Below are positions 1-64,000 of a stretch of DNA of 64,000 nt, in pieces. Position 1 is the stretch's first letter, and each line of letters begins with the position of its first letter. The stretch is taken from positions 186,001 to 250,000 of the forward strand of contig NZ_PVBR01000008.1 of assembly GCF_002980495.1 (NCBI RefSeq), written 5' to 3'. The stretch comes from Phyllobacterium phragmitis (GTDB lineage: Bacteria; Pseudomonadota; Alphaproteobacteria; Rhizobiales; Rhizobiaceae). Both the position numbers and the translations under genes were made by a program. The notes below the pieces were generated by a model. That model made no database searches, was not told the origin of the DNA, and was given only the letters and a program-made list of their open reading frames with translations.

Positions 1-755
1 CCTATCTCAAGAACACGCCAATCGAAATCACCGAGACGGAGGTACCGATCGAGTTCCTGCGCTACGGGCTGGCGCGCGACAGCGGCGGGGCTGGGCGCTG
101 GCGCGGAGGTCTTGCCACAGAAATGGCCTTCAGGGTTTTTGCGCCGGGAAGCCGGATCACCGCACGCAACCGCGACCGCAGCTTCTTCCGCCCATGGGGC
201 GTGCTGGGCGGCTGCGCTGCGGGCCTGTCCGACATGGTGCTCAACCCCGGAACGGATCGCTACCGGCGGCTCGGTAATATCGACACGGCCGTCCTGCAAC
301 CGGGCGACGTGCTGGAGATACGATCGGCCGGAGGCGGCGGGCGAGGCAATCCGCAGGAACGCGAGATCTGGCGTGTCGCAAGGGACGTGGAGCGGGGCTA
401 TGTGTCCGTCGAGGCTGCCGAACAGGGCTACGGGGTCGTGATCCGTCAAGGCGTAGTCGACGAGGCCGCGACGGCCAGCCTGCGCTCCGTGGCTGCCGCA
501 CCTGCCGGGCATTTCAACTTCGGTCCCGAACGCGAGGGCTACGAGGCGCAATGGACGCCCGCCTCCTATGCCCTGTTGACGGATATCCTTGCGGGGCTTC
601 CGATCCATTGGCGCTTCTTCGCCAAGACGGAGATTTTTCGGCGCATGAAGAACAGGGCTGGACATGACGGCGTCGCGGCCGCCTTCGCGGAAGTCCGGGC
701 ACGCTTTCAAGAGATGCCCGAGCCGGCTCTGGCCGGCCGGCAGGCCGCCGAATGA
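1..755 (+). CDS. Hydantoinase B / oxoprolinase family protein, C-terminal part (5' end outside the window)
   Basis: The reading frame is open from base 3 to the stop at 753-755, giving about 250 residues that match the C-terminal half of HyuB/N-methylhydantoinase B subunits. The diagnostic blocks are NTPIEITE near the window edge and the SGGAGRWRGG stretch shortly after it, followed by the family's GGGGRGNP motif. HyuB works with HyuA in ATP-dependent opening of hydantoin, 5-oxoproline or related rings in the cytoplasm; HyuA is presumably upstream. The first ATG seen here (123) is internal, so the gene is truncated by the window rather than being a short gene. The stop overlaps the next start (ATGA, 752-755), so it is translationally coupled to a ferredoxin-like gene. 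The substrate cannot be read from the sequence. Confidence 0.9.
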   Translation, partial: YLKNTPIEITETEVPIEFLRYGLARDSGGAGRWRGGLATEMAFRVFAPGSRITARNRDRSFFRPWGVLGGCAAGLSDMVLNPGTDRYRRLGNIDTAVLQPGDVLEIRSAGGGGRGNPQEREIWRVARDVERGYVSVEAAEQGYGVVIRQGVVDEAATASLRSVAAAPAGHFNFGPEREGYEAQWTPASYALLTDILAGLPIHWRFFAKTEIFRRMKNRAGHDGVAAAFAEVRARFQEMPEPALAGRQAAE

Positions 756-1075
756 AACCGGATATGCGACAAGACTTCGGCGGCGGGCGGATCGTCCGCC
801 TTGCGGAGTTTGAGAGGCCTCGGGTCCGATTTTTCCTGAATGGCGTCGTATGCGAAGCGTTGGCCGGCGACACGGTTCTGACGGCCATTCTTGTTTCCGC
901 TCCGGCGCTTCGGCGCTCGGAGTTTGGACCGGAGGCGCGCGCAGGATTCTGCCTGATGGGCGCCTGCCAGGACTGCTGGATCTGGCAGGAGGACGGGATG
1001 CGCCTCAGGGCGTGCTCCACCCCGATTGCGGAGGGAATGCGGCTTGCGACCGAGGTGCCGGAGTGCTGGCCATGA
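752..1075 (+). CDS. Small [2Fe-2S]-binding subunit of an FAD-dependent dehydrogenase (HcnA / opine oxidase type)
   Basis: This 107-residue protein has the plant-type ferredoxin cysteine pattern C-x4-C-x2-C-x12-C in its C-terminal half (GFCLMGACQDC, then RACSTPI). The architecture matches the small subunit of hydrogen cyanide synthase, opine oxidase and proline/sarcosine dehydrogenase-like complexes, where it passes electrons between flavin and an acceptor. It starts on the ATGA overlap with the hyuB-like gene and ends on another ATGA overlap with the FAD subunit gene, so the three are one operon. The length is normal for the family. The amine substrate is unknown; a secondary amine or opine-like compound is only a guess. 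Confidence 0.88.
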   Translation: MKPDMRQDFGGGRIVRLAEFERPRVRFFLNGVVCEALAGDTVLTAILVSAPALRRSEFGPEARAGFCLMGACQDCWIWQEDGMRLRACSTPIAEGMRLATEVPECWP

Positions 1076-2439
1076 CCGTGCCAAAGGCATCAACAGTGGT
1101 GATAGTTGGCGCCGGGCCTGCCGGAATCCGTGCCGCAGGGGTGCTTGTTGCTGCTGGCATCAGGCCGGTCGTCCTTGATGAAGGGCAAAGGGTGGGTGGG
1201 CGGATCTACCGCCGCCCACCCCAGGGCTTCATGCGTCCGCCGGAACTGCTCTACGGGCCGGACGCTGGCAAGGCATGCGCCCTGCACGTGCTGTTCGATA
1301 CCATGGTGGCGGAGGGCCGGGTTGACTATCATCCGCTGAGCTCCGCCGTCGCCGTGGCGGACGGTGCGCTTTATGCCATGACGCCCGGTGGCCGCAGGAC
1401 ATTCGCATATGACCGCCTGATCCTCGCGACGGGTGCCACCGATCGCCTGGCACCGGTGCCAGGCTGGCAGTCGGCCGGTGTGTACAGTCTGGGTGCGGCG
1501 CAGATTGCGCTAAAGGCGCAGGGCGTGGCACTCGGCCGGAAAATCGTGCTGGCCGGATCCGGGCCGTTGCTGACGCTGGTTGCCTCTCAACTACGGAAGG
1601 CGGGCGCGAAGGTTGCAGCCGTGCTCGACACCGCGCCGCTGTCCGCGCAGGTGTTGGCTTTGCCGGGCATGCTGGCCCGGCCCGGGCTGGTGCTTAGGGG
1701 CTTGCGGATGCGCCTTCGGCTCGGCCGGTGCTACCATGCCGGTGTCATGCTGGACGGGATCGATTGCAACGAGCGCGGCCCGGTCAGCATCCGCTGGCGC
1801 GACATGCGGGGCAGATCCCGCGTCACCGCCTGCGACATGGTGGGTCTCGGCTGGCATCTGCGCGGCGAGATGCAACTTGCTGGACTTGCCGGCTGCGCCT
1901 TCGATTATGATGAAGGGTGGGCGCAATGGTTGCCCCGCACTGACAGGCTGGGCCGCGCGGCGGAAGGACTTTATCTCGCCGGCGACGGTGTGCGGATCTT
2001 GGGGGCAGATGGCGCCGAGCTTACGGGGCGGCTGGCAGCAACTGCCTGCCTGTCGGATATGGGCCTGCCTGCGCCTGATGTCACACCCGACCTGTGCCGG
2101 CTGGCGCGCTACGAGCGCTTCGCCCGCGCTCTGGCCCGGGCCTTTCCCTGGCCGGACGCCATGCTGCGCACTGTCCCCGACGAAACGATCGTCTGCCGCT
2201 GCGAAGGGATCACGGCCGGAGAGGTGCGCGAGACCGCCGCCTGCAGCGGTGCGGAGGCCAACAGGGTGAAGTCGCTTGCCCGCATCGGCATGGGCCGCTG
2301 CCAAGGGAGGTATTGTCAGTTGGCTGGTGCTGAACTGATCGCCGCGCGGGCCGGCATCGCGGTCTGTGCGGCCGGGCGCCTACGCGAACAGGCCCCGGTG
2401 CGTCCCGTCCTCATCGGGGCATGGATCGGTGAGGGATAG
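1072..2439 (+). CDS. FAD/NAD(P)-binding oxidoreductase with C-terminal BFD-type [2Fe-2S] domain (HcnB / opine oxidase subunit A type)
   Basis: The start chosen is the ATG at 1072, which overlaps the previous stop as ATGA and puts the FAD-binding motif GAGPAGIRAAG at about residues 13-23; a longer upstream extension is just the shadow of the small subunit. The product has 455 residues. A second dinucleotide fold appears mid-protein (LAGSGPLLTLVA). The C-terminus carries the BFD-like pattern CRCEG ... GRCQGRYC, which binds a second [2Fe-2S] cluster. This layout is that of HcnB, OoxA and NoxA large subunits, which oxidise amino acids, opines or amines to imines. It would pair with the adjacent 107-residue protein. 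A LysR gene converges from the other strand 28 bp downstream. Confidence 0.88.
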   Translation: MTVPKASTVVIVGAGPAGIRAAGVLVAAGIRPVVLDEGQRVGGRIYRRPPQGFMRPPELLYGPDAGKACALHVLFDTMVAEGRVDYHPLSSAVAVADGALYAMTPGGRRTFAYDRLILATGATDRLAPVPGWQSAGVYSLGAAQIALKAQGVALGRKIVLAGSGPLLTLVASQLRKAGAKVAAVLDTAPLSAQVLALPGMLARPGLVLRGLRMRLRLGRCYHAGVMLDGIDCNERGPVSIRWRDMRGRSRVTACDMVGLGWHLRGEMQLAGLAGCAFDYDEGWAQWLPRTDRLGRAAEGLYLAGDGVRILGADGAELTGRLAATACLSDMGLPAPDVTPDLCRLARYERFARALARAFPWPDAMLRTVPDETIVCRCEGITAGEVRETAACSGAEANRVKSLARIGMGRCQGRYCQLAGAELIAARAGIAVCAAGRLREQAPVRPVLIGAWIGEG

Positions 2440-2467
2440 GTTGCCCGAAAAATGAAGGGGTTGTGCC

Positions 2468-3373
2468 CTATCTTGCCACGCTGCCGACCCGCAGCACCTT
2501 CAGGCAGGCATCGCGCAGGCAGTCGCGCATGGCGGCATGATTTCCCGTGAGCGGCCGGTCCTTGCTGGTAAGCAGGGCCACCGGGACCGTCAGTCGGGGC
2601 AGGAAGGTGCGGCGAACCAGACCCGGAAACTGTTCCCACGGCAGTAGACCGTCGACGATTGCGATGCCGAAACCGTCGCGCACGAAAGGCAGCGCGGTGA
2701 TGGAAATGTCGATCTCGATGGCGGGGTTGAAAGCAAGGGTTTCTGCCTCTGCAGCACCTGCGAGCAGTTGGCCGGGAAGCGTGTCGGCGCGATAGGAAAT
2801 CAGGGGCTCGTCCTGGATGTCGGCAAAGCCGATCATGTCTTGGCTGGCCAAGCGATGGTCTTCGGGCACGACGCAGATCAGCTCGGCATTGCCGAGCGTC
2901 TCCACCTCGATCCCATGCCGGGGCATGTTGTTCATGACGATGCCGATGGGGGCGTCGCCGCTTCGCACCATATCGACCACATTGTCGAGCGGGGCTATCA
3001 GCGAGCGCACGACAATGTCGGGATGGACATTGCGGAAGGCCGAAAATGCCTTCGGTACAATGGCCATGGCCGGTGGAGCGGAGGCAGCGATCCGGATCAG
3101 ACCGGTGCGGCCGAAGCGCATGTCCATCGTGCGTCGTCTCAGTGCGCCGATCTCGGCAAATATGCGCTCCGCTTCGGGATAGAGTTCTTCGGCTTCGCGC
3201 GTCGGAACCAGCTTTCCGCGTACACGGGTGAACAGTTTAAAACCGAGTTGATCTTCGGTGTGCATGAGTATCTGGCTCAGCGCCGGCTGCGAGATGTTGA
3301 GCATTTTGGCGGCGCCTGTCACGGTTCCGCGGCGCATGACCATGCAGAAGACTTCGAGCTGGCGTGCTTGCAT
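2468..3373 (-). CDS. LysR family transcriptional regulator
   Basis: The 301-residue protein has the standard LysR layout: an N-terminal winged helix (residues about 3-60, with the helix-turn-helix GTVTGAAKMLNISQPALSQ) and a two-lobed effector-binding domain from about residue 90. The stop lies 28 bp from the end of the convergent FAD dehydrogenase gene. Its start is about 60 bp from the end of a flavoprotein gene on the same strand. It is therefore placed between two amine-oxidising systems and could control either; LysR proteins usually control a divergent gene, and none is present here. The inducer is unknown. Confidence 0.93.
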   Translation of the reverse strand: MQARQLEVFCMVMRRGTVTGAAKMLNISQPALSQILMHTEDQLGFKLFTRVRGKLVPTREAEELYPEAERIFAEIGALRRRTMDMRFGRTGLIRIAASAPPAMAIVPKAFSAFRNVHPDIVVRSLIAPLDNVVDMVRSGDAPIGIVMNNMPRHGIEVETLGNAELICVVPEDHRLASQDMIGFADIQDEPLISYRADTLPGQLLAGAAEAETLAFNPAIEIDISITALPFVRDGFGIAIVDGLLPWEQFPGLVRRTFLPRLTVPVALLTSKDRPLTGNHAAMRDCLRDACLKVLRVGSVAR

Positions 3374-3435
3374 CGGGACGTCCGGTCTTTATGGCACATG
3401 GGCGGCGGAGGCAGCCTATCGCCAAATGCGGTGTT

Positions 3436-4761
3436 TCAAAAGTCTGTGACTTTACCCCATGCGGATTGCGAGAATCGGTCCGGATGATAGGGGCGGGGGT
3501 CGACCAGAGGGTCAGATCCCATGACGATATCCGCGATAAGATGACCGGCACCAGGGCCAATACCGAAACCGTGACCGCTGAAGCCGGCGGCCAGGATGAA
3601 ACCAGGCACTGCCGGTGTCTCCCCGATGGCCGGTACGCCGTCCGGGGTCGAGTCGATGTAGCCAGCCCAGCTCGCAGTAACGCGGCGGCCCTTCAATGCC
3701 GGCAGCAACTCTGCGGCGCGATCGAAAGTCCGTCGGATCGTACCGCGATCGACGGCAGGATCGAGGATCCGCATGTGTTCCATTGGCGTTGGACGGTCGA
3801 TCTGCCAGCGCGTCAAGCTCTCGTGGCCGCTGCGTATGCCTTCGAGGCCGCCCGGCGATAGGGAGCGCCAGCGGCGCAGGAACATCGGCAGGAATTGAGG
3901 AGCAAAGCGGATTTTCTGGAGGGTGGGGTCCACCCGGCCACGGCCGCTGATGGCAAGCGTATATCCGCCGTCGCTGCGGCGTGTTACCGAGACGCGGGCC
4001 GTATGCAGCGCATCGGGAAGCACAGCTTCTCCCGGAGCGACGGAAAGGATCGATGATCGGATGGACGCCTGGGGGAACCGGATGCCGAGTTGGCGGCAGA
4101 ATGAAGAAGCCCAGGCACCACCGGAAAGGATTGCCGTGCCGGTGCGGATGGCACCATGCTCGGTGACGACGGCGGAAAGCCGCCCGCCCTCCGTCTCGAT
4201 GCCGCGGGCGGCGCAGTTCTGGAGCACGGTTCCGCCAAGCTTGAGGATGGCGCGAGCGACAGCCGGTGCGGCGCGGGACGGGTCGGCTGTCCCGTCGCTC
4301 GGTGAAAAGACGCCGCCCTTCCAGGCGCGGCCGGTCGCCGCCCCCCGCTCGCTGGCAGCGGCGCTGTCCAGCATATGGGTCGTCACGCCGACGGTGCGCG
4401 CGAAATCCCGCCACCGCGCCCAGCCGGCCAGTTCTTCCTCGCTGTTGCTCAGATAGAGAAGCCCGCAGCGGCGAAAGTCGGTGTCCTCGCCGCTCTCTTC
4501 GGCGAATTGCTCCCAGAGATCGAGGCTCTTCGTCGCCATGGGCAGTTCACGTGCATCGCGGTTTTGCTGGCGGCACCAACCCCAATTGCGGCTCGACTGT
4601 TCCGCACCGACGCGCCCCTTCTCCACCACGACAACTTTCAGGCCTCTTCTGGCGAGATAATATGCGGTAAAGACCCCGACGATGCCGGCACCGATGATGA
4701 CAGCATCGGCCGAGCGGGGGAGTTCGTCTGAGCTTTCCACAAGCGTGAGCGGTGCAGGCAT
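3436..4761 (-). CDS. FAD-dependent oxidoreductase of the DAO (glycine/D-amino acid oxidase) family
   Basis: The frame is open from 4812, but the ATG at 4761 is preferred: AAGGAG lies 10 bp upstream and it places the FAD motif GAGIVG at residues 24-29, the family norm. The product is 441 residues. Other family features are the ribityl-binding ESS-like QSSRNWGWCRQQ segment after the first beta-alpha unit and the C-terminal FSGHGFGIGPGAG flavin loop. DAO-family enzymes oxidise primary or secondary amines in amino acids or derivatives to imines, giving an oxo acid and ammonia. It is divergent from an Lrp/AsnC gene (236 bp between starts), which is a common local regulator for such enzymes. The specific substrate is not readable. 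Confidence 0.9.
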   Translation of the reverse strand: MPAPLTLVESSDELPRSADAVIIGAGIVGVFTAYYLARRGLKVVVVEKGRVGAEQSSRNWGWCRQQNRDARELPMATKSLDLWEQFAEESGEDTDFRRCGLLYLSNSEEELAGWARWRDFARTVGVTTHMLDSAAASERGAATGRAWKGGVFSPSDGTADPSRAAPAVARAILKLGGTVLQNCAARGIETEGGRLSAVVTEHGAIRTGTAILSGGAWASSFCRQLGIRFPQASIRSSILSVAPGEAVLPDALHTARVSVTRRSDGGYTLAISGRGRVDPTLQKIRFAPQFLPMFLRRWRSLSPGGLEGIRSGHESLTRWQIDRPTPMEHMRILDPAVDRGTIRRTFDRAAELLPALKGRRVTASWAGYIDSTPDGVPAIGETPAVPGFILAAGFSGHGFGIGPGAGHLIADIVMGSDPLVDPRPYHPDRFSQSAWGKVTDF

Positions 4762-4996
4762 GGGTATCGGTCTCCTTGTCGCGCAACCAGCATAACGGCT
4801 CGTCCGTGCCAAGGGTGCCGCACATACCTGTTGCGCAGCAGAATATTCCGTGACGGTGCATCAATGCCGATGGTTGTGCGGAGGGCTTCTGGGCAGAATG
4901 GAATAGACAAGCTTCGCCATAGTGTTAAGCTTGATCGAGGACTTCCGCAGCATATAATTCCGCCGCTTTTTCGGCGCTTATCGGAGAGCAGCGTAG

Positions 4997-5473
4997 ATGA
5001 AACTCGACAGGATCGACATCAAGATTCTCTATGAGTTGCAAAAGAACGGCCGCATCGCGAATGTTGAGCTAGCCGGGTTGGTGAACTTGTCTCCCAGCCC
5101 GTGCCTGATGCGTGTCAAGAAGCTTCAGCAGGAAGGCTACATCAAGGGTTATTCCGCGCAGATCAATGTCGGCAAGCTCGGTCAGACACTGACCGTTTTT
5201 ACCGAAATCACCTTGAAGAACCACCGGCAGATCGACTTTGCCCGATTCCTGGCGGTCGTGGAGAAGATCGATCAAGCGATCGAATGCCATCTGGTGTCGG
5301 GCGGTTACGACTATCTGATCAAGTTCGTCACCGCCGGTATTGGCGAATATCAGGGGATCATGGAACGGCTGACCGACATGGATATCGGCATCGACAAATA
5401 TTTCAGCTTCGTCGTGCTGAAATCGCCGATCGTCAAGGCTCATATGCCGCTGACCAGCCTGTTCCCGCTTTAG
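4997..5473 (+). CDS. Lrp/AsnC family transcriptional regulator
   Basis: The protein has 158 residues, the usual family length. An N-terminal helix-turn-helix (residues about 4-50, KLDRIDIKILYELQKNGRI then VELAGLVNLSPSPCLMRVKKL) is followed by an AsnC ligand-binding (RAM) domain with the typical SGGYDYLIKF strand. Members bind amino acids and switch amino-acid catabolic genes. The SPSPCLMR recognition helix is like that of BkdR/PutR-type rhizobial regulators. It is divergent from the DAO-family oxidase, so control of that gene and of itself is the natural inference. It converges on the ABC transporter operon. Confidence 0.95.
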   Translation: MKLDRIDIKILYELQKNGRIANVELAGLVNLSPSPCLMRVKKLQQEGYIKGYSAQINVGKLGQTLTVFTEITLKNHRQIDFARFLAVVEKIDQAIECHLVSGGYDYLIKFVTAGIGEYQGIMERLTDMDIGIDKYFSFVVLKSPIVKAHMPLTSLFPL

Positions 5474-5513
5474 GGCAGTTGCTCGATTTCAAGTGTGCCG
5501 ACAGCGGCCGATG

Positions 5514-7166
5514 TCAGTTCTGGCCGTAAGTCCTGACCAACTCCGGATCAAGTTCAAGAGCATCCAGCCAACCAGGATCGAGCTTCGGAACCGAAGAGAA
5601 GAGCAGTTTCGCATAGGGATGTTGCGGTATCTTCATCTGTGCCGGCGTGATCTGCTCGACCTTGCGGCCGCCATACATCACCACGATCTCGTCGCAGATT
5701 GCCTCGACCACCGACAGATCGTGGCTGATGAAGATGTAGGATAGCGAAAGCTCCCGCTGCAGTTCCTTCAGGAGATCTATGACGGCTGCTGCGACCACTG
5801 TATCGAGAGCCGATGTGACCTCATCGCAAATGATGAGCTTCGGCTCGGCGGCGAGTGCGCGCGCGAAGTTGACGCGTTGTTTCTGGCCGCCTGAAAGCTC
5901 TTGCGGCCGCCGGTGACGGAGCGACTTCGGCAGATGCACCATGTCGAGCAACTGCCCGACGCGGGCCTCTCTCTGTTTGCCTCTCATGCCGTGATAGAAC
6001 GTGAGCGGCCGACCGAGGATTTCTTGGATAGACTTTTCTGGATTGAGCGCGGTGTCGGCGTACTGGAAGACGATCTGCATTTGGCGCAGTTGGTCGCGGC
6101 TGCGCTGCCGGACTGCCGCTGCAAGCTCGCGTTTTTCGAAGATGATGGTGCCGGAGGAGGCAGGCAGAATGCCTGCAATGGCACGGGCCAGCGTGGACTT
6201 GCCACAACCGGATTCGCCGATGATACCGAGGTTGCGGCCCTTCTCCACGGTCAGGCTTACCTCCTGGACTGCGCGTATCAGCGGCAATCCGTCGGCCTGG
6301 ATCGGGCCGTAGCCGGCGGACAGACAGCAAACTTCGAGAAGGACTTCGCTGTCCTCCACCACCGTCTCATCGCCACGCGGCTTGGGCTCGTACGCGGCCA
6401 GGAGTTCGCGTGTGTAGGGATGTTGGGCACGGGTAAGGATGTCAGCCGTTGTGCCCATTTCCTGCATTTCGCCGTTGCGCAGGACCACGATGCGATCGGC
6501 GATCTGGGCGACGACGGCGAGATCGTGCGACACGTAGACGCCGGAAATGCCCCCCTTTTTCATCACCGACTTGAAGGCGCGCAGGACCTCTATCTGGGTT
6601 GTGACGTCGAGCGCGGTCGTCGGTTCATCGAAGATGACAAGCTTCGGATCGCCGATCAGCGCCATGGCAGCCGAGAGACGCTGCAACTGGCCGCCGGAGA
6701 CCTGATGCGGATAACGGCCGCCGATGTTCTCGGGATTCGGCAGCGAGAGCGCGCGAAACAGCTCGACGGCTTTCTGTCTGGCTGCGTCGGCGGGCATTAG
6801 TCCATGGATCCGGGTGACTTCGATCACCTGGTCGATGATCCGCTTGGCCGGGTTGAATGCCGCCGCAGCAGACTGGGGGACATAGGCGACTTCGGTGCCG
6901 CGAATGGCGGCGCAATCACGTTCACTGAGCGTAACCATGTCCTTGCCGGCGATCCGGACATTACCACCGGAAATGCGACAGCCCGCGCGGGCGTAGCCCA
7001 TAAGCGTCAAGGCGATGGTGGTCTTGCCCGATCCGCTTTCGCCGATGAGCGCCACGATCTCTCCCGGGGCGATGTTGAGGCTCACGCCCCTAATGATTTC
7101 GACGCGGCGGCCAGAATCCGTGGTGGCCTCGACTTTCAGATCACGAACTTCGACGAGGTTTTCCAT
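5514..7166 (-). CDS. Peptide/opine-type ABC transporter, fused double ATP-binding protein (DppD-DppF type)
   Basis: This 550-residue protein contains two complete ABC ATPase domains in tandem. The first has Walker A GESGSGKT (residues 42-49), signature VSGGQLQRLS and Walker B LVIFDEPTTALD. The second has Walker A GESGCGKST near residue 316, signature ELSGGQKQRVN and Walker B LIICDEVTSALD. Family 5 importers often encode these as two genes; here they are fused. The second domain's EVTSALD in place of the usual EPTSALD is a minor variant. It is the last gene of a four-gene operon (binding protein, two permeases, ATPase), starting immediately after the permease stop. The cargo could be a short peptide, opine or similar cationic compound. 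Confidence 0.95.
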   Translation of the reverse strand: MENLVEVRDLKVEATTDSGRRVEIIRGVSLNIAPGEIVALIGESGSGKTTIALTLMGYARAGCRISGGNVRIAGKDMVTLSERDCAAIRGTEVAYVPQSAAAAFNPAKRIIDQVIEVTRIHGLMPADAARQKAVELFRALSLPNPENIGGRYPHQVSGGQLQRLSAAMALIGDPKLVIFDEPTTALDVTTQIEVLRAFKSVMKKGGISGVYVSHDLAVVAQIADRIVVLRNGEMQEMGTTADILTRAQHPYTRELLAAYEPKPRGDETVVEDSEVLLEVCCLSAGYGPIQADGLPLIRAVQEVSLTVEKGRNLGIIGESGCGKSTLARAIAGILPASSGTIIFEKRELAAAVRQRSRDQLRQMQIVFQYADTALNPEKSIQEILGRPLTFYHGMRGKQREARVGQLLDMVHLPKSLRHRRPQELSGGQKQRVNFARALAAEPKLIICDEVTSALDTVVAAAVIDLLKELQRELSLSYIFISHDLSVVEAICDEIVVMYGGRKVEQITPAQMKIPQHPYAKLLFSSVPKLDPGWLDALELDPELVRTYGQN

Positions 7167-8015
7167 TCAGGCGCTCCGGTCGCGGATTTTTTGCGGCAGG
7201 TTGTCGATCAAGAGGTTCACGCTGATCGTCAGGCTTGCGATCGCCAGCGATGGAACGATGACGGCGGGCGCGCCGAAAGGGAGGCCGCCAACGTTTTCAT
7301 GCACCAGCGCGCCCCAATCCGCATAAGGCGGCTGCACGCCGAGGCCGAGGAAGGAAAGGCCGGACAGCAACAGCACGATGAAGACGAAGCGAAGGCCGAG
7401 ATCGGCGAGCACGGGGCCGGTGATGTTCGGCAGGATCTCCGAGCCGATGATGTAGAAGATGCCTTCGCCGCGCGTGCGCGACACCGTGATGTAATCCATG
7501 GTGTTGATGTTAACGGCGAGCGCGCGGGCGAACCGATAGGCGCCGGGCGTGTAGATGACAGCGAGCGTGACGATCAGCACGGTGATGGACGAGCCGACCG
7601 CCGCGACCACAACCAGTCCGGAAAGCTTACTCGGAATGGAGTTCATCGCATCGAGAAAGCGGCTCAGCGCGGTGTCGAGCCACCCGCCGACAACCGCCGC
7701 CGTCATGCCGAGGACGACGCCTGAGAAGCAGGCGATGGAGACGGCGGCAAGCGAGATGCCGACGGTGTAGCGGGCGCCCATCAAAACCCGGGCAAGCATA
7801 TCGCGGCCGAGATAGTCCGAGCCGAGCCAGAACCGGCTGCTGATCGCGCCGAAATAGTCTTCATCCACGATCTCGCCGACTGGGTGGGGAATGATATGCG
7901 GTGCAATCAGCGCGATGATTCCCCAAAAGAGCACGATCGACAGGCCGATCATTCCGACCCAGCTGAAACGGTAGCCGAACTTTTGTGAAAGAGTGATGGA
8001 TGGTGTCATGATCAA
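7167..8015 (-). CDS. ABC transporter permease, DppC type
   Basis: The 282-residue membrane protein has an N-terminal helix (about residues 17-40, FSWVGMIGLSIVLFWGIIAL), a large periplasmic loop containing SDYLGRDMLARV, and five further hydrophobic segments with the EAA-type coupling loop near the cytoplasmic turn. The GSDxxGRD motif in the loop is characteristic of DppC/OppC permeases. The start overlaps the stop of the DppB-type gene (ATGA at 8012-8015), so the two permeases are translationally coupled and presumably form the heterodimeric channel served by the fused ATPase. Confidence 0.93.
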   Translation of the reverse strand: MIMTPSITLSQKFGYRFSWVGMIGLSIVLFWGIIALIAPHIIPHPVGEIVDEDYFGAISSRFWLGSDYLGRDMLARVLMGARYTVGISLAAVSIACFSGVVLGMTAAVVGGWLDTALSRFLDAMNSIPSKLSGLVVVAAVGSSITVLIVTLAVIYTPGAYRFARALAVNINTMDYITVSRTRGEGIFYIIGSEILPNITGPVLADLGLRFVFIVLLLSGLSFLGLGVQPPYADWGALVHENVGGLPFGAPAVIVPSLAIASLTISVNLLIDNLPQKIRDRSA

Positions 8016-9043
8016 CGCAGCCTCGGGTTGGCAAGGATGGCAATGATGTCTGCAAGTGTGATCAGGCTGAGATAGGCGACGCAGAAGATCATGGCGCAGG
8101 ACTGGATGAGCGGCAGGTCGCGGGTTGCCACCCCGTCGACCATCAGCTTTGCAATGCCTGGATAATTGAAGATGGTTTCGACGATAATCACGCCGCCGAC
8201 GAGATAGGACAAGGAAAGGGCGACAGCATTGACGATCGGCCCAATGGCGTTTGGCAACGCATGACGCAACACCATGCGCGGGCGGGAGGCTCCCTTCAAA
8301 AGAGCGGTTTCGACATAGGGCGTGTTGATGGTGTCGATGACGGCGGCGCGGGTCATGCGGATCATCTGCGCCGCGACAACGAAAGTCAGGCTGATCACCG
8401 GCATGGCGTAGACTTTAAGCATCTGCCAGACGGAGGTGACATCATTGGCAAAAGAAAGCGCCGGCAGCCATTTGAGGTAGACCGAGAACACCAGCACCGC
8501 CGACGTTGCGACCATGAATTCCGGGATCGAGATGACGCCGATGGTAAGGATGGTCACTGCGCGGTCGTAGAGCGAACCGCGAAACATCGCCGCCGTGATG
8601 CCGAGCGTCAGTGCAAGCGGCACGGAGAACAAGGCCGTGATGCCGGCAAGTCTCATCGTATTGACGAAGCGGCCGCCGATCAGGTCCGCCACTGCGACGT
8701 TGTTGACATAGGACGTTCCGAGATCACCACTCATGAGCCCACCAAGCCAGCGCAGGAAGCGCAGATAGGCGGGTTCATCAAGGTGCATGGCGCTGCGCAG
8801 TCCGGCGACGGCTTCCGGCGTTGCGGCCTGGCCGAGCAGTATCGTCGCAGTATCGCCCGGCAGCATCGCGGTGGCGAAAAAGACTGCAAAGGACACGATC
8901 AAGAGTGTCAGGGCAGCGATCAGCAGCCGAACCGTGATGAGATTGAGTACATACGTGCTCAAGAATAGGCCCCCTGCTGGACAGAGTTTTAACATGACGG
9001 ACAACGCCGCGGGGCGAAAGTCCGGCGGATGGTAATTTGTCAA
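8012..9043 (-). CDS. ABC transporter permease, DppB type
   Basis: The protein has the DppB layout: an N-terminal membrane helix, a periplasmic region containing LPGDTA, and the BPD_transp_1 core ending in the NYPGIAKLMVDGVATRDLPLIQ block typical of this subfamily. The longest frame starts at 9043, but the first 27 residues are hydrophilic and unlike relatives. An in-frame TTG at 8962 would give STYVLNLITVRLL as the beginning, the usual form, so the true start may be 8962. It sits 69 bp downstream of the binding-protein gene and overlaps the DppC-type gene by 4 bp. Confidence 0.92.
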   Translation of the reverse strand: MTNYHPPDFRPAALSVMLKLCPAGGLFLSTYVLNLITVRLLIAALTLLIVSFAVFFATAMLPGDTATILLGQAATPEAVAGLRSAMHLDEPAYLRFLRWLGGLMSGDLGTSYVNNVAVADLIGGRFVNTMRLAGITALFSVPLALTLGITAAMFRGSLYDRAVTILTIGVISIPEFMVATSAVLVFSVYLKWLPALSFANDVTSVWQMLKVYAMPVISLTFVVAAQMIRMTRAAVIDTINTPYVETALLKGASRPRMVLRHALPNAIGPIVNAVALSLSYLVGGVIIVETIFNYPGIAKLMVDGVATRDLPLIQSCAMIFCVAYLSLITLADIIAILANPRLR

Positions 9044-9112
9044 GCAAGTACCGACCCGCCATGGACGAGGAAGGGAAGGCGCAGCAGTGGCACCTTGCCG
9101 CTCCAGCGCGTG

Positions 9113-10723
9113 TTAGGCCTCCAGCCAGACATATTCGGCGAAGGCGTAACCCATCTGGCCGCCCAGCGGACTGGCCTCCAGGCCCTTCAGGTTACCCGAG
9201 AGGGCGTCCACATTGGAAAGAAAGACCGGGATCACTGTACCGGCTTCTTCGGAGATCATGACCTGCATTTCGTCGTAGATCGCCTTGCGTTTCGCCTGGT
9301 CGAGAAGACCACGAGCCTCGACCAGCATCCCGTCGAATTTCGCGGACTTGTACTGGCTTTCGTTCCACGGTGCATCGGAGGAATAGAGCAGCGAGAACAG
9401 GATGTCGGGCGTGGGGCGCGGGTTGATGTTGCCGAAATGCACAGGCGCCTTCAGCCAGTAGTTCGACCAGTAACCGTCGGAGGGCACGCGCTGGACGTCG
9501 AAATTCATGCCGATCTCGGCGCCTGCCTGTTGAACTAACGTGGCCATGTCGACCGAGGAGGTCGCCGCATCGGACGCGACGACTGGGATGGACTGGCCAA
9601 TCAGGCCTGCCTTTTCGAAATGGAACTTCGCTTTTTCGGGATCGTGGGTCTTCGGCTTCAGTTCGGCATTATAGTAGATGCTCGCGGGCGAAACCGGCTG
9701 GTCGTTGGCCAGTTCAGCCAAGCCGCGCATGACCGATTTCCGGATCTGCTCGCGATTGATCAGATGCTTCATGCCAGCCACGAAATCGGCCTTGTTGCCC
9801 GGCTCCATGTCGAGGCGCATGTTCAGGTTGGTATAGTTTCCAGACGTGGTCTGCGACAGGACGAAACCGGGTTGGCTTTCCACTAGCTTCATCGAACGGG
9901 GCTTGATGGACGCTGCCAGATGAATGTCTCCCGAGAGTAGCGCGTTGACCCGGGCATTGTCGTCGCTGATGGCGAAATATTCGAAGGAGTCGATATATGG
10001 CCCTTGGGATTTGAAGTAGTCGGCATTCTTGACAGCAACGGACTTCACACCCGGCTCGAAGCTCTCGAGCTTGAAGGCGCCTGTACCTATGCCCTTGGAA
10101 AAGTCTGTCGTGCCATCCTGGACGATCATGAAGTGGTGCATCGACAGGATGGTCGGCAGGTCGGCATTGGGGTTGGCCAGGGTGATCTCTACCGTCAGTG
10201 GGTCGACAGCTTTGACGCCGGCGATCTGCTTGGCGATCGAATTGACCTTGGAGCCGACATCGGGATCCAGGTGCCGCATCAGTGAAAAGACGACGTCTTG
10301 CGACGATAGTGTCTTGCCGTCATGAAAGGTGACGCCAGAGCGCAGCTTGACCGTCCAGACCTTGGCATCCGAGCTTTCGATATTCTCTGCAAGCTCCATC
10401 TGGGTCAGGCCGCTCTTGTCGAGGAAGGTTAGGCGATTGTAGAGCGCGCAGCAGCGCACATAATCCGTCGAGAGTGAGGCCTTGGCCGGATCCAGCGTGT
10501 CGGCGGTCGATGACGACCAGCCGGCAGCCTTCAGGTGTCCGCCCGATTTCGGCGTTGCGGCATAGGCGCTGGCGGCTCGCCCGAGAATGGCTCCACTGGC
10601 CGTAAGCGCAACGCCCCCGGCCAGCAGCATGTGGAGGAGCTCACGGCGCGTGGCGCCGCGGTGAATGGCATTTTCGACCATCGCGTCGTCTGACGGGGTC
10701 CAATTGAGAGTTTTATCGTTCAT
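9113..10723 (-). CDS. ABC transporter substrate-binding protein, family 5, Tat-exported
   Basis: The 536-residue protein belongs to the SBP_bac_5 family that binds peptides, opines or nickel in the periplasm. The N-terminus has a twin-arginine signal (R26-R27 followed by ELLHMLLAGGVALTASG and an A-S-A-Y-A cleavage region), so export is probably folded through Tat, which is common for rhizobial family-5 proteins. AGGGG lies 8 bp before the ATG. It heads the importer operon. The 81 bp upstream to the HAD gene on the same strand holds a small hairpin but no clear terminator, so the HAD gene may be co-transcribed. Confidence 0.94.
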   Translation of the reverse strand: MNDKTLNWTPSDDAMVENAIHRGATRRELLHMLLAGGVALTASGAILGRAASAYAATPKSGGHLKAAGWSSSTADTLDPAKASLSTDYVRCCALYNRLTFLDKSGLTQMELAENIESSDAKVWTVKLRSGVTFHDGKTLSSQDVVFSLMRHLDPDVGSKVNSIAKQIAGVKAVDPLTVEITLANPNADLPTILSMHHFMIVQDGTTDFSKGIGTGAFKLESFEPGVKSVAVKNADYFKSQGPYIDSFEYFAISDDNARVNALLSGDIHLAASIKPRSMKLVESQPGFVLSQTTSGNYTNLNMRLDMEPGNKADFVAGMKHLINREQIRKSVMRGLAELANDQPVSPASIYYNAELKPKTHDPEKAKFHFEKAGLIGQSIPVVASDAATSSVDMATLVQQAGAEIGMNFDVQRVPSDGYWSNYWLKAPVHFGNINPRPTPDILFSLLYSSDAPWNESQYKSAKFDGMLVEARGLLDQAKRKAIYDEMQVMISEEAGTVIPVFLSNVDALSGNLKGLEASPLGGQMGYAFAEYVWLEA

Positions 10724-10804
10724 GTCATTCCCCTTTTTTTGTTGTCTGGTTATCGGGCTGCCTGTCTTGAAGCAGGCTTGGCTCGTCTTTGAGGTGATCG
10801 CCGA

Positions 10805-11524
10805 TCAGCTCCGCGCCGCAGTTGCGGCTTCGGCAAGGCCGGCCATCGAGGTAAAGTGGTAGTCCGGCTTGGTGAACTCGGCCGGTTCGATCGTACCGCC
10901 ATAGCCCTTCTGCGCGTGGCGGCGCTCGATCCAGCAATTGGTCATGCCCAGGTTCCGCGAGACGCCGATGTCGTGATACTGGCTCTGGGCCACGTGCAGG
11001 ATATCATCTTTGCTTGCGCCCTCACCGGACACGAAATTGAAGACTTGATGAAAGAAGGCCGGGTCGGGTTTCTCGGCACCGGTATCGTCTGCGGTGAAAG
11101 CGGCATGGAAGGGATTGCCGAGCTCCGCCGAGAAATGTTCGAACGCCCAGCGGCGGGCATTCGTCATGGCGATCAGCCGGTAGTCTCGGGCAAGCCGCGC
11201 CATGGCTTCGGCGCTGTCGGGAAAGGCTTTCCATTTTTTTGCGGAATCGCGCAGGCGCTCGCCATAGGCCTTGTCGACGGGCAAGCCGAGCTTCGGAGCG
11301 ATGGCAAGGTAGACGCGCACGAGATCGTCCGGGAAAAGATCGGCATCTTCGGCATAGCGGGCGGCGCGATAGAGGCTCAGCGCTTCCTCGCCGTCAATGG
11401 TCACGCCCGCTTCGGCCGCGATCCCGTTGAGGCAGGATGTCAGGCCGCCTTCGAAATCGATCAGCGTTCCGACGATGTCGAAACTCATGTATTTGAATTC
11501 AGGCAGAGACTTGCTCAATTTCAT
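10805..11524 (-). CDS. HAD-superfamily hydrolase, haloacid dehalogenase type II-like (first copy)
   Basis: The frame is open from a GTG at 11554, but the ATG at 11524 is preferred because it leaves the usual short N-terminus before the nucleophile motif SFDIVGTLID. The product is about 239 residues. The nucleophile aspartate and the later blocks (MTNARRW with the motif II Thr/Asn, EKPDPAFF with the motif III lysine, and the DILHVAQSQYHDIG motif IV region) follow the HAD-II order. True L-2-haloacid dehalogenases have DxYGT at motif I; here Tyr is replaced by Val, so dehalogenation is doubtful. A second HAD-II gene lies at 14328. Context suggests hydrolysis of an amine-pathway intermediate, which is inference only. 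Confidence 0.87.
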   Translation of the reverse strand: MKLSKSLPEFKYMSFDIVGTLIDFEGGLTSCLNGIAAEAGVTIDGEEALSLYRAARYAEDADLFPDDLVRVYLAIAPKLGLPVDKAYGERLRDSAKKWKAFPDSAEAMARLARDYRLIAMTNARRWAFEHFSAELGNPFHAAFTADDTGAEKPDPAFFHQVFNFVSGEGASKDDILHVAQSQYHDIGVSRNLGMTNCWIERRHAQKGYGGTIEPAEFTKPDYHFTSMAGLAEAATAARS

Positions 11525-11768
11525 ATCCCCGGTTTCGAACGCACAGGGCGCCACCTCGGCATGCTCGACGAAAGATTATGCTGTTCCTGGTCCCAAGTTT
11601 TCCGGGCTCTGTGTCAAAAGCCCCAAATTTTAAGGGGTACGGGCCTTTGCTGTCTTCGAGTTTGGCATCTTGACCACATCGTTTGCGCCGAATCGATGGC
11701 ATGGTGCGGCACAAAATTCTAAAATGCAGCGCTCCGCGATATTTCAGGAGCACCTATTGGTGGCCGTT

Positions 11769-13145
11769 TCAGTCCTTCAGCGCCCGACGGACATCCGGAT
11801 CCTCCAGTGTTTGGTCGAGCGTCTTGGCGGTTCGTTCGAGAATGGCGTCGATGTCCTGATCGGTGCAGCAAAGCGGCGGGGCATAACCCAGCACGCCATT
11901 GGCGAAGGCGCGGATGACCAACCCGTTGTCCCAGGCCCGATCGAAGATGCGGCGCGACGGCTGTGCTTCGGCAGGCAGAGGTGTCTTGGTCTTCTTGTCC
12001 GAGACCAGTTCGATCGCCGCCAGCATGCCACGGCCGCGCACGTCGCCGACCAGCGGGTGATCCCGCAGTGCCTCGAGGCCCGCCATCAGCCGCCCACCCG
12101 CCTTCACTCCGTTTTCCAGCAGGCCGTTTTCGTAAAGCCTCAGCACTTCGAGGCCGACGGCTGCGCTGACGGGATGGGCTGAGTACGTATAGCCGTGGCC
12201 GACCGCAGATGCGCCTGCGCCATCGGCAATCACCTGATAGACATGGTCCGCCATGAAAACCGCGCCCATTGGCACGTATCCCGAGGTCAGGCCCTTGGCG
12301 GTCGTCATGAAATCGGGGACGATCCCATCGTCCGAGCAGGCAAACAAGGGACCGGTACGGCCAAAGCCGGTGATGACTTCGTCGGCAACAAAAAGGATAT
12401 CGAGCTCCCGGCAGAGATCACGCATGGCCTTGATCCAGCCTTTCGGCGGAACGATGACGCCTCCGGAACCCTGGATCGGCTCGGCGTAAAAGGCTGCGAC
12501 CCGATCGGGACCGATCGCCTCGACTTTGCCGCGCAGTGCTGCAAGCGATGCCTCGATGATTGACTTTGCATCCTCCCCGACGGGGTTGCGGTAGGGATAG
12601 GGGGACGGAATCTTGTGCTGCCAGTCGAACGGAACGCCGAAACCGGCGTGAAAATTGGGAAGTGCGGTCAGGCCCGCGCCGACCGTGGAGGAACCATGAT
12701 AGCCCTGTTCGATCGAAATGAACTGGTCGCGCTGCGGTTGGCCCTTGGCGATCCAATAGTAGCGGATGAAGCGGATCGTGCTGTCGATGGCGTCCGAGCC
12801 GCCAAGGGTGAAGTAGATGTGATTGAGGTCGCCCGGCGCCCGGTCGGCAAGCTCGGAGGCAAGACGAATCGCCGGTTCGCAACCGAGGCCGAAATAAGCC
12901 GTCGCATAGGGCAGTTCACGCATCTGGCGCGCCGCAGCCTCGACGATCGATTCATGACCGTAGCCTGCGTTGACGCACCAGAGGCCAGAGAAACCATCGA
13001 TAAGCTGATGGCCGGACGCATCTGTAACCATCGCTCCCTTGGCGGAGGCGAGAACACGAACGCCCTGCTGCTCATGGCCGCGATAGGAGGCGACGGGATG
13101 GACGAGGTGAGCGCGATCGAGCTCGATGAGGGAATTGCTGTACAT
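11769..13145 (-). CDS. Class III pyridoxal-phosphate aminotransferase (omega-amino acid:pyruvate type)
   Basis: The start at 13145 has GGAG 8 bp upstream and gives a 458-residue protein; the frame continues to 13202 but the extra residues overlap the acetyltransferase stop and look unlike the family. Landmarks are GGSDAIDSTIRFIR (cofactor phosphate binding), ADEVITGFGRTG with the pyridine-binding Asp (about D255), and TAKGLTSGYVPMG with the Schiff-base Lys (about K284). These define the beta-alanine/putrescine/taurine-pyruvate transaminase group. It would convert a terminal amine to an aldehyde, which the aldehyde dehydrogenases nearby could oxidise. It lies 13 bp downstream of the acetyltransferase gene, as one operon. 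Confidence 0.94.
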   Translation of the reverse strand: MYSNSLIELDRAHLVHPVASYRGHEQQGVRVLASAKGAMVTDASGHQLIDGFSGLWCVNAGYGHESIVEAAARQMRELPYATAYFGLGCEPAIRLASELADRAPGDLNHIYFTLGGSDAIDSTIRFIRYYWIAKGQPQRDQFISIEQGYHGSSTVGAGLTALPNFHAGFGVPFDWQHKIPSPYPYRNPVGEDAKSIIEASLAALRGKVEAIGPDRVAAFYAEPIQGSGGVIVPPKGWIKAMRDLCRELDILFVADEVITGFGRTGPLFACSDDGIVPDFMTTAKGLTSGYVPMGAVFMADHVYQVIADGAGASAVGHGYTYSAHPVSAAVGLEVLRLYENGLLENGVKAGGRLMAGLEALRDHPLVGDVRGRGMLAAIELVSDKKTKTPLPAEAQPSRRIFDRAWDNGLVIRAFANGVLGYAPPLCCTDQDIDAILERTAKTLDQTLEDPDVRRALKD

Positions 13146-13158
13146 TGTCGTCTCCGGT

Positions 13159-13998
13159 TCAGCCGAGGGCCTGGTTGGCAAGGGCGAAGGTGGTAACCGC
13201 AATTACGGCGAGCGGAATGATGGCAGGGCGGCCCATGGCGATGCCGCCGCCAACATGGGCGAGGCCCTGATCGGCAAGCCAGGGGGCAAGGCCGGTTTCA
13301 GCGCCGGTGTCGACACGCAGGAAGGCCCCCTGCCGGCGGCTGATGAAGTGGGAAACGAGAGCCTTGGCGTCATTGAGATGTGGCGCGACGACGGGGCCTA
13401 TCACCTCGCCCCGGCCGAAGTTGCGTATGGCGGCAAAGGCCGAAACGCCGCCGTCGCTGCGGACTACGGCGAATTCGCCGACATCGGCAAGCCTGCGAAT
13501 GAGCGCGGTGCGGTCGGCGCCGTAAGCCTGCCTGTCGAGGTCGATAATGGCAGGAAGGTCGTCCGCGGTGGCAACGTGTGTGTTTTCAGGCGCTGCGATG
13601 GCCAGGGCAATGCCTTGATGCTGAACGATGGTTCCGGTTTCCCGGAAGCCCAGCCGTTCATAAAGTGGCAGTCCATCAGCCGTGGCGACAAGGCGCAGCG
13701 GCCGGTCACCGGCGCGCGCCATCGCTGCATCCATGAGCCGCCGCCCAAGGCCGCGCCCGCGCATGCCCTCGTCGACTATCACCATGTTGATCGTTGCGCA
13801 CTCCTGGCCGTAGGGCGTGAGCAGGATGGTGCCGGCAACCGCGCGCGCGCCAGTGATCGCGACGAAGCCTTCGCTCAGGTCCATCATCAGCCGCCAGTCT
13901 TCCGGCCGATGCGGCCAGCCGGCCTGGCGGGACAGCCGGACGGCACCGTCGAGATGTTCCGGACCGATGGGCACGATGGCGATGTCGATCGTCTGCAT
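13159..13998 (-). CDS. Two-domain GNAT family N-acetyltransferase (first copy)
   Basis: The 279-residue protein has an N-terminal GNAT fold with the acetyl-CoA pyrophosphate loop RGRGLGRRLM near residue 80 and a C-terminal half (from about residue 140, IIDLDRQAYGADRTALIRRL) that resembles a second, degenerate acetyltransferase domain (Acetyltransf_18-like). It is a paralogue of the gene at 23240: both share the GWPHR-x-EDW and GFVA blocks near the N-terminus and an LRVDT block near the C-terminus. Acetyl-CoA-dependent acetylation of an amine or amino acid is the family reaction. It is transcribed ahead of the aminotransferase and is divergent from a HAD/flavoprotein pair, with 329 bp between the starts. 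Confidence 0.88.
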   Translation of the reverse strand: MQTIDIAIVPIGPEHLDGAVRLSRQAGWPHRPEDWRLMMDLSEGFVAITGARAVAGTILLTPYGQECATINMVIVDEGMRGRGLGRRLMDAAMARAGDRPLRLVATADGLPLYERLGFRETGTIVQHQGIALAIAAPENTHVATADDLPAIIDLDRQAYGADRTALIRRLADVGEFAVVRSDGGVSAFAAIRNFGRGEVIGPVVAPHLNDAKALVSHFISRRQGAFLRVDTGAETGLAPWLADQGLAHVGGGIAMGRPAIIPLAVIAVTTFALANQALG

Positions 13999-14327
13999 GG
14001 GGCAATACCTTCATTTTCTGACCCCAAGTGTTACGGGCAACGCGCCGGAAGATTGTCTGAAGGCAGTGCCAACGGCGATATCTTCCGCCGTAGCTTCCGG
14101 TGGCCGCCGCATCTTATGCCGTGGGGTGGTCGGCAGCACGACCGGAACGGGCTCCAACGTGCCCCCGGCATGGCCGTACTCCGCAACCAAATACCATTAC
14201 GGCCGGGTGATACGGAACTTTCTGCTTTCAAATTGCGCAATTCAGTCGGCGTGGGCGCCGGAAGCCGACCTATGATCTAACCAACACCAAACCGGCTCTA
14301 AGGCCCGCCATATCGAGGACGACGCGC
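13999..14327. promoter_or_regulatory. Divergent intergenic region between the GNAT and HAD genes, with a 12-bp palindrome
   Basis: No gene was found in these 329 bp. They separate two divergent operons and must hold both promoters. A perfect palindrome, AATTGCGCAATT, lies at 14231-14242, about 85 bp before the HAD start, and is a candidate operator. No convincing -35/-10 pair could be fixed by eye. The local LysR or Lrp proteins are possible binders, but nothing in the sequence assigns one. Confidence 0.35.
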
Positions 14328-14996
14328 ATGACGACCTTCCGCCCGAAATATATCACCTTCGACTGCTACGGCACCCTGACCAATTTCCAGATGGCGGAAG
14401 CAGCGCGCGACCTCTATGGAAACCGCATGGATGAACCGAAGATGCTGGAGTTCATCAAGAATTTTGCCGCCTACCGGCTCGATGAGATCCTGGGTGACTG
14501 GAAGCCTTATGCCGACGTGATCCACAATTCCCTAGAGCGGACCTGCAAGCGCAACGGTGTCGCCTTCAAGGACGAGGACGCCCGGTTTGTCTATGAGCGC
14601 GTGCCGACCTGGGGGCCGCATGCGGACGTGCCGGCCGGTCTCGCAAGGGTTGCCAAGGAAATTCCGCTCGTCATCCTGTCCAACGCCATGAATTCGCAGA
14701 TCATGTCCAATGTAGAGCAGCTCGGGGCGCCCTTCCATGCCGTCTATACGGCCGAGCAGGCCCAGGCCTACAAGCCGCGCTTCCAGGCTTTCGAATACAT
14801 GTTCGACATGCTGGGCTGCGGTCCGCAGGATATTCTGCATTGCTCCTCCTCGTTCCGCTACGATCTGATGTCCGCCCATGATCTCGGCATCAGGAACAAA
14901 GTCTGGGTCAATCGTGGTCATGAACCGGCCAATCCCTATTACGGCTATGTGGAGATCGCCGACATCACCGGCCTGCCTGGCGTCGTCGGGCTCTAA
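14328..14996 (+). CDS. HAD-superfamily hydrolase, haloacid dehalogenase type II (second copy)
   Basis: The 222-residue protein has the classical type II motif I FDCYGTL (nucleophile D12, with the DxYGT tyrosine retained), motif II VILSNAMN, motif III region QAYKPRFQAF and motif IV SSSFRYDLMSAHDLG. This is closer to genuine L-2-haloacid dehalogenases than the copy at 10805. It is followed after 15 bp by a flavoprotein gene, a pairing seen in rhizobial amine-catabolic clusters. The natural substrate may not be halogenated: the neighbours suggest an amine or amino acid pathway. The start has GAGGA upstream at a slightly long spacing. Confidence 0.9.
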   Translation: MTTFRPKYITFDCYGTLTNFQMAEAARDLYGNRMDEPKMLEFIKNFAAYRLDEILGDWKPYADVIHNSLERTCKRNGVAFKDEDARFVYERVPTWGPHADVPAGLARVAKEIPLVILSNAMNSQIMSNVEQLGAPFHAVYTAEQAQAYKPRFQAFEYMFDMLGCGPQDILHCSSSFRYDLMSAHDLGIRNKVWVNRGHEPANPYYGYVEIADITGLPGVVGL

Positions 14997-15011
14997 GGAA
15001 AGAAAAAACCC

Positions 15012-16286
15012 ATGAAATACCTGTCCTATTGGCACGATACGGCACCCGGGTTCACGGGCGCAGTCGAGGGGCCGATCGAGGGTCACTACGACGTCGCGGT
15101 GATCGGCGGCGGCTTTACGGGCCTCGGCGCCGCGCGGCAACTTGCCAAGGCCGGGACGAAGGTGATCGTGCTGGAGGCGGAGACGGTCGGTTGCGGTGCG
15201 TCGGGACGCAACGGCGGCCATCTCAACAACGGTCTGGCGCACAGCTATCTGGCGGCGAAGGCGGAAATCGGCAAGGAGCGTGCCATTGCGCTCTATCATG
15301 CGCTGGATGCCTCGATCGACACGCTGGAGGCAATCATTGCCGAGGAGGGTATCGACTGCAATTTCCGCCGGGCCGGCAAGCTGAAGCTCGCCTCCAAGCT
15401 GCAGCATTTCGAGAGCCTTGCCAGGAATTTCGAAGCGGTGAATGCCGAAGTGGATGCCGATACGGCGCTGCTTTCGCCCGCCGACCTCAAGAATGAGGTC
15501 GGCTCGCCTTTCCACGGCGCGTTGCTGTCGAAGAAGAGCGCGATGATGCACATGGGGCGTTATGTCGTAGGCCTCGCAGGGGCGGCAGGTCGGAGCAGCG
15601 CGGTCATTGCCGAAAAGGCGGCGGTCAAGGAGCATCTTCAGAGGGATGGCCGTCATGTGCTGAAGACGGCCAGGGGCATCGTGACGGCAGATCAGGTTCT
15701 GGTCGCAACCGGCGCTTACACCACATCGAATTTCAGCTATTTCCGTCGCCGCATCATCCCGGTTGGAAGCTTCATCATCGCCACCCGACCGCTGACGGAT
15801 GCGGAGGTTGCCGCGACCATGCCCGGCAACCGCACCTGCGTGAACTCGATGAATATCGGCAATTACTGGCGTCTTTCGCCGGACAACCGGCTGATCTTCG
15901 GCGGGCGGGCGCGTTTCTCGGCCACGTCCGACCAGCGTTCAGATGCCCGGAGCGGCGCGATCCTGCGCGAAAGCCTCGTGCGGATATTTCCGCAGCTTGC
16001 CAAGGTCGAGATCGACTATTGCTGGGGCGGTTTGGTCGACATGACCAGCGACCGTTTCCCGCGGGCGGGCTATCACGATGGGGTTTGGTACGCGATGGGT
16101 TATTCCGGCCATGGAGCACAGCTCTCCACCCATCTCGGCATGACGATGGCCGATGCCATGCTCGGACGGCCCGACCACAATCCGCTCAAAGGCCTCGAAT
16201 GGCCGGCGGTTCCCGGTCATTTCGGCACGCCCTGGTTCCTGCCTCTGGTTGGAATTTATTACAAGGCGCTCGACCGGCTTCAGTAG
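15012..16286 (+). CDS. FAD-dependent amine oxidoreductase, DAO family (gamma-glutamylputrescine oxidase-like)
   Basis: The protein has 424 residues. The FAD motif GGGFTG is at about residues 32-37, and the ASGRNGGHLN block that follows is typical of PuuB-like oxidases, as is the C-terminal YSGHGAQLSTHLG flavin loop. Such enzymes oxidise an N-substituted diamine or amino acid to an aldehyde with release of ammonia or amine. AAGGAAAG precedes the ATG. The gene is 15 bp behind the HAD-II gene and ends against a convergent gabD gene, with a terminator-like hairpin between. gabD beside a PuuB-like oxidase is what a putrescine/GABA-type route would need; the absence of a glutamylputrescine synthetase argues that the blocking group differs. 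Confidence 0.88.
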   Translation: MKYLSYWHDTAPGFTGAVEGPIEGHYDVAVIGGGFTGLGAARQLAKAGTKVIVLEAETVGCGASGRNGGHLNNGLAHSYLAAKAEIGKERAIALYHALDASIDTLEAIIAEEGIDCNFRRAGKLKLASKLQHFESLARNFEAVNAEVDADTALLSPADLKNEVGSPFHGALLSKKSAMMHMGRYVVGLAGAAGRSSAVIAEKAAVKEHLQRDGRHVLKTARGIVTADQVLVATGAYTTSNFSYFRRRIIPVGSFIIATRPLTDAEVAATMPGNRTCVNSMNIGNYWRLSPDNRLIFGGRARFSATSDQRSDARSGAILRESLVRIFPQLAKVEIDYCWGGLVDMTSDRFPRAGYHDGVWYAMGYSGHGAQLSTHLGMTMADAMLGRPDHNPLKGLEWPAVPGHFGTPWFLPLVGIYYKALDRLQ

Positions 16287-16327
16287 GGGACCAGTCCGGT
16301 TCCCGGCTGGTTCCGCCAGGCAAGCAA

Positions 16328-16356
16328 AAGGGGGAATTGTTTTCGTAACTCCCCTT
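16328..16356. terminator. Bidirectional terminator between the flavoprotein gene and gabD
   Basis: An inverted repeat pairs AAGGGG (16328-16333) with CCCCTT (16351-16356) around an imperfect inner stem and a T-rich loop. It is followed on the plus strand by CTTCATT and preceded by AAAA, so it could stop both convergent transcripts. The stem is GC-rich and short; efficiency is uncertain. Confidence 0.5.
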
Positions 16357-16379
16357 CTTCATTCCTGCGGATGGAGGGT

Positions 16380-17837
16380 TCAGGCGAGCCCGCCGATGTG
16401 GAAGGACTTCATTTCCAGATATTCCTCGATGCCTGCCCTCGCACCTTCGCGACCGAGGCCGGACTGTTTGACGCCGCCAAACGGGGCGACTTCGGTGGAG
16501 ATGGCACCGGTGTTAAGACCGACCATGCCGAATTCGAGCGCCTCGCCGACACGCCAGGCGCGCCTCAGGTTTTCCGTGTAGAAGTAGGCGGCAAGGCCAT
16601 AGGGCGTACCATTGGCGGTTGTCAGCGCCTCTTCCTCTGTTTCGAAGCGGAAGAGCGGTGCCACCGGGCCAAAGGTCTCCTCGCTGGCAAGCTGCATGTC
16701 CGTAGTGGCGCCCGTCAGCACGATTGGCGCGGCATACTGCCCGCCGGCCGGCATGTCCGTGCGGGTCGTGGCAATCGTCGCTCCCCTGGCCAGCGCGTCT
16801 TCGACATGGCGATTGATCTTGGCGATGGCGGCCTCGTTGATCATCGGCCCGATCGAAACGCCGGATTCGGTGCCGGGGCCGACCTTCATGGCATTCACGC
16901 GGCTGCTGAGCTTTTCGGCAAATGTGTCGTAGACCCCGGCCTGGACGAGCAGGCGGTTGGCGCAGACGCAGGTCTGCCCGCCATTGCGGAATTTCGAGGC
17001 GATCGCACCCTCGACAGCAAGGTCAAGGTCCGCATCGTCAAAGACGATGAACGGCGCATTGCCGCCAAGTTCGAGCGAAAGCCGCTTCACGCTGTTGGCC
17101 GCGCCGCGCATCAGCAGCGAACCGACCTTGGTCGAACCGGTGAAGGAGATTTTCCGGACCGTCTCGTTCGCCATGATCTCGTTGCCGATGTCCGTCGGCA
17201 TGCCGGTGACGATGTTGATAACGCCGGCGGGAATACCGGCTCTTTCCGCGAGCCAGCCGATTGCAAGCGCTGAAAATGGCGTGAATTCGGAAGGTTTGAT
17301 GACCACTGTGCAGCCGGCGGCAAGGGCAGGGGCGACCTTGCGGGTGATCATCGCATTGGGGAAGTTCCAGGGCGTGATGATGCCGCAAACACCGACCGGC
17401 TCCTTCAGCACGACGATCCGCCTGTCGGGTGTCGGAGACGGGATGGTGTGGCCGTCTATGCGTCGGGCCTCTTCGGCAAACCATTTGACGAAGGATGCGC
17501 CGTAGCGGATTTCGCCGCGTGCTTCGTCCAAGGGCTTGCCCTGTTCCGTCGTCAGGATCAGCGCAAGATCCTCGATGTGCTGGAGCATCAGCCCATGCCA
17601 GGCTTCGAGCAGTGCGGCCCGCTCGGCATGGGTCTTCTTCTTCCAGGGGGTATAGGCGGCGGAGGCCGCCTCGATGGCCGCGCGTGTTTCAGCCGTGCCC
17701 ATGTCCGGCACGGTGCCGACCGCGGATTGAGTGGCTGGATCGATCACGTCGATATTGTTGCCTGACGCCGCCTGTGTCCATTGGCCACCGATCAATGCCT
17801 GCTGGCGGAAAAGGCCCGGTTCTTTCAAGGTCTGCAT
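16380..17837 (-). CDS. gabD: NAD(P)-dependent succinate-semialdehyde dehydrogenase
   Basis: The protein has 485 residues and starts MQTLKEPGLFRQQALIGGQW, aligned with the N-terminus of E. coli GabD. AGGA lies 7 bp upstream of the ATG at 17837; an upstream ATG at 17864 would overlap the previous stop as ATGA and is the alternative. The ITPWNFPNAMITRK cofactor segment, the ELGGNAPF block with the general-base Glu and the GQTCVCANR block with the nucleophile Cys are all intact. It oxidises succinate semialdehyde to succinate. It is the last gene of a six-gene operon. Related aldehydes such as glutarate semialdehyde cannot be excluded. Confidence 0.93.
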   Translation of the reverse strand: MQTLKEPGLFRQQALIGGQWTQAASGNNIDVIDPATQSAVGTVPDMGTAETRAAIEAASAAYTPWKKKTHAERAALLEAWHGLMLQHIEDLALILTTEQGKPLDEARGEIRYGASFVKWFAEEARRIDGHTIPSPTPDRRIVVLKEPVGVCGIITPWNFPNAMITRKVAPALAAGCTVVIKPSEFTPFSALAIGWLAERAGIPAGVINIVTGMPTDIGNEIMANETVRKISFTGSTKVGSLLMRGAANSVKRLSLELGGNAPFIVFDDADLDLAVEGAIASKFRNGGQTCVCANRLLVQAGVYDTFAEKLSSRVNAMKVGPGTESGVSIGPMINEAAIAKINRHVEDALARGATIATTRTDMPAGGQYAAPIVLTGATTDMQLASEETFGPVAPLFRFETEEEALTTANGTPYGLAAYFYTENLRRAWRVGEALEFGMVGLNTGAISTEVAPFGGVKQSGLGREGARAGIEEYLEMKSFHIGGLA

Positions 17838-17860
17838 TTTTGTGTCCTGTCCCAACTGGA

Positions 17861-18901
17861 TCATAATGCGGCGAGAATGGCGGTGGTGATCGCCTCTGTC
17901 CGGTCCTTGCCCGGAATGGTGCCGATGCCGCTCGCGGTCGTGCGCTCGAGTGCCGCCATTATGGCGGTCGCCGCGTCCGTTTCACCCAGGTGGTCGAGCA
18001 TCATCGCTCCGGACCAGATGGTCGCGATCGGATTGGCGATGCCGAGGTGGGCGATGTCGGGCGCAGAACCATGCACCGGCTCGAACATCGAGGGCGCGCT
18101 TTTGTCCGGATTGATGTTGGCGGACGCGGCAAAGCCGAGCCCGCCCTGGATGGCCGCCCCCAGATCGGTGAGAATATCGCCGAAGAGGTTGGAGGCGACG
18201 ACCACGTCGAGCGATTCCGGTGTCATGACCATGCGCGCGGCCATCGCGTCGATATGGTAGCTGGTGGCCTCGATATCCGGATACTCGGCAGCGAGTTGAT
18301 GGGTCACCTCGTCCCAGAACACCATCGAGTATTTTTGCGCGTTCGACTTGGTCACCGAGGCGAGCTTTCCGCGGCGGGCGCGCGCCTGTTCGAAGGCGAA
18401 GCGCAGGATACGCTCCACTCCGGTACGGGTGAAGATCGAGGTTTCGACCGCCACTTCATTGGCTGTACCCTGATGGATACGGCCGCCGGCGCCGGAATAT
18501 TCACCCTCCGTGTTTTCGCGGATGCAGAGGATGTCAAAGGCCTCGGCCTTAAGCGGACCTTGTACGCCCGGCAGCAAGCGGTGGGGTCGGATATTCGCAT
18601 ACTGTATGAAGTTCTTGCGGATCGGCAGCAGAAGGCCGTGCAGCGAGACCGCATCGGGCACCTGTGTCGGCCAACCGACCGCGCCGAGCAGGATGGCGTC
18701 GAAACCGCGTAGCGTCTCGATGCCGTCCTGCGGCATCATCGCGCCGGTCTCTCTGTAGAAGGCGCAGGACCAGGGGAATTCGGTACCTTCGAGGACAAAA
18801 CCGGCCGTATCGGCGGCCTTCCGGAGCACCGACCAGGCGGCGGCTGTGACATCGCGCCCGATGCCGTCGCCGGGAATGAGGGCAATCCTGTGGGTTTTCA
18901 T
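17861..18901 (-). CDS. Isocitrate/isopropylmalate dehydrogenase family, tartrate / D-malate dehydrogenase type
   Basis: The 346-residue protein begins IALIPGDGIGRDVTAAA and carries the metal/substrate block NLFGDILTDLGAAIQGGLGFAASANI and the EPVHGSAPDIA cofactor loop. The CIRENTEGEYSGAGGRIHQG segment resembles tartrate dehydrogenase/decarboxylase (TtuC) and D-malate dehydrogenase rather than LeuB. These are NAD- and divalent-metal-dependent oxidative decarboxylases of 2-hydroxy acids. In this operon it could process a hydroxy-dicarboxylate or a 3-substituted malate made upstream. It lies between two aldehyde dehydrogenase genes with 13 bp and 23 bp spacers. Confidence 0.9.
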   Translation of the reverse strand: MKTHRIALIPGDGIGRDVTAAAWSVLRKAADTAGFVLEGTEFPWSCAFYRETGAMMPQDGIETLRGFDAILLGAVGWPTQVPDAVSLHGLLLPIRKNFIQYANIRPHRLLPGVQGPLKAEAFDILCIRENTEGEYSGAGGRIHQGTANEVAVETSIFTRTGVERILRFAFEQARARRGKLASVTKSNAQKYSMVFWDEVTHQLAAEYPDIEATSYHIDAMAARMVMTPESLDVVVASNLFGDILTDLGAAIQGGLGFAASANINPDKSAPSMFEPVHGSAPDIAHLGIANPIATIWSGAMMLDHLGETDAATAIMAALERTTASGIGTIPGKDRTEAITTAILAAL

Positions 18902-18914
18902 GGCGGTCGTGTCC

Positions 18915-20378
18915 TCAAAGGCTGATCAAGACGCTCTTGCTCTTGCGGTTGGCATGAAAGGCTTCGCGGCCAAGATCCTTGCCGATGCCTGATTGCTTGT
19001 AGCCGCCGGTCGGCAGGATATGGTCGCGCGAGCGGCCGTAGCGGTTGACCCAGATGGTTCCGGCCTGAAGGCGACGGGTGAGCCGGATCGCGCGGGATAG
19101 ATCGCGGGTGAAAAGGCCGGCGGCAAGTCCGTAGGTGGGATGCTCGGCCAGCGACAGCGCCTCCTCCTCCTCACGAAAGGTCTGGAGTGTCAGCACAGGG
19201 CCGAAGACCTCTTCGGTGACGGCCGGCGATTTTGCGTCGACCCCGGCAATAAGCGTCGGCGCATAGAAATAGCCAGGTGCATCCATCGGCGCGCCGCCTG
19301 TCAGGCATTCGCCACCAGCAGTCACCGCGGCCGAGACGATCGAATGGATGCGCTGGCGCTGTTTGTCTGAAATGATCGGCGAATACTGTGCTGCCGCATC
19401 CCAGGTCGGCATGGGATGAACCGTCTTCATATGACGCAGGATCGCTTCGACAAGCGGAGCTACAGCGCTTTCTTCAACGATGAGGCGCGAACCGGCGACG
19501 CAGGCCTGGCCGGCATTGCTGATGATGCTGGTGGCGATCGCTGCCGCCGCCTTGTCGAGATCGGCGTCGGCGAAGACAAGCTGCGGGCTCTTGCCGCCGA
19601 GTTCCAGCGTCATCGGCTTGATGCCGGTGCGGGCGATGTTTTCCATGATCGCGGAGCCCGCGCGGGTCGAGCCCGTGAAGCTGACCTTGGCGATGTCGGG
19701 GTGACCCGTGATTGCATTCCCCGTTACCTGGCCGTCGCCGAGCACGACATTGATCAGCCCGGCCGGCATGCCGGCGCGCACAGCGAGTTCGGCGAGGTAG
19801 ATGGCGGAAAACGGGGTCATCTCGGACGGCTTCAGCACCACGGCGTTGCCGGCGGCGAGCGCCGGGCCGAGCTTCCACACAGCCATGGAGACGGGGAAGT
19901 TCCACGGTGTGATGGCGCCGACCACGCCATAGGGCTCGGTCAGGATCATGCCGAGATTGCCGTCATCGGTCGGCACGAGATCGCTGCCTTCCTTGTCGGC
20001 GAACTCGGCGAAGAAGCGGATCTGCTCGGCGGAAATAGCGATGTCTCCGTCGACGAGATGGCCGACCGGCCGCGTCGAGGAAAGGGCTTCGAGCCGGGCC
20101 AGCGTCGCGGCTTGCTTCTGGATCAGATCCGCCCAGCGGTGCATCACGTTCAGCCGTTCGCGTGGGCGAATGCCGCCCCAGTTGCTTGTCTTGAGCGCGG
20201 TCTTGGCGGTCTCGACCGCATGGTCGACCATGTCGGCGTCGGCCAGTGGGCAACCGGCATAGGCCTTGCCATCGGATGGCCGTCGCATGGGGATGACGCC
20301 ATCCGCCGGGACGCGGCGATCTCCGATGAAATGTCCAATGGGAAGGGATAGGCTGTCTGGATCGAAACTCAGGGTCAT
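18915..20378 (-). CDS. NAD-dependent aldehyde dehydrogenase
   Basis: The 487-residue protein has the complete aldehyde dehydrogenase set: ITPWNFPVSMAVWKLG, FTGSTRAGS, LELGGKSPQLVFADADLD with the general-base Glu, and NAGQACVAGSRL with the nucleophile Cys. GAGGT precedes the start at good spacing. It is related to betaine-, gamma-aminobutyraldehyde- and phenylacetaldehyde-type enzymes rather than to the gabD type next door. It likely oxidises the aldehyde produced by an amine oxidase or transaminase of this island. It is the fourth gene of the operon starting at 23004. Confidence 0.9.
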   Translation of the reverse strand: MTLSFDPDSLSLPIGHFIGDRRVPADGVIPMRRPSDGKAYAGCPLADADMVDHAVETAKTALKTSNWGGIRPRERLNVMHRWADLIQKQAATLARLEALSSTRPVGHLVDGDIAISAEQIRFFAEFADKEGSDLVPTDDGNLGMILTEPYGVVGAITPWNFPVSMAVWKLGPALAAGNAVVLKPSEMTPFSAIYLAELAVRAGMPAGLINVVLGDGQVTGNAITGHPDIAKVSFTGSTRAGSAIMENIARTGIKPMTLELGGKSPQLVFADADLDKAAAAIATSIISNAGQACVAGSRLIVEESAVAPLVEAILRHMKTVHPMPTWDAAAQYSPIISDKQRQRIHSIVSAAVTAGGECLTGGAPMDAPGYFYAPTLIAGVDAKSPAVTEEVFGPVLTLQTFREEEEALSLAEHPTYGLAAGLFTRDLSRAIRLTRRLQAGTIWVNRYGRSRDHILPTGGYKQSGIGKDLGREAFHANRKSKSVLISL

Positions 20379-20550
20379 TCGGATTACCTCGGATCGCTAT
20401 CTGGCAAGGCTAATGGATCGGCGGGAGTAGCTTGATCCGATCGCGGCCGGGGCGCCGGCCGAAAAATCCGTTTTGCAGCCGTCGCGCAGCTTATTCTTCG
20501 GCGCTCCGTCTGGGCAGCGGCAGGCTTGAATGTGCGCCGCTGCCGCGCAT

Positions 20551-20901
20551 TTACGCTGTCACGTAAATCTTGCGGACCGTCTCGATGGTCTTCCAGATTC
20601 CGACAAAGCCGGGCTTCATGACGAAACTGTCGCCGGCCTTGTAGATCACTGGCTCGCCGCCTTCCGGTGTAATTTCCACGAGGCCGGAGAGAATATGGCA
20701 GAACTCGAAGGTCTCGCCCTTGATCGAGTGGGTAAGTCCGGGCGTGGCTTCCCACGCGCCGGTATGGATCGTCTCGTTGCGGGCGGCGTCCTGCGCCCAG
20801 GTCTTGAAGCCGGGGTTTCCGGAGATCAGCCGTTCAGGAACCGGCACGGCCTCGCGCGGTGCAAACGAAGGGTTGGGTTCAATGGTTTTCAGTAGCGACA
20901 T
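20551..20901 (-). CDS. Small cupin-domain protein (DUF861 / cupin_3 type)
   Basis: This 116-residue protein is a single cupin barrel. The segment FEFCHILSGLVEITPEGGEP and the later AGDSFVMKPGFVGIWKTIE are the two cupin motifs; the second is hydrophobic and metal ligands are few, as in the DUF861/EutQ-like group. Proteins of this type accompany amine-degrading genes in many proteobacteria, possibly as isomerases or metabolite-binding proteins, but the activity is not established. AAGGAAAA precedes the ATG. It sits between the 2-hydroxyacid dehydrogenase and the aldehyde dehydrogenase; the 172 bp downstream gap holds a GC-rich hairpin near 20443-20460. Confidence 0.85.
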   Translation of the reverse strand: MSLLKTIEPNPSFAPREAVPVPERLISGNPGFKTWAQDAARNETIHTGAWEATPGLTHSIKGETFEFCHILSGLVEITPEGGEPVIYKAGDSFVMKPGFVGIWKTIETVRKIYVTA

Positions 20902-20924
20902 GGTTTTCCTTTCGGGTTGAAACG

Positions 20925-21848
20925 TCAGTATCCGCGGCTGCGGTCGACAAGGCCGACCGGATCAATGCCGGCGCGATGGCGCTTTATGTTGTCGATGACG
21001 GCGCGGGCTGCGGTGTGCGGCTGGGTGACGCTTGCCACGTGGGGCGTCAGCAGGATGTGGGGATGGCTCCAGAAGGCATGGCCAGCCGGAAGCGGTTCGG
21101 GATCAGTCACGTCGATCACGGCGCCGGAAAGCCGGCCGCTGTCGAGGGCTGCGACGAGATCTTCGTGGTCGAGCTGCGGTCCTCGGCCTGCATGGACAAG
21201 GCCGGCACCCTCCGGCAGGCGGGCGAAGAGATCCGCATTGAGGAAACCGCGCGTTTCGTCCGTCAACGGCAGAAGACAAATAAGGATGTCGGTTGCCGAT
21301 AGCATGCCGGTCAGAGCACTGTCTCCTGCGTGGCATGTCACGCCTTCGATCTCGCGCTGCGTGCGGCTCCAGCCTGAAAGCTGGAAACCGAAAGGCTTCA
21401 GCCGCTCGAGCACAGCCTGGCCGAGCATGCCGAGGCCGAGCACGCCGACACGCCGCTCGGACGCCTGTACCGGGGGGAGGGCCTGCCAGATCCGATCCCG
21501 CTGCTGGCCGAGATAGGCTGGTAGGTCGCGGTGGAGCGAGAGCACGGCGAGCGTCGCATATTCCTGCATCATGCGCACAATACCTTCTTCCACCATGCGC
21601 ACCACCTTCACGTGGTGCAGGACGTCAGTGATGCGGAACTGGTCGACGCCCGCGCCGATGGAAAACAGCACCTCGAGATTGCGGTAGCGTCGGAGGTCTT
21701 CGGGAACGGTCCATGTGATCAGGTAACGCACGGAATCGGGATCGACCGCCGCAGGGGCCGTGGAAAAAGGCAGATCCGGCAAATCCCTGGCAAAAGCCTC
21801 ACGGAAGATAGCGCCGCGGCGGGCATCGGAGTGAAAGAGAAAGGTCAT
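20925..21848 (-). CDS. D-2-hydroxyacid dehydrogenase, glyoxylate/hydroxypyruvate reductase A type
   Basis: The 307-residue protein has the GhrA-type fold: Rossmann motif [16 protein letters not shown] near residue 140, and the catalytic triad region with Arg in HAGRGPQL, Glu in DVTDPEPLP and His in LLTPHVAS. It reduces glyoxylate, hydroxypyruvate or another 2-oxo acid with NAD(P)H, or runs in reverse. In this operon it may handle the oxo acid left after deamination. The start has only a weak ribosome binding site. It is 23 bp from the cupin gene and 31 bp from the M20 gene. Confidence 0.91.
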
Positions 21849-21879
21849 GGTCGGGGTCCGTTTCGCAATCTGTCTGAGC

Positions 21880-23004
21880 TCAGGCGCGACAGTGCATGCC
21901 GAGCGCCTCGATCATCGACTGGCAGGCGGAAAGCTCGCTTGCCAGGATGTATTCGTCGGGCTTGTGGGCGCGGCCGATATCGCCTGGGCCGCAGATGATG
22001 GCGTCGATGCCGGCTGCCTGGAAGAGGCCTGCTTCGGTGCCGTAGCTGACGGCAGCCAGGGGCTCCTGGCCGGTGAGTTCCGTCAAAAGGTCGGCAAGGG
22101 CGGTCTGCCGCGCCAATGAGAGGGCGGGATAGGCGCTCAGTTCTTCCCATTCGACACCGATCCCGGATGCTCGCAAAACCTCGGCGGCGGAGCGGATCGG
22201 CGCCAGCAAGGTGGCGGGATCGACGTCCGCGATGGCCCGTGCCTCGATGTCCAGGGTGCAGCGATCGGGAATGATGTTGAGCGCCTGGCCGCCCTGGATC
22301 AGGCCGCCCTGCAACGAGGAATAGGGCGGTTCGAAGGTTCGGTCGTACGGCCCGTTGGCAAGGTCGTGGGCGGTCGATACCGCTGCCTGCAGCACGCTTG
22401 CCATGGCGTGCACCGCATTGAGGCCAAGATCCGGACGGGAGGAGTGACCGGAGCGGCCCTGCAGGGTGACACGGGCTGCCGCCTTGCCCTTGTGCGCGAG
22501 GATCGGCCGCATGCCGCTCGGCTCGCCGATCACCGCGCCCGCCGGCGGCGCACACAGATCGGGCAGCAGGGCAAGGAGATGAGGCACGCCGCGGCAACCG
22601 GCTTCTTCGTCATAGGAAAAGGCGAGATGGACGGGCCGCGCAAGAGGCGAGGTGGCAAGCGCGGGGACGGATGCCAGCACTGCGGCAAGAAACCCCTTCA
22701 TATCCGTGGTTCCGCGGCCATAGAGCCGTTCTCCGTCGCGCCGCAGGGCGAAGGGATCACCAGTCCAGTTCGTCTCTTGCGCGGGGACGACGTCCATGTG
22801 GCCGGACAGGATATAGCCGGCTTTATCCGAAGGGCCGATGGAGGCGAAGAGATTGGCCCTGTCGCCCTCGGGCCCGGGAAGAATATGGGCGATGATGCCG
22901 AAACCCTCGAGATAGGATCTGATCCACTCGACGATGGCGGCATTGGGCGTGCCGACGACCGACGGGAAGCTCGCCAGCGCTTTCAGGATGTCGGTGGCAT
23001 TCAT
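21880..23004 (-). CDS. M20 family metallo-deacylase (acetylornithine deacetylase / ArgE type)
   Basis: The ATG at 23004 has AGGGA 7 bp upstream and gives a normal 374-residue protein; the open frame up to 23112 has no family similarity. Metal-site motifs are in order: [17 protein letters not shown] with the bridging Asp, and [13 protein letters not shown] with the catalytic base Glu. ArgE-type enzymes remove N-acetyl or other acyl groups from amino acids. With two GNAT acetyltransferases in the same island, removal of an N-acetyl group from a pathway intermediate is the most economical reading. It is the first gene of the operon running to gabD, and is divergent from the second GNAT gene. Confidence 0.91.
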
Positions 23005-23239
23005 TGCGCTGTCCCTTATGCGGCTTTTGGCACCCGCTTCGGCCCTTGATTTCGGTTCGACTTGAAAGATTAAGTGCGAACGGCATGAATGGCTGCCGAA
23101 AGCGACCGCCATACGGTCAATTCTTGTGCAGGAGCGGGCCGTAGAAGCGGAATGTTCTGTAAAGGGCCGGCTAGGATGCTCTCAAGAGAGCTCGTTGCGC
23201 GATCGATGGGCAAATCATGTGGCATCGGAGAGGCGGACG

Positions 23240-24139
23240 ATGGATTTGAAAGTGCCGGAGACGTTGCATGTCGACGCATTTCAGATGCGTTTTGCCCACG
23301 TGGCCGATGTCGATCTGGAGCAGTTGCATGCGCTGTCCATCGCGGTTGGCTGGCCGCACCGGGCCGAAGACTGGCAGTATCTGCGGGAACTCGGCGACGG
23401 TTTCGTCGCTCTGGACGATATCGGCCGGGTCATGGGATCGGCCATGTGGTTCCGGCACGGCGAGCATTTCGCGACCCTTGGCATGCTGATCACATCGCCG
23501 CGGCTGCAGACGAACGGGACGGCGAAATGGCTGATGCAGCGCGTCTTGGCCGAGTGCCCCGGGATGAGCTTCCGGCTGAATGCGACGCGCGCGGCACGCC
23601 GGCTGTATCGATCGCTGGATTTTGTGACGCAGCAGACTGTGTTCCAGTGCCAGGGAAAGGCCCGCAAACCGGACGGGGCGGACGAGCCGCCAACCGGGCA
23701 CGAGATCAGGCAATTGCGGGCAAGCGACCTCGATGCGGTGATCGCGTTCGATGCGCCGGGATTTGCTGTTCCCCGCCCTGTCCATCTTGCCCGCTTGTTC
23801 GTGAGTTCGCTCTGCTACGGGCTATTTCGAGGCAGGGAGTTGCGGGCCTGCTCCATGAGCCGCGCCTTCGGGCGGGGCCACGTCCTAGGTCCGATCGCCG
23901 CATTGTCCGTGGAGGAAGCGATCGCGGTTGCGCGGCCGCAGGTGGCAGTTCATGCCGGTCGTTTCCTGCGCGTCGATACCCATTTTGAGGGCGGCCCCTT
24001 CGCGAGCTTTATCCAGCGATGCGGCCTGCCGATCTTTGACACCGTGACGACGATGACGCTCGGTGACGGCGTCGATTACGGCACCGCCGGCGACGAGAGT
24101 GCCGTACTTTTCGCTCTTGCCTCGCAATCGTTGGGATGA
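23240..24139 (+). CDS. Two-domain GNAT family N-acetyltransferase (second copy)
   Basis: The ATG at 23240 follows GGAGAGG and gives 299 residues; the upstream open stretch is unlike the family. It is a diverged paralogue of the protein at 13159-13998, sharing GWPHR-x-EDW, GFVA, an LDAVIAFDAPGFAVPR block at the same place in the second domain and LRVDT near the end. The acetyl-CoA loop is degraded (SPRLQTNGTAKWLM instead of RGRGLGRRLM), so acetyl-CoA binding may be altered. It is divergent from the M20 deacylase operon with 235 bp between starts. Nothing follows it on the same strand for 4.7 kb, so it is monocistronic. Confidence 0.82.
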   Translation: MDLKVPETLHVDAFQMRFAHVADVDLEQLHALSIAVGWPHRAEDWQYLRELGDGFVALDDIGRVMGSAMWFRHGEHFATLGMLITSPRLQTNGTAKWLMQRVLAECPGMSFRLNATRAARRLYRSLDFVTQQTVFQCQGKARKPDGADEPPTGHEIRQLRASDLDAVIAFDAPGFAVPRPVHLARLFVSSLCYGLFRGRELRACSMSRAFGRGHVLGPIAALSVEEAIAVARPQVAVHAGRFLRVDTHFEGGPFASFIQRCGLPIFDTVTTMTLGDGVDYGTAGDESAVLFALASQSLG

Positions 24140-24198
24140 CTGGGGCAATCCGTTCAAGACCGCGGGGGCGGGCCATCTTCACCCCACGAACATACGGT

Positions 24199-25038
24199 CT
24201 AATCCGACGCGACAAGGTCGGCGAGCCGTTTGCCTAAAGTGCCATCGATGTCTCCCAAGTCTAGCACAATGCTCATATGGTTGAGGCCGGATGCTGACAA
24301 CACTTGGCTATCCTCTCCTTTGGATCGCAATTTTTCATGCAATTGAGCCGCCTGATCGTGGAACGGTGCAGTCTCATCCCCGCCGTAGGCAATGATGCGT
24401 TGTAGGCAGGGGGTCTGGGTCGAGGAGAGTGGTGACCACGTGGCGGCTTCCGCACGAGTCATCTCGGCTTCGTGACGAAGGAAGCTGTCGGGAATATCGG
24501 ACAAGTCGTAAATTCCGCTGACGAGAAGCAGTCCTCGAAGCGGTGGGAGCGATGGCGCAGGAGACTCCTCCGGGCCCGTCGCTGCCAGGAACGATGCCAA
24601 ATGCGCCCCGGCCGAATGGCCGCTGACGGTCATGCGATCCGGGTCTGCACCGAAGTCTTTTGCATGGCCCTGTAGCCATCGCACCGCCCGGCGGACCTGA
24701 TCTACGAGAACTGGCAAGCGCTGGCCCGGCATGAGGTCATATTCGATGAGCGCCGCCACCCCGCCTGCAGCCAATACTGGTGCTGCAACGAAGCGGTAGT
24801 TGGCCTTCTCGCCGGAACGCCAATAGCCGCCATGCACGAACACGTGCAATGGCATGTCCGCTGTTGGGTGCTCGGGCATGATCACGTCCAGCGTCTCGCG
24901 CGGTCGCGTGCCATAGGCCATGTTGGCGCGCATCGTCATGCGCCCCGACAGCGCCCGACTGCGTTCGGCAAACTCGGCCGCGATCGCGTCGAAGTCCGGC
25001 ACGAAATCGCGAATGCAATAGGGATCTTGCCCTTTCAT
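24199..25038 (-). CDS. Alpha/beta hydrolase (esterase / kynurenine formamidase-like)
   Basis: The ATG at 25038 has AGGAGG in front and gives 279 residues. The oxyanion-hole motif HGGYWR near residue 70 and the nucleophile elbow GHSAG, with an HMSIV block at the C-terminus that would hold the catalytic His, mark the hormone-sensitive-lipase/arylformamidase group. It would hydrolyse a small ester or formamide in the cytoplasm. It is the last gene of an operon with an aldehyde dehydrogenase, an iron alcohol dehydrogenase and an Ldh2-type dehydrogenase, so lactone or ester opening in the same route is plausible. Confidence 0.87.
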   Translation of the reverse strand: MKGQDPYCIRDFVPDFDAIAAEFAERSRALSGRMTMRANMAYGTRPRETLDVIMPEHPTADMPLHVFVHGGYWRSGEKANYRFVAAPVLAAGGVAALIEYDLMPGQRLPVLVDQVRRAVRWLQGHAKDFGADPDRMTVSGHSAGAHLASFLAATGPEESPAPSLPPLRGLLLVSGIYDLSDIPDSFLRHEAEMTRAEAATWSPLSSTQTPCLQRIIAYGGDETAPFHDQAAQLHEKLRSKGEDSQVLSASGLNHMSIVLDLGDIDGTLGKRLADLVASD

Positions 25039-25057
25039 CTTCTCTCCTCCTGCTGCG

Positions 25058-26521
25058 TCAGAATTCAACGGCGTAGTATTTTGCCTCCATGAATTCCAGG
25101 ATGCCCGTTACACCACCCTCGCGACCAAGCCCGCTTTGCTTGACCCCGCCAAAAGGCGCAGCCGGATCGGACATGAGACCGCGGTTGATCCCCAGCATGC
25201 CCGTTTCGATGCCTTTGCCAACCCGCATCGCGCGTTTCAGGTCACGCGAATAGATATAAGCCGCCAAGCCATACTCGGTGTCGTTCGCTAGTCGTATGGC
25301 GTCCTCCTCGCATTCGAACTTGTAGACGGCCGCGACGGGGCCGAAGATTTCTTCCCGCGCGATAGCGGAATTGGTGGGCACGTTTTCAAGAACCGTGGGA
25401 GGATAGAAGTTCCCCGTTCCGGCAAGCGGCGTTCCGCCGGTCGTGGCGCGGGCTCCCAGTTCGATGGCGTTTGACACGAGTTGGTCGATCTTACGCACGG
25501 CGTTCTGAGTGATCATGGGTCCGCATTGTGTTGCCGGATCGTAGCCTGGGCCGATCTTCAGGGCTGCCATGCGGGCGGTGAGGCCCGCGACGAAGGCGTC
25601 GTGGATCCCCGCCTGAACATAGAAGCGGTTGGCGGCGGTGCAGGCTTCGCCGGCATTGCGCATTTTTGCGATCATCGCGCCGTCGAGAGCGGCCTCAAGA
25701 TCCGAATCGTCGAAAACGAGGAAGGGTGCGTTTCCGCCGAGTTCCATCGAACAGCTGACGACCGACTTGGCTGCTTCGGCAAGAAGAATACGGCCGACGC
25801 CGGTCGAGCCGGTGAAGGAGAGCTTGCGCACGCGGGGATCGGCGAGCATAGCATTTGTTACCCCGCTTGGGTTGCGCGTGGTGAGGACATTGACCACGCC
25901 GGGCGGCACGCCCGCCTCCTCGCCGAGACGGACCATGGCGTAGGCCGTCAGCGGCGTCTCGGAGGCGGGTTTCAGGATCACCGTGCAGCCGGCGGCAAGG
26001 GCTGGACCGATCTTGCGGGTTGCCATGGCGGCGGGGAAATTCCAGGGCGTGATGAGGACAGCGATGCCGATCGGCTCATGGTCGACAAGGATGTTATGCG
26101 AGCCGGAAGGGGTGTGCCGATATTCACCCGGAATGCGCGTTGCTTCCTCGGCATACCAGCGGAAGAACTCGGTGGCATAGGCTACCTCGCCGCGCGCGTC
26201 GGGCAGGGCCTTGCCGTTTTCCAGTGCGATGAGCATTGCAAGCTCCTCGGCGTGCTGTGTCATCAACTGGAACCAGCGGCGCAGGATTTCCGAGCGATGG
26301 CGGGCCGGGGTTACACGCCATCCGGCAGCAGCAGCCTCGGCGGCATCGACCGCGCGCAACGCGTCTTCGACGGAAGCGTCCGGCACCTCGGCCAATACGT
26401 TGCCGGTCGAGGGATCGAGGACGGGAATCCCACCGCCTTTGTGCCATTCGCCGCCGATATAGAGGCCATGGGTGTGAAGGGCGGGATCGGCATAGCCGGA
26501 AATGTTGGCCTGGAACGTCAT
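25058..26521 (-). CDS. Aldehyde dehydrogenase, succinate-semialdehyde dehydrogenase group
   Basis: The 487-residue protein has ITPWNFPAAMATRK, FTGSTGVGRI, the MELGGNAPFLVFDDSDLE block with the general-base Glu, and the NAGEACTAANR block with the nucleophile Cys. It is most like the GabD/SSADH group but is clearly different from the gabD at 16380. The typical GQ before the nucleophile is replaced by GE, a conservative change. It follows the iron alcohol dehydrogenase by 18 bp; alcohol to aldehyde to acid is the evident two-step oxidation. Confidence 0.91.
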   Translation of the reverse strand: MTFQANISGYADPALHTHGLYIGGEWHKGGGIPVLDPSTGNVLAEVPDASVEDALRAVDAAEAAAAGWRVTPARHRSEILRRWFQLMTQHAEELAMLIALENGKALPDARGEVAYATEFFRWYAEEATRIPGEYRHTPSGSHNILVDHEPIGIAVLITPWNFPAAMATRKIGPALAAGCTVILKPASETPLTAYAMVRLGEEAGVPPGVVNVLTTRNPSGVTNAMLADPRVRKLSFTGSTGVGRILLAEAAKSVVSCSMELGGNAPFLVFDDSDLEAALDGAMIAKMRNAGEACTAANRFYVQAGIHDAFVAGLTARMAALKIGPGYDPATQCGPMITQNAVRKIDQLVSNAIELGARATTGGTPLAGTGNFYPPTVLENVPTNSAIAREEIFGPVAAVYKFECEEDAIRLANDTEYGLAAYIYSRDLKRAMRVGKGIETGMLGINRGLMSDPAAPFGGVKQSGLGREGGVTGILEFMEAKYYAVEF

Positions 26522-26539
26522 TGGGGTGCCCTCTTCATT

Positions 26540-27739
26540 TCAATTCAGGCTGGACAGGTTGCCGCTATGGGCCGCGGCGACGAGGTTGCGCATTTCGTGC
26601 GCATTCAGCGGGCGGGGATTGTTCTGGATCAGGCGCGCAATACCCAAGCTCTGCTCGGCCACCCAGTCGATCCGGTCTTCCGCAAGACCAAGATTGCGCA
26701 GCGTTGTGGGAATGCCGATCCGTTCGAAAAGCAAAGAGAGCGCGGGTATGACTTCATCCGCACCGCCAAGCCCGGCAGCTTGCGCGATCTCGGCAAGTTC
26801 GCCGCGGATCACCGGCGCATTCCAGGTCATCACGTAGGGCATGAGGCAGGCAACGCCGAGGCCGTGCGCCGTATGTGTCAGGGCGCCTACCGGATACTGG
26901 ATGGCATGGGCGGCGGCTGTGCCGGCCACGCCGAAGGCAAGGCCGGCGAGGGTGGCGCCAAGCATCACCTTTTCACGCGCCTCATGGTCGGCGCCATTCA
27001 TGCAGGCCCGCTCCAGACCCTGCCACAGGAGGGTGATGGCGGTGAGCGCAAAATGGTCCGAAAGATCATTCTTGCCGACGAAGACACGCTGTTGGGTTAT
27101 TCCGGGTACCGGATCGCGCCGGATCGCGGTGAAGGCTTCAATTGCGTGCGTCAGGGCGTCAGCTCCGGCGATCGCCGTCAGCCCAGGCGGGCACGAAAGG
27201 GTGAGGTCTGGATCGCAGATTGAAACGGTCGGGATCAGATGGGGGCTGGAAATGCCGACTTTCAGGCTGCGTTCGGCATCCGAAAGGACGGCGACAGGCG
27301 TGACTTCCGAGCCGGTGCCGGCGGTTGTGGGAATGGCGATGAGCGGCATGAGCGGTCCCGGCACGTTGTGCTCGCCGTAGTAGTCATGCGGTCGGCCGCC
27401 GTGGGTCAAGAGCAGGGCGACGCATTTCGCCATGTCGAGACATGATCCGCCGCCGATGCCGATCACAAGGTCTGGAGCGAAGCTTTTCGCGCTAGCGGCA
27501 CTGGCGATGGCCGATTCCACAGGGACGTCCGGCAAGGTGGAACTATCCACGTTCACCGCCAATTGCGCGTCTTCGAGTTGCCGGACCAGCGCGTGGAAGT
27601 CGGCGTCCGTGGCAAGGCGCGTGTCCGTCACGATCAGCGCGCGCCGGCCGAGCTTGCTGGCAATGCCGCCGAGGGCATGGCGCTGGCCGACGCCGAAGAG
27701 CAATTCGCGCGGTGCCCTCATTGTGCCGAATAGGTTCAT
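26540..27739 (-). CDS. Iron-containing (group III) alcohol dehydrogenase
   Basis: The 399-residue protein carries the group III landmarks: GIGGGSCLDMAK for NAD binding, IPTTAGTGSEVTPVAV, and the metal-site segments GADALTHAIEAF and THTAHGLGVACLMPYV. These place the metal ligands (one Asp and three His) as expected. Members act on 1,2-propanediol, 4-hydroxybutyrate, methanol or maleylacetate. With the SSADH-type neighbour a hydroxy-acid alcohol such as 4-hydroxybutyrate is possible, which is inference. GGAGG precedes the start, 21 bp after the Ldh2 gene stop. Confidence 0.92.
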   Translation of the reverse strand: MNLFGTMRAPRELLFGVGQRHALGGIASKLGRRALIVTDTRLATDADFHALVRQLEDAQLAVNVDSSTLPDVPVESAIASAASAKSFAPDLVIGIGGGSCLDMAKCVALLLTHGGRPHDYYGEHNVPGPLMPLIAIPTTAGTGSEVTPVAVLSDAERSLKVGISSPHLIPTVSICDPDLTLSCPPGLTAIAGADALTHAIEAFTAIRRDPVPGITQQRVFVGKNDLSDHFALTAITLLWQGLERACMNGADHEAREKVMLGATLAGLAFGVAGTAAAHAIQYPVGALTHTAHGLGVACLMPYVMTWNAPVIRGELAEIAQAAGLGGADEVIPALSLLFERIGIPTTLRNLGLAEDRIDWVAEQSLGIARLIQNNPRPLNAHEMRNLVAAAHSGNLSSLN

Positions 27740-27760
27740 TCCGTGGTTCCTCCGATGAAT

Positions 27761-28765
27761 TCAGGCAGCCTCAAGGGCCGTAAGGTGTTCGAAAAGCGAC
27801 TGCGGCAACTCGATTCCCGCTTCCATGGCGGCAGCCCGTCTTGCCCGTGCGCCATCGCCGGGAATTGCCACCGGGTGGCTGGGATCAAGAGGATGGGAAA
27901 GGCGCAGGCAATCGAGATAGGCGGCAAGCGCCTTGCTGCTGCCCGTGCCGGCTGACGGATCGATGAGGATGAGAATGTCGCCTTTGTTGGCAGGATGGGT
28001 CTCGTCGAGCGTGCCATGCACATCCGGAGCGAGATCGGACCCGGCTAGCGCGGAGACCAGAAGCTCGATCGCAAGGCCTAGCCCGTAACCCTTGGCATCG
28101 CCAAAGGGCGCGATCGCCCCCGACTTCGCCGCGTGTGGATCGGTGGTTGGGCGGCCTTCGCGATCCACGGCCCAGCCAGACGGAATGGGAATTCCGCGCA
28201 GGGCATGGTTGTTGATCTTGCCCATGGAGACGACGCTGGTCGCAAGGTCCAGGACGAAAGGGTGGTCGCCTGCGGGAATGCCGATGGCGATCGGGTTGGT
28301 GCCGAGCATCGCCTTAGTCCCTCCGAACGGATGAACAAGAGCCTCGCTCGTCGACAGGATCATGCCGATCAGGCCATCTCTGGCCGCGGCTTCCGCATAA
28401 TAGGCCAGCATGCCGATGTGGTTGGCGTTGCGGATCGCCGCAATGGCGAGACCCGTCTCCGTCAAGGCCCCCCGCAGCATTTCCATCGCGTTCATTATGA
28501 CGACCGGACCAAGTCCGCGTTCGCCGTCGATGCTCAGAAACCCCAGCCGTTGCCACGTCCCGGTTCCGCTCGTGCGAACATCCGCCAATCCCTTGTCCAG
28601 TCGGGACAGAAGCAGCGGCAGCCGTTGCAGGCCATGAGACGGCAATCCCCGTAATTCCGCCTCTATGAGAACGTCGGCTTGGAGACGAGCGGCGGCGGCG
28701 GCAGCGCCGCGCCTTTCGATGAGGACGGTCGCCAGGTTCCGAAGATATTCTGGTGACAGCTTCAT
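27761..28765 (-). CDS. Malate/L-lactate dehydrogenase family protein (Ldh2 / YlbC-YiaK type)
   Basis: The ATG at 28765 gives MKLSPEYLRN and 334 residues, the family norm; the open frame extends into the operator region and is not coding there. Motifs are GLPSHGLQRLPLLLSRL with the catalytic His, NANHIGMLAYYAEAA, GTNPIAIGIP and GDAKGYGLGLAIELL. The Ldh2 family reduces 2-oxo acids or 2,3-diketo sugars acids with NAD(P)H, as in malate, ureidoglycolate, sulfolactate and 2,3-diketogulonate reductases. It is the first gene of the operon and is divergent from a GntR gene, whose candidate operators lie just upstream. Confidence 0.92.
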   Translation of the reverse strand: MKLSPEYLRNLATVLIERRGAAAAAARLQADVLIEAELRGLPSHGLQRLPLLLSRLDKGLADVRTSGTGTWQRLGFLSIDGERGLGPVVIMNAMEMLRGALTETGLAIAAIRNANHIGMLAYYAEAAARDGLIGMILSTSEALVHPFGGTKAMLGTNPIAIGIPAGDHPFVLDLATSVVSMGKINNHALRGIPIPSGWAVDREGRPTTDPHAAKSGAIAPFGDAKGYGLGLAIELLVSALAGSDLAPDVHGTLDETHPANKGDILILIDPSAGTGSSKALAAYLDCLRLSHPLDPSHPVAIPGDGARARRAAAMEAGIELPQSLFEHLTALEAA

Positions 28766-28784
28766 TTTCAAAATCCTATATCGG

Positions 28785-28796
28785 ATCGTATACGAT
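28785..28796. promoter_or_regulatory. Palindromic operator candidate for the GntR regulator
   Basis: ATCGTATACGAT is a perfect 12-bp palindrome of the GTATAC-centred type bound by FCD-class GntR proteins. It lies in the 102-bp divergent region between the Ldh2 operon (start 28765) and the gntR gene (start 28868). The right part, ATACGATAT (28790-28798), is repeated at 28809-28817, giving a second, partial site 19 bp on. A TTGACA at 28804-28809 overlaps the second copy and could be the -35 box of gntR. Autoregulation and control of both operons is the likely reading. Confidence 0.65.
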
Positions 28797-28867
28797 ATTG
28801 TATTTGACATACGATATCTTATTTGCAACAAAAGCGCACATGTCAACAAATAGATCGGAGGCTGAGT

Positions 28868-29554
28868 GTGGCATTTGCGGCGGAGCGAGAAGGAAAGGCG
28901 GCGAGCATTCGCCCGACCAGCGTCGTGGATGGCGTCTACGACGGCATCTATCACCGGTTGATGTCGCTGGAGATTGCGCCCGGCGCCCGCATCCGCATCG
29001 ACGTACTCGCTCGCGAGCTTGGCGTATCCCAGACGCCGATCCGCGAGGCTTTAAGTCGTCTGGAACGCGAGGGTCTGGTGCTTAAGGAGCATCTGATCGG
29101 TTACAGCGCCGCACCCCAATGGACGCGCAAACAGTTCGAAGACCTTTATGTTTTCCGTCTGCTGATCGAGCCGGAAGCGGCCAGGCTCGCCGTCATCAAC
29201 ATGACGCCGGAAGCGCTCCAGCAGCTCGAGGATTCCGCCGCGGATATGGGGCACGGCGAGCCGCCTGTCGATCGCAACACGCGCTACTCCCGCTTTGCCC
29301 GCGCCGATGCGCAATTCCATGACGCGATCCTGAAGATCGCGGGCAACGACGTGATCCGCAGCACGCTGTCGAACCAGCATGTCCATCTGCACATCTTCCG
29401 GCTGATGTTTCACACGCGCGTGACGCAGGAGGCGCTCGAGGAGCACGAGAATCTGCTCGCCGCCTTCCGCGCGGGTGACCCGCAGGCGGCGTTCGATGCC
29501 ATGCGCGACCACATCGAGCGTTCGCGCGATCGTCTGCTTTCGGCTTTCGAATGA
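28868..29554 (+). CDS. GntR family transcriptional regulator (FCD subfamily)
   Basis: A GTG at 28868 with GGAGG 6 bp upstream is preferred to the earlier in-frame ATG at 28823, which lacks a ribosome site. The product is 228 residues: winged helix (DGVYDGIYHRLMSLEIAPG, then ELGVSQTPIREALSRLEREGLV) and an all-helical FCD ligand domain with the metal-site histidines in DAQFHDAIL, HVHLHIFRL and EEHENLLAAF. Such proteins repress catabolic operons until a carboxylate or sugar acid binds. The stop overlaps the start of the ABC ATPase gene (ATGA), so regulator and transporter are one transcript. Confidence 0.94.
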   Translation: MAFAAEREGKAASIRPTSVVDGVYDGIYHRLMSLEIAPGARIRIDVLARELGVSQTPIREALSRLEREGLVLKEHLIGYSAAPQWTRKQFEDLYVFRLLIEPEAARLAVINMTPEALQQLEDSAADMGHGEPPVDRNTRYSRFARADAQFHDAILKIAGNDVIRSTLSNQHVHLHIFRLMFHTRVTQEALEEHENLLAAFRAGDPQAAFDAMRDHIERSRDRLLSAFE

Positions 29555-31126
29555 ACGCGGTCCTGTCTCCCTATACGGCGGTGGCGCCGCCGATTCCAGC
29601 CATCGCTGTGCTGGGGGTTGAAGGGTTAGGCAAGGCCTATGGCCCGATCACCGTCCTGTCGGACGTTTCGCTCGATGTTCGCGCCGGAGAGGTTCACGCC
29701 ATCATCGGCGAGAACGGCGCAGGCAAGTCCACGTTGATGAAACTTCTCTCCGGCTACGTCGCACCGACGGTCGGCCGGCTGATCATGAAAGGTGAGCCGG
29801 TCGCATTCCGCAACGCCGTCGATGCGGAGAATGCGGGCATCGTTCTCGTTCACCAGGAAATTCTGCTTGCGGCAGATCTGACGGTGGCGGAAAACCTCTT
29901 TCTCGGGCGCGAGATCGGTCGCGGCTTGCTGGTGGACGACAGGGCGATGAACCGTCGCGCCGCCGAACTCCTGGCGCGTATGGGTTCGACCGCCCGGCCG
30001 CGCGACCGGCTGGGTGCGCTACCGCTCGCCCAGCGGCAACTGGTGCAGATCGCGCGTGCCCTTCTCGACGACCGCAAGGTCGTCATATTCGACGAGCCGA
30101 CTGCTGTTCTTGCTAATAACGAAGTGGCGGCGCTGCTGGATATCGTACGCAACCTGCGTGATCACGGCGTTGCGGTGCTCTACATCTCGCACCGTCTGGA
30201 TGAGGTGCAGGCGCTTGCGGACCGCATCACCGTTCTTCGCGACGGCCGCATGATCGGCACCTGGCCGGCGGCCGGCCTCGGCCAGCGCGAAATGGCGGAA
30301 CTGATGGTAGGGCGGGAACTGGATGTGCTCTATCCGCACAAACGGCCTGCCGCCACCGCCGCGCCGATCCTGTCGGTTACGAATCTCGCCGTCGATCACA
30401 GCTCGCAGAAAGTCTCCTTCAGCGTCAGCCCCGGCGAAGTTCTGGGCATCGGCGGCATGATCGGCGCGGGGCGCACGGAATTGATCGAAGGGCTTATGGG
30501 GCTTCGTCCGTCCGACGCTGAAAATGTCGTCCTGAACGGCAACGAGATCAAGAACCGGTCCGTCCGCACGTTGATGGACGCCGGTCTCGTCTATCTGACT
30601 GAGGATCGCAAAGGCAAGGGGCTGCTTCCCCAATCTGACCTTACAGGCGCTGGATACCCTTAATCCGGGGATATTCCTCAACCGGCGCCGCGAGCGATCC
30701 TGCCTTAAGAGCGCCGTCGCCGGCTACGACATCCGCGTGCGCTCCCTGCGGCTCGAAGCCAGTAAGCTATCGGGCGGCAATCAGCAGAAGCTGCTCCTTG
30801 CCAAGGTGATGATGGCCGATCCGTTGGTAATCATTATCGACGAACCGACGCGCGGTATCGACATCGGCAACAAGAGCCAGATCTACGACTTCATCGACAC
30901 GATGGTACGCGCCGGAAAGGCCTGCATCGTCATCTCGTCGGAAATGCCGGAACTCGTGGGGCTCGCCGACCGCGTCCTCGTGATGCGGTCCGGAAGGATC
31001 GTCGCCGAGCTTCGTGGCGAAGACATCAGTGAGGGAAACGTCGTCTACGCCGCCACGACGGGCGAGCGTGGAGCGGTGGAGGAGGATGAAAATGACTGCA
31101 GCGACAGCGACCGTCGCGCCTGTTGA
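29551..31126 (+). pseudogene. Sugar (CUT2) ABC transporter ATP-binding protein, frameshifted
   Basis: The frame from 29551 encodes a normal RbsA/XylG-type first ATPase domain (Walker A GENGAGKST, signature-like LPLAQRQLVQIARAL, FDEPTAVL) and the start of the second, then ends at 30663 after a few foreign residues. The second domain resumes one frame over (NLTLQALDTLNPG from about 30638) with LSGGNQQKLLLAK and IIIDEPTRGIDIG, running to 31126. The break is around 30620-30640, at a CCCC run where relatives have several more residues before NLTL, so either one extra base or a small deletion. Domain-swapped sugar ATPases need both halves; this one should be inactive unless the shift is a sequencing error. 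It overlaps the next gene by 35 bp. Confidence 0.85.
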
Positions 31127-32087
31127 CGAAGGAAGCCGCATCCGGTGGGCTGATTTTGCGCCATTCATCGCGCTTGCGGTGATCATGCTGTTCGGTGCGC
31201 TGGTCAATCCCAGCTTCGTGTCGGCAGACAACCTGATCAATGTAATCACCCGCAGCGCTTTCATCGCGATCATTGCGGTAGGAGCAACTTTCGTGATTTC
31301 ATCCGGTGGGCTCGACCTGTCGGTGGGGTCGATGATGGCCTTCGTCACCGGCATCATGATCATGGTAATGAATCATCTGGTGCCGGCATTCGGAAACTGG
31401 GCCATCCCGATGGGAGCGGGCGTGGCACTCGTCGTGGGCTCGCTTTGTGGCCTCTTCAACGGCCTCATCGTGACGCTTGGACGTATAGAGCCCTTCATCG
31501 TGACGCTCGGCACGATGGGCATCTTCCGCGCCTTCATCACGTTTATGACGAACGGCGGCTCGCTGTCGATCGACCGGAGCCTCAGGGAAGCTTACCGCCC
31601 GGTTTATTTCGGCAGCGTTCTTGGAATTCCCTATCCGGTGCTCATTACTTTTGTGGTCGTTATGCTCGGCGCCTTCTTGCTCTACAAGACAAAGTATGGC
31701 CGCCGTCTGACATCGACGGGATCCAATGTCGAGGTGGCGCGCTTTTCCGGCGTCAATGTCGCAGGCGTTCGCACGGTCGCCTACGTCATCCAGGGCTTTT
31801 GCGTCGCCGTCGCGGCCATCTGCTATGTGCCCCGCCTCGGTGCTGCGACACCTACGACAGGTCAGCTTTGGGAATTGCAGGTCATCACCGCGGTCGTGAT
31901 CGGGGGCACCCTGCTTCGCGGGGGCAGGGGCCGCATCGGAGGAACCGTTGCAGGCGCCCTCATTCTCGAGGTGATCGCCAACGTCATGGTCCTTTCGGAT
32001 CTGGTGTCCGAGTACCTCGTGGCCGCCGTGCAGGGCGGGATCATCATCATAGCCATGCTGGCACACCGCTTTACCGCCAACCGTTGA
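31092..32087 (+). CDS. Sugar ABC transporter permease (RbsC type), first system
   Basis: GGAGGAGG at 31078-31085 is correctly spaced for the ATG at 31092, giving 331 residues; earlier in-frame starts would sit on the ribosome site or inside the ATPase. There are about ten hydrophobic segments and the CUT2 permease signature SSGGLDLSVGSMMAF near residue 75, plus GSNVEVARFSGVNV in the cytoplasmic loop and VIGGTLLRGGRGRIGGTVAGAL. It forms the channel for a monosaccharide or related polyol. It overlaps the end of the frameshifted ATPase and precedes the binding protein by 28 bp. Confidence 0.93.
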   Translation: MTAATATVAPVDEGSRIRWADFAPFIALAVIMLFGALVNPSFVSADNLINVITRSAFIAIIAVGATFVISSGGLDLSVGSMMAFVTGIMIMVMNHLVPAFGNWAIPMGAGVALVVGSLCGLFNGLIVTLGRIEPFIVTLGTMGIFRAFITFMTNGGSLSIDRSLREAYRPVYFGSVLGIPYPVLITFVVVMLGAFLLYKTKYGRRLTSTGSNVEVARFSGVNVAGVRTVAYVIQGFCVAVAAICYVPRLGAATPTTGQLWELQVITAVVIGGTLLRGGRGRIGGTVAGALILEVIANVMVLSDLVSEYLVAAVQGGIIIIAMLAHRFTANR

Positions 32088-32115
32088 AACAACGCAGACT
32101 TCAAAGGAGGAGAAA

Positions 32116-33084
32116 ATGAAGTCCATGTTACATAAGACGAGAATACTTTTATCCACGGCTGCCATCGCCTTGGCTCTGCCGCTCGTCATCGCTAATGCCC
32201 AGGAGAGGAGTGTCACCATCGCCGTGTCCATTCCTGCCGCCACACATGGGTGGACGGGAGGCGTGGTCTACCACGCAGAGCAGGCCGAGAAGGAGATCGA
32301 GGCTGCGTTTCCGAACATTGACGTCGTCCTGTCAACGGCGTCCTCAGCGACTGCACAGGTGTCCGCACTGGAGGATCTCTCGGCAACCCGCAAATTGGAC
32401 GCGCTGGTTATCCTACCGTTCACTTCTGAGGAACTGACTGGTCCAGTCCAGCAGATCAAGGCGAAGGGTACGTTCATTTCCGTGGTTGACCGTGGCCTTA
32501 CCGATCCTGCGATCCAGGATCTCTATGTCGCGGGCGACAATATCGCCGTTGGTGCGAACACGGCACAGTGGCTTTCCGATAAGCTTGGCGGCGAGGGGCA
32601 GATCGTCGTGCTTCGTGGCATTCCGACCGTCATCGACGATGAGCGTATCAAGGGCTTTTCTGACGTCATTAACAAGACGGGCATCAAGATCCTCGACATC
32701 CAGTACGCCAACTGGAATCAGGACGAGGCCTTCAAGCTGATGCAGGACTATCTTGCGAAATATCCCAAGATCGATGCTGTCTGGGCGAACGACGACGACA
32801 TGCTGCTTGGCGTCATCGAGGCCATCGACCGTGCGGGGCGTAAGGACATAAAGTATGCGCTTGGCGGCAATGGTATGAAGCAGGTCATCGAGATGGTGAA
32901 GGAAGGCAACGCGCGCACGCCGATCTCGACGCCCTATCCGCCGTCAATGATCAAGTCGGCCATCTACATGACGGCGGCACAGTTCGACGGACAGGCACCC
33001 ATGCGCGGTACCTTCTTGCTTGGTGCACCGCTGATCACGCCGGAAAACGCCGACCAGTTCTATTTCCCCGCTTCCCCATTCTGA
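32116..33084 (+). CDS. Sugar ABC transporter substrate-binding protein, first system
   Basis: The 322-residue protein has a Sec signal peptide (KTRILLSTAAIALALPLVIANA, cut near residue 28) and a periplasmic-binding type I fold: VTIAVSIPAATHGWTGGV, LDALVILPF, YVAGDNIAVGANTAQWL and VWANDDDMLLGVIEA. AAAGGAGGAG precedes the ATG. Type I CUT2 proteins bind ribose, xylose, erythritol or autoinducer-2-like ligands; the ligand here is not assignable. It is followed by an intercistronic hairpin and a DJ-1/PfpI-family gene. Confidence 0.93.
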   Translation: MKSMLHKTRILLSTAAIALALPLVIANAQERSVTIAVSIPAATHGWTGGVVYHAEQAEKEIEAAFPNIDVVLSTASSATAQVSALEDLSATRKLDALVILPFTSEELTGPVQQIKAKGTFISVVDRGLTDPAIQDLYVAGDNIAVGANTAQWLSDKLGGEGQIVVLRGIPTVIDDERIKGFSDVINKTGIKILDIQYANWNQDEAFKLMQDYLAKYPKIDAVWANDDDMLLGVIEAIDRAGRKDIKYALGGNGMKQVIEMVKEGNARTPISTPYPPSMIKSAIYMTAAQFDGQAPMRGTFLLGAPLITPENADQFYFPASPF

Positions 33085-33092
33085 TCCGATTG

Positions 33093-33117
33093 GGTGCCCG
33101 GCCGCCCGCCGGGCACC
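33093..33117 (+). terminator. Intercistronic hairpin after the binding-protein gene
   Basis: GGTGCCCGGC (33093-33102) and GCCGGGCACC (33108-33117) form a perfect 10-bp stem with a 5-base loop, just after the binding-protein stop. There is no T-run, so it is more likely an mRNA-stabilising or attenuating structure that raises binding-protein levels than a strong terminator. Confidence 0.55.
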
Positions 33118-33146
33118 ACGAATTTCATGATAACAGGAGATATGAC

Positions 33147-33734
33147 ATGAGCGGCAAGAAAATCCTCATGCTGACCGGCGAGTTCACCGAGGAATACGAG
33201 ATCTTCGTTTTCCAGCAGGGAATGGAAGCGGTCGGCCACACGGTGCATGTCGTCTGCCCGGACAAGAAGGCGGGCGACCGCATCAAGACCTCGCTGCACG
33301 ACTTTGAAGGCGACCAGACCTACACGGAAAAGCTCGGCCATTACGCCGACATCAACAAGACGTTTTCCGAGGTGCGGGTCGAGGAATACGACGCCGTCTA
33401 TGCGGCGGGCGGTCGCGGCCCGGAATATATCCGTACCGACAAGCGCGTGCAGGATATGGTCCGCCACTTCCATGAAACCGACAAGCCGATCTTCACCATC
33501 TGCCATGGTGTGCAGATCCTGATGGCGGTCCCGGGCGTGCTAAAAGGCCGGAAAGTCGCCGGCCTTGGCGCCTGCGAACCCGAGGTGACGGCCGTCGGCG
33601 GCATCTATATCGACGTGAAGCCGACCGAGGCCTATGTCGACGGCAACATGGTCTCGGCCAAGGGTTGGACCGGCCTTGCCGCTTTCATGCGCGAATGCCT
33701 GAAGGTTTTGGGTACGAGAATTACGCATAGCTGA
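33147..33734 (+). CDS. DJ-1/PfpI family protein (glutamine amidotransferase-like)
   Basis: AGGAGA precedes the ATG at 33147, giving 195 residues; the longer frame begins inside the hairpin. The nucleophile elbow IFTICHGVQIL with its Cys, and the upstream AAGGRGPEYIR block are characteristic of the PfpI/YhbO group, which includes proteases, deglycases and glyoxalase III-like enzymes. It is the last gene behind the first sugar importer and may deal with a reactive aldehyde from the same substrate. Activity cannot be fixed from the sequence. Confidence 0.9.
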   Translation: MSGKKILMLTGEFTEEYEIFVFQQGMEAVGHTVHVVCPDKKAGDRIKTSLHDFEGDQTYTEKLGHYADINKTFSEVRVEEYDAVYAAGGRGPEYIRTDKRVQDMVRHFHETDKPIFTICHGVQILMAVPGVLKGRKVAGLGACEPEVTAVGGIYIDVKPTEAYVDGNMVSAKGWTGLAAFMRECLKVLGTRITHS

Positions 33735-33912
33735 TCCCCCGCGATCCGCAGCGCGGAGTTTTCCGAAGCTTCGCGCTGTGACCGCCGGCAGCGATATGTC
33801 TGCAATAATAAAAAACATGCAGAACTGGAGGCTCTCGGGCTGATCGCGGTGGTCCAGTCCAGCGGGGAGGCAGTACTGTATGAAATGAGATCGGCAAGAC
33901 CGCGCGGTGTCG

Positions 33913-34815
33913 TTAGACCAGTGCGTGGCTGCGCAGCGACGACAGGAGCGTCTGCTTGGATGTGCGCAGATGATCGCGCGCGGCGGCCATTGCGCCCGCC
34001 TCGTTACGATCGGTAAGTGCCTCAATCAAGCGAAGATGTTCGCCGATAGCCGCAAAGTTGCGCTCACGTTCATCCTTCTTGTCCCACTGATAGTGGTAAT
34101 GAAAAATGAGGGTGATGACCTTCTGGAATTCAGCCACGAAGCGGTTGCGAACGACGCTGCCGATCGCCGTGTGGAACCGCTCGTCGAGTAGAGAGAAATC
34201 GTGGTAACGCTTGTCGATGTCCTCAGCCAATCGATGGTGCTCGACTTCGAGCGCCGCCAACTGGCTCCAGATGGGATGGTCGGTGGATAGTGCTACGAGC
34301 TGCGATACGGCGTTCAGTTCCAACATGATGCGGAAGTCCGACAGCTCGATGGCGAAGTCGCGGGTGAACCCGCCCAGTTGCCATCCTCCGCGGGGCCGGC
34401 GCTGCACCAGGCCGAACCGGCTAAGCGAAGCCAGAAACTCCTGCAGGCTATGGGCCGGCACGCGGAACTTGCGGCTCAGTTCTGTCACGTTGAGCGGAGT
34501 GCCGGGCGGTACATCGAAGCGCAGAACCCAGTTGAGGAATTGACGTTCCAATTCTTCGGTCGATACCTGGTCGGGCTCAACGGATAGCCAATCCTGTGGG
34601 GCGGGCTGACGAAGCAAGGTTTTCTCGCGCCCTTCCCACTTGATGAACTCCTCTGTCCGCAGCCTATTGAGAGCGGAGCGGACCACTGTGCGACTAACCT
34701 CCAGATACTTGGCCAGCGCCACCTCCGAGGAAAGTTGGGCACCTGGGACCAGCGTCCCGCAATAGTCCAGTAATGCATTGTAGGCTTCGCGAAAGCGTTC
34801 GTCCGTTCTGGCCAA
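33913..34815 (-). CDS. GntR-like transcriptional regulator with two winged-helix segments
   Basis: The open frame begins with a TTG at 34857, but no ribosome site precedes it; another TTG at 34815 has AGGTG 7 bp upstream and is preferred (300 residues, ending SHALV). A winged helix near the N-terminus (SSEVALAKYLEVSRTVVRSALNRLRTEEF) is followed by a second similar segment (LNVTELSRKFRVPAHSLQEFLASLSRFGLV), then an FCD-like helical domain with ERFHTAIGS and EHLRLIEAL. Two consecutive DNA-binding segments are unusual for GntR proteins. It is divergent from the second sugar importer and presumably controls it. Confidence 0.85.
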   Translation of the reverse strand: MARTDERFREAYNALLDYCGTLVPGAQLSSEVALAKYLEVSRTVVRSALNRLRTEEFIKWEGREKTLLRQPAPQDWLSVEPDQVSTEELERQFLNWVLRFDVPPGTPLNVTELSRKFRVPAHSLQEFLASLSRFGLVQRRPRGGWQLGGFTRDFAIELSDFRIMLELNAVSQLVALSTDHPIWSQLAALEVEHHRLAEDIDKRYHDFSLLDERFHTAIGSVVRNRFVAEFQKVITLIFHYHYQWDKKDERERNFAAIGEHLRLIEALTDRNEAGAMAAARDHLRTSKQTLLSSLRSHALV

Positions 34816-34938
34816 GATTTCACCTGCGTTGTGCCAGCAAAGCTGGGTTTCAGACAATAATTAAAAACAATTGACAGTAGCCTTCGTGCAGGTCAATCCT
34901 GTTCTTAATAATTCTAAACCGAAACGAGGGGGAGCGTT

Positions 34939-35961
34939 ATGTCGGTTGTTTCAGGCGAAGTGCGCGCCGTCGCCAGCGCAAGCGGCCCCAGTGGCGAGAC
35001 ACTGCATAAGCTTTCGGCACTGCTGACACTGGCGTTGCTGATTGCGATCTTCGCCTTCGGAAATGCCGCCTTTCTGTCGGTCAATAACGGCCTGACCGTT
35101 CTGCTTCAGACTTCCGTCATCGGCGTGCTGGGGATCGGCATGACGATGGTGATTATCACCGGCGGCATCGATTTGAGCGTCGGCTCTGTTCTGGCCCTGT
35201 CGGGAACGGTAACGGGCATGCTCGTGAAGGCCGGTATGCCGGTTCCGGCAGGCATGGCAGCGGGAGTTGCCGTGGGCGCGCTATGCGGGCTGGCGAACGG
35301 ACTGGTCATCACCAAGATGCGGATCACGCCATTCGTCGCGACGCTTGGAATGATGCTCATCGCGCGTGGCACGGCCCTGCAACTGACCGGCGCCGCCCCC
35401 ATTTCGCAACTGGGCGAGGCTTTCGGGCGCCTGGGCAATGGCGCGCTGTTTCGCCTTGTCGAAAAGCAGCCGAACGGCCTTTCGAAGGTGATCTTTCCCG
35501 GCATACCTTATCCGGCGATTGTGCTTCTGATCGTAGCCGTTGCTGCGGCGTTCATGCTGCGCCGCCGCGCACTCGGCCGTCATCTCTACGCTACGGGCTC
35601 GAATGAAGAGGCGTCGCGTCTCTCCGGCGTCAACGTAGACCGTACCAAAATCGCTGCTTATGTCCTATCAGGTGCGCTGGCGGGGCTTGCAGGCAACATC
35701 TTGATGTCGCGCCTCGTCACCGCGCAGCCGAACGAGGGCGTGATGTATGAACTCGATGCAATCGCATCCGCGGTGATCGGGGGAGCCTCGCTGATGGGCG
35801 GCGTAGGTACGATCTCCGGCACCATGATCGGCGCCTTCATTATCGGAGTGCTCCGCAACGGTTTGAACATGGCCGGCGTCTCGGCCTTCATCCAGCAGAT
35901 CATCATCGGCTTCGTTGTCATTCTGGCCGTATTCGTCGACCAGTTGCGTAGCCGCAGATGA
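34939..35961 (+). CDS. Sugar ABC transporter permease (RbsC type), second system
   Basis: The 340-residue membrane protein has the CUT2 signature ITGGIDLSVGSVLALSG, the cytoplasmic loop ATGSNEEASRLSGVNVDRTK and the C-terminal VIGGASLMGGVGTISGTMIGAFIIG. GGGGGAG precedes the ATG. It is the first gene of an operon ordered permease, binding protein, ATPase, alcohol dehydrogenase, an order different from the first system, so the two are not a simple tandem duplication. The region upstream (34816-34938) carries AATAATT at 34856 and 34907 and a TTGACA at 34870 as promoter or operator candidates. Confidence 0.94.
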   Translation: MSVVSGEVRAVASASGPSGETLHKLSALLTLALLIAIFAFGNAAFLSVNNGLTVLLQTSVIGVLGIGMTMVIITGGIDLSVGSVLALSGTVTGMLVKAGMPVPAGMAAGVAVGALCGLANGLVITKMRITPFVATLGMMLIARGTALQLTGAAPISQLGEAFGRLGNGALFRLVEKQPNGLSKVIFPGIPYPAIVLLIVAVAAAFMLRRRALGRHLYATGSNEEASRLSGVNVDRTKIAAYVLSGALAGLAGNILMSRLVTAQPNEGVMYELDAIASAVIGGASLMGGVGTISGTMIGAFIIGVLRNGLNMAGVSAFIQQIIIGFVVILAVFVDQLRSRR

Positions 35962-35996
35962 ATTCAGCAGCAGTCTTCAACCTGGGAGGAGAAACC

Positions 35997-36935
35997 ATGA
36001 AGATTACCTTGAAAACCGTGTTTGCCATTGGGGCCGTTATGGCGCTTCCGGCCGGAGCGATGGCGGGCGAGATAGCCGTCATCGTCAAGACCACCAACTC
36101 CAACTTCTGGCAAAACGTAAACAAAGGCGCCTCGGCTGCCATCGAGGGAACCGGGCACACGCTGACCTTCGACGGGCCTGCAGCGGAATCTGCCGTTGCC
36201 GACGAGGTGAACCTTGTCGATAATGCGGTGAACCGCGGCGTCGCAGCTATTGTCTTGGCGCCTTCCGATCCGGACGCGCTGGTCCCGGCCGTGAAGCGTG
36301 CCAACGAGGCAGGCATCCCCGTCGCCATCATCGACTCGGCGCTCGGGAAAGATGGGGCGGGCACGTTCCAGACCTTTTTGTCCACTGACAACTGCGCGGC
36401 GGGCAAACTGGCCGCCGACGCCATGATCAAACTGACCGGCGGTGAAGGCAAGGTAGCCGTCATGTCCTATGTCGCAGGCGTTGGCTCGGAAATTGGGCGC
36501 GTTGGCTGCTTTGTCGAGCAGATCAAGGCGAACTCGAAGATCGGGATCGTCGGCCCCTATTATTCACAGTCGCAGATGGCAACCGCACTGAACCAGACCA
36601 CAGACGTGCTGGCCGCGAATCCTGACTTGAAGGGCATCTTTGGCGCCAACGAGCCCACGGCAGTGGGCATGGGGCGGGCGCTCCAGCAATCGGGCAAGGC
36701 CGGACAGGTCGCGGCCATCGGCTTTGACGGCAATGAAGACCTTCAGGCCTTTGTCAAGGACGGTGTGCTGAATGGTACGCTTGTCCAGGGCTCGTTCCAG
36801 ATGGGCGAATTGGGTGTCAAAGCCGTGGTCGACTTGATCGCCGGTAAGAAAGTCGAGCCTCAGATCGATACCGGCGTCGTCTATGTCACCAAAGAGAATC
36901 TCGACTCGGCTGAAGCGAAGAACGTTCTTTACTGA
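35997..36935 (+). CDS. Sugar ABC transporter substrate-binding protein, second system
   Basis: GGGAGGAG precedes the ATG at 35997, giving 312 residues; a 13-residue extension to 35958 would overlap the permease stop. A Sec signal peptide (residues 1 to about 22, ending PAGAMA) is followed by a type I periplasmic fold: IAVIVKTTNSNFWQNVNKGA, AIVLAPSDPDALVPAVKRA, VAIIDSAL and IFGANEPTAVGMGRAL. It resembles ribose, fructose and xylitol-type CUT2 binding proteins. A strong hairpin follows the gene, probably making its message more abundant than that of the ATPase downstream. Confidence 0.94.
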   Translation: MKITLKTVFAIGAVMALPAGAMAGEIAVIVKTTNSNFWQNVNKGASAAIEGTGHTLTFDGPAAESAVADEVNLVDNAVNRGVAAIVLAPSDPDALVPAVKRANEAGIPVAIIDSALGKDGAGTFQTFLSTDNCAAGKLAADAMIKLTGGEGKVAVMSYVAGVGSEIGRVGCFVEQIKANSKIGIVGPYYSQSQMATALNQTTDVLAANPDLKGIFGANEPTAVGMGRALQQSGKAGQVAAIGFDGNEDLQAFVKDGVLNGTLVQGSFQMGELGVKAVVDLIAGKKVEPQIDTGVVYVTKENLDSAEAKNVLY

Positions 36936-36942
36936 CGGGCCA

Positions 36943-36977
36943 TCCGGGCGGTTGCACGCGCCGCCGCCCGGACTTTT
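36943..36977 (+). terminator. Hairpin with T-run between the binding protein and ATPase genes
   Basis: TCCGGGCGG (36943-36951) pairs with CCGCCCGGA (36964-36972), followed by CTTTTT. This is a textbook intrinsic terminator inside an operon, so it likely acts as a partial attenuator between the highly expressed binding protein and the ATPase. Confidence 0.75.
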
Positions 36978-37007
36978 TCGACTGAGATGAGGACAAAGAG
37001 CAGGACC

Positions 37008-37778
37008 ATGACGCCTTTGGTGGAAATGATCGCGATCGAGAAACATTTCGGCGGAATTCATGCGGTGAACGGGGTGTCGCTGGATCTTCATCCGGGCGAA
37101 GTGGTTGGTGTTCTAGGCCACAACGGCGCGGGGAAGTCGTGCCTGATGCGCATCCTGTCGGGCGCCATGCGACCGAGCGCAGGCGAGATACGGGTGGGTG
37201 GGAAGACGGTTGAGATCAATTCGCCACACGATGCGCGCGATTTTGGAATAGAAACGATCTACCAGACCCTTGCCCTGGCTGATCATCTGGATGCGCCGGC
37301 AAACTTGTTTCTTGGGCGGGAGTTGCGGACCCGTTGGGGCAATTTGGACGACAAGCGGATGATGGAGGAAACCCGGAAGGTGCTTGCCCGGCTAAATCCG
37401 AATTTCCGCAACCTGAGCGACGCGGTTTCGCGTCTGTCCGGCGGGCAGCGTCAGGTGATCGCCATAGCCCGCGCGATCTATTTCGATGCCAAGGTTCTGA
37501 TCATGGACGAGCCCACTGCAGCGCTTGGTCCGGCGGAAACGGCGATGGTCGGCAAATTGATCAAGCAACTGCGGCAGGAGGGCGTAGGCATTTTCTTGAT
37601 CAGCCACGATATGCACGACGTTTTCGACCTATGCGACCGCGTCGTCGTCATGAACCGCGGCCACAGTGTGGGATCGTATCGCATAGACGACGTTTCCAAG
37701 GACGACGTGCTCAGCCTGATCATCAAGGGGGCGCTGCCCGAGGACTGGGCGCTGCGCAATCGAGAGAGGCTGCAATGA
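37008..37778 (+). CDS. Sugar ABC transporter ATP-binding protein, single-domain (FrcA type)
   Basis: The preferred ATG at 37008 gives 256 residues; 36987 is an in-frame alternative. There is one ATPase domain: Walker A GHNGAGKS near residue 42, signature LSGGQRQVIAIARA, Walker B LIMDEPTAALG and the switch SHDM. Single-domain CUT2 ATPases occur in the fructose (FrcBCA) group and form homodimers, unlike the two-domain RbsA type of the first system. The stop overlaps the alcohol dehydrogenase start (ATGA). It might in principle also energise the first permease, whose own ATPase is broken. Confidence 0.92.
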   Translation: MTPLVEMIAIEKHFGGIHAVNGVSLDLHPGEVVGVLGHNGAGKSCLMRILSGAMRPSAGEIRVGGKTVEINSPHDARDFGIETIYQTLALADHLDAPANLFLGRELRTRWGNLDDKRMMEETRKVLARLNPNFRNLSDAVSRLSGGQRQVIAIARAIYFDAKVLIMDEPTAALGPAETAMVGKLIKQLRQEGVGIFLISHDMHDVFDLCDRVVVMNRGHSVGSYRIDDVSKDDVLSLIIKGALPEDWALRNRERLQ

Positions 37779-38803
37779 CAATTATCGATCAGATTGAGGC
37801 GCGCACTATGACTACCGGCACCTGTGTCGAGCCAGGGACGTTCGAGTTGCGCGAGGCGCCGCTGCCTCAGGTCGCGCCCGAGGGCTGGACCTTGGTCGAT
37901 ATCTGCGCCGTGGGGTTGTGCGGCACGGATTACCATATCTTTCAGGGCAAGCATCCCTATCTCGAATATCCCCGTGTTATCGGACACGAGCTTTCCGGCC
38001 GCGTTGTGGAATCTACCGCGGAGCTGAAATCCGGGACACTGGTCGTTATCAATCCTTATGTGTCCTGTGGCACTTGCCGCGCTTGCCTTCGGGGCAAGCC
38101 TAATTGCTGCACGCGGATTCAAGTGCTTGGCGTGCATTGCGATGGTGGGCTTTGTGCGCGAATTGCAGTTCCTCACAACAATCTCTACGCAGCCGAAGGG
38201 CTGTCGGAGGTTCAGGCCGCGATGGTGGAGTTCCTGGCGATAGGTGCACATGCCGTTGCGCGCTCCGGAATTGCCCAGGGTGACCGGGTTCTGGTCACGG
38301 GCGCGGGGCCGATCGGCATTGGAACGGCCCTGTTCGCGCGGCTGCAAGGGGTCGAAGTTCATCTGTTGGACCTCAGCCGAAAGCGCCTTCAACTGGCCTC
38401 GGACAAATTCGGCTTCAAGCATCTGCATGAGGACTCTGCTGCGGTTCTGGCCGGCGATCTGGCTGATGGTTTCGATGTGATCTTCGATGCCACCGGCTCC
38501 GCGCGCGCCATTGAGGCCGGCTTTCCACTGCTTGCCCATGGATCGAGCTATGTGCTGGTTAGTATCGTGAAGGACCGGATCAGCTTTGAGGATGCCGAAT
38601 TCCACAAACGGGAGGCCCGGATCATCGGCAGCCGCAATGCGTTGAAATCCGATTTCGAGCGAGTCATGGACGCAATCCGGACCGGAGCCATCGACACCGA
38701 CGCTCTCTTGTCGGCAGAACTTTCCCTGGCTGATTTGCCCACCCGGTTCTCTGCCCTGGCCGAGGACCGCGAGGCCTTGATCAAAGCTATTGTGCGGCCG
38801 TGA
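37775..38803 (+). CDS. Zinc-dependent alcohol/polyol dehydrogenase (MDR family)
   Basis: The ATG at 37775 overlaps the ATPase stop and gives 342 residues. The catalytic zinc motif GLCGTDYHIF and GHELSGRV, the structural zinc cluster CGTCRACLRGKPNCC and the nucleotide fold VTGAGPIGIGTALFARL are all present. This group includes sorbitol, threonine, galactitol and L-idonate 5-dehydrogenases. Coupled to a CUT2 importer, it probably oxidises the imported polyol or sugar acid. A second in-frame ATG ten codons in is also possible as the start. Confidence 0.92.
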   Translation: MTIIDQIEARTMTTGTCVEPGTFELREAPLPQVAPEGWTLVDICAVGLCGTDYHIFQGKHPYLEYPRVIGHELSGRVVESTAELKSGTLVVINPYVSCGTCRACLRGKPNCCTRIQVLGVHCDGGLCARIAVPHNNLYAAEGLSEVQAAMVEFLAIGAHAVARSGIAQGDRVLVTGAGPIGIGTALFARLQGVEVHLLDLSRKRLQLASDKFGFKHLHEDSAAVLAGDLADGFDVIFDATGSARAIEAGFPLLAHGSSYVLVSIVKDRISFEDAEFHKREARIIGSRNALKSDFERVMDAIRTGAIDTDALLSAELSLADLPTRFSALAEDREALIKAIVRP

Positions 38804-39126
38804 TGGACTCCTGCTCAAGCGCAATACAGAGCCGGGGTGAAGTTGCGCCGGATCCAGGTCTGGTCAGACGCTCGTTGCCGGACCGTCGTCGAATGTCGGT
38901 CCTTTTTCTCTCCCAACTCTGTTGGCTCTTGATCGCAGCCGAGTGACGCTTTCGGTACCCATGGGATGCGATGGATCAAGACTGCTGAAGGCGAACAGCT
39001 GGTGGTGCCGGATGCGCCGCACTGACCGAGAGCGACGAGCCTATTTAAGCCCGCTTAAGTTAGTGAATTCGTTATTAAAGTATTGGCGGGATTGTTTAAA
39101 TAGTGTCGCGCTGACATAATGGCCCC
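38804..39126. other. Intergenic region before the fic gene, with a palindrome
   Basis: These 323 bp hold no recognisable complete gene. The last 80 bp turn AT-rich and contain the palindrome TTAAGC-CC-GCTTAA (39045-39058) about 70 bp before the fic start. It could be an operator for the Fic protein's own winged helix. A short coding-like stretch at about 38940-39024 was not identified. Confidence 0.3.
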
Positions 39127-40308
39127 ATGAGCGATTCTGAACCCAATCAGCGTCTTGGTCGATACGCCGAAACCCCCGTGGCGGGTGAGATCGTGCATGC
39201 CTTCGTTCCGCCGCCACTACCGCCGAAACCGCAGATCGACGTGCTGGGGCTTCTGGACCGGCTGAGCCTCGCCGAACGCGCGCTCGGGCGACTGGACGGC
39301 ATTACCATGCTGCTGCCGCGCCAGGAACTCTTCCTCTACATGTATGTGCGCAAGGAGGCAGTGCTTTCGTCCCAGATTGAGGGGACGCAATCTACACTGA
39401 CCGATCTTCTGCGCTTCGAGACCGAGGCTCAGGCTGGGGAGCCGATCGACGACATCCGCGAGGTGTCGAACTACGTCGATGCGATGATGTATGGGCTGGA
39501 GCGACTGGAAGAGTTGCCGCTGTCATTGCGCCTGATCCGCGAGATGCATGCGCGGCTGCTGCAAAGCGGACGCGGCGGCACAAAAAGCCCTGGCGAGTTT
39601 CGCCGCACACAGAACTGGATCGGAGGTTCGCGCCCAGGCAATGCGCTCTACGTGCCGCCGCCCGTCACCGAACTCGATGCCTGCCTCGATGCGCTGGAGC
39701 GCTTCATGCACGAGGATACCTCGCGTCTTCCGGCATTGATCAAGGCCGGGCTGCTGCATGTCCAGTTCGAGACCATCCACCCGTTCCTCGATGGCAACGG
39801 CCGCATCGGCCGTCTACTGGTGACGCTGTACCTTTGCGTCAACGGAGTGCTGCGCAAGCCGCTGCTCTATCTCAGCCTCTATCTGAAGACGCATCGTGCC
39901 GATTACTATCGATTGCTACAGGAGGTGCGGGAAAACGGCAACTGGGAAGCCTGGCTCGACTTCTTCCTCGCCGGGGTGGCCGAAACGGCGAACCAGGCTT
40001 TCGAGGCCGCCACCCGAATTGTCGACCTCTTCAAAGAGGACCGCGAGCGGATCACGACCGAAAGTGACCGTGGCGGATCCGCGCTGCGCATCCACGATCT
40101 CTTCCAGCAAAACCCGTTCCTGAGTTCCAATCAGCTTGTCCGGCAGACGGGCCTGTCGGCACCGACGGTAAATGCGGCCTTGGCTGATCTGGAGAAGATG
40201 GGCATCCTTGAGGAGATCACCGGTCGCAAGCGGGGCAGGGTGTTCAGCTACCGTCGCTATCTTGCAATCCTCAGTGAGGGGACCGATCCTTTGCCGATTG
40301 GCTCCTGA
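39127..40308 (+). CDS. Fic family protein with C-terminal winged helix
   Basis: The 393-residue protein carries the Fic active-site motif HPFLDGNGRIGR (residues 218-229), matching the consensus HPFx(D/E)GNGR of AMP- or other nucleotidyl-transferases. The inhibitory-helix motif (S/T)xxxE(G/N) is seen as SSQIEG at residues 81-86, N-terminal to the Fic core, so it can silence itself (class II). A winged helix near the end (SSNQLVRQTGLSAPTVNAALADLEKMGIL) suggests DNA binding, as in many mobile-element Fic proteins. No ribosome site is evident, so the message may be leaderless or poorly translated. No antitoxin partner is adjacent. Confidence 0.92.
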   Translation: MSDSEPNQRLGRYAETPVAGEIVHAFVPPPLPPKPQIDVLGLLDRLSLAERALGRLDGITMLLPRQELFLYMYVRKEAVLSSQIEGTQSTLTDLLRFETEAQAGEPIDDIREVSNYVDAMMYGLERLEELPLSLRLIREMHARLLQSGRGGTKSPGEFRRTQNWIGGSRPGNALYVPPPVTELDACLDALERFMHEDTSRLPALIKAGLLHVQFETIHPFLDGNGRIGRLLVTLYLCVNGVLRKPLLYLSLYLKTHRADYYRLLQEVRENGNWEAWLDFFLAGVAETANQAFEAATRIVDLFKEDRERITTESDRGGSALRIHDLFQQNPFLSSNQLVRQTGLSAPTVNAALADLEKMGILEEITGRKRGRVFSYRRYLAILSEGTDPLPIGS

Positions 40309-40617
40309 AATTTCCTGTGGCTGCCTCGCCCCTCGGATGACAGGGGTCAAATCAGCGTATTGATTCGTAAGTCCTGACGGTACTTTGTTAGAAGTGCTAG
40401 CTTCGATTGTTGCCGCTTACGGTGCCCGCGAAATGGCCGATAGGTATCGATAGTTCACAGAATTTTTTCTGGCCGACGGTTGCTAAAAACCCAGTAAAAT
40501 CAATAGGCCAACTTTTTGACGGCCTCATTCGCGGCGCCTGGTGCGAAAATGAAAATTTTCTACAATAAAATCAAACGCTTATGGCAGAAAAAAATATTAA
40601 AGAGTGAGGCCATCCCC
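40309..40617. other. AT-rich intergenic region before the integrase
   Basis: No gene was found in these 309 bp. The region is clearly richer in A and T than the surroundings, with several A- and T-runs, as expected at the edge of an acquired element. No duplicate of the tRNA 3' end was spotted here by eye. Confidence 0.3.
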
Positions 40618-41874
40618 ATGCTCACCGACCTGGCCATTAAGAGGCTGAAACCAAAAGACAAAATCTATAAGGTCACGGACCGTGACGGTATGTATGTTTC
40701 CATCGCCCTTTCGGGCAGGATCACGTTCCGATACGACTATCGGCTCAACGGCCGACGCGAGACCTTGACCCTTGGCCATTATGGCAATGACGGCATCACG
40801 CTCGCCGAAGCCCGCGAGCGTTGTATGGCCGCCCGCAAGCTGGTGGCTGAAGGGGTATCTCCCGCCCATGAGAGACAGCGCGAGAAGCGTCGCCAGGCCA
40901 TTGCCCGGAACTTCGGCGCCGTCGGCACGCTATGGTTCAAGGAAGCTCGGATGGCCGAGAGCACTCGGTCGATGCGCAAGTCCATTTTCGATCGCGACAT
41001 TCTCCCGGTTTGGAAAAATCGACTCCTGACGGAGATAGCGCCAGACGACCTTCGGCAGCTCTGCGCCAAGGTAAAGGAGCGGGGAGCGCCGGCCACTACC
41101 ATCCATGTTCGTGACATCGTGAAACAGATTTTCGCCTTCGCCATCCTGCATGGGGAGAAGGTGCCGAACCCGGCCGATGAAGTTGGCCCCGCGTCGATCG
41201 CGACGTTTCAGCCCAAGGACCGGGCGCTTTCACCTATCGAGATCCGCATCATGCTCCAGCAGCTTGAGCATGTTCCGACCCTTCCGACCATTCGCCTTGG
41301 CCTCCGCCTGATCCTTCTCACAATGGTGAGAAAAAGCGAACTGCAGGATGCCGTATGGGATGAGGTCGATTTTGAGAATGCCGTCTGGACGATTCCGAAA
41401 GAGCGGATGAAGCGGTCGAAGGCGCACAACGTCTATCTGTCCCAACAGGCACTCGACATCCTGATTGCGCTTAAGACCTGCGCCGGTAACTCGCGCTATC
41501 TTCTGCCGTCACGCTACGACGCTGACGCACCGATGTCGCGGGCAACCTTCAACCGCATCACGACTGCTGTTGTTGTCCGCGCGAAAAAGCAGGAACTGCC
41601 GCTTGACCCCTTCACGGTCCACGATCTGCGTCGGACCGGATCTACGCTTTTGAACGAACTGGGCTTCAACCGCGACTGGATCGAAAAATGCCTCGCTCAT
41701 GAGGAGGGCCGTTCGTCGCGCGGTGTTTACAACAAGGCCGAGTATGGGCCGCAGCGGCAGCACATGCTTCAAGAGTGGGCGGATATGATCGATTCCTGGG
41801 TGGAGGGCCGCAAACGCATCCCCACGCTCTTTCCTCCTACGATGCAGTTCATTCCGGCGGACGAGACTTCCTGA
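40618..41874 (+). CDS. Tyrosine-type integrase (P4 / DUF4102 family)
   Basis: The ATG at 40618 (MLTDLAIKRLKPKDKIYKV) gives 418 residues and starts with the DUF4102 arm-type DNA-binding domain; the open frame extends to 40516 but that part is AT-rich and unlike the family. The catalytic set is complete: Arg in TMVRKSEL (about R238), HDLR (H335, R338), His in LAHEEG (about H361) and the nucleophile Tyr in GVYNKAEY (about Y371). Such integrases insert islands into the 3' end of tRNA genes, and a tRNA-Leu lies about 1 kb away. Its last 26 bp overlap a convergent AlpA-like gene. Confidence 0.95.
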   Translation: MLTDLAIKRLKPKDKIYKVTDRDGMYVSIALSGRITFRYDYRLNGRRETLTLGHYGNDGITLAEARERCMAARKLVAEGVSPAHERQREKRRQAIARNFGAVGTLWFKEARMAESTRSMRKSIFDRDILPVWKNRLLTEIAPDDLRQLCAKVKERGAPATTIHVRDIVKQIFAFAILHGEKVPNPADEVGPASIATFQPKDRALSPIEIRIMLQQLEHVPTLPTIRLGLRLILLTMVRKSELQDAVWDEVDFENAVWTIPKERMKRSKAHNVYLSQQALDILIALKTCAGNSRYLLPSRYDADAPMSRATFNRITTAVVVRAKKQELPLDPFTVHDLRRTGSTLLNELGFNRDWIEKCLAHEEGRSSRGVYNKAEYGPQRQHMLQEWADMIDSWVEGRKRIPTLFPPTMQFIPADETS

Positions 41875-42223
41875 CGGGTCGAGCCTTGCGTTTGCGAACA
41901 TCCGGGCGGGGACGCTGTATGGTTTCCGTTTCCGACTCTCTTCGCTTCTCGTTGACCCACGCCTCGATCTCGGCCAAGTCCCACACCACACATCGCGGGG
42001 TTAGGAAGAAGCGTCTGGGAAACGCGCCGCGCTGCTCCATTTCGTAGATCGTCGTATCCGCGAGCGGCACGATCTTGCGCAGTTCCGGGCGACGTATCAT
42101 CCGCTTGAAGAGAATCGGCGGCGGAGTGAATTTTGCTCCAGTCCCTTCGCTCTCATTTGTTTGACGAGGATGGCCAATCTGCAAGGGCGCGTTGCCTTTT
42201 CCCGCCTCCTGATCTGAAATCAT
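41849..42223 (-). CDS. AlpA-like / excisionase-type DNA-binding protein
   Basis: The recognisable part is a small MerR-like winged helix: LRKIVPLADTTIYEMEQRGAFPRR and VVWDLAEIEAWVNEKRRES, the core of AlpA and phage excisionase proteins. The tail is very basic (RKRKARPVRKSRPPE). The frame is open to 42322; an ATG at 42223 is taken as the start (124 residues) but 42253 and 42322 are possible. AlpA proteins switch on integrase or excision genes of P4-like elements. It converges on the integrase with a 26-bp overlap, which is unusual since excisionases normally lie on the same strand or divergently. Confidence 0.8.
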   Translation of the reverse strand: MISDQEAGKGNAPLQIGHPRQTNESEGTGAKFTPPPILFKRMIRRPELRKIVPLADTTIYEMEQRGAFPRRFFLTPRCVVWDLAEIEAWVNEKRRESETETIQRPRPDVRKRKARPVRKSRPPE

Positions 42224-42891
42224 GGTGCCTATTTCCCGCAGAAACTGAAACATCTTCTGTAACTGTAGGACTTCGATAGATATTGGAAGACGTTTGGCCT
42301 CTGTCGGCGGTAAGTAGGACACTATAGCGTAGAAATGGGACGGTTCTTAATGCCGACTGTTTCACGACCAGTCAGCCTTACACCGACCTGATGAAGCTCA
42401 ATCGGCGATCAGTTCCAGTCTTTGCATCCTCTCACAGTATCCGCATCCCGATCCGATTCTCATGCTCGGCTCACACCGCCCATATGGACCTTCCCGGACG
42501 CGTCCCATCGGGAACGTGCCGGCCTTCCGCGCGCCGTTCCTGGTTGAGAAACAATTCAGACCCGGCGGATGGCGCCCCAAATACCTTTCTGCACCGCGAT
42601 CGATGCGCACGACATCATTGTGGCCATTCGAGTCTCCAACCATCATCTTCAGGAACGGACGAGACCTTTCCAGATCAATTCGCCGACGACAGGTTCGCCA
42701 AGTTTCTCCACCAAGATCACTGCACGCTCCCGGAGGGCCGGCACCGTCCCGCCGGCCGCGGCGTTTCTCTCTGCTCTCAATCGATCGCGCTTACGCAACT
42801 TGGCGGAATTGGCAGGTCGAAGTTCGTATATTCTTCGACTCCGGCGAGCCCAACCGGACTCGAACTCGACACTGAATGGACTTGAAGAAGG
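42224..42891. other. Region between the AlpA-like gene and tRNA-Leu, unassigned
   Basis: Several overlapping frames are open here but none resembles a known family, and none has a good ribosome site with family-like sequence. It is probably degenerate element DNA next to the insertion site. A minus-strand stretch around 42650-42790 looks mildly protein-like but was not identified. Confidence 0.3.
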
Positions 42892-42975
42892 TGGTGCGGG
42901 GGTCGGAATCGAACCGACACTCCCTTCGGAACCGGATCTTGAATCCGGCGCGTCTACCAGTTCCACCACACCCGC
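42892..42975 (-). tRNA. tRNA-Leu (anticodon CAA)
   Basis: On the minus strand the gene reads GCGGGTG, T8 G9, a leucine-type D arm ending GGTAGACGC, the anticodon stem CCGGA/TCCGG with loop TTCAAGA (anticodon CAA), a long variable arm and a T arm GTCGG-TTCGATT-CCGAC, ending in A plus an encoded CCA (42892-42894). The 3' acceptor strand has only six bases (CCCCGC) opposite the seven of the 5' strand, so one U would be bulged. This class II tRNA gene is the probable attachment site for the integrase nearby. Confidence 0.9.
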
Positions 42976-43048
42976 ACATTTGCCGCCAATTCTAGCCGAC
43001 GCTCTCTGCACCTATACTGCACCTAGAGCGAAAACCGAAGATCGTCAG

Positions 43049-43138
43049 CCCTTTTTTGAGAATTTCTGCGGTGCGCCGAAAGCTGCCGTACTCGGCAACG
43101 AGAATTGCATATCTCAGATACCGCAGATCAAAGACGAG
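43049..43138 (-). pseudogene. N-terminal stump of a LysR-type regulator
   Basis: The minus-strand frame encodes FDLRYLRYAILVAEYGSFRR and TAEILKKG, the start of a LysR helix-turn-helix, and then loses all similarity before the recognition helix. About 30 residues remain of an expected 300. It lies right behind tRNA-Leu and is most simply a gene cut off by rearrangement at the insertion site. Confidence 0.6.
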
Positions 43139-43241
43139 ATCCGGCACCGTCGCCACTCTTTTCGATTTTGGGAAATAGCGGCACCGACCTTGCTCAATCC
43201 TCAAATGTGCCGGACCAGGACGGCACTGATGGACATGAAAA

Positions 43242-43270
43242 GGGCCCGCGCCGAACGGGGGCGCGAGCCC
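43242..43270 (-). terminator. Intrinsic terminator for the aldehyde dehydrogenase gene
   Basis: GGGCCCGCGCC and GGCGCGAGCCC pair with a single mismatch to form a long GC stem. On the minus strand it is followed by TTTTC, directly after the stop of the aldehyde dehydrogenase gene at 43277. Confidence 0.8.
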
Positions 43271-43276
43271 TAAATG

Positions 43277-44746
43277 CTATTCTGCGATCGGGTAACGCGG
43301 CGCTTTGGACCCTTCGATCGTGATCCACTGCACCTCGGTCAGTTCTTCCATCCCGATCATGCCGCCGGACCGGCCGTATCCGCTGTCCTTGACGCCGCCG
43401 AAGGGGATCTGCGCCTCATCATCGAGCGTCGTCCCGTTGATGTGGCACATCCCGACGTCGAGGCGCTTCGCCAGATCGAGAGCGGACGTCACGTCGCGAC
43501 TGAAGATGGCCGATGACAATCCGTAGTCGTTGTCGTTCGCCACCCGCAGCGCCTCTTCAGCGCCGTCGACGAATACGACCGAAGCGAGAGGCCCAAAGGA
43601 CTCCTCCTGATAGACCCGCATCGCGGGGGTCACGCCGCTCAACACCGTGGGTGCGAAGCAGCGTCCATCGGCCGTGCCGCCTGCAAGCAGCCGCGCGCCG
43701 GACGCGACCGCATCATCGACCAATTCCTTCAGCCGCTTGACGGAGGCGTCATTGATCACCGGGCCAAGCACGATGTCGCTCTTGCGGGGATCACCGTAGG
43801 CGACTTTCCTGGCCACGGCGGCAAGTCGATCGCAGAATTCCTCTGCAATCGATTTGTCGACGATGATGCGCTCGGTCGACAGGCATCCCTGACCAGAATT
43901 GGCGAAGGAGCCAAACGCTGCTGCGCTGACCGCCCGGTCGAGATCGGCATCGGCCAGAACGATGCACGGCGCCTTGCCGCCGAGCTCCAGCACCACCTTC
44001 TTGAGGTGGGCGGCGCATTTCTCGGCGATGATCCGGCCGACGCGGGTCGAACCGGTGAAATGCACCCGGCGCACGAGAGGATGAGCGATCAGCGCCTCGA
44101 CCACGCCGCTGGCATCTTCGGGCGCGTTCGTGATGAGGTTGACAACGCCAGGCGGAAAGCCGGCGTCCTCGAAGCACGCGGCGACAAGCCCATGCGTGCG
44201 CGGCGTCTGCTCCGACGCCTTGATGGCGACCGTGTTGCCAAGGACCAGCGCCGCCGGGACCGACGCCCCGACCAACAGGACAGGCGCATTCCACGGCACG
44301 ATGCTCGCAACCACGCCGGCGGGCTTGCGAATGGCGATCATGGTGCGTGCCGGATTGTCCGAGGGAATCGCCTCTCCCGTCAGTCCCTGGTAGGCAGCGC
44401 CGGCCGCGTAGCGAAGCTTCTCGGCAAGAACCTTGACGTTGTATTTGCCCCACGCGGTCGGCCCGCCCATCTCATGCGTGACCGCCTCGCACAGCTCATC
44501 GAGCCGCGCTTCGACGGCCTCCGCGGCCGCCATAAGGTATCGCCGCCGCTCACTTGGTGCCAGCGCGGCCCACCCGCCAAAGGCTTGATGCGCCGCCGCA
44601 ACAGCCCGGTCGACGTCGTCGACCGTCGCTGCCGCCGCCCGCGTCGCCACCTGCCCGGTGAACGGGTTGAGGGATTCGTAGATTCCTCCGTTCTCCGCTG
44701 CGGTCCATCGCCCGCCGATCAGCAAATTCTGGGCGCCAATATCCAT
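43277..44746 (-). CDS. Aldehyde dehydrogenase, salicylaldehyde/vanillin dehydrogenase-like
   Basis: GAGGAGG is 7 bp before the ATG at 44746, giving 489 residues. The motifs are VASIVPWNAPVLLVGASVP, HFTGSTRVGRII, LELGGKAPCIVLADADLD with the general-base Glu and NSGQGCLSTERI with the nucleophile Cys. The WNAP (in place of WNFP) and GQGCLST variants are typical of aromatic-aldehyde dehydrogenases such as those for salicylaldehyde and vanillin. It directly follows the flavodoxin-like gene and overlaps nothing; together they form a two-gene operon divergent from no regulator but neighbouring a LysR gene. Confidence 0.9.
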   Translation of the reverse strand: MDIGAQNLLIGGRWTAAENGGIYESLNPFTGQVATRAAAATVDDVDRAVAAAHQAFGGWAALAPSERRRYLMAAAEAVEARLDELCEAVTHEMGGPTAWGKYNVKVLAEKLRYAAGAAYQGLTGEAIPSDNPARTMIAIRKPAGVVASIVPWNAPVLLVGASVPAALVLGNTVAIKASEQTPRTHGLVAACFEDAGFPPGVVNLITNAPEDASGVVEALIAHPLVRRVHFTGSTRVGRIIAEKCAAHLKKVVLELGGKAPCIVLADADLDRAVSAAAFGSFANSGQGCLSTERIIVDKSIAEEFCDRLAAVARKVAYGDPRKSDIVLGPVINDASVKRLKELVDDAVASGARLLAGGTADGRCFAPTVLSGVTPAMRVYQEESFGPLASVVFVDGAEEALRVANDNDYGLSSAIFSRDVTSALDLAKRLDVGMCHINGTTLDDEAQIPFGGVKDSGYGRSGGMIGMEELTEVQWITIEGSKAPRYPIAE

Positions 44747-44748
44747 GG

Positions 44749-45357
44749 TCAAACCTCCTCAGGCCGTGAAGGATTTGACCCGGCACTCAGGCCGGCAGCG
44801 AACTGACGGGCGACTTGCGACACGCGTGCGCCATAGAGGCGGGCGGTCTCAAGATCGCCCACCGACATTTCGCTCGGAGCAGCGTCGGCGTCGGACTGCG
44901 CCATCGGCGCGATGTACGAGCCCATCCGGTTCGGATCGTCGCGCTTCGAGGCCTTCACGTTAGCGGGCTTGATCGCGAGGCTGACCCACAAGCCACCGTG
45001 CTGCCCGGCGAGGAGCACGAAGTACTGAAGCGTGTTGAGCTTATCGCCGTTGATGCTGGCGCTGTTGGTGAAGCCGCCGAAGATCTTGTCCTTCCACTTG
45101 TCGGCGAACCAGGGCTTGGAGGAGGTGTCAGCGAACTTTTTGAATTGCCAGCTCGGACCTCCCATGTAGGTCGGCGCACCGAAGATGATCGCGTCTGCAG
45201 CATCAAGCGCTGCCCATCCTTCATCCGAAAGATTCCCTTCGGCATCGATGGCCAGCAGCGTTCCGCCGGCGCCCTCGGCGACGGCTTCGGCCATCCGATG
45301 CGTGTGGCCATAGCCGGAGTGATAGACGACGACCGTGTTGATTGCTGGCGTGTTCAT
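44749..45357 (-). CDS. Flavodoxin-fold NAD(P)H:quinone oxidoreductase / WrbA-like protein
   Basis: AGGAGG precedes the ATG at 45357, giving 202 residues. The N-terminus (VVVYHSGYGHTHRMAEAVAEGA) is the FMN phosphate loop, FGAPTYMGGPSWQFKKFAD is the second FMN loop, and VLLAGQHGGLW the third. These identify the flavodoxin/NADPH-dependent FMN reductase superfamily, related to WrbA. It would reduce quinones by two electrons, a protective step beside aromatic aldehyde oxidation. The next gene starts 3 bp beyond its stop. Confidence 0.9.
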   Translation of the reverse strand: MNTPAINTVVVYHSGYGHTHRMAEAVAEGAGGTLLAIDAEGNLSDEGWAALDAADAIIFGAPTYMGGPSWQFKKFADTSSKPWFADKWKDKIFGGFTNSASINGDKLNTLQYFVLLAGQHGGLWVSLAIKPANVKASKRDDPNRMGSYIAPMAQSDADAAPSEMSVGDLETARLYGARVSQVARQFAAGLSAGSNPSRPEEV

Positions 45358-45625
45358 ATTGGCCTCCTGGGGCGTTGTTGTTTCGACCCGAGACAGGCTC
45401 ACTGATCGGGCATCTTCAGCTCCGATCTAATATTTTCTTAATCCGGTATAAATCCCATCAATCAGAACGGATTGTTTCTCATATCTCGACCAATGAGCTT
45501 GGCGTCCGGCTCGACGCCATAGCGTCTGGACGTTTTGGAAAGGCGGCGATCACGCTCAAACGGCATCTGGCGATATGTTGCCCAGCCGGTGGGAGTCCTT
45601 CTACGCTGGCGTCATTCCCTCGCGA

Positions 45626-46558
45626 TCACATCGAGGCGCGCGGGCTTGAACTTCCATCCAGGTACGGCGCCATCGTCGCCTCGATCCAGGACATGAGGGC
45701 GCGCACCCGCCGCGACATGTTTCGACGATGCGCCACCACGAACCAGACTTGCAGCGGCTCAGGCGGAAGATCAGGTAAAATCTGCACCATCTCGCCGCTC
45801 TCGAAATAGGGCGACATTGCCGCCAATCCCGCCTGGACAAGACCCACGCCAGCGACTCCCGCTGCGTGATAAGTTTGGACGCTGTTGACACCCAGCGCGC
45901 CCGGGAGCGCCAGCGACGAGTAACTGTCCCCGTCCGGATACTCCCAGCCGAACGGCTTCGATCCCAGCGTCGGCGTGTAATGAACGATGGCGTGGCCTTG
46001 GCTCACAAGGTCTTCGAGCGTGCGAGGCGTGCCGCGCCGGGCGAGATAGGCCGCACTCGCCGCATTGACCATCCGCAACGCGCCGATCGGACGCGCGATC
46101 AGGGTCTCATCGACAACCGGGCCGATCCGCACGACACAGTCGAAGCCTTCCTGGACGAGATCAACGCGCCGGTCCGTGCTCGATATCTCCAGTTCGAGTT
46201 CTGGATGCGCCGCCATGAATTGCGGGATGGCAGGGATGAGGGTCGAGCGCGCAAGTTCGGTGGGCAGATCGACACGCAGTCTGCCGCGTAGCGAGGTGTG
46301 CTCGCTCGCAAACATGGTCCGAAGATCTTCGGCGTCTGCAAGCAGGTCTCGGGCACGGGTGTAGAACGCACGGCCATCTTCAGTCAGTTGAACCGCGCGG
46401 GTTGTCCGATGGAGCAGCGCTGCACCAACGTCCGCTTCAAGCTGGCGTACCGCGGTCGAGACGCGGCCCTTGTGAATGCCAAGGCTCTTCGCGGCCTTCG
46501 TGAAGCTCGCCATCTCGGCGACCCGAGCAAAAATCCGGAGCGCATCTAAATCTTGCAT
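45626..46558 (-). CDS. LysR family transcriptional regulator
   Basis: The ATG at 46558 has AAGGA 7 bp upstream and gives 310 residues; the open frame continues to 47113 but that part overlaps other genes. HTH: ASFTKAAKSLGIHKGRVSTAVRQLE; effector domain from about residue 92 (GRLRVDLPTELARSTLIP). It belongs to the CrgA/DsdC-like group of LysR proteins common beside quinone reductases and SDRs. It is divergent from the DoxX-like gene (162 bp between starts) and in tandem orientation with the flavodoxin/aldehyde dehydrogenase pair. Confidence 0.93.
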   Translation of the reverse strand: MQDLDALRIFARVAEMASFTKAAKSLGIHKGRVSTAVRQLEADVGAALLHRTTRAVQLTEDGRAFYTRARDLLADAEDLRTMFASEHTSLRGRLRVDLPTELARSTLIPAIPQFMAAHPELELEISSTDRRVDLVQEGFDCVVRIGPVVDETLIARPIGALRMVNAASAAYLARRGTPRTLEDLVSQGHAIVHYTPTLGSKPFGWEYPDGDSYSSLALPGALGVNSVQTYHAAGVAGVGLVQAGLAAMSPYFESGEMVQILPDLPPEPLQVWFVVAHRRNMSRRVRALMSWIEATMAPYLDGSSSPRASM

Positions 46559-46720
46559 TGTCGTCCTTCCGAGAAACAGTCCGTTCGTGATGCACTCCTT
46601 TATATCAGTATTTTGAAACAGCATATCCACTCGAGAGACGACTGAGTGCTCGTTTAGGGCTGGATAGGTCCGAATAAGCGCCCGCCCTGCGGACCTGCCG
46701 CCAACAGAAGGACAGTGAGT

Positions 46721-47074
46721 GTGAACAAGTTTGCTTGGCGCCGGATCCTGGCATGGGCCGTGTCGGCCTTCTTCGTTCTTGGCGGCGCGATGAACATAGC
46801 TGCGCCCGCATCCATCGTGGCGGACTACGCCCGCTGGGGATATCCCGCATGGTTTCACTACATCACGGGAGCGCTCGAGTTGCTTTGCGCGGGCCTCCTC
46901 CTGCCGCGCAAGACCCGGGCGGCCGGCGCCGTACTCGGGGCGCTTGTTATGGGCTCGGCCGTCCTGACTCTCGCGGTGCACGGCGAGTGGACGCATGTAG
47001 TGCTGCCGGCGGCGGTGCTGATCGCCTTGGCGGCAACGCGCTTCCGCAACCGGGATGGTGAGAGCCTGACATGA
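46721..47074 (+). CDS. DoxX-like small membrane protein
   Basis: A GTG at 46721 is 8 bp behind AAGGA and gives 117 residues (MNKFAWRRILAWAV); the GTG at 46715 is too close to the ribosome site. There are four hydrophobic segments, with FFVLGGAMNI, GALELLCAGLLLP and VLGALVMGSAVLTL as typical DoxX/DoxD-like pieces. Such proteins are linked to quinone or thiol redox balance in the membrane, though function is poorly known. The stop overlaps the next start (ATGA at 47071), so the two are coupled and probably both under the divergent LysR regulator. Confidence 0.83.
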   Translation: MNKFAWRRILAWAVSAFFVLGGAMNIAAPASIVADYARWGYPAWFHYITGALELLCAGLLLPRKTRAAGAVLGALVMGSAVLTLAVHGEWTHVVLPAAVLIALAATRFRNRDGESLT

Positions 47075-47397
47075 AGGCCGCACCGTACGTCGCCGCTGCC
47101 GACGTTCCGACATCTAACGGAAGCAAATACCTTCAGCAGCTATACAAGCATGGGTCGCACAGCCTTACGGCAACGTTCACCGCCCAGCATGGCGCGATCG
47201 TCTTTCCGAAGGACGCGCGCGGAAGCACTTTTCCAGGCGACGGCCTCGCAATCCTCGACGCTCGCGCGGGAGAGCTCATCGCGCGGATCGAGGCGACCAC
47301 ACCGGAACAACGGGATCATCTCAAGGGCGTCGTCGCGCGCCATCTCGACCGCCAGCCTATCTATCTGAAATCATTGAAATGGGGTTCTCATAATTAA
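47071..47397 (+). CDS. DUF2218 domain protein
   Basis: The 108-residue protein matches the DUF2218 layout: SKYLQQLYKHGSHS near residue 20, AIVFPKD, LIARIEATTPEQRDHLKGVVARHLDR and a C-terminal LKSLKW. Family members are small cytoplasmic proteins of unknown role, frequently encoded beside siderophore or redox genes. It is coupled to the DoxX-like gene by an ATGA overlap. Confidence 0.8.
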   Translation: MKAAPYVAAADVPTSNGSKYLQQLYKHGSHSLTATFTAQHGAIVFPKDARGSTFPGDGLAILDARAGELIARIEATTPEQRDHLKGVVARHLDRQPIYLKSLKWGSHN

Positions 47398-47513
47398 GTG
47401 CCAAGTGACAGCCGGCGCGACCGGCGATCGGGAAATGCTGCGATCCACAGCCGAGGCATTGGTGGTTTTTGAGACATTGGTATAGGTGATCCAACTGCAG
47501 ACTGCGGCATCTT

Positions 47514-48627
47514 CTATTCGGCTACGTCGATGACGATCTTCCCAAATGCTCCTCGATCTAAATGGTCGAAGGCTGCTGGAAGATCGACCAGAGAATAGCA
47601 AGAATCAACAACAGGGACGATACGTGTCTGATCGATCACTCTACAGCATCGGCCCGAAAATCGGAATCGATTTTCGGAAAGCACGATGCGCAGATTCAAT
47701 AACTTACAGCGTCCTTTGTGCGTCCTAAAGGACGCACGGCGCTGTAGCGAAGCCCTCCAGCGCCGTTCTGCTCCCGGTTCCAATGCCGTGAACAGTTATG
47801 TCCTTGAGCATCAAGGGCATAGCTGGTGCACTGATGTCCCAGCCGTCGAGCGCGCCGATCTGACAGACATGACCGCCAACCGTCGTGACCTGGATGGATT
47901 GCCCGAGATGCTTGCCGCCAATAACCTCCAGGGCGACGTCCACGCCTCGGTCCGAAGTTAACTGGTAGACGGTTTCCATCCAGTCGGTGTCTGCGTCGAT
48001 GAAGTGGTCTGCGCCCTGAGCCTTCGCGCGGCACTCGTATTCAGGTTGACCACAGACGATCACTCTCGCACCGTTAGCTTTTGCGATCTGCATACCGAAC
48101 AGAGCAACGCCGCCAGTGCTCGGGATTAGGACTGTATCGCCAGCTCGGACTCCCGCCCGCTCGACCAGCGCAAACCAGGCCGTGAGGCCAGCCACTGGAA
48201 GTGTGCAAGCCTGCCGGGTAGTCAGTGTCTCAGGTGCCGAGACAAACCAGTCTTCCAGCATCGAGACGTACTCGGCGAGCACACCCGGATAAAAACCACC
48301 CAAAGTCTGATAGGCAGGCGTTCGGGCAGTACCCGCGCGCAGACCGTCGATCCAGTCTGGCGTTGCCGTCGAGATCACGTTCGATCCCAGCCTGAACCGG
48401 GCAGCGCCCTCTCCGAGAGCAACGACTTCACCGGCAAGGTCCGAGCCGGGCGTGAATGGGAACTTGAGAGGAAGTCCGCGCCCTGTCTCGACGACCATCT
48501 TGTCGCGGTAATTCAGCGCGACCGCGTTCACTTTTATCAAAACCTCTTTCGGACCAGGTCTCGGCACCTCGACATCGTTTAGTCTGAGGCGCTGCCTACC
48601 AATTGCATCAATTTCCCAGCGTTTCAT
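47514..48627 (-). pseudogene. Zinc-type alcohol dehydrogenase (QOR-like MDR), split by a 101-bp repeat element
   Basis: From the ATG at 48627 the frame encodes a normal MDR protein (NAVALNYRDKMVV, TPGSDLAGEVVALGEGA, LIPSTGGVALFGMQIAKANGA, LEVIGGKHLGQSIQV) that stops early at 47725 after the foreign residues TAPCVL, 300 residues in all. The missing C-terminus (VIDQTRIVPVVDSCYSLVDL, then PAAFDHLDRGAFGKIVIDVAE) is present in another frame down to 47514. Removing bases 47644-47746 (element plus one TA) restores a single 336-residue frame, with ...EGFA joined to RVIDQ. So an intact gene was broken by insertion. The lost tail holds the last catalytic-domain segment, so activity is doubtful. It is divergent from a LysR gene. 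Confidence 0.9.
47644..47744. mobile_element. RIME-like palindromic repeat element (MITE-like), inserted in a coding sequence
   Basis: The 101-bp element begins CAGC and ends GCTG and is flanked by a duplicated TA (47642-47643 and 47745-47746). It contains two hairpins: CCGAAAATCG/CGATTTTCGG (47654-47663 and 47668-47677) and a longer one in which GTGCGTCC (47718-47725) pairs with GGACGCAC (47730-47737) and TACAGCG (47705-47711) with CGCTGTA (47740-47746). The composition and the TACAGCG...GTGCGTC...GACGCAC...CGCTGTA core resemble the Rhizobium intergenic mosaic element RIME1. It has no coding capacity, so mobility would need a transposase in trans; TA duplication is typical of IS630/mariner enzymes. 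Confidence 0.85.
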
Positions 48628-48664
48628 CGTCGCATCTCCGCTCGTTCCGGAAGGCGATTGCGGT

Positions 48665-48681
48665 CCCGATATTGTATCGGG
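48665..48681. promoter_or_regulatory. Palindrome in the alcohol dehydrogenase-LysR divergent region
   Basis: CCCGATA-TTG-TATCGGG is a perfect 7-3-7 inverted repeat, 38 bp upstream of the alcohol dehydrogenase start. A second dyad, ATTGA-N8-TCAAT at 48728-48745, lies near the LysR start and has the T-N11-A-like form of LysR sites. Both are operator candidates. Confidence 0.5.
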
Positions 48682-48776
48682 TCTCTCCATCCGTCTTCTG
48701 GCACAGATATGCAGCATGGCGATTGTGATTGAATATGGTATCAATTCGGCATGAGGTATTGCTTTTAAGGATCACA

Positions 48777-49673
48777 ATGGACGGGGCGGAATTTTCCCAA
48801 CTCAAGGCCTTCGTCGCAGTCTGCGACGAGCGGGCATTCGGGCGCGCTGCAAAACGGCTGGCGATATCGCCGTCGGCGCTGAGCCGCACCGTCCGCTCGT
48901 TGGAGAGCCGCCTCGGCATACGCCTCCTCAATCGAACAACGCGCAGTGTCGGTCTGACGGAAGCGGGAAGCATCCTCTACGATCGCATCAAGCCGATGAT
49001 GATGGGGATGGACGAGGCTGTGTCGGCGGTCGGAGCCTATCAGAGTGAGCCGAAGGGCGTGGTTCGTGTCAATCTACCGAGCATTGCCGCGCAGATTGCG
49101 GTCCTGCCAAGACTGCAGCAGTTCCGTCTTGCCTATCCGGAGGTCCGCCTTGATCTCGTGGTAGACAACGATATCACGGATGTCGTTGCAGAAGGTTTCG
49201 ATGCAGGCGTTCGGATTGGCGGGCAAATCAGCCGCGATATGATCGCGGTGCGCATTACCCGCGATCTGCGAATGGCGGTTGTGGGCGCACCCTCGTATTT
49301 TGCCAATCGGCCGCCGCCTCAGGCTCCGGCCGATCTGAAGGACCACTTTTGCCTCACATACAAATGGAAAAGCACTGGAGCCCTGTACCCATGGCGGTTC
49401 GAAGGTGTCGATGGCGTCCTCGATGTTGATGTCGAGAACGTACTGACCATAAACGATACGGAGCTACTGCTTTCAGCGGCTCGTCAGGGGATTGGATTGG
49501 CCTACCTCATTGAGGACCTGGTGGGGCCCTTCGTGGAAAATAAGGAACTCATGCAAGTCCTCGAACCGTTTTGCAAAGTTTTCCCCGGCTTCTACCTCTA
49601 TTATTCGGAACGCTCTCACATGGCCGCATCTGTTCGGGCATTCATCGACTTTATGAAAGTCAGGGGCTTTTAG
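48777..49673 (+). CDS. LysR family transcriptional regulator
   Basis: AAGGA is 7 bp before the ATG at 48777, giving 298 residues; the frame extends upstream into the operator region. HTH: RAFGRAAKRLAISPSALSRTVRSLESRLG; effector domain from about residue 88 (GVVRVNLPSIAAQIAVLP). It is divergent from the disrupted alcohol dehydrogenase, which it probably controls, with 149 bp between the starts. Confidence 0.94.
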   Translation: MDGAEFSQLKAFVAVCDERAFGRAAKRLAISPSALSRTVRSLESRLGIRLLNRTTRSVGLTEAGSILYDRIKPMMMGMDEAVSAVGAYQSEPKGVVRVNLPSIAAQIAVLPRLQQFRLAYPEVRLDLVVDNDITDVVAEGFDAGVRIGGQISRDMIAVRITRDLRMAVVGAPSYFANRPPPQAPADLKDHFCLTYKWKSTGALYPWRFEGVDGVLDVDVENVLTINDTELLLSAARQGIGLAYLIEDLVGPFVENKELMQVLEPFCKVFPGFYLYYSERSHMAASVRAFIDFMKVRGF

Positions 49674-50322
49674 GTTATCGGCCGACGCGAAAGATCGTTT
49701 CAACCAGCTTTGCAGAAGAAAACGGACATCAATAGATGGCCGCTTTTCATGCAATCATGCCATCTCTCTCACGGCGGTCGTGTTCATAACGGCCGAACTC
49801 GCTTGGTCAATGTGCGATAAAAACAGCGCTTACGGATTATCGCACCGAGGCGCGTGTTCTGGCCGTTCATCCCCGCGTCAGCTGGCAGGGTTGCCACGAC
49901 CGGTTCGAGGAATTGCGCTATACTGCCGAAACAAGGAAGTAGAAGGCCCCAGTGCCGCGCGTCAGAATTTCAGCGCTTCTTGGACAGAGCGTCGACGCGC
50001 TCCGGAAAAACCAGCTAATGCGACATGGCGGTTGGCATGTTTAACTTGCGCCAGAACTTCGGACCTGGGCTGGACACGGATGAATGTGTCGTTTGATCAG
50101 AAAACTAGAACGATCAGAAATCTCGTGTGGTTAGAGCATTGATTCCGTTCCGTTATCGAGACCTTTGAGTTTGATATCTGGCTCACGACAAAGTCGGCGC
50201 CGAAGCAACCGCCCAGGAGATCGAGCGAGGCGGGTCAATGATTTTGACCGTCCTTACCTGCACAGGTTTTGAACCCCGGACATGCCCAAGGTCGACTCCG
50301 CTGACATGGCAAGGACGGGTCA
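49674..50322. other. Intergenic region without a recognised gene
   Basis: A frame of about 120 codons is open at 49780-50142 but it shows no family resemblance, has odd composition and no convincing ribosome site. The other frames are closed or short. Nothing else was recognised in these 649 bp; they may be remnants of lost genes. Confidence 0.4.
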
Positions 50323-51216
50323 TCATCTCCCGACGTAGGCCGCGAGTTCGTCGGGTGTCCCCTTCGGAAAAGCCTCCTTCAGGTGATCCAGGAACGCCGA
50401 TACACGAGCACTCAGCAAACGGCGCGTGGGATAAAGAGTCCACAGCGCGATCTCTGATCCTTCCACATCACCCCAGCGCACCATCGTACCGGTGGCGAGG
50501 TCGTGACTTATGAGGGACACCGGAAGGCGCGCGGCGCCCACGCCCATTCGCACGGCGTCTCGGACCATGACGAGCGACGAAAGACTCAGCACCGGATTGA
50601 CTGCGATTTTTGTCTTTCCGGTCGGTGTCACCATGCTCCACGCGTCGCCCTGGCCGGCTGGTCCACGCACCACGACCGGAATAGCGGAGCCGTCTTCCGG
50701 CGGCGTCAGGTCCGGGCTCGCTACGACGACCAGACGATCGTGCAGGAAGATGCGTCCGACCAGGCTTTCATCCGGCGCCGGATTGACCCGGATTACGAGG
50801 TCGTAGGCTTCCTCGATCATGTCGACGGATCGGTCCTCGGTCGTGACCTCGAGCCGGACCTCCGGGTATTTCAGTGTAAAGCTGGCGGCGACCTTCCCCA
50901 TCGCTGTTTGCGAAAAGAGCAAAGGCGCGCTGATCCGCAACCTGCCGCGAGGGCTATGTCCGCCGGAGGCGATCGCCGTAGCCGTCTCGTCGAGTTCGGT
51001 GAGCAGCTGGCCTGTCCGCTCGAACAATGCCCGTCCTTCCTCCGTCAGCTTCAGGTCGCGTGCGCCCCGCTCGAACAGGCGAAGCTCAAGGCTGGCCTCA
51101 AGCTCGGCGACGCGGCGGGACAGTGTGGCCTTGGGGCGCCCCGCGGCTCGGGATGCCTTTCCGAAGCCGCCATGACGAGCGACCAGGTTGAAATCGGCGA
51201 GGGCAAGAAGATCCAT
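50323..51216 (-). CDS. LysR family transcriptional regulator
   Basis: The ATG at 51216 (MDLLALADFNLVARHGGFG) gives 297 residues; a GTG at 51228 is an alternative. HTH: GGFGKASRAAGRPKATLSRRVAELEASL, effector domain from about residue 88 (GRLRISAPLLFSQTAMGKV). It is of the same CrgA-like type as its neighbours. It is divergent from the NmrA-like operon, 107 bp between starts, and is presumably its regulator. Confidence 0.93.
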   Translation of the reverse strand: MDLLALADFNLVARHGGFGKASRAAGRPKATLSRRVAELEASLELRLFERGARDLKLTEEGRALFERTGQLLTELDETATAIASGGHSPRGRLRISAPLLFSQTAMGKVAASFTLKYPEVRLEVTTEDRSVDMIEEAYDLVIRVNPAPDESLVGRIFLHDRLVVVASPDLTPPEDGSAIPVVVRGPAGQGDAWSMVTPTGKTKIAVNPVLSLSSLVMVRDAVRMGVGAARLPVSLISHDLATGTMVRWGDVEGSEIALWTLYPTRRLLSARVSAFLDHLKEAFPKGTPDELAAYVGR

Positions 51217-51323
51217 GATCTGTTCCACTAGTGAGACGGTCTGTCCAGATATAGCGTCTATCGCATTAAATGTGGATCGCTAATTTGAGAACAAGCAAAC
51301 AACTGAACTCAAGGAGCAACACC

Positions 51324-52187
51324 ATGACCATTCTCGTAACCGGCGCGACCGGCAATGTCGGAAGCAATGTCGTCGAACAACTCGTCAAGCGCGGCGCCGA
51401 TGTGCGCGCACTTGTTCGCGATCCGTCCAAGGCCAGCTTTGCGGCTAGCGTTCAAGTCGTTCAGGGCGACCTGCTCGACGTCGACTCGCTGCGGGGCGCT
51501 ATGAAGGGCGTCTCCACGCTGTTCCTGCTGAACGGCGTCGTCGCCGACGAGTTCACCCAGGCGCTGATCGCGCTCAACGTCGCCCGCGAAGCCGGGATCG
51601 AGCGGATCGTCTATCTGTCGGTGATCCACAGCGACATCTACGTCAACGTGCCGCACTTCGCGGGCAAGTTCGGCGTCGAGCGAATGATCGAGCAGATGGG
51701 GCTCAGCGCCACCATCCTGCGCCCCGCCTATTACATGGACAACGAGATCACGATTAAAGACGTAATCACCGGCTACGGCATCTACCCGATGCCGATCGGC
51801 GACAAGGGCCTGGCGATGATCGACGCCCGCGATGTCGGCGAGATCGCCGCGATCGAGCTGATCCGCCGCGAGCGGTCCGCCACGCCGCTTCCACTCAACC
51901 GCATCAACCTGGTTGGACCCGACACGCTGACCGGCGCCAGCGCCGCCGCCATCTGGAGCGATGTCCTCGGCCGCACGATCGCCTATCCGGGCGACGACAC
52001 CGCCGGGTTCGAGCAGAACATGCGCCAGTTCATGCCGGGCTGGATGGCGTTCGACATGCGCCTGATGGCCGAGCGCTTCATTACCGACGGCATGCTTCCC
52101 GAGGTTGGCGACGTTGACCGGCTGACCGCGCTGCTCGGCCGGCCGCTGCGCTCCTATCGCGATTACGTCGCGCAGATCGCCGGCTGA
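51324..52187 (+). CDS. NmrA-like atypical short-chain dehydrogenase / NAD(P)-binding protein
   Basis: AAGGAG precedes the ATG at 51324, giving 287 residues. The N-terminus ILVTGATGNVGSNVVEQL is the glycine-rich NAD(P) loop GxxGxxG, and VVQGDLLDVDSL and IVYLSVIHSD follow as in NmrA/HSCARG and quinone-reductase-2 (QorB)-like proteins. The classical catalytic YxxxK is absent, as in this subfamily. The role may be redox sensing or quinone reduction. It is the first gene of a cluster with a DUF1857 gene 38 bp behind, facing a LysR gene. Confidence 0.9.
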   Translation: MTILVTGATGNVGSNVVEQLVKRGADVRALVRDPSKASFAASVQVVQGDLLDVDSLRGAMKGVSTLFLLNGVVADEFTQALIALNVAREAGIERIVYLSVIHSDIYVNVPHFAGKFGVERMIEQMGLSATILRPAYYMDNEITIKDVITGYGIYPMPIGDKGLAMIDARDVGEIAAIELIRRERSATPLPLNRINLVGPDTLTGASAAAIWSDVLGRTIAYPGDDTAGFEQNMRQFMPGWMAFDMRLMAERFITDGMLPEVGDVDRLTALLGRPLRSYRDYVAQIAG

Positions 52188-52225
52188 CCGCTTCCATTCC
52201 CATCATCCCTACAAGGACCATTGCC

Positions 52226-52699
52226 ATGATCTATTCGACCGCCACCGTCCCGGTGAACCCCGAAGGCGAAACCAAGCTCACCCGCGAGCAGGTCTGGAAG
52301 GGCCTCGAACTCAAGGCCCGCGACGCGCGCCTGTTCCTTCCGGCCGGCCTGTGCACCCGCTGCGACGTCACGGAGGAGAGCGCCACCCACTTCGTGCGCG
52401 ACGCTACGATCGCCGGCGCCGACCTGCGCGAGATCATCACGCTCGAGCCGCAGCGCAAGGTCACCTTCTTCCAGGCCACCGGGCCGCGCGAAGGCGCCAT
52501 CATCAACGAGCTGTTCGAGGACGAAGCGGGCGAGCTTCAGCTGAAATTCTATTGCTACCTCGGGCTGCGCGACAAGGCGCCGAACGGCCCCGAGGAACAG
52601 GCCGAGCAGGCGCAGTTCGACAGCGACAAGGGCTACAAGGCCGCCCTGCTATCCACACTGACGCGCACCCGCGAGATGCTCGCCGAAGGCAAGCTCTGA
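52226..52699 (+). CDS. DUF1857 / AtaL-like SRPBCC protein
   Basis: The 157-residue protein starts MIYSTATVPVNPEGETKLTR, with the EQVWKGLELKARDARLF segment, ATHFVRDATI and KVTFFQATGPREGAIINELF that characterise the DUF1857 (AtaL-like) family, a small Bet v 1-like fold able to hold a hydrophobic ligand. No enzymatic role is established. AAGGA precedes the start. It lies in an operon between the NmrA-like gene and the broken ene-reductase gene. Confidence 0.85.
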   Translation: MIYSTATVPVNPEGETKLTREQVWKGLELKARDARLFLPAGLCTRCDVTEESATHFVRDATIAGADLREIITLEPQRKVTFFQATGPREGAIINELFEDEAGELQLKFYCYLGLRDKAPNGPEEQAEQAQFDSDKGYKAALLSTLTRTREMLAEGKL

Positions 52700-52738
52700 T
52701 CCTCGCACCACCGCATCCACGAATTCAGGAGAACTCCC

Positions 52739-53202
52739 ATGACCCAACTTTGGTCCCCAATTAAGCTTGGCAATTTGCAACTGCCCCATCGCCTCGCCAT
52801 GGCGCCGATGACCCGCAGCCGGGCCAAGCCTGATGGCACCCCCGGCGACCTGGCGCCCGAATACTATTCGCAGCGCGCGACAATTGCCCTGCTGATCACC
52901 GAAGGCACCCAGCCGTCGGAGGACGGTCAGGGCTACCCGAACACGCCCGGGATTTACACCGACGAACATGTCGCCGGATGGCGCAAGGTGACGGACGCCG
53001 TCCATGCGGCCGGCGGCCGGTTGTTCGTCCAGTTCATGCATGTCGGCCGCAGGTCCCATCCGGAAAACACCGCGCATCATCGCCAGCCGGTCGCCCCTTC
53101 GGCGATCGCCCCGGGCGAAGACATGTTCACCAGCAAGGGCATGCTGCCGGTTCCGCAGCCCCGCGCGCTCACCACCGCCGAGGTTCGGCAGACCGTGGGA
53201 CC
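52739..53202 (+). pseudogene. Old Yellow Enzyme (ene-reductase) gene, N-terminal remnant
   Basis: AGGAG precedes the ATG. The frame encodes the first ~150 residues of an OYE-family flavoprotein: LWSPIKLGNLQLPHRLAMAPMTRSRA, LLITEGTQPSEDGQGYPNTPGI and QFMHVGRRSHPENT. The similarity stops after AEVRQTV at about 53195, where the DNA continues as the end of a different gene in another frame; the first frame runs on as nonsense to 53260. Over half of the expected ~360 residues, including the FMN phosphate site, is missing, so it cannot be functional. Confidence 0.85.
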
Positions 53203-53502
53203 TATTCGGCGATCAAGGCTGCCATCCACAACTACACGGAATCGCTCCGTGCGGTCCTGAAGGGCAAGATCGAGGTCATCGAGATGGTGCCGCCCGCGGT
53301 GCAGACGACCCTGACCCCCGGCCAGCAGGACAACGAACGCTTCATGCCGCTCGACACGTTCGCCGATCAGGTGATGGCGCGTTTCCAGCAGACGCCCACG
53401 CCGCGCGAGATCCTGGTGGAAGGCGTCGATTTCATGCGCAACGCCGAGGCCGAGGGCCGTTTCGACGATACGCTGGCGGCGATCAACCCGTTCCTCAAAT
53501 AG
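53198..53502 (+). pseudogene. SDR oxidoreductase (DltE-like), C-terminal remnant
   Basis: From about 53198 one frame gives GTYSAIKAAIHNYTESLR, which is the catalytic YxxxK (with Ile for the usual Thr) and the following helix of a short-chain dehydrogenase, then PPAVQTTLTPGQQDNERFMP and a C-terminal EGRFDDTLAAINPFLK, ending at 53502. The nucleotide-binding half is missing. It is joined directly, out of frame, to the ene-reductase stump, so a deletion removed the 3' part of one gene and the 5' part of another. Confidence 0.85.
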
Positions 53503-53828
53503 CCGCAAGCGGCCGGGTCGCAATGGCGCGATCCGGCCATGGCTAGCAAGCTGCTGGGCCAGCCAATCATGATTCTGGCGGCTGACCGGGCCACGCTGCT
53601 CCGCGCGCGGCGGCAGGCGTAGGAGAGGGGCCTGACATGCGCCGCATATGTCGAGTCGATGTTCTCAACCGGGCACGACGCGGCCAACCGCGAGGCTTTC
53701 CTTTCCGAACCCGCGGAACAGCCGGCGTTGGTGGGCGTCGCGCTCCGTGGGCCCAGTAAGGGCGTGGACAAGGCGACCAAGGGAGCTAAGCTTCATCCGT
53801 GAGCTCGATTCACCTCGGGGCCGCCCGG
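53503..53828. other. Intergenic region with an unidentified coding-like fragment
   Basis: No complete gene was recognised. A plus-strand frame at about 53641-53802 reads protein-like (AAYVESMFSTGHDAANREAF onward) and ends at a stop 27 bp before the TetR stop, but it has no proper start. It may be the tail of another decayed gene. Confidence 0.3.
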
Positions 53829-54500
53829 TCAGCGGCTCGTATCGATCCCCGCGAGGATGAGGTCGATACCCGCCATGAACTGTTCGCGATCGTCGTGTAC
53901 GGGAAGGAGCGGTGCGACTTGGTGGATGAATGGGTGCTGCTCAGGGTCGAGCTCCATCCATTTGGCTGCGACGGCTCTCAGGGCAGTCGTTCGATCGCTT
54001 CCGTCGCGAAAATGATGGGAGGCGACTGCATACTGCGCGGCAAGACCAAGCATGAAGCTCAGCAACGCCGTCGCGGCGTTGAAGCGCCCTTTCTCAGGGA
54101 TGCCGAGCGCGACGACTTGCGTACCGAGCCCCTCCAGGATCCGCAAAACCGCATACTGAAACGGATTGCCCGATAGCTGCGCTCCGACCCAGGGATGGCT
54201 GTCGATCGCGTCGAATACCCCCAGGGCGAGGGCCCGGATAGCCTCCTGTGGAGACAGTCTTCCGACGTCCTGCGGTTCGAACTTGGCGATGACGTGATCG
54301 GTGGCGGCTGCAAGCAGTTCGTCCTTGTCGGCGACATGCCAGTAGATGGCGCCGCTGCCGGTCTTCAAGCGCCCGGCCAGCGCACGGAAGGTGAGGCCGG
54401 CAGCGCCCTCATTATCGAGAATGCTGATCGCGGCCTGCACGATCCTGTCCTTGGACAGAGCACTCCCACGCCGCCCCGGCCGTTGTGTGGAATCAGTCAT
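53829..54500 (-). CDS. TetR family regulator, divergent from a TetX-like monooxygenase
   Basis: The ATG at 54500 gives 223 residues; an ATG at 54515 overlaps the operator and is less likely. The N-terminal HTH is ILDNEGAAGLTFRALAGRLKTGSGAIYWHVADKDELL, and the C-terminal part (ALRAVAAKWMELDPEQHPFI) resembles the TetR_C tetracycline-repressor-like class. Two identical-form operators lie in the 78-bp gap to the monooxygenase start. It likely represses both genes until a ligand, perhaps the monooxygenase substrate, binds. Confidence 0.92.
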   Translation of the reverse strand: MTDSTQRPGRRGSALSKDRIVQAAISILDNEGAAGLTFRALAGRLKTGSGAIYWHVADKDELLAAATDHVIAKFEPQDVGRLSPQEAIRALALGVFDAIDSHPWVGAQLSGNPFQYAVLRILEGLGTQVVALGIPEKGRFNAATALLSFMLGLAAQYAVASHHFRDGSDRTTALRAVAAKWMELDPEQHPFIHQVAPLLPVHDDREQFMAGIDLILAGIDTSR

Positions 54501-54508
54501 GTCCCTTC

Positions 54509-54538
54509 TTGACATATCTGGAACGATGTTCCAATAGT
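54509..54538 (+). promoter_or_regulatory. Promoter candidate for the TetX-like gene
   Basis: TTGACA at 54509-54514 and AATAGT at 54533-54538 are 18 bp apart and oriented toward the monooxygenase. The first operator palindrome sits inside the spacer, so a bound TetR protein would block polymerase. Confidence 0.55.
54519..54533. promoter_or_regulatory. TetR operator 1, TGGAAC-N3-GTTCCA
   Basis: A perfect 6-3-6 inverted repeat, 27 bp from an identical repeat at 54546. Both lie between the divergent TetR and monooxygenase genes, the standard place for TetR-family operators. Confidence 0.8.
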
Positions 54539-54545
54539 GTGAGAC

Positions 54546-54560
54546 TGGAACGGCGTTCCA
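54546..54560. promoter_or_regulatory. TetR operator 2, TGGAAC-N3-GTTCCA
   Basis: The second copy has the same arms as operator 1 with spacer GGC in place of GAT. The duplicate with an unequal spacer supports the arms being the recognised bases. It lies just upstream of the monooxygenase ribosome site. Confidence 0.8.
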
Positions 54561-54578
54561 TTCATTTTGGAGTAAAGC

Positions 54579-55709
54579 ATGACCTCTGTCACGATCATTG
54601 GTGCGGGCCTTGGTGGGCTGGTCCTCGCGCGCATCCTTCACCTCAATGGTATCCCGGCGACGATCTTCGAAGCCGACCCATCTGCTGATGCGCGGAAGCA
54701 AGGCGGCCAACTCGACATCCACCCCGAGGATGGTCAAGTCGCGCTCGCTGCTGCGGGTCTGACCGAAGCTTTTCAGGCGATCATCCATGAAGGCGGCCAA
54801 GCAACGCGACTGGTTGATGCCCAAGGCGTGTTGTTGTTCGAGCAGGGCGACGACGGCTCGGGCGGCCGTCCGGAGGTGCTGCGAGGGGACTTGCGTCGTA
54901 TCCTTCTCGAGTCCTTGCCTCAAGACGCGGTTCAATGGGGGCACAAGCTCACTGCGGTCGCTCCGCTCGGTCGCGGGCAGCATGCCCTGACCTTCGAAGA
55001 TGGAACGACCGTCACCAGCGATCTGCTCGTCGGTGCAGATGGTGCGTGGTCCAAAGTCCGCTCTCTGCTCTCGGATGCGGTGCCGGCGTATCTCGGCACG
55101 TCCTTCGTCGAAACGTGGCTCTTCGACGTTGATTTACGCCATCCCGCAACGGCTGAAATGGCGGGTGCGGGCGCCATGTTCGCGCTTGTGCCCGGTCAAG
55201 GCATCTTCATCCATCGTGAGGCCGGCGCCGTCCTCCACGCCTATATCGCGTTGACCCGCCCTCTCGACTGGTTCGGGACCATCGACTTTTCCGAGCCCGC
55301 GATCGCCAAGGGGCGGATTGCGGCCGAGTTCAAGGGGTGGGCGCCGGAACTCACTGCCCTCATCACCGCTGCGGACACTCCGCTGGTGCTGCGGCCGCTT
55401 CACGCCCTGCCGACAGGACATCGGTGGGCCCGGGTGCCCGGCGTGACGCTGATCGGCGACGCCGCACATCTCGCGCCGCCGGCAGGCGAGGGCGCGAATA
55501 TGGCGCTGCTCGATGGTGCCGAACTCGCGGCCGCCATCGTGGCGCACCCGGACTCGGTCGAGGCGGCGCTCGCGGCCTTCGAAGCTGCGATGTTCCCCCG
55601 CGCCGAGGCTGCAGCCGCGGTTTCGCATGAGATCCTGGCGCTCTGCCTGGACGATCGAGCTCCTTTCGGGCTGATCGACTTCTTCCAAAGCGCAGCGCAT
55701 CAGGCGTAA
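54579..55709 (+). CDS. FAD-dependent monooxygenase, TetX-like
   Basis: GGAG precedes the ATG; the product has 376 residues, the size of TetX. FAD motif GAGLGG at residues 8-13, an RGDLRRILL block (102-110), and the GDAAHLAPPAGEGANMALLDG block (293-313) that carries the GD motif. The QGGQLDIHPEDGQ segment near residue 41 resembles the GGTLDLH segment of TetX. The family inserts one oxygen atom using NADPH. A tetracycline-like or polyphenol substrate is possible; the conserved residues for tetracycline binding cannot be verified here. It stands alone, divergent from its TetR-type regulator. Confidence 0.88.
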   Translation: MTSVTIIGAGLGGLVLARILHLNGIPATIFEADPSADARKQGGQLDIHPEDGQVALAAAGLTEAFQAIIHEGGQATRLVDAQGVLLFEQGDDGSGGRPEVLRGDLRRILLESLPQDAVQWGHKLTAVAPLGRGQHALTFEDGTTVTSDLLVGADGAWSKVRSLLSDAVPAYLGTSFVETWLFDVDLRHPATAEMAGAGAMFALVPGQGIFIHREAGAVLHAYIALTRPLDWFGTIDFSEPAIAKGRIAAEFKGWAPELTALITAADTPLVLRPLHALPTGHRWARVPGVTLIGDAAHLAPPAGEGANMALLDGAELAAAIVAHPDSVEAALAAFEAAMFPRAEAAAAVSHEILALCLDDRAPFGLIDFFQSAAHQA

Positions 55710-55845
55710 ATCCAACTGCTCCGCTCCACCGAAACCTATCGCCGATACGGTTATCTGGAAACTGCTATCGGATAGCGGCAGAGAACGCAGCAGGCGGTTT
55801 GAACGGTTTTTGAGGATCATGTGCCGATGAATTGTACGGTGCTGG

Positions 55846-56430
55846 TCAGCGGGTGTGCCGCGCCAAGGCGTCAAGCAGCGCCGCTTCGTGGCGACGAACG
55901 ATCCGCAAGAAGAGAGCTTCTTCACCCAGCGCCCGCGCCAGAACGATAGCGCCCTGGATACCGGACACGGTTTCCTCTGCGAGTTGCACGGCCAGCAGCG
56001 ACGGAACCCCGCCGGATTGGACGCACCGGGCCAGCGCCGAGATCCAGCGGGCAAAGTAGGTCTTCACCCTGACTGCGAAAGCATCGCCAGAGGAGCCAAG
56101 ACCGATCCAGCCCACAAGGCACACCCTGCCTCCGGATCGAAAATAGACCGTCACCTCCGCGGTCATGGTCCTGATCGCCGCTGCCGGGTCACGGGCCTGC
56201 TCCAATGGCGTGAAGATCGTCGTGACGAACCAGCGGTCTATGTCGGCAAGAACGGCATCCATCATCTCCTCCTTCCCGCCGGGGAAGAAGTTGTAGAGAC
56301 TGCCCTTGCCGAGGCCAGTCGCCCGCGAGAGTATCGCCAGGCTCGCGCCCTCGAAGCCGTGTTTGCGGAACGCCTCTGCCAATGCCGGCAGGGCGTCGGT
56401 GCGGTCGGTCAGAGTGCGCTTGGTCTTCAG
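55846..56430 (-). CDS. TetR/AcrR family regulator
   Basis: The HTH ([41 protein letters not shown]) and the helical C-terminal domain are clear. No ATG, GTG or TTG lies at the expected place; the in-frame CTG at 56430 overlaps the stop of the upstream gene as CTGA and gives 194 residues, the usual length, so start by coupling at CTG is inferred. Longer frames reach 56619 inside the upstream gene. It is the second gene of a DUF1348-TetR operon and probably represses it via the palindrome at 56912. Confidence 0.88.
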
Positions 56431-56891
56431 AGGCCAAGGTCGCTGAGGGAGGGATGGTCGTCTGGACGACGCCCAAGCGGCCAATGGAACTTGCGTTCGG
56501 CCTCCATGATCGGACGATCGTTGATCGAGGCAATACGGCGGGCCATCAGCCCGGCGTCGTCGAACTCCCAGTTCTCGTTCCCGTAGGATCGGAACCAGTT
56601 GCCGCTGTCGTCTCGCCACTCATAGGCGAACCGCACGGCGATCCTGTTGCCGTCGTGCGCCCACACCTCCTTGATGAGTCGGTAGTCCAACTCCTTCATC
56701 CACTTGCGCGTCAAAAAAGCGACGATCGCGTCGCGGCCGGTCAGGAACTCGCCCCTGTTCCGCCAGACGCTATCGAACGTGTAGGCCAGTGACACCTTCT
56801 CCGCATCGCGGCTGTTCCAGGCATCCTCGGCCATGCGGGCTTTCTGTGCCGCTGTTTCAGGGGTGAATGGGGGCAACGGCGGTCGAGACAT
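56427..56891 (-). CDS. DUF1348 (nuclear transport factor 2-like) protein
   Basis: The 154-residue protein has the DUF1348 sequence blocks [60 protein letters not shown] and a C-terminal [15 protein letters not shown]. These NTF2/SnoaL-fold proteins are usually found beside TetR or LysR regulators and may act on small ligands; no reaction is established. AGGTG precedes the ATG. The stop overlaps the presumed CTG start of the TetR gene. Confidence 0.9.
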
Positions 56892-56911
56892 GGTTACACC
56901 TAAAAGCTTGT

Positions 56912-56929
56912 TTGTACCGAATGGTACAA
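56912..56929. promoter_or_regulatory. TetR operator candidate, TTGTACC-N4-GGTACAA
   Basis: A perfect 7-4-7 inverted repeat lies 21-38 bp upstream of the DUF1348 start, where a repressor would block transcription. The co-transcribed TetR protein is the likely binder. Confidence 0.75.
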
Positions 56930-57127
56930 CATCGCTGTATCTGGATCAACTCTATTCTCGCGATGGGGAGAACCAGCGCGGACACTACCAATTGTCTCGC
57001 CTGACGGGAAAGACAGGGCCGAGGGGCTTGGTCCGAGACGGCCCACTCTCCGGGAGACATTGGGCAAAGCTGCCCGCCGCAGCTTGTTGCCGACCTGTCC
57101 GATCGGATAGCAGTTTCGGGAACCTGC

Positions 57128-58027
57128 TTACCAGCGGTTCTCCTGCACATAACCGATGAACGCCTTTAGCGGCGCGGGCACATGGTCTCGCCCGTAATAG
57201 TATAGGAACGGTCCGCTGAAGCTCTGCCACCAAGGTTCCAGCACCGGTTGCAGCGCTCCGCTGTCAAGCGCCGGTCTCAACCAGTCTTCGAAGAGCTGCA
57301 CGATGCCGCATCCGTCGATCGCAGCGGAGACAGCGAGGTCCATTGCGTTTACGTCTACCACCAAGGTTCCCGCGGGCTCGATACGTACGATCTCATCGTC
57401 GCGCTCGAACTCCCACATCGCCATTGCTCCGCTGCCGGACTTTCCCGGCAGGCAGGCATGGTCGAGGAGATCGTTGGGATGCCGTGGATTCCCATAGCGC
57501 GCCAGATAAGCAGGCGATGCAGCCGTCGCGAAGCGCTGCCTCTTTGGCCCGATCGGCACCGCGACCATGTTCTTGGTCAGCCGCTCGTCGTACCGGATGC
57601 CGGTATCGCAGCCGGCGGCGAGGATATCCACGAGCCCGTGCTCGACCACGACCTCGACGCGAACGTTCGGGAAGGCCGTCATGAAGCCCGGTATAATGCG
57701 CGGCAGCACGAGGCGTGCCGCGTTAACAGGCACGTTAAGGCGGACCGTGCCATTGGGTGTTTCGCGATGGTCGTTGGCGCGCTCGAGCGCTGCTTCAACG
57801 TCGGCCATTGCCATCTGTAACCGCTCAAGCAGGTGGGCGCCCGCCTCGGTGGGTACGACGCTTCGCGTTGTCCGATTGAGAAGACGGAGCCCCAGTTGAT
57901 CTTCGAGCCGCTTCACGGCCCCGCTGAGACTGGACGCGCTGATGCCGGTCGCGTGAGCCGCATCGCGAAACCCGCCGGCCGTCGCGACTGCAACGAAGGC
58001 GCGTGCAGCAGATAAGTCAGTGGGCAT
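57128..58027 (-). CDS. LysR family transcriptional regulator
   Basis: The 299-residue protein has the HTH AGGFRDAAHATGISASSLSGAVKRLEDQLG and the effector domain from about residue 88 (GTVRLNVPVNAARLVLP), of the same CrgA-like type as the regulators at 45626, 48777 and 50323. It is divergent from an SDR gene, with 89 bp between the starts, so a one-regulator, one-enzyme pair is inferred. Confidence 0.94.
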   Translation of the reverse strand: MPTDLSAARAFVAVATAGGFRDAAHATGISASSLSGAVKRLEDQLGLRLLNRTTRSVVPTEAGAHLLERLQMAMADVEAALERANDHRETPNGTVRLNVPVNAARLVLPRIIPGFMTAFPNVRVEVVVEHGLVDILAAGCDTGIRYDERLTKNMVAVPIGPKRQRFATAASPAYLARYGNPRHPNDLLDHACLPGKSGSGAMAMWEFERDDEIVRIEPAGTLVVDVNAMDLAVSAAIDGCGIVQLFEDWLRPALDSGALQPVLEPWWQSFSGPFLYYYGRDHVPAPLKAFIGYVQENRW

Positions 58028-58116
58028 TGTTCAAAAATCCGTACAGCATGTAATGTGATTAGCCTCTTATTCATCGCAATTGGGACGCCTATATCTCTTT
58101 TCGAAGGAGATCAACC

Positions 58117-58878
58117 ATGACAGATACGAAGCGGATCGCGATCGTAACCGGCGGCAGCCGTGGCTTGGGCCGTAGCACCGTGCTCAGCCTAGCCCAGCGC
58201 GGAGTTCACAGCATTTTCACCTACAACTCGGCCGCTGACGACGCGGACAAGGTGGTCGCCGCTGTCGGAGAAGCCGGTGCAAAGGCAGTCGCGCTACAGC
58301 TCGACACCGGTGAAGTCGGATCGTTCGACGCGTTCATAGGTCGGGTGCGAGAAGCACTGACCACGCTTGGCGCGGACCGGTTCGATTACCTCGTCAACAA
58401 CGCCGGTATGTCCGATCATACCAAGTTCACCGAACTGACCGAGGACGTGCTGGACCGCGTCTACGCGGTGAACTTCAAGGGTGTGGTCTTCCTGACGCAG
58501 AAGCTGTTGCCGCTCATCAACGACGGTGGCCGCATCGTGAACATATCCACCGGGCTCACGCGCTTCACCACGCCCGACACCATCCCATACGCCTCGCTCA
58601 AGGGAGCGATCGAGGTCTTCACGCACTACATGGCCAAGGAACTCGGGCCGCGTGGGATTACGGTCAATGCTGTCGCTCCGGGTGCGATCCAGACAGATTT
58701 CAGCGGCGGTGTCGTGCGCGATAACGCTGCCGTCAACGCGCAGGTGGCTTCGATGACGGCGCTCGGCCGACCTGGCTTGCCGGACGACATCGGTCTGCTG
58801 GTTGCCGCCCTTCTGTCCGAGAACACCCGCTGGGTGACCGGCCAGCGGATCGAGGCGTCCGGCGGCATGAACCTTTGA
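58117..58878 (+). CDS. Short-chain dehydrogenase/reductase (classical SDR)
   Basis: GAAGGAG precedes the ATG; the 253-residue protein has the cofactor loop TGGSRGLGRS, the NNAG strand (LVNNAGMSD), catalytic Ser in NISTGLTR and the YxxxK (YASLKGA), plus PGAIQTDF. All classical SDR residues are intact. It is an NAD(P)-dependent oxidoreductase of unknown carbonyl or alcohol substrate, related to 3-oxoacyl-ACP reductase-like proteins. A divergent LysR gene is its likely regulator. Confidence 0.94.
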   Translation: MTDTKRIAIVTGGSRGLGRSTVLSLAQRGVHSIFTYNSAADDADKVVAAVGEAGAKAVALQLDTGEVGSFDAFIGRVREALTTLGADRFDYLVNNAGMSDHTKFTELTEDVLDRVYAVNFKGVVFLTQKLLPLINDGGRIVNISTGLTRFTTPDTIPYASLKGAIEVFTHYMAKELGPRGITVNAVAPGAIQTDFSGGVVRDNAAVNAQVASMTALGRPGLPDDIGLLVAALLSENTRWVTGQRIEASGGMNL

Positions 58879-58929
58879 ATTGAAAACGCGCGCTCACCGC
58901 TCGGCAGAGCGGTGGGCCGAGGAGCTCGC

Positions 58930-59035
58930 ATGACCGATCTTACAGGAAAGGTGGCACTGGTCACCGGCTCAGCCCGCGGGCTTGGGCGAGCAATCGCTGA
59001 ACGTTATGCTGCGCTCGGCGCAGCTATAGCCTCAG
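58930..59035 (+). pseudogene. SDR gene, N-terminal stump
   Basis: GAGGAG precedes the ATG. Only the first ~35 residues of an SDR remain: MTDLTGKVALVTGSARGLGR and AIAERYAALGA, the nucleotide loop. The similarity then stops and the frame runs on to 59097 in TetR DNA read out of frame. It is joined to the tail of a TetR gene, mirroring the ene-reductase/SDR junction at 53.2 kb. Confidence 0.8.
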
Positions 59036-59366
59036 GCGAATGTTCGCACGCGCGATCAAGCTGGTGGCAGGCCGATCTGGCGAGCGTGGCTGCATGATCT
59101 CGACAGGGCTTCTCGCCAGCCATCCGGACCATCACGAACTGGCGGACGAACTTGCGGCGAGGCGCCGCGCGATGGCCGACCGGTTCGCCCAATATCTGGA
59201 ACACTGGCTCCCGCCCGCCGATGCTGGCGACATGGCAGTCTTCCTCTGCACCGTCCTCCAGGGTTTGGCGGTGCATGCACGCGACGAAACTGGTGTGGGC
59301 AAACTCAGCGCTGTAGCTGCGATCGCGTGCGCAGGCGTCTTGTGCAGCGTAAAATCATGTCGATGA
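59036..59366 (+). pseudogene. TetR family regulator, C-terminal remnant
   Basis: The second frame gives SGERGCMISTGLLASHPDHH, then ELADELAARRRAMADRF and DMAVFLCTVLQGLAVHARDE, a typical TetR ligand-binding domain with the RGC(M/L) strand, ending at 59366. The DNA-binding half is missing. It is joined to the SDR stump at about 59036, so a deletion again fused the 5' end of one gene to the 3' end of another. Confidence 0.8.
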
Positions 59367-59639
59367 GCCGAGCGTATTGTGGAACAGCGCTGAAGCTCAC
59401 CTGATCATTGGTCTACCGAAGGCGGGCGAGTCATGATCCACCTTCGCTCAGAGCGCGGGCGCAGCGTGTCAACGCGCTCGTAGAGTCCTGGTCTGACTGT
59501 AGCGTTCGCGCGGCACCTGCGCGGGACGAGTCGATTTCGAGTATGCAGTCCTGCCGATAGCCAAGGAGCGAACGAAGCGACCTCGGCGTAAGGCCGGGCG
59601 ACATCGAAGCGACGGGAAGACTCGCGCCTTGCCTTACTG

Positions 59640-60581
59640 CTACTTCCCTATGAAACTGCCGTGGGAAAAGTGCTCACAGCACGCTGTCTTCACCATATCG
59701 CGCAGCCAGCGATGGGCTGGATCGGCATGCATGCGCGGATGCCACATCGCAGATATGAGAATTTCCGACGTCTGGACAGGAAGCTCGAAGCTGACCAGGT
59801 TTCCTATCTGCGGCTCGACGGCGATCATGGCACTTCCGACGCACGAACGCGGAACCAGTGCCACCAGGTCTGATCGGCGCGCCACACGTATTGCGTCCAA
59901 ATGGCTTGGCACAACAGCGGCAATTCTTCGCTTGAGCCCAATTTTCTCGAGCGCTTCGTCGACTGGGCCCGTGAAGATCTCCTTCCGTGACGTAACAACA
60001 TGATCGCACGCCGCATAGCGTTCCGGTGTCAAAGTACCGGTTAGCAATGGGTGTCCTTGTCGGGCCGCGCCCACGAACTTGTCACGAAAGAGAGACTGGG
60101 TCCTTACCTCCGGGGCAGATGCTCCCAGAACTCCGATCTCAAGATCGATCTGAGCTTCGCGCAATGGTGTTGGGTCTTTTGCAGGCTTAGATACGAAGCG
60201 TAGGCAAACGTGCGGCGCAATCTCTGCGATGGCAGTCAGCAAGGGAACAGAGAACAGTGCAACAAATCCCTCGCTGGCGCGTATCGTGAAGGTGCGATCC
60301 AGCAGCGCAAAGTCCAATTTTCCCGTTGGTTGGCTGAGAATCTTGCGTACGTGATGATGAAGCTGATGAACATCCTCTCGTATTTCAGTGGCTCGTGGCG
60401 TGGGCACGAGACCTCGACCGGCCCGCACGAGGAGCGGGTCGCCAGTTGCGGCTCGTAGCCGCGCCAGGGTCCGGCTCATTGCAGAGGAGCTCAAGCCGAG
60501 ACGACGAGCCGCGCCCGTAACGCTGCCTTCGGTCAACAGCGCATCAAGCGCTGCGAGGAGGTTCAAGTCCAAAGTTTCCAT
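59640..60581 (-). CDS. LysR family transcriptional regulator (NodD/LinR-like group)
   Basis: The 313-residue protein starts METLDLNLLAALDALLTEGS and has the HTH VTGAARRLGLSSSAMSRTLARLRAATGD, which with the PLLVRAGRGLVPTPRA segment marks the NodD/NahR-like branch of LysR rather than the CrgA-like branch of its neighbours. It is divergent from the SDR/amidohydrolase cluster (131 bp between starts) and probably controls it. Confidence 0.93.
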   Translation of the reverse strand: METLDLNLLAALDALLTEGSVTGAARRLGLSSSAMSRTLARLRAATGDPLLVRAGRGLVPTPRATEIREDVHQLHHHVRKILSQPTGKLDFALLDRTFTIRASEGFVALFSVPLLTAIAEIAPHVCLRFVSKPAKDPTPLREAQIDLEIGVLGASAPEVRTQSLFRDKFVGAARQGHPLLTGTLTPERYAACDHVVTSRKEIFTGPVDEALEKIGLKRRIAAVVPSHLDAIRVARRSDLVALVPRSCVGSAMIAVEPQIGNLVSFELPVQTSEILISAMWHPRMHADPAHRWLRDMVKTACCEHFSHGSFIGK

Positions 60582-60711
60582 CAGTCACTCTTACATCGCC
60601 TGTCGCAATTGGCATAGCGTCCCACGCAACAATACTGTGCGTCCTGTGCGTCTAGCGCCGGCTACGTAATGAGCTTATTGCTGCCTAGCCGAACAATGGA
60701 AGGGACCGCTG

Positions 60712-61425
60712 ATGAGCTCAAATTCACCCGATGCAGGAGGTACGATCCTTATTATCGGAGCGTCACGTGGGATCGGCCACGCCATGGCCGCCCAGTTCCT
60801 CGGTAGGGGCTGGCATGTAATCGGAACTGTAAGGGCCGACGTCCGGAGCGACTTGCACGCTCTGGCAGATGATCACAACGGCCGGGTGGACATTGAGACT
60901 CTCGACATCAACGAGCCGGAGCAGAACAGCGAATTGCGAAATCGTCTCGCAGGCAGGGCACTCGACATACTATTCGTCAACGCGGGGACAACCACGCATG
61001 ACGAGCATGTTCATATCGGACGGGTGAGCACAGAAGAGTTCACGCGCGTAATGGTCACTAACGCCTTGAGTCCGATGCGCGCCATCGAGGTTTTGCAGGA
61101 CCTGGTTCCTGCAGATGGATTGATCGGTGTCATGTCATCAGGACAGGGCAGCATCAGCAATAACGAAAAAGGGATGCGGGAAGTCTATCGAGGCAGCAAA
61201 GCCGCGCTGAACATGCTCATGCGCAGCTTCGCAGCACGAGAAGCTGTGCCCGCGCGCGCGATGGTCCTGATGGCGCCGGGCTGGATCCGTACGGCTTTAG
61301 GTGGCCCGGATGCGCCGCTTACCATTGAGGAAGCAGTCCCCAAGGTCGTGGACGTTCTCCTTTCCCAGCGCGGGAAGTCCGGCCTGCGATTTCTCGACAG
61401 GGAGGGGAGCACGGTGCCGTGGTGA
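60712..61425 (+). CDS. Short-chain dehydrogenase/reductase
   Basis: GGAAGGG precedes the ATG; the 237-residue protein has the loop IGASRGIGHA, the LFVNAG strand, Ser in VMSSGQGS and YRGSKAALN as the YxxxK site, plus PGWIRT. It resembles the SniffeR/YbbO-like SDRs. It is followed after 70 bp by the amidohydrolase gene in the same direction and is divergent from a NodD-like LysR gene. Confidence 0.92.
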   Translation: MSSNSPDAGGTILIIGASRGIGHAMAAQFLGRGWHVIGTVRADVRSDLHALADDHNGRVDIETLDINEPEQNSELRNRLAGRALDILFVNAGTTTHDEHVHIGRVSTEEFTRVMVTNALSPMRAIEVLQDLVPADGLIGVMSSGQGSISNNEKGMREVYRGSKAALNMLMRSFAAREAVPARAMVLMAPGWIRTALGGPDAPLTIEEAVPKVVDVLLSQRGKSGLRFLDREGSTVPW

Positions 61426-61495
61426 ACGCCCGCGCAAGCTTTGCGGGCCTAGCGTTTAGCACCCCAAGCCTCGACGCTGCGCAGGAAGGCCGTCC

Positions 61496-62470
61496 GTGAA
61501 GCTGATCGGTATCGAAGAGCATTTCTTGACAGCCGAAGTGCGCAACATGTGGAGGCGGATCGGGTTGGAAGCGTCCGACCCCAGCGTCGCGATCCACTCG
61601 GGTGAGATTGAGACGCGTCTGCTCGATCTCGCCGAAGAACGTCTCGCACTGATGGATGAGACTGGTCTGGACGTCCAGGTCCTGTCGCTGACCACCCCTG
61701 CGCTCCATGACCTGGGGCCGGAGAGCGTGGCAATCGCGCAGCGCGTTAATGACGCCATAGCCGTAGTGGTTTCGAAGTTTCCCGCGCGGTTCCAGGCACT
61801 TGCTACGCTGCCAGTGACAATGCCGGACGAAGCGGCTCTAGAACTTGATCGTTGCATAACGACGCTGGGCTTCAAAGGAGCGATGCTGTGTGGACGGGTC
61901 GGAACGCAAAACCTCGACGACCCCAGGTTGTTGCCGATTTTTCAAAGCGCCGAAGCTTTGCAGGTGCCGATTCTACTTCACCCCCGCATCCCCGATATTT
62001 CCGTACGGAAAGCGTATTACTCTGGCTTCAAGCCTGAAGTCGACGCAGCCTTCTCAATGTACGGCCTTGGTTGGCACTATGATGCCGGAATTCAATTCGT
62101 TCGGCTCGTCCTCGCCGGCGCTTTCGATCGGATGCCAAACCTTCAGGTGATTCTGGGTCACTGGGGCGAACTGGTATTGTTCTATGCTGAGCGCCTCAGC
62201 GCTATGGATCGGGTATCCGGGCTCGAGCACCCGATCGCTACGTATTTGCGCCGAAACCTTTATATCACCGCGAGCGGCATCTTTTTGCCCCACTACCTCG
62301 AACGGGCGGTCAACATCGTTGGCGTTGATCGGCTGCTCTTTTCTACTGACTATCCTTACCAATACCGGGAGGGCCGAGCTGCGCGCTGTTTCCTTGAAAG
62401 CTGCGGTCTCGACGAAGCCGGAAAGAACGCGTTCGCGAACGGTAACTGGCTTCGTCTTACAGGTGACTAA
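61496..62470 (+). CDS. Amidohydrolase-2 family decarboxylase (gamma-resorcylate / dihydroxybenzoate decarboxylase-like)
   Basis: The start is a GTG with AGGAAGG 6 bp upstream; the product has 324 residues. The metal-site pattern of the family is visible: IGIEEH at the N-terminus (Glu in place of HxH), His in LLHPR, His in ILGHWGE and Asp in FSTDYPYQYRE. These are the marks of ACMSD/LigW/2,3-DHBD-like non-oxidative decarboxylases and related hydrolases of aromatic or cyclic acids. With the SDR and a NodD-type regulator it may form a small aromatic-acid pathway. Confidence 0.88.
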   Translation: MKLIGIEEHFLTAEVRNMWRRIGLEASDPSVAIHSGEIETRLLDLAEERLALMDETGLDVQVLSLTTPALHDLGPESVAIAQRVNDAIAVVVSKFPARFQALATLPVTMPDEAALELDRCITTLGFKGAMLCGRVGTQNLDDPRLLPIFQSAEALQVPILLHPRIPDISVRKAYYSGFKPEVDAAFSMYGLGWHYDAGIQFVRLVLAGAFDRMPNLQVILGHWGELVLFYAERLSAMDRVSGLEHPIATYLRRNLYITASGIFLPHYLERAVNIVGVDRLLFSTDYPYQYREGRAARCFLESCGLDEAGKNAFANGNWLRLTGD

Positions 62471-62799
62471 GAAGACAGGGAAACGGCGGATATGCCGCTT
62501 TCAACGAAATCTCATCAGAGAGACTCACCGATTCGGCGCGGGCGGGGTTCCACCTCGGTGCTTGGAAGAAACCGATATCGACCTCAAGTGGGACCTTGGC
62601 TTAAAGCTGTTCGGTTGCCGGAAGCCGCCGTTGCATTTCCGCGCGGGGGGCACGAGCGCGCATCTCGCGGATGATGTCTTTTTGCGGTACAATTGCATCA
62701 TCAATCCACGTTCCTGATGGCGGGCGTAAGCGTCTCCCCCGGCAAAGGCATCAGGGAGGCTGTCGACGGGAAAGCCCTAACTGGGTCGGAGGTTCATCA
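62471..62799. other. Intergenic region before the serine hydrolase
   Basis: No gene with family resemblance was found in these 329 bp; two short frames are open. A weak hairpin, GCGG-ATATG-CCGC at 62486-62498, follows the decarboxylase gene and could slow transcription. Confidence 0.3.
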
Positions 62800-64000
62800 A
62801 TGTCGTGGTTAACTGTTAGCGTCACCAGTCTTGCAGCGAGCGTCGTAATGGCAACCTTAGCGTCCACCGGGGCCTTAGCCCAAACAGCAACACTTTCGGC
62901 TCGGGAATCTGATCCGAAAGTGATGGGCTGGATGGTTGGTTTCCCCCCTCCAAAGAACAAAATCATCACGCAGCCAGATTCGGTCTACTTTAGCTTTCCG
63001 AAGCTGCGGTGGTCGGTTTGTCATATGCGCGAATTCCTTCCCACTGAACAGATCAGCCGGGGCCTCGGCGCCCCCTCCAGCATGGAATACTTGCCGCCCA
63101 GCGAGTTCGCGGACGAGCGGCAAGCCATCGACGCGCTGGAGTTCATGCCTATCGACGGCGATACGGACATGACTTGGGAGGGATCTCTCTACGCCAACTA
63201 CACTGATGGCATGCTGATCCTGCACAAGGGTAGAGTAGTTTACGAGCGCTACTTCGGCTGCCTTGATGAGGCTGGAAAACACGCATCTATGTCGATGACT
63301 AAGTCGCTGACAGGTCTGCTGGCCCAGATCCTGGTGGCCGAGGGACAACTCGACGAAAACGCAGTGGTCATGGATATCATCCCCGAGATCAACGGGAGTG
63401 CATTCGCCAATGCCACCGTGCGGCAGGTGATGGATATGACCACGGGCCTTCGCTACTCCGAAGACTACTCTGACCCCAACGCTGACATCTGGGTCTATTC
63501 GGCTGCAGCGAACCCCCTTCCAAAGCCAGAGGATTACACTGGGCCTAACGGCTACTGGGAGTACCTTCAACAGGTGCAACCCGAAGGGAAGCACGGTGAG
63601 GCTTTCCACTATAAGACCGTTAACTCCGACATGCTGGGGTGGATCATTTCCCGCGTGTCCGGCAAAGCCGTTACCGAGCTCGCTTCCGAGCGGCTGTGGC
63701 GACCAATGGGTGCCGAACAGGACGCTTACATGAACGTGGACGGTCTTGGGGTGCCTTTCGCAGGAGGCGGGCTGAGCGCGGGGCTTCGCGATCTCGGTCG
63801 CCTGGGCCTCTTAATGCTGAACGAGGGGGTAATCGACGGGAAACGCCTGTTCCCGGCCTCGGTGGTTCAGAGAATCCGCGCGGGCGGCGACCCAGACAAA
63901 TTCGGAACAAACTACCCTGCGTTGACTGGCGGCAGTTATACCAGCATGTGGTGGATATATCCTGGCAAGGACGAGGTTTTTGCCGCCCGCGGTGTCCATG
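62800..64000 (+). CDS. Class C beta-lactamase-fold serine hydrolase, NylB-like (3' end outside the window)
   Basis: GGAGG precedes the ATG at 62800 and the frame is open to the window end, giving about 400 residues. A signal peptide (residues 1 to about 28, ending GALA-Q) suggests export. The SxxK nucleophile motif is SMTK (S165, K168), and YKTVN (in HYKTVNSDMLGW) matches the Tyr-containing motif of 6-aminohexanoate-dimer hydrolase and related carboxylesterases. The FAGGGLSAGLRDLGRLGLLML block follows as in NylB and EstB. Function could be amide or ester hydrolysis in the periplasm. Confidence 0.88.
   Translation, partial: MSWLTVSVTSLAASVVMATLASTGALAQTATLSARESDPKVMGWMVGFPPPKNKIITQPDSVYFSFPKLRWSVCHMREFLPTEQISRGLGAPSSMEYLPPSEFADERQAIDALEFMPIDGDTDMTWEGSLYANYTDGMLILHKGRVVYERYFGCLDEAGKHASMSMTKSLTGLLAQILVAEGQLDENAVVMDIIPEINGSAFANATVRQVMDMTTGLRYSEDYSDPNADIWVYSAAANPLPKPEDYTGPNGYWEYLQQVQPEGKHGEAFHYKTVNSDMLGWIISRVSGKAVTELASERLWRPMGAEQDAYMNVDGLGVPFAGGGLSAGLRDLGRLGLLMLNEGVIDGKRLFPASVVQRIRAGGDPDKFGTNYPALTGGSYTSMWWIYPGKDEVFAARGVH

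Follow-up and report, generated by a model that had tools for sequence, protein, structure and literature searches.

Introduction

RIMEs, reportedly introduced by Osteras and colleagues in 1995 as Rhizobium-specific intergenic mosaic elements, are repeats of Rhizobium-group genomes; a survey of the open-licence literature returned no paper on their target duplication or on IS630-type MITEs in Rhizobium or Sinorhizobium. In work on small RNAs of S. meliloti, RIMEs were handled as intergenic (PMC2573895). CIRs (Chen and Shapiro 2003), known from Caulobacter, Brucella and other Alphaproteobacteria, are described as repeats of about 110 bp with two arms and a linker, one of the arms having GANTC at its loop, and with TA at the termini; in its account of them, a 2007 review enters a question mark for the target duplication, gives the mechanism of mobility as unknown, requests information on mobility, and quotes its author's unpublished work for the statement that CIRs are not found inside genes (PMC2229807). 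The same review describes RUP of Streptococcus pneumoniae, a 107-bp repeat with a TA target, whose 9-bp end repeats closely resemble those of its insertion sequence and tie it to the IS630-Spn1 transposase (PMC2229807). Palindromic repeats of 103 and 106 bp, Bru-RS1 and Bru-RS2, are reported from Brucella (PMC10800456), and GTAG-tagged REPs are palindromes of 20–40 bp, associated with a tyrosine transposase and able to supply TAG stops, in which the tag is part of the repeat (PMC3733652).

Here we consider a repeat in a 64,000-nucleotide stretch of Phyllobacterium phragmitis DNA (the window; contig NZ_PVBR01000008.1 of assembly GCF_002980495.1, positions 186,001 to 250,000). It shares with RIMEs its abundance in Rhizobium-group genomes, and with CIRs the two arms, the linker, a GANTC at the left-arm loop and the TA termini; as the comparison was one of form and not of sequence, both likenesses are to be read as likenesses of form. 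It differs from RIMEs in that the copy in the window lies inside a gene, with its target visible, and from CIRs in that both a target duplication and an intragenic site are seen. Like RUP it is short and uses a TA target, but it shares with IS630 elements its first bases only, and its ends do not come together in a common stem; to Bru-RS1 and Bru-RS2 it is similar by description, and with the GTAG-tagged REPs it has in common that its palindromes can supply TAG stops. How repeats of the RIME/CIR type spread in Alphaproteobacteria was open; filled and empty sites at three loci, compared base by base, now show insertion at TA, and shared first bases together with CTAG as a target suggest a family of enzymes, IS630, that can be put to the test, the weak point being the missing donor.

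Results

A double-hairpin element interrupts an alcohol dehydrogenase gene

On the plus strand, positions 47642–47746 of the window (contig 8 of the assembly) read TA-CAGC...GCTG-TA. A 101-bp element with the ends CAGC...GCTG (47644–47744), delimited by direct reading, repeat search and folding, is framed by a left TA (47642–47643) and a right TA (47745–47746), which direct reading and comparison with empty sites (see below) mark as the two target copies. The left arm is a predicted hairpin (47646–47689) in whose terminal loop a GANTC begins (GAATC, from 47664); a 15-base linker (47690–47704) holding a second GANTC (from 47693) joins it to the right arm (47705–47746), a hairpin bounded by TACAGCG...CGCTGTA that includes the right TA. 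Together with its flanking TAs the element folds into two hairpins at -52.1 kcal/mol, against a mean of -25.8 for shuffled sequences (z = -7.7; none of 200 shuffles equalled it). The consensus fold of 30 copies from the same genome is weak (18 pairs, with 506 of 539 cells paired), and covariation adds no support, with only one pair showing two Watson–Crick types among those 30 copies; GANTC is missing from 8 of them. A Brucella sRNA family of Rfam overlaps the stretch of the element below its cut-off (30.1 vs 59.8 bits).

The element is short, multi-copy and without coding capacity, as expected of a MITE. In its own genome (5.6 Mb) it has at least 42 matches (E <= 0.001), which fall at 40 places because two of the copies, being palindromic, are matched on both strands; these numbers may be an undercount, since 40 of 96 first-look candidates were scored. 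The closest copy, C15:544-648, is 99% identical (1 mismatch in 105) and has flanks unrelated to those in the window, which suggests recent movement. Matches were also found in 374 plasmid records, mostly of Rhizobium and Sinorhizobium.

The interrupted gene lies on the minus strand. Counted from the ATG at 48627 (the listed ORF begins at a TTG upstream) to a stop at 47725, it encodes a truncated zinc-type alcohol dehydrogenase (ADH; 47725–48627; Pfam ADH_N and ADH_zinc_N) of 300 residues, 294 of them native, with the product ending EGFA-TAPCVL. Its detached 3' end, 42 residues reading RVIDQ...IDVAE, was located at 47514–47643 of the same strand from the ORFs, the joined frame and alignment. 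When the flanks are joined with one TA, a single frame of 1011 bp and 336 residues results, MKRWEID...EGFARVIDQ...IDVAE*, which across the joint reads ...EGFARVIDQTRIVPVVDS...IDVAE*. The sequence-only reading of this DNA had proposed just this, namely that a 101-bp double hairpin splits an ADH gene, that its removal with one TA restores the 336-residue frame, and that it adds a TAPCVL tail and an early stop; its coordinates and arithmetic are right, as are the tail and the stop. The insertion costs the enzyme its last 42 residues and adds six, a loss by which its activity is probably harmed and its function may be gone. A RIME/CIR-type repeat, then, can break a gene, not merely sit intergenically. 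Among the 40 copies of this genome, inspected by eye in joined reading frames, no second clear intragenic copy was seen.

A divergent LysR-type regulator (48729–49673, plus strand), recognized from its ORF and by plasmid comparison and named after its neighbours' annotation, lies next to the gene. The ADH–LysR pair occurs also on pRACO34Ad and on an Agrobacterium vitis plasmid, with ADH uninterrupted in both. A chimera of assembly is an unlikely source of the interruption, as both flanks come from one gene.

Filled and empty sites at three loci

Homologs of the ADH (E <= 1e-60) are present in 21 of 199 genomes of the family, our own included, at 15 loci of named genomes and on two plasmids. 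None of 35 ADH loci (one locus, L069 and L089, being counted twice) has a match inside the element. Twelve of 37 ADH loci, picked for closeness and spread, were aligned at base level, and in all 12 the insertion point is gap-free. Three homologs are the closest, at 88–89% DNA identity. In two of them, from Rhizobium sp. Leaf306 (L091) and Rhizobium sp. CFBP 8762 (L089), both at about 88%, the site is CTC-TA-A with a single TA, as against CTC-TA-[element]-TA-G in the window; the third (L090, 89%), which is slightly the most similar of all, and one further homolog (L105) read CTC-TG-A, with TG in place of TA, and more distant homologs have other bases there. The expectation of the sequence-only reading that relatives would carry an empty site with one TA is accordingly borne out by the gap-free alignments and by L089 and L091, though not by L090. 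From the gap-free empty sites and the single TA of these two relatives it follows that the ADH gene gained just the 101 bp and a single TA: the element entered the gene as a unit, with one TA before and two after and no further base change.

The same pattern recurs at two loci of Rhizobium plasmids. At a RidA locus of R. leguminosarum group plasmids, the filled sites (L177, L187) read ...CTC-TAG-CGCATCGG...GCTG-TA-ACGG, and all four empty sites (L183-L186) are gap-free at the joint, two with the stop TAA and two with TGA, that is, with TA in two and TG in two. At a metallo-hydrolase locus, one filled site (L176) was set against five empty ones (L188-L192), of which all five have the TA; three are gap-free and two have a 2-bp gap beside it. 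These four and five empty sites were chosen among the matches listed. At either locus the element has landed on the TA of the gene's stop codon, and the G that follows in the element makes this a TAG again. Insertion at TA, with a single TA as target, is thereby repeated at the RidA and metallo-hydrolase loci, and the earlier proposal that the element moved as a unit, like a TA-specific MITE, holds at the ADH gene and at these two further pairs.

Other copies were less suited to such a comparison. Immediately after copy A (C22:14035; L154:6036-6176) comes a TA-bounded palindrome of 34 bp, and three relatives, in which the flank has diverged, lack both; copy C (C1:356788), compared with same-genus relatives, sits in diverged intergenic DNA. 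For the copy on C12, no syntenic flank pair was found in five same-genus genomes. Compared with five same-genus genomes, one of three copies on C15 was unmatched on one side and another lacked a matching flank pair; the third is shared, the matches in relatives running straight through it. Among the matches listed, both flanks of the copies on a Neorhizobium and an S. mexicanum plasmid were covered by their own record only.

Borders and target preference of the genomic copies

To describe the borders we used the 30 of 40 genomic copies in which both ends were reached, dropping the other 10. A TA stands at the left border in 13, at the right in 21, and at both in 11; among the 17 copies with identities of 86% or more the corresponding numbers are 11, 12 and 9, and older copies often lack the left TA. 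Other copies are flanked by TA pairs, as predicted, in 9 of 17 cases among the more similar ones and in 11 of 30 overall, many of the older ones being without the left TA. In the 11 copies with both TAs, the base before the left TA is C, T or G and the base after the right TA is G or A; the joined site is CTAG in 6 of 11 and YTAR in 9 of 11, compared with 23 (p = 2e-8) and 125 (p = 5e-8), respectively, of the 1238 TAs in the window. Right ends are CAGC in 19 of the 30 copies and GAGC in 7; among left ends GCGC (12) is commonest, followed by CAGC (11), and younger copies mostly have CAGC.

The surplus of right over left TAs (21 vs 13 of 30), together with the base pairing of the right TA in the right-arm fold, would fit an element that carries the right TA as its own and inserts, at or beside a TA, without any duplication. 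For TA targets the two accounts predict the same DNA, and only a non-TA target separates them; however, the youngest copies have both TAs, and at the ADH, RidA and metallo-hydrolase loci (for the last, against 3 of 5 empties) the filled site is longer by exactly the element and two bases, and we consider it quite improbable that the TA pair is anything other than a target duplication.

Target duplications of two bases are characteristic of DDE enzymes and not of tyrosine (HUH) transposases, a difference that bears on another account, in which the arms are REP-like, were moved by a REP-associated tyrosine transposase, and owe the CTAC...GTAG that flanks them to a GTAG tag. CTAC and GTAG are indeed present at the borders of the copy in the window, and GTAG-tagged REPs often give flanking genes TAG stops (PMC3733652). 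In our copies, however, the outer base varies, so that a GTAG tag does not belong to the repeat, and relatives with an empty ADH site already have the base that precedes the TA. The REP account strikes us as highly improbable.

An IS630-family transposase as the probable mover

The account that we hold to be probable is that the element, by form a RIME/CIR-type MITE, entered the gene at TA as a 101-bp unit and was mobilized in trans by a transposase of the IS630 family. It would be a non-autonomous DNA transposon, one of the double-hairpin repeats of RIME/CIR type in Alphaproteobacteria; its entry took place at a TA that stood within CTAG (or CTAA) in the ADH gene, duplicated this TA, shifted the frame and made the protein end after 300 residues; and the enzyme acting on it would most likely be an IS630-family (Tc1/mariner-type DDE) transposase from elsewhere that recognizes the ends TA-[G/C]AGC. 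From the sequence we infer the transposase, its binding in the element, and cut-and-paste or copying as the way of transfer.

The TA duplication in itself points to the IS630/Tc1/mariner group, and an IS630-family transposase studied in vitro inserted almost only into TA, with duplication of the TA (PMC2170065). To characterize the IS630 elements of the Rhizobiaceae, we named 52 loci, left out 10 shorter than 2500 bases, and scanned the remaining 42 DDE_3 loci of the family (top-scoring rather than random) for inverted repeats flanked by TA, in a scan that made no use of the element's own sequence. In 20 of the 42, a repeat pair outscored each of 20 shuffles. Among these 20 elements, 15 carry GAGC at one or both ends (14 of 19 distinct loci, L115 and L123 being one) and 18 are 1020–1090 bp long; the target context is CTAG in 10 and YTAR in 18, and a preference for CTAG is what Tenzen and Ohtsubo reportedly found for IS630 in 1991. 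In control scans, [GC]AGC ends were found in none of 20 IS5-type loci (taken from 23, some of them overlapping; one with clear repeats) and in none of 53 ordinary stretches (three with clear repeats).

The element and the Rhizobiaceae IS630 elements thus both begin TA-[G/C]AGC, the copy in the window ending in CAGC and the IS630 elements mostly in GAGC. The sequence-only reading had suggested looking for a full-length IS630 element with CAGC ends; the TA and the first bases do prove similar, while the family's IS630 elements mostly have TA-GAGC, and copies of the repeat carry both forms. Further inside, the likeness fades. Over the 16 inner positions of the left end the best match to an IS630 end is 6 of 16, no better than chance. 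For the right end the best partner is an IS630-type element of another genome (L111, from G120): the copy in the window agrees with it at 10 of 16 inner positions (509 of 5000 shuffles as good) and a plasmid copy at 11 of 16 (95 of 5000), which after four ends tested amounts to a lead at most. The target and the first bases of the element are in agreement with local IS630 elements, as far as sequence comparison goes, and no end match reaches significance once it extends past the first four bases or so.

The L111 end, AAGCGTGTCGCGTCTTTTCG, shares 14 of 20 bases with the right end of the plasmid copy and is the nearest to a donor, not significant after four ends. In the assembly itself, a search for a donor gave a single DDE_3 match; it falls in a fragment of a different IS630 type, lying where a contig ends, and the terminus of this fragment differs from those of the element. 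IS630-type fragments lie at two contig ends, on C15 (L009:1-410) and C49 (L108), with the end TATTCACCTGAATC as read at the second junction.

The IS427-type group of the IS5 family also uses YTAR/TA targets, and an IS5-family transposase of this type is another candidate that we weighed. In a genome of the same genus, an IS5-type element (L138) sits in CTAG with 20-bp perfect ends, CTAGCGCTCGTGG..., and TA-GCGC is the commonest left end of our copies (12 of 30). A 100-bp MITE of Pseudomonas, assigned to IS5 with a question mark, is moreover described as inserting at CTAG or YTAA; it duplicates 4 bp (PMC3189936), whereas the duplication here is of 2 bp only. The right ends, CAGC or GAGC in 26 of 30 copies, and the younger left ends, mostly CAGC, are unlike GCGC, and clear TA-flanked repeats were seen in only 1 of the 20 IS5-type loci, with [GC]AGC in none, in a scan that misses elements without TA borders. 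On this evidence an IS5-family mover seems unlikely to us, and the IS630 family remains our preferred source of the enzyme. We note in passing that in the same IS5-type element (L138:1298-2389, G003) each of the two end regions (116 and 122 bp) is present as a tandem duplicate.

Separate arms and gene ends

Palindromes that resemble the arms occur in the same genome in other settings: alone, with 48 bp including the TAs (L044); beside a full copy, with 38 bp including the TAs (L154); and in a 77-bp mosaic (L042). They give the element a modular, mosaic palindromic make-up of the kind that the name RIME denotes. The separate occurrence of arm-like palindromes suggests that two TA-bounded palindromes were joined to give the double hairpin.

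A joint reading built on this would have RIME-type repeats consist of two separately mobile arms, with insertion into stop codons tolerated through the end base G. Each arm would be a palindrome bounded by TA-[G/C]AGC...GCT[G/C]-TA and so a minimal transposon for an IS630 transposase; insertion side by side, TA to TA, would yield single arms, double arms and mosaics; and the G at the end would restore TAG, which would explain why the repeats collect at gene ends. We offer this joint reading tentatively, as a possibility that we regard as doubtful rather than improbable. At gene ends, the dihydrodipicolinate synthase gene of Martelella and pbpC of Rhizobium sp. N324, both known from filled sites only, end at the element's left TAG, and the right boundary of a copy likewise provides the stop for three ORFs with 100 residues or more, two in our own genome (L018, L023) and one in a relative (L062). 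At the stop beside one of these (copy B; C22, L023), two relatives (G005 and G002) have TGA, as judged by eye from an alignment gapped nearby; the site of this copy reads CA in the relatives, which tells against a TA target. Counting copies that end in G as a test for stop codons would be circular, because copies with C after the TA cannot form a stop there.

Four copies (L177, L176, L175 and L178) sit exactly at the stops of RidA, metallo-hydrolase, dihydrodipicolinate synthase and pbpC genes, respectively, with TAG supplied. The lone palindrome of C9 (L044:1078-1125) is near-perfect over its 48 bp, bounding TAs included, and resembles the left arm. In copies on C22, C7 and C29 (L023, L034 and L045), one arm has become close to a perfect palindrome and looks like a hairpin in which one side served as the template for the other. 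The genus also harbors other repeats: one on C15 (L155:2015-2212), of about 160–190 bp, is abundant, with at least scores of matches in five same-genus genomes at about 80–91% identity, and a second on C1 (L156:7944-8090), of about 110–125 bp, has many same-genus matches, G001-G004 being among the matches listed.
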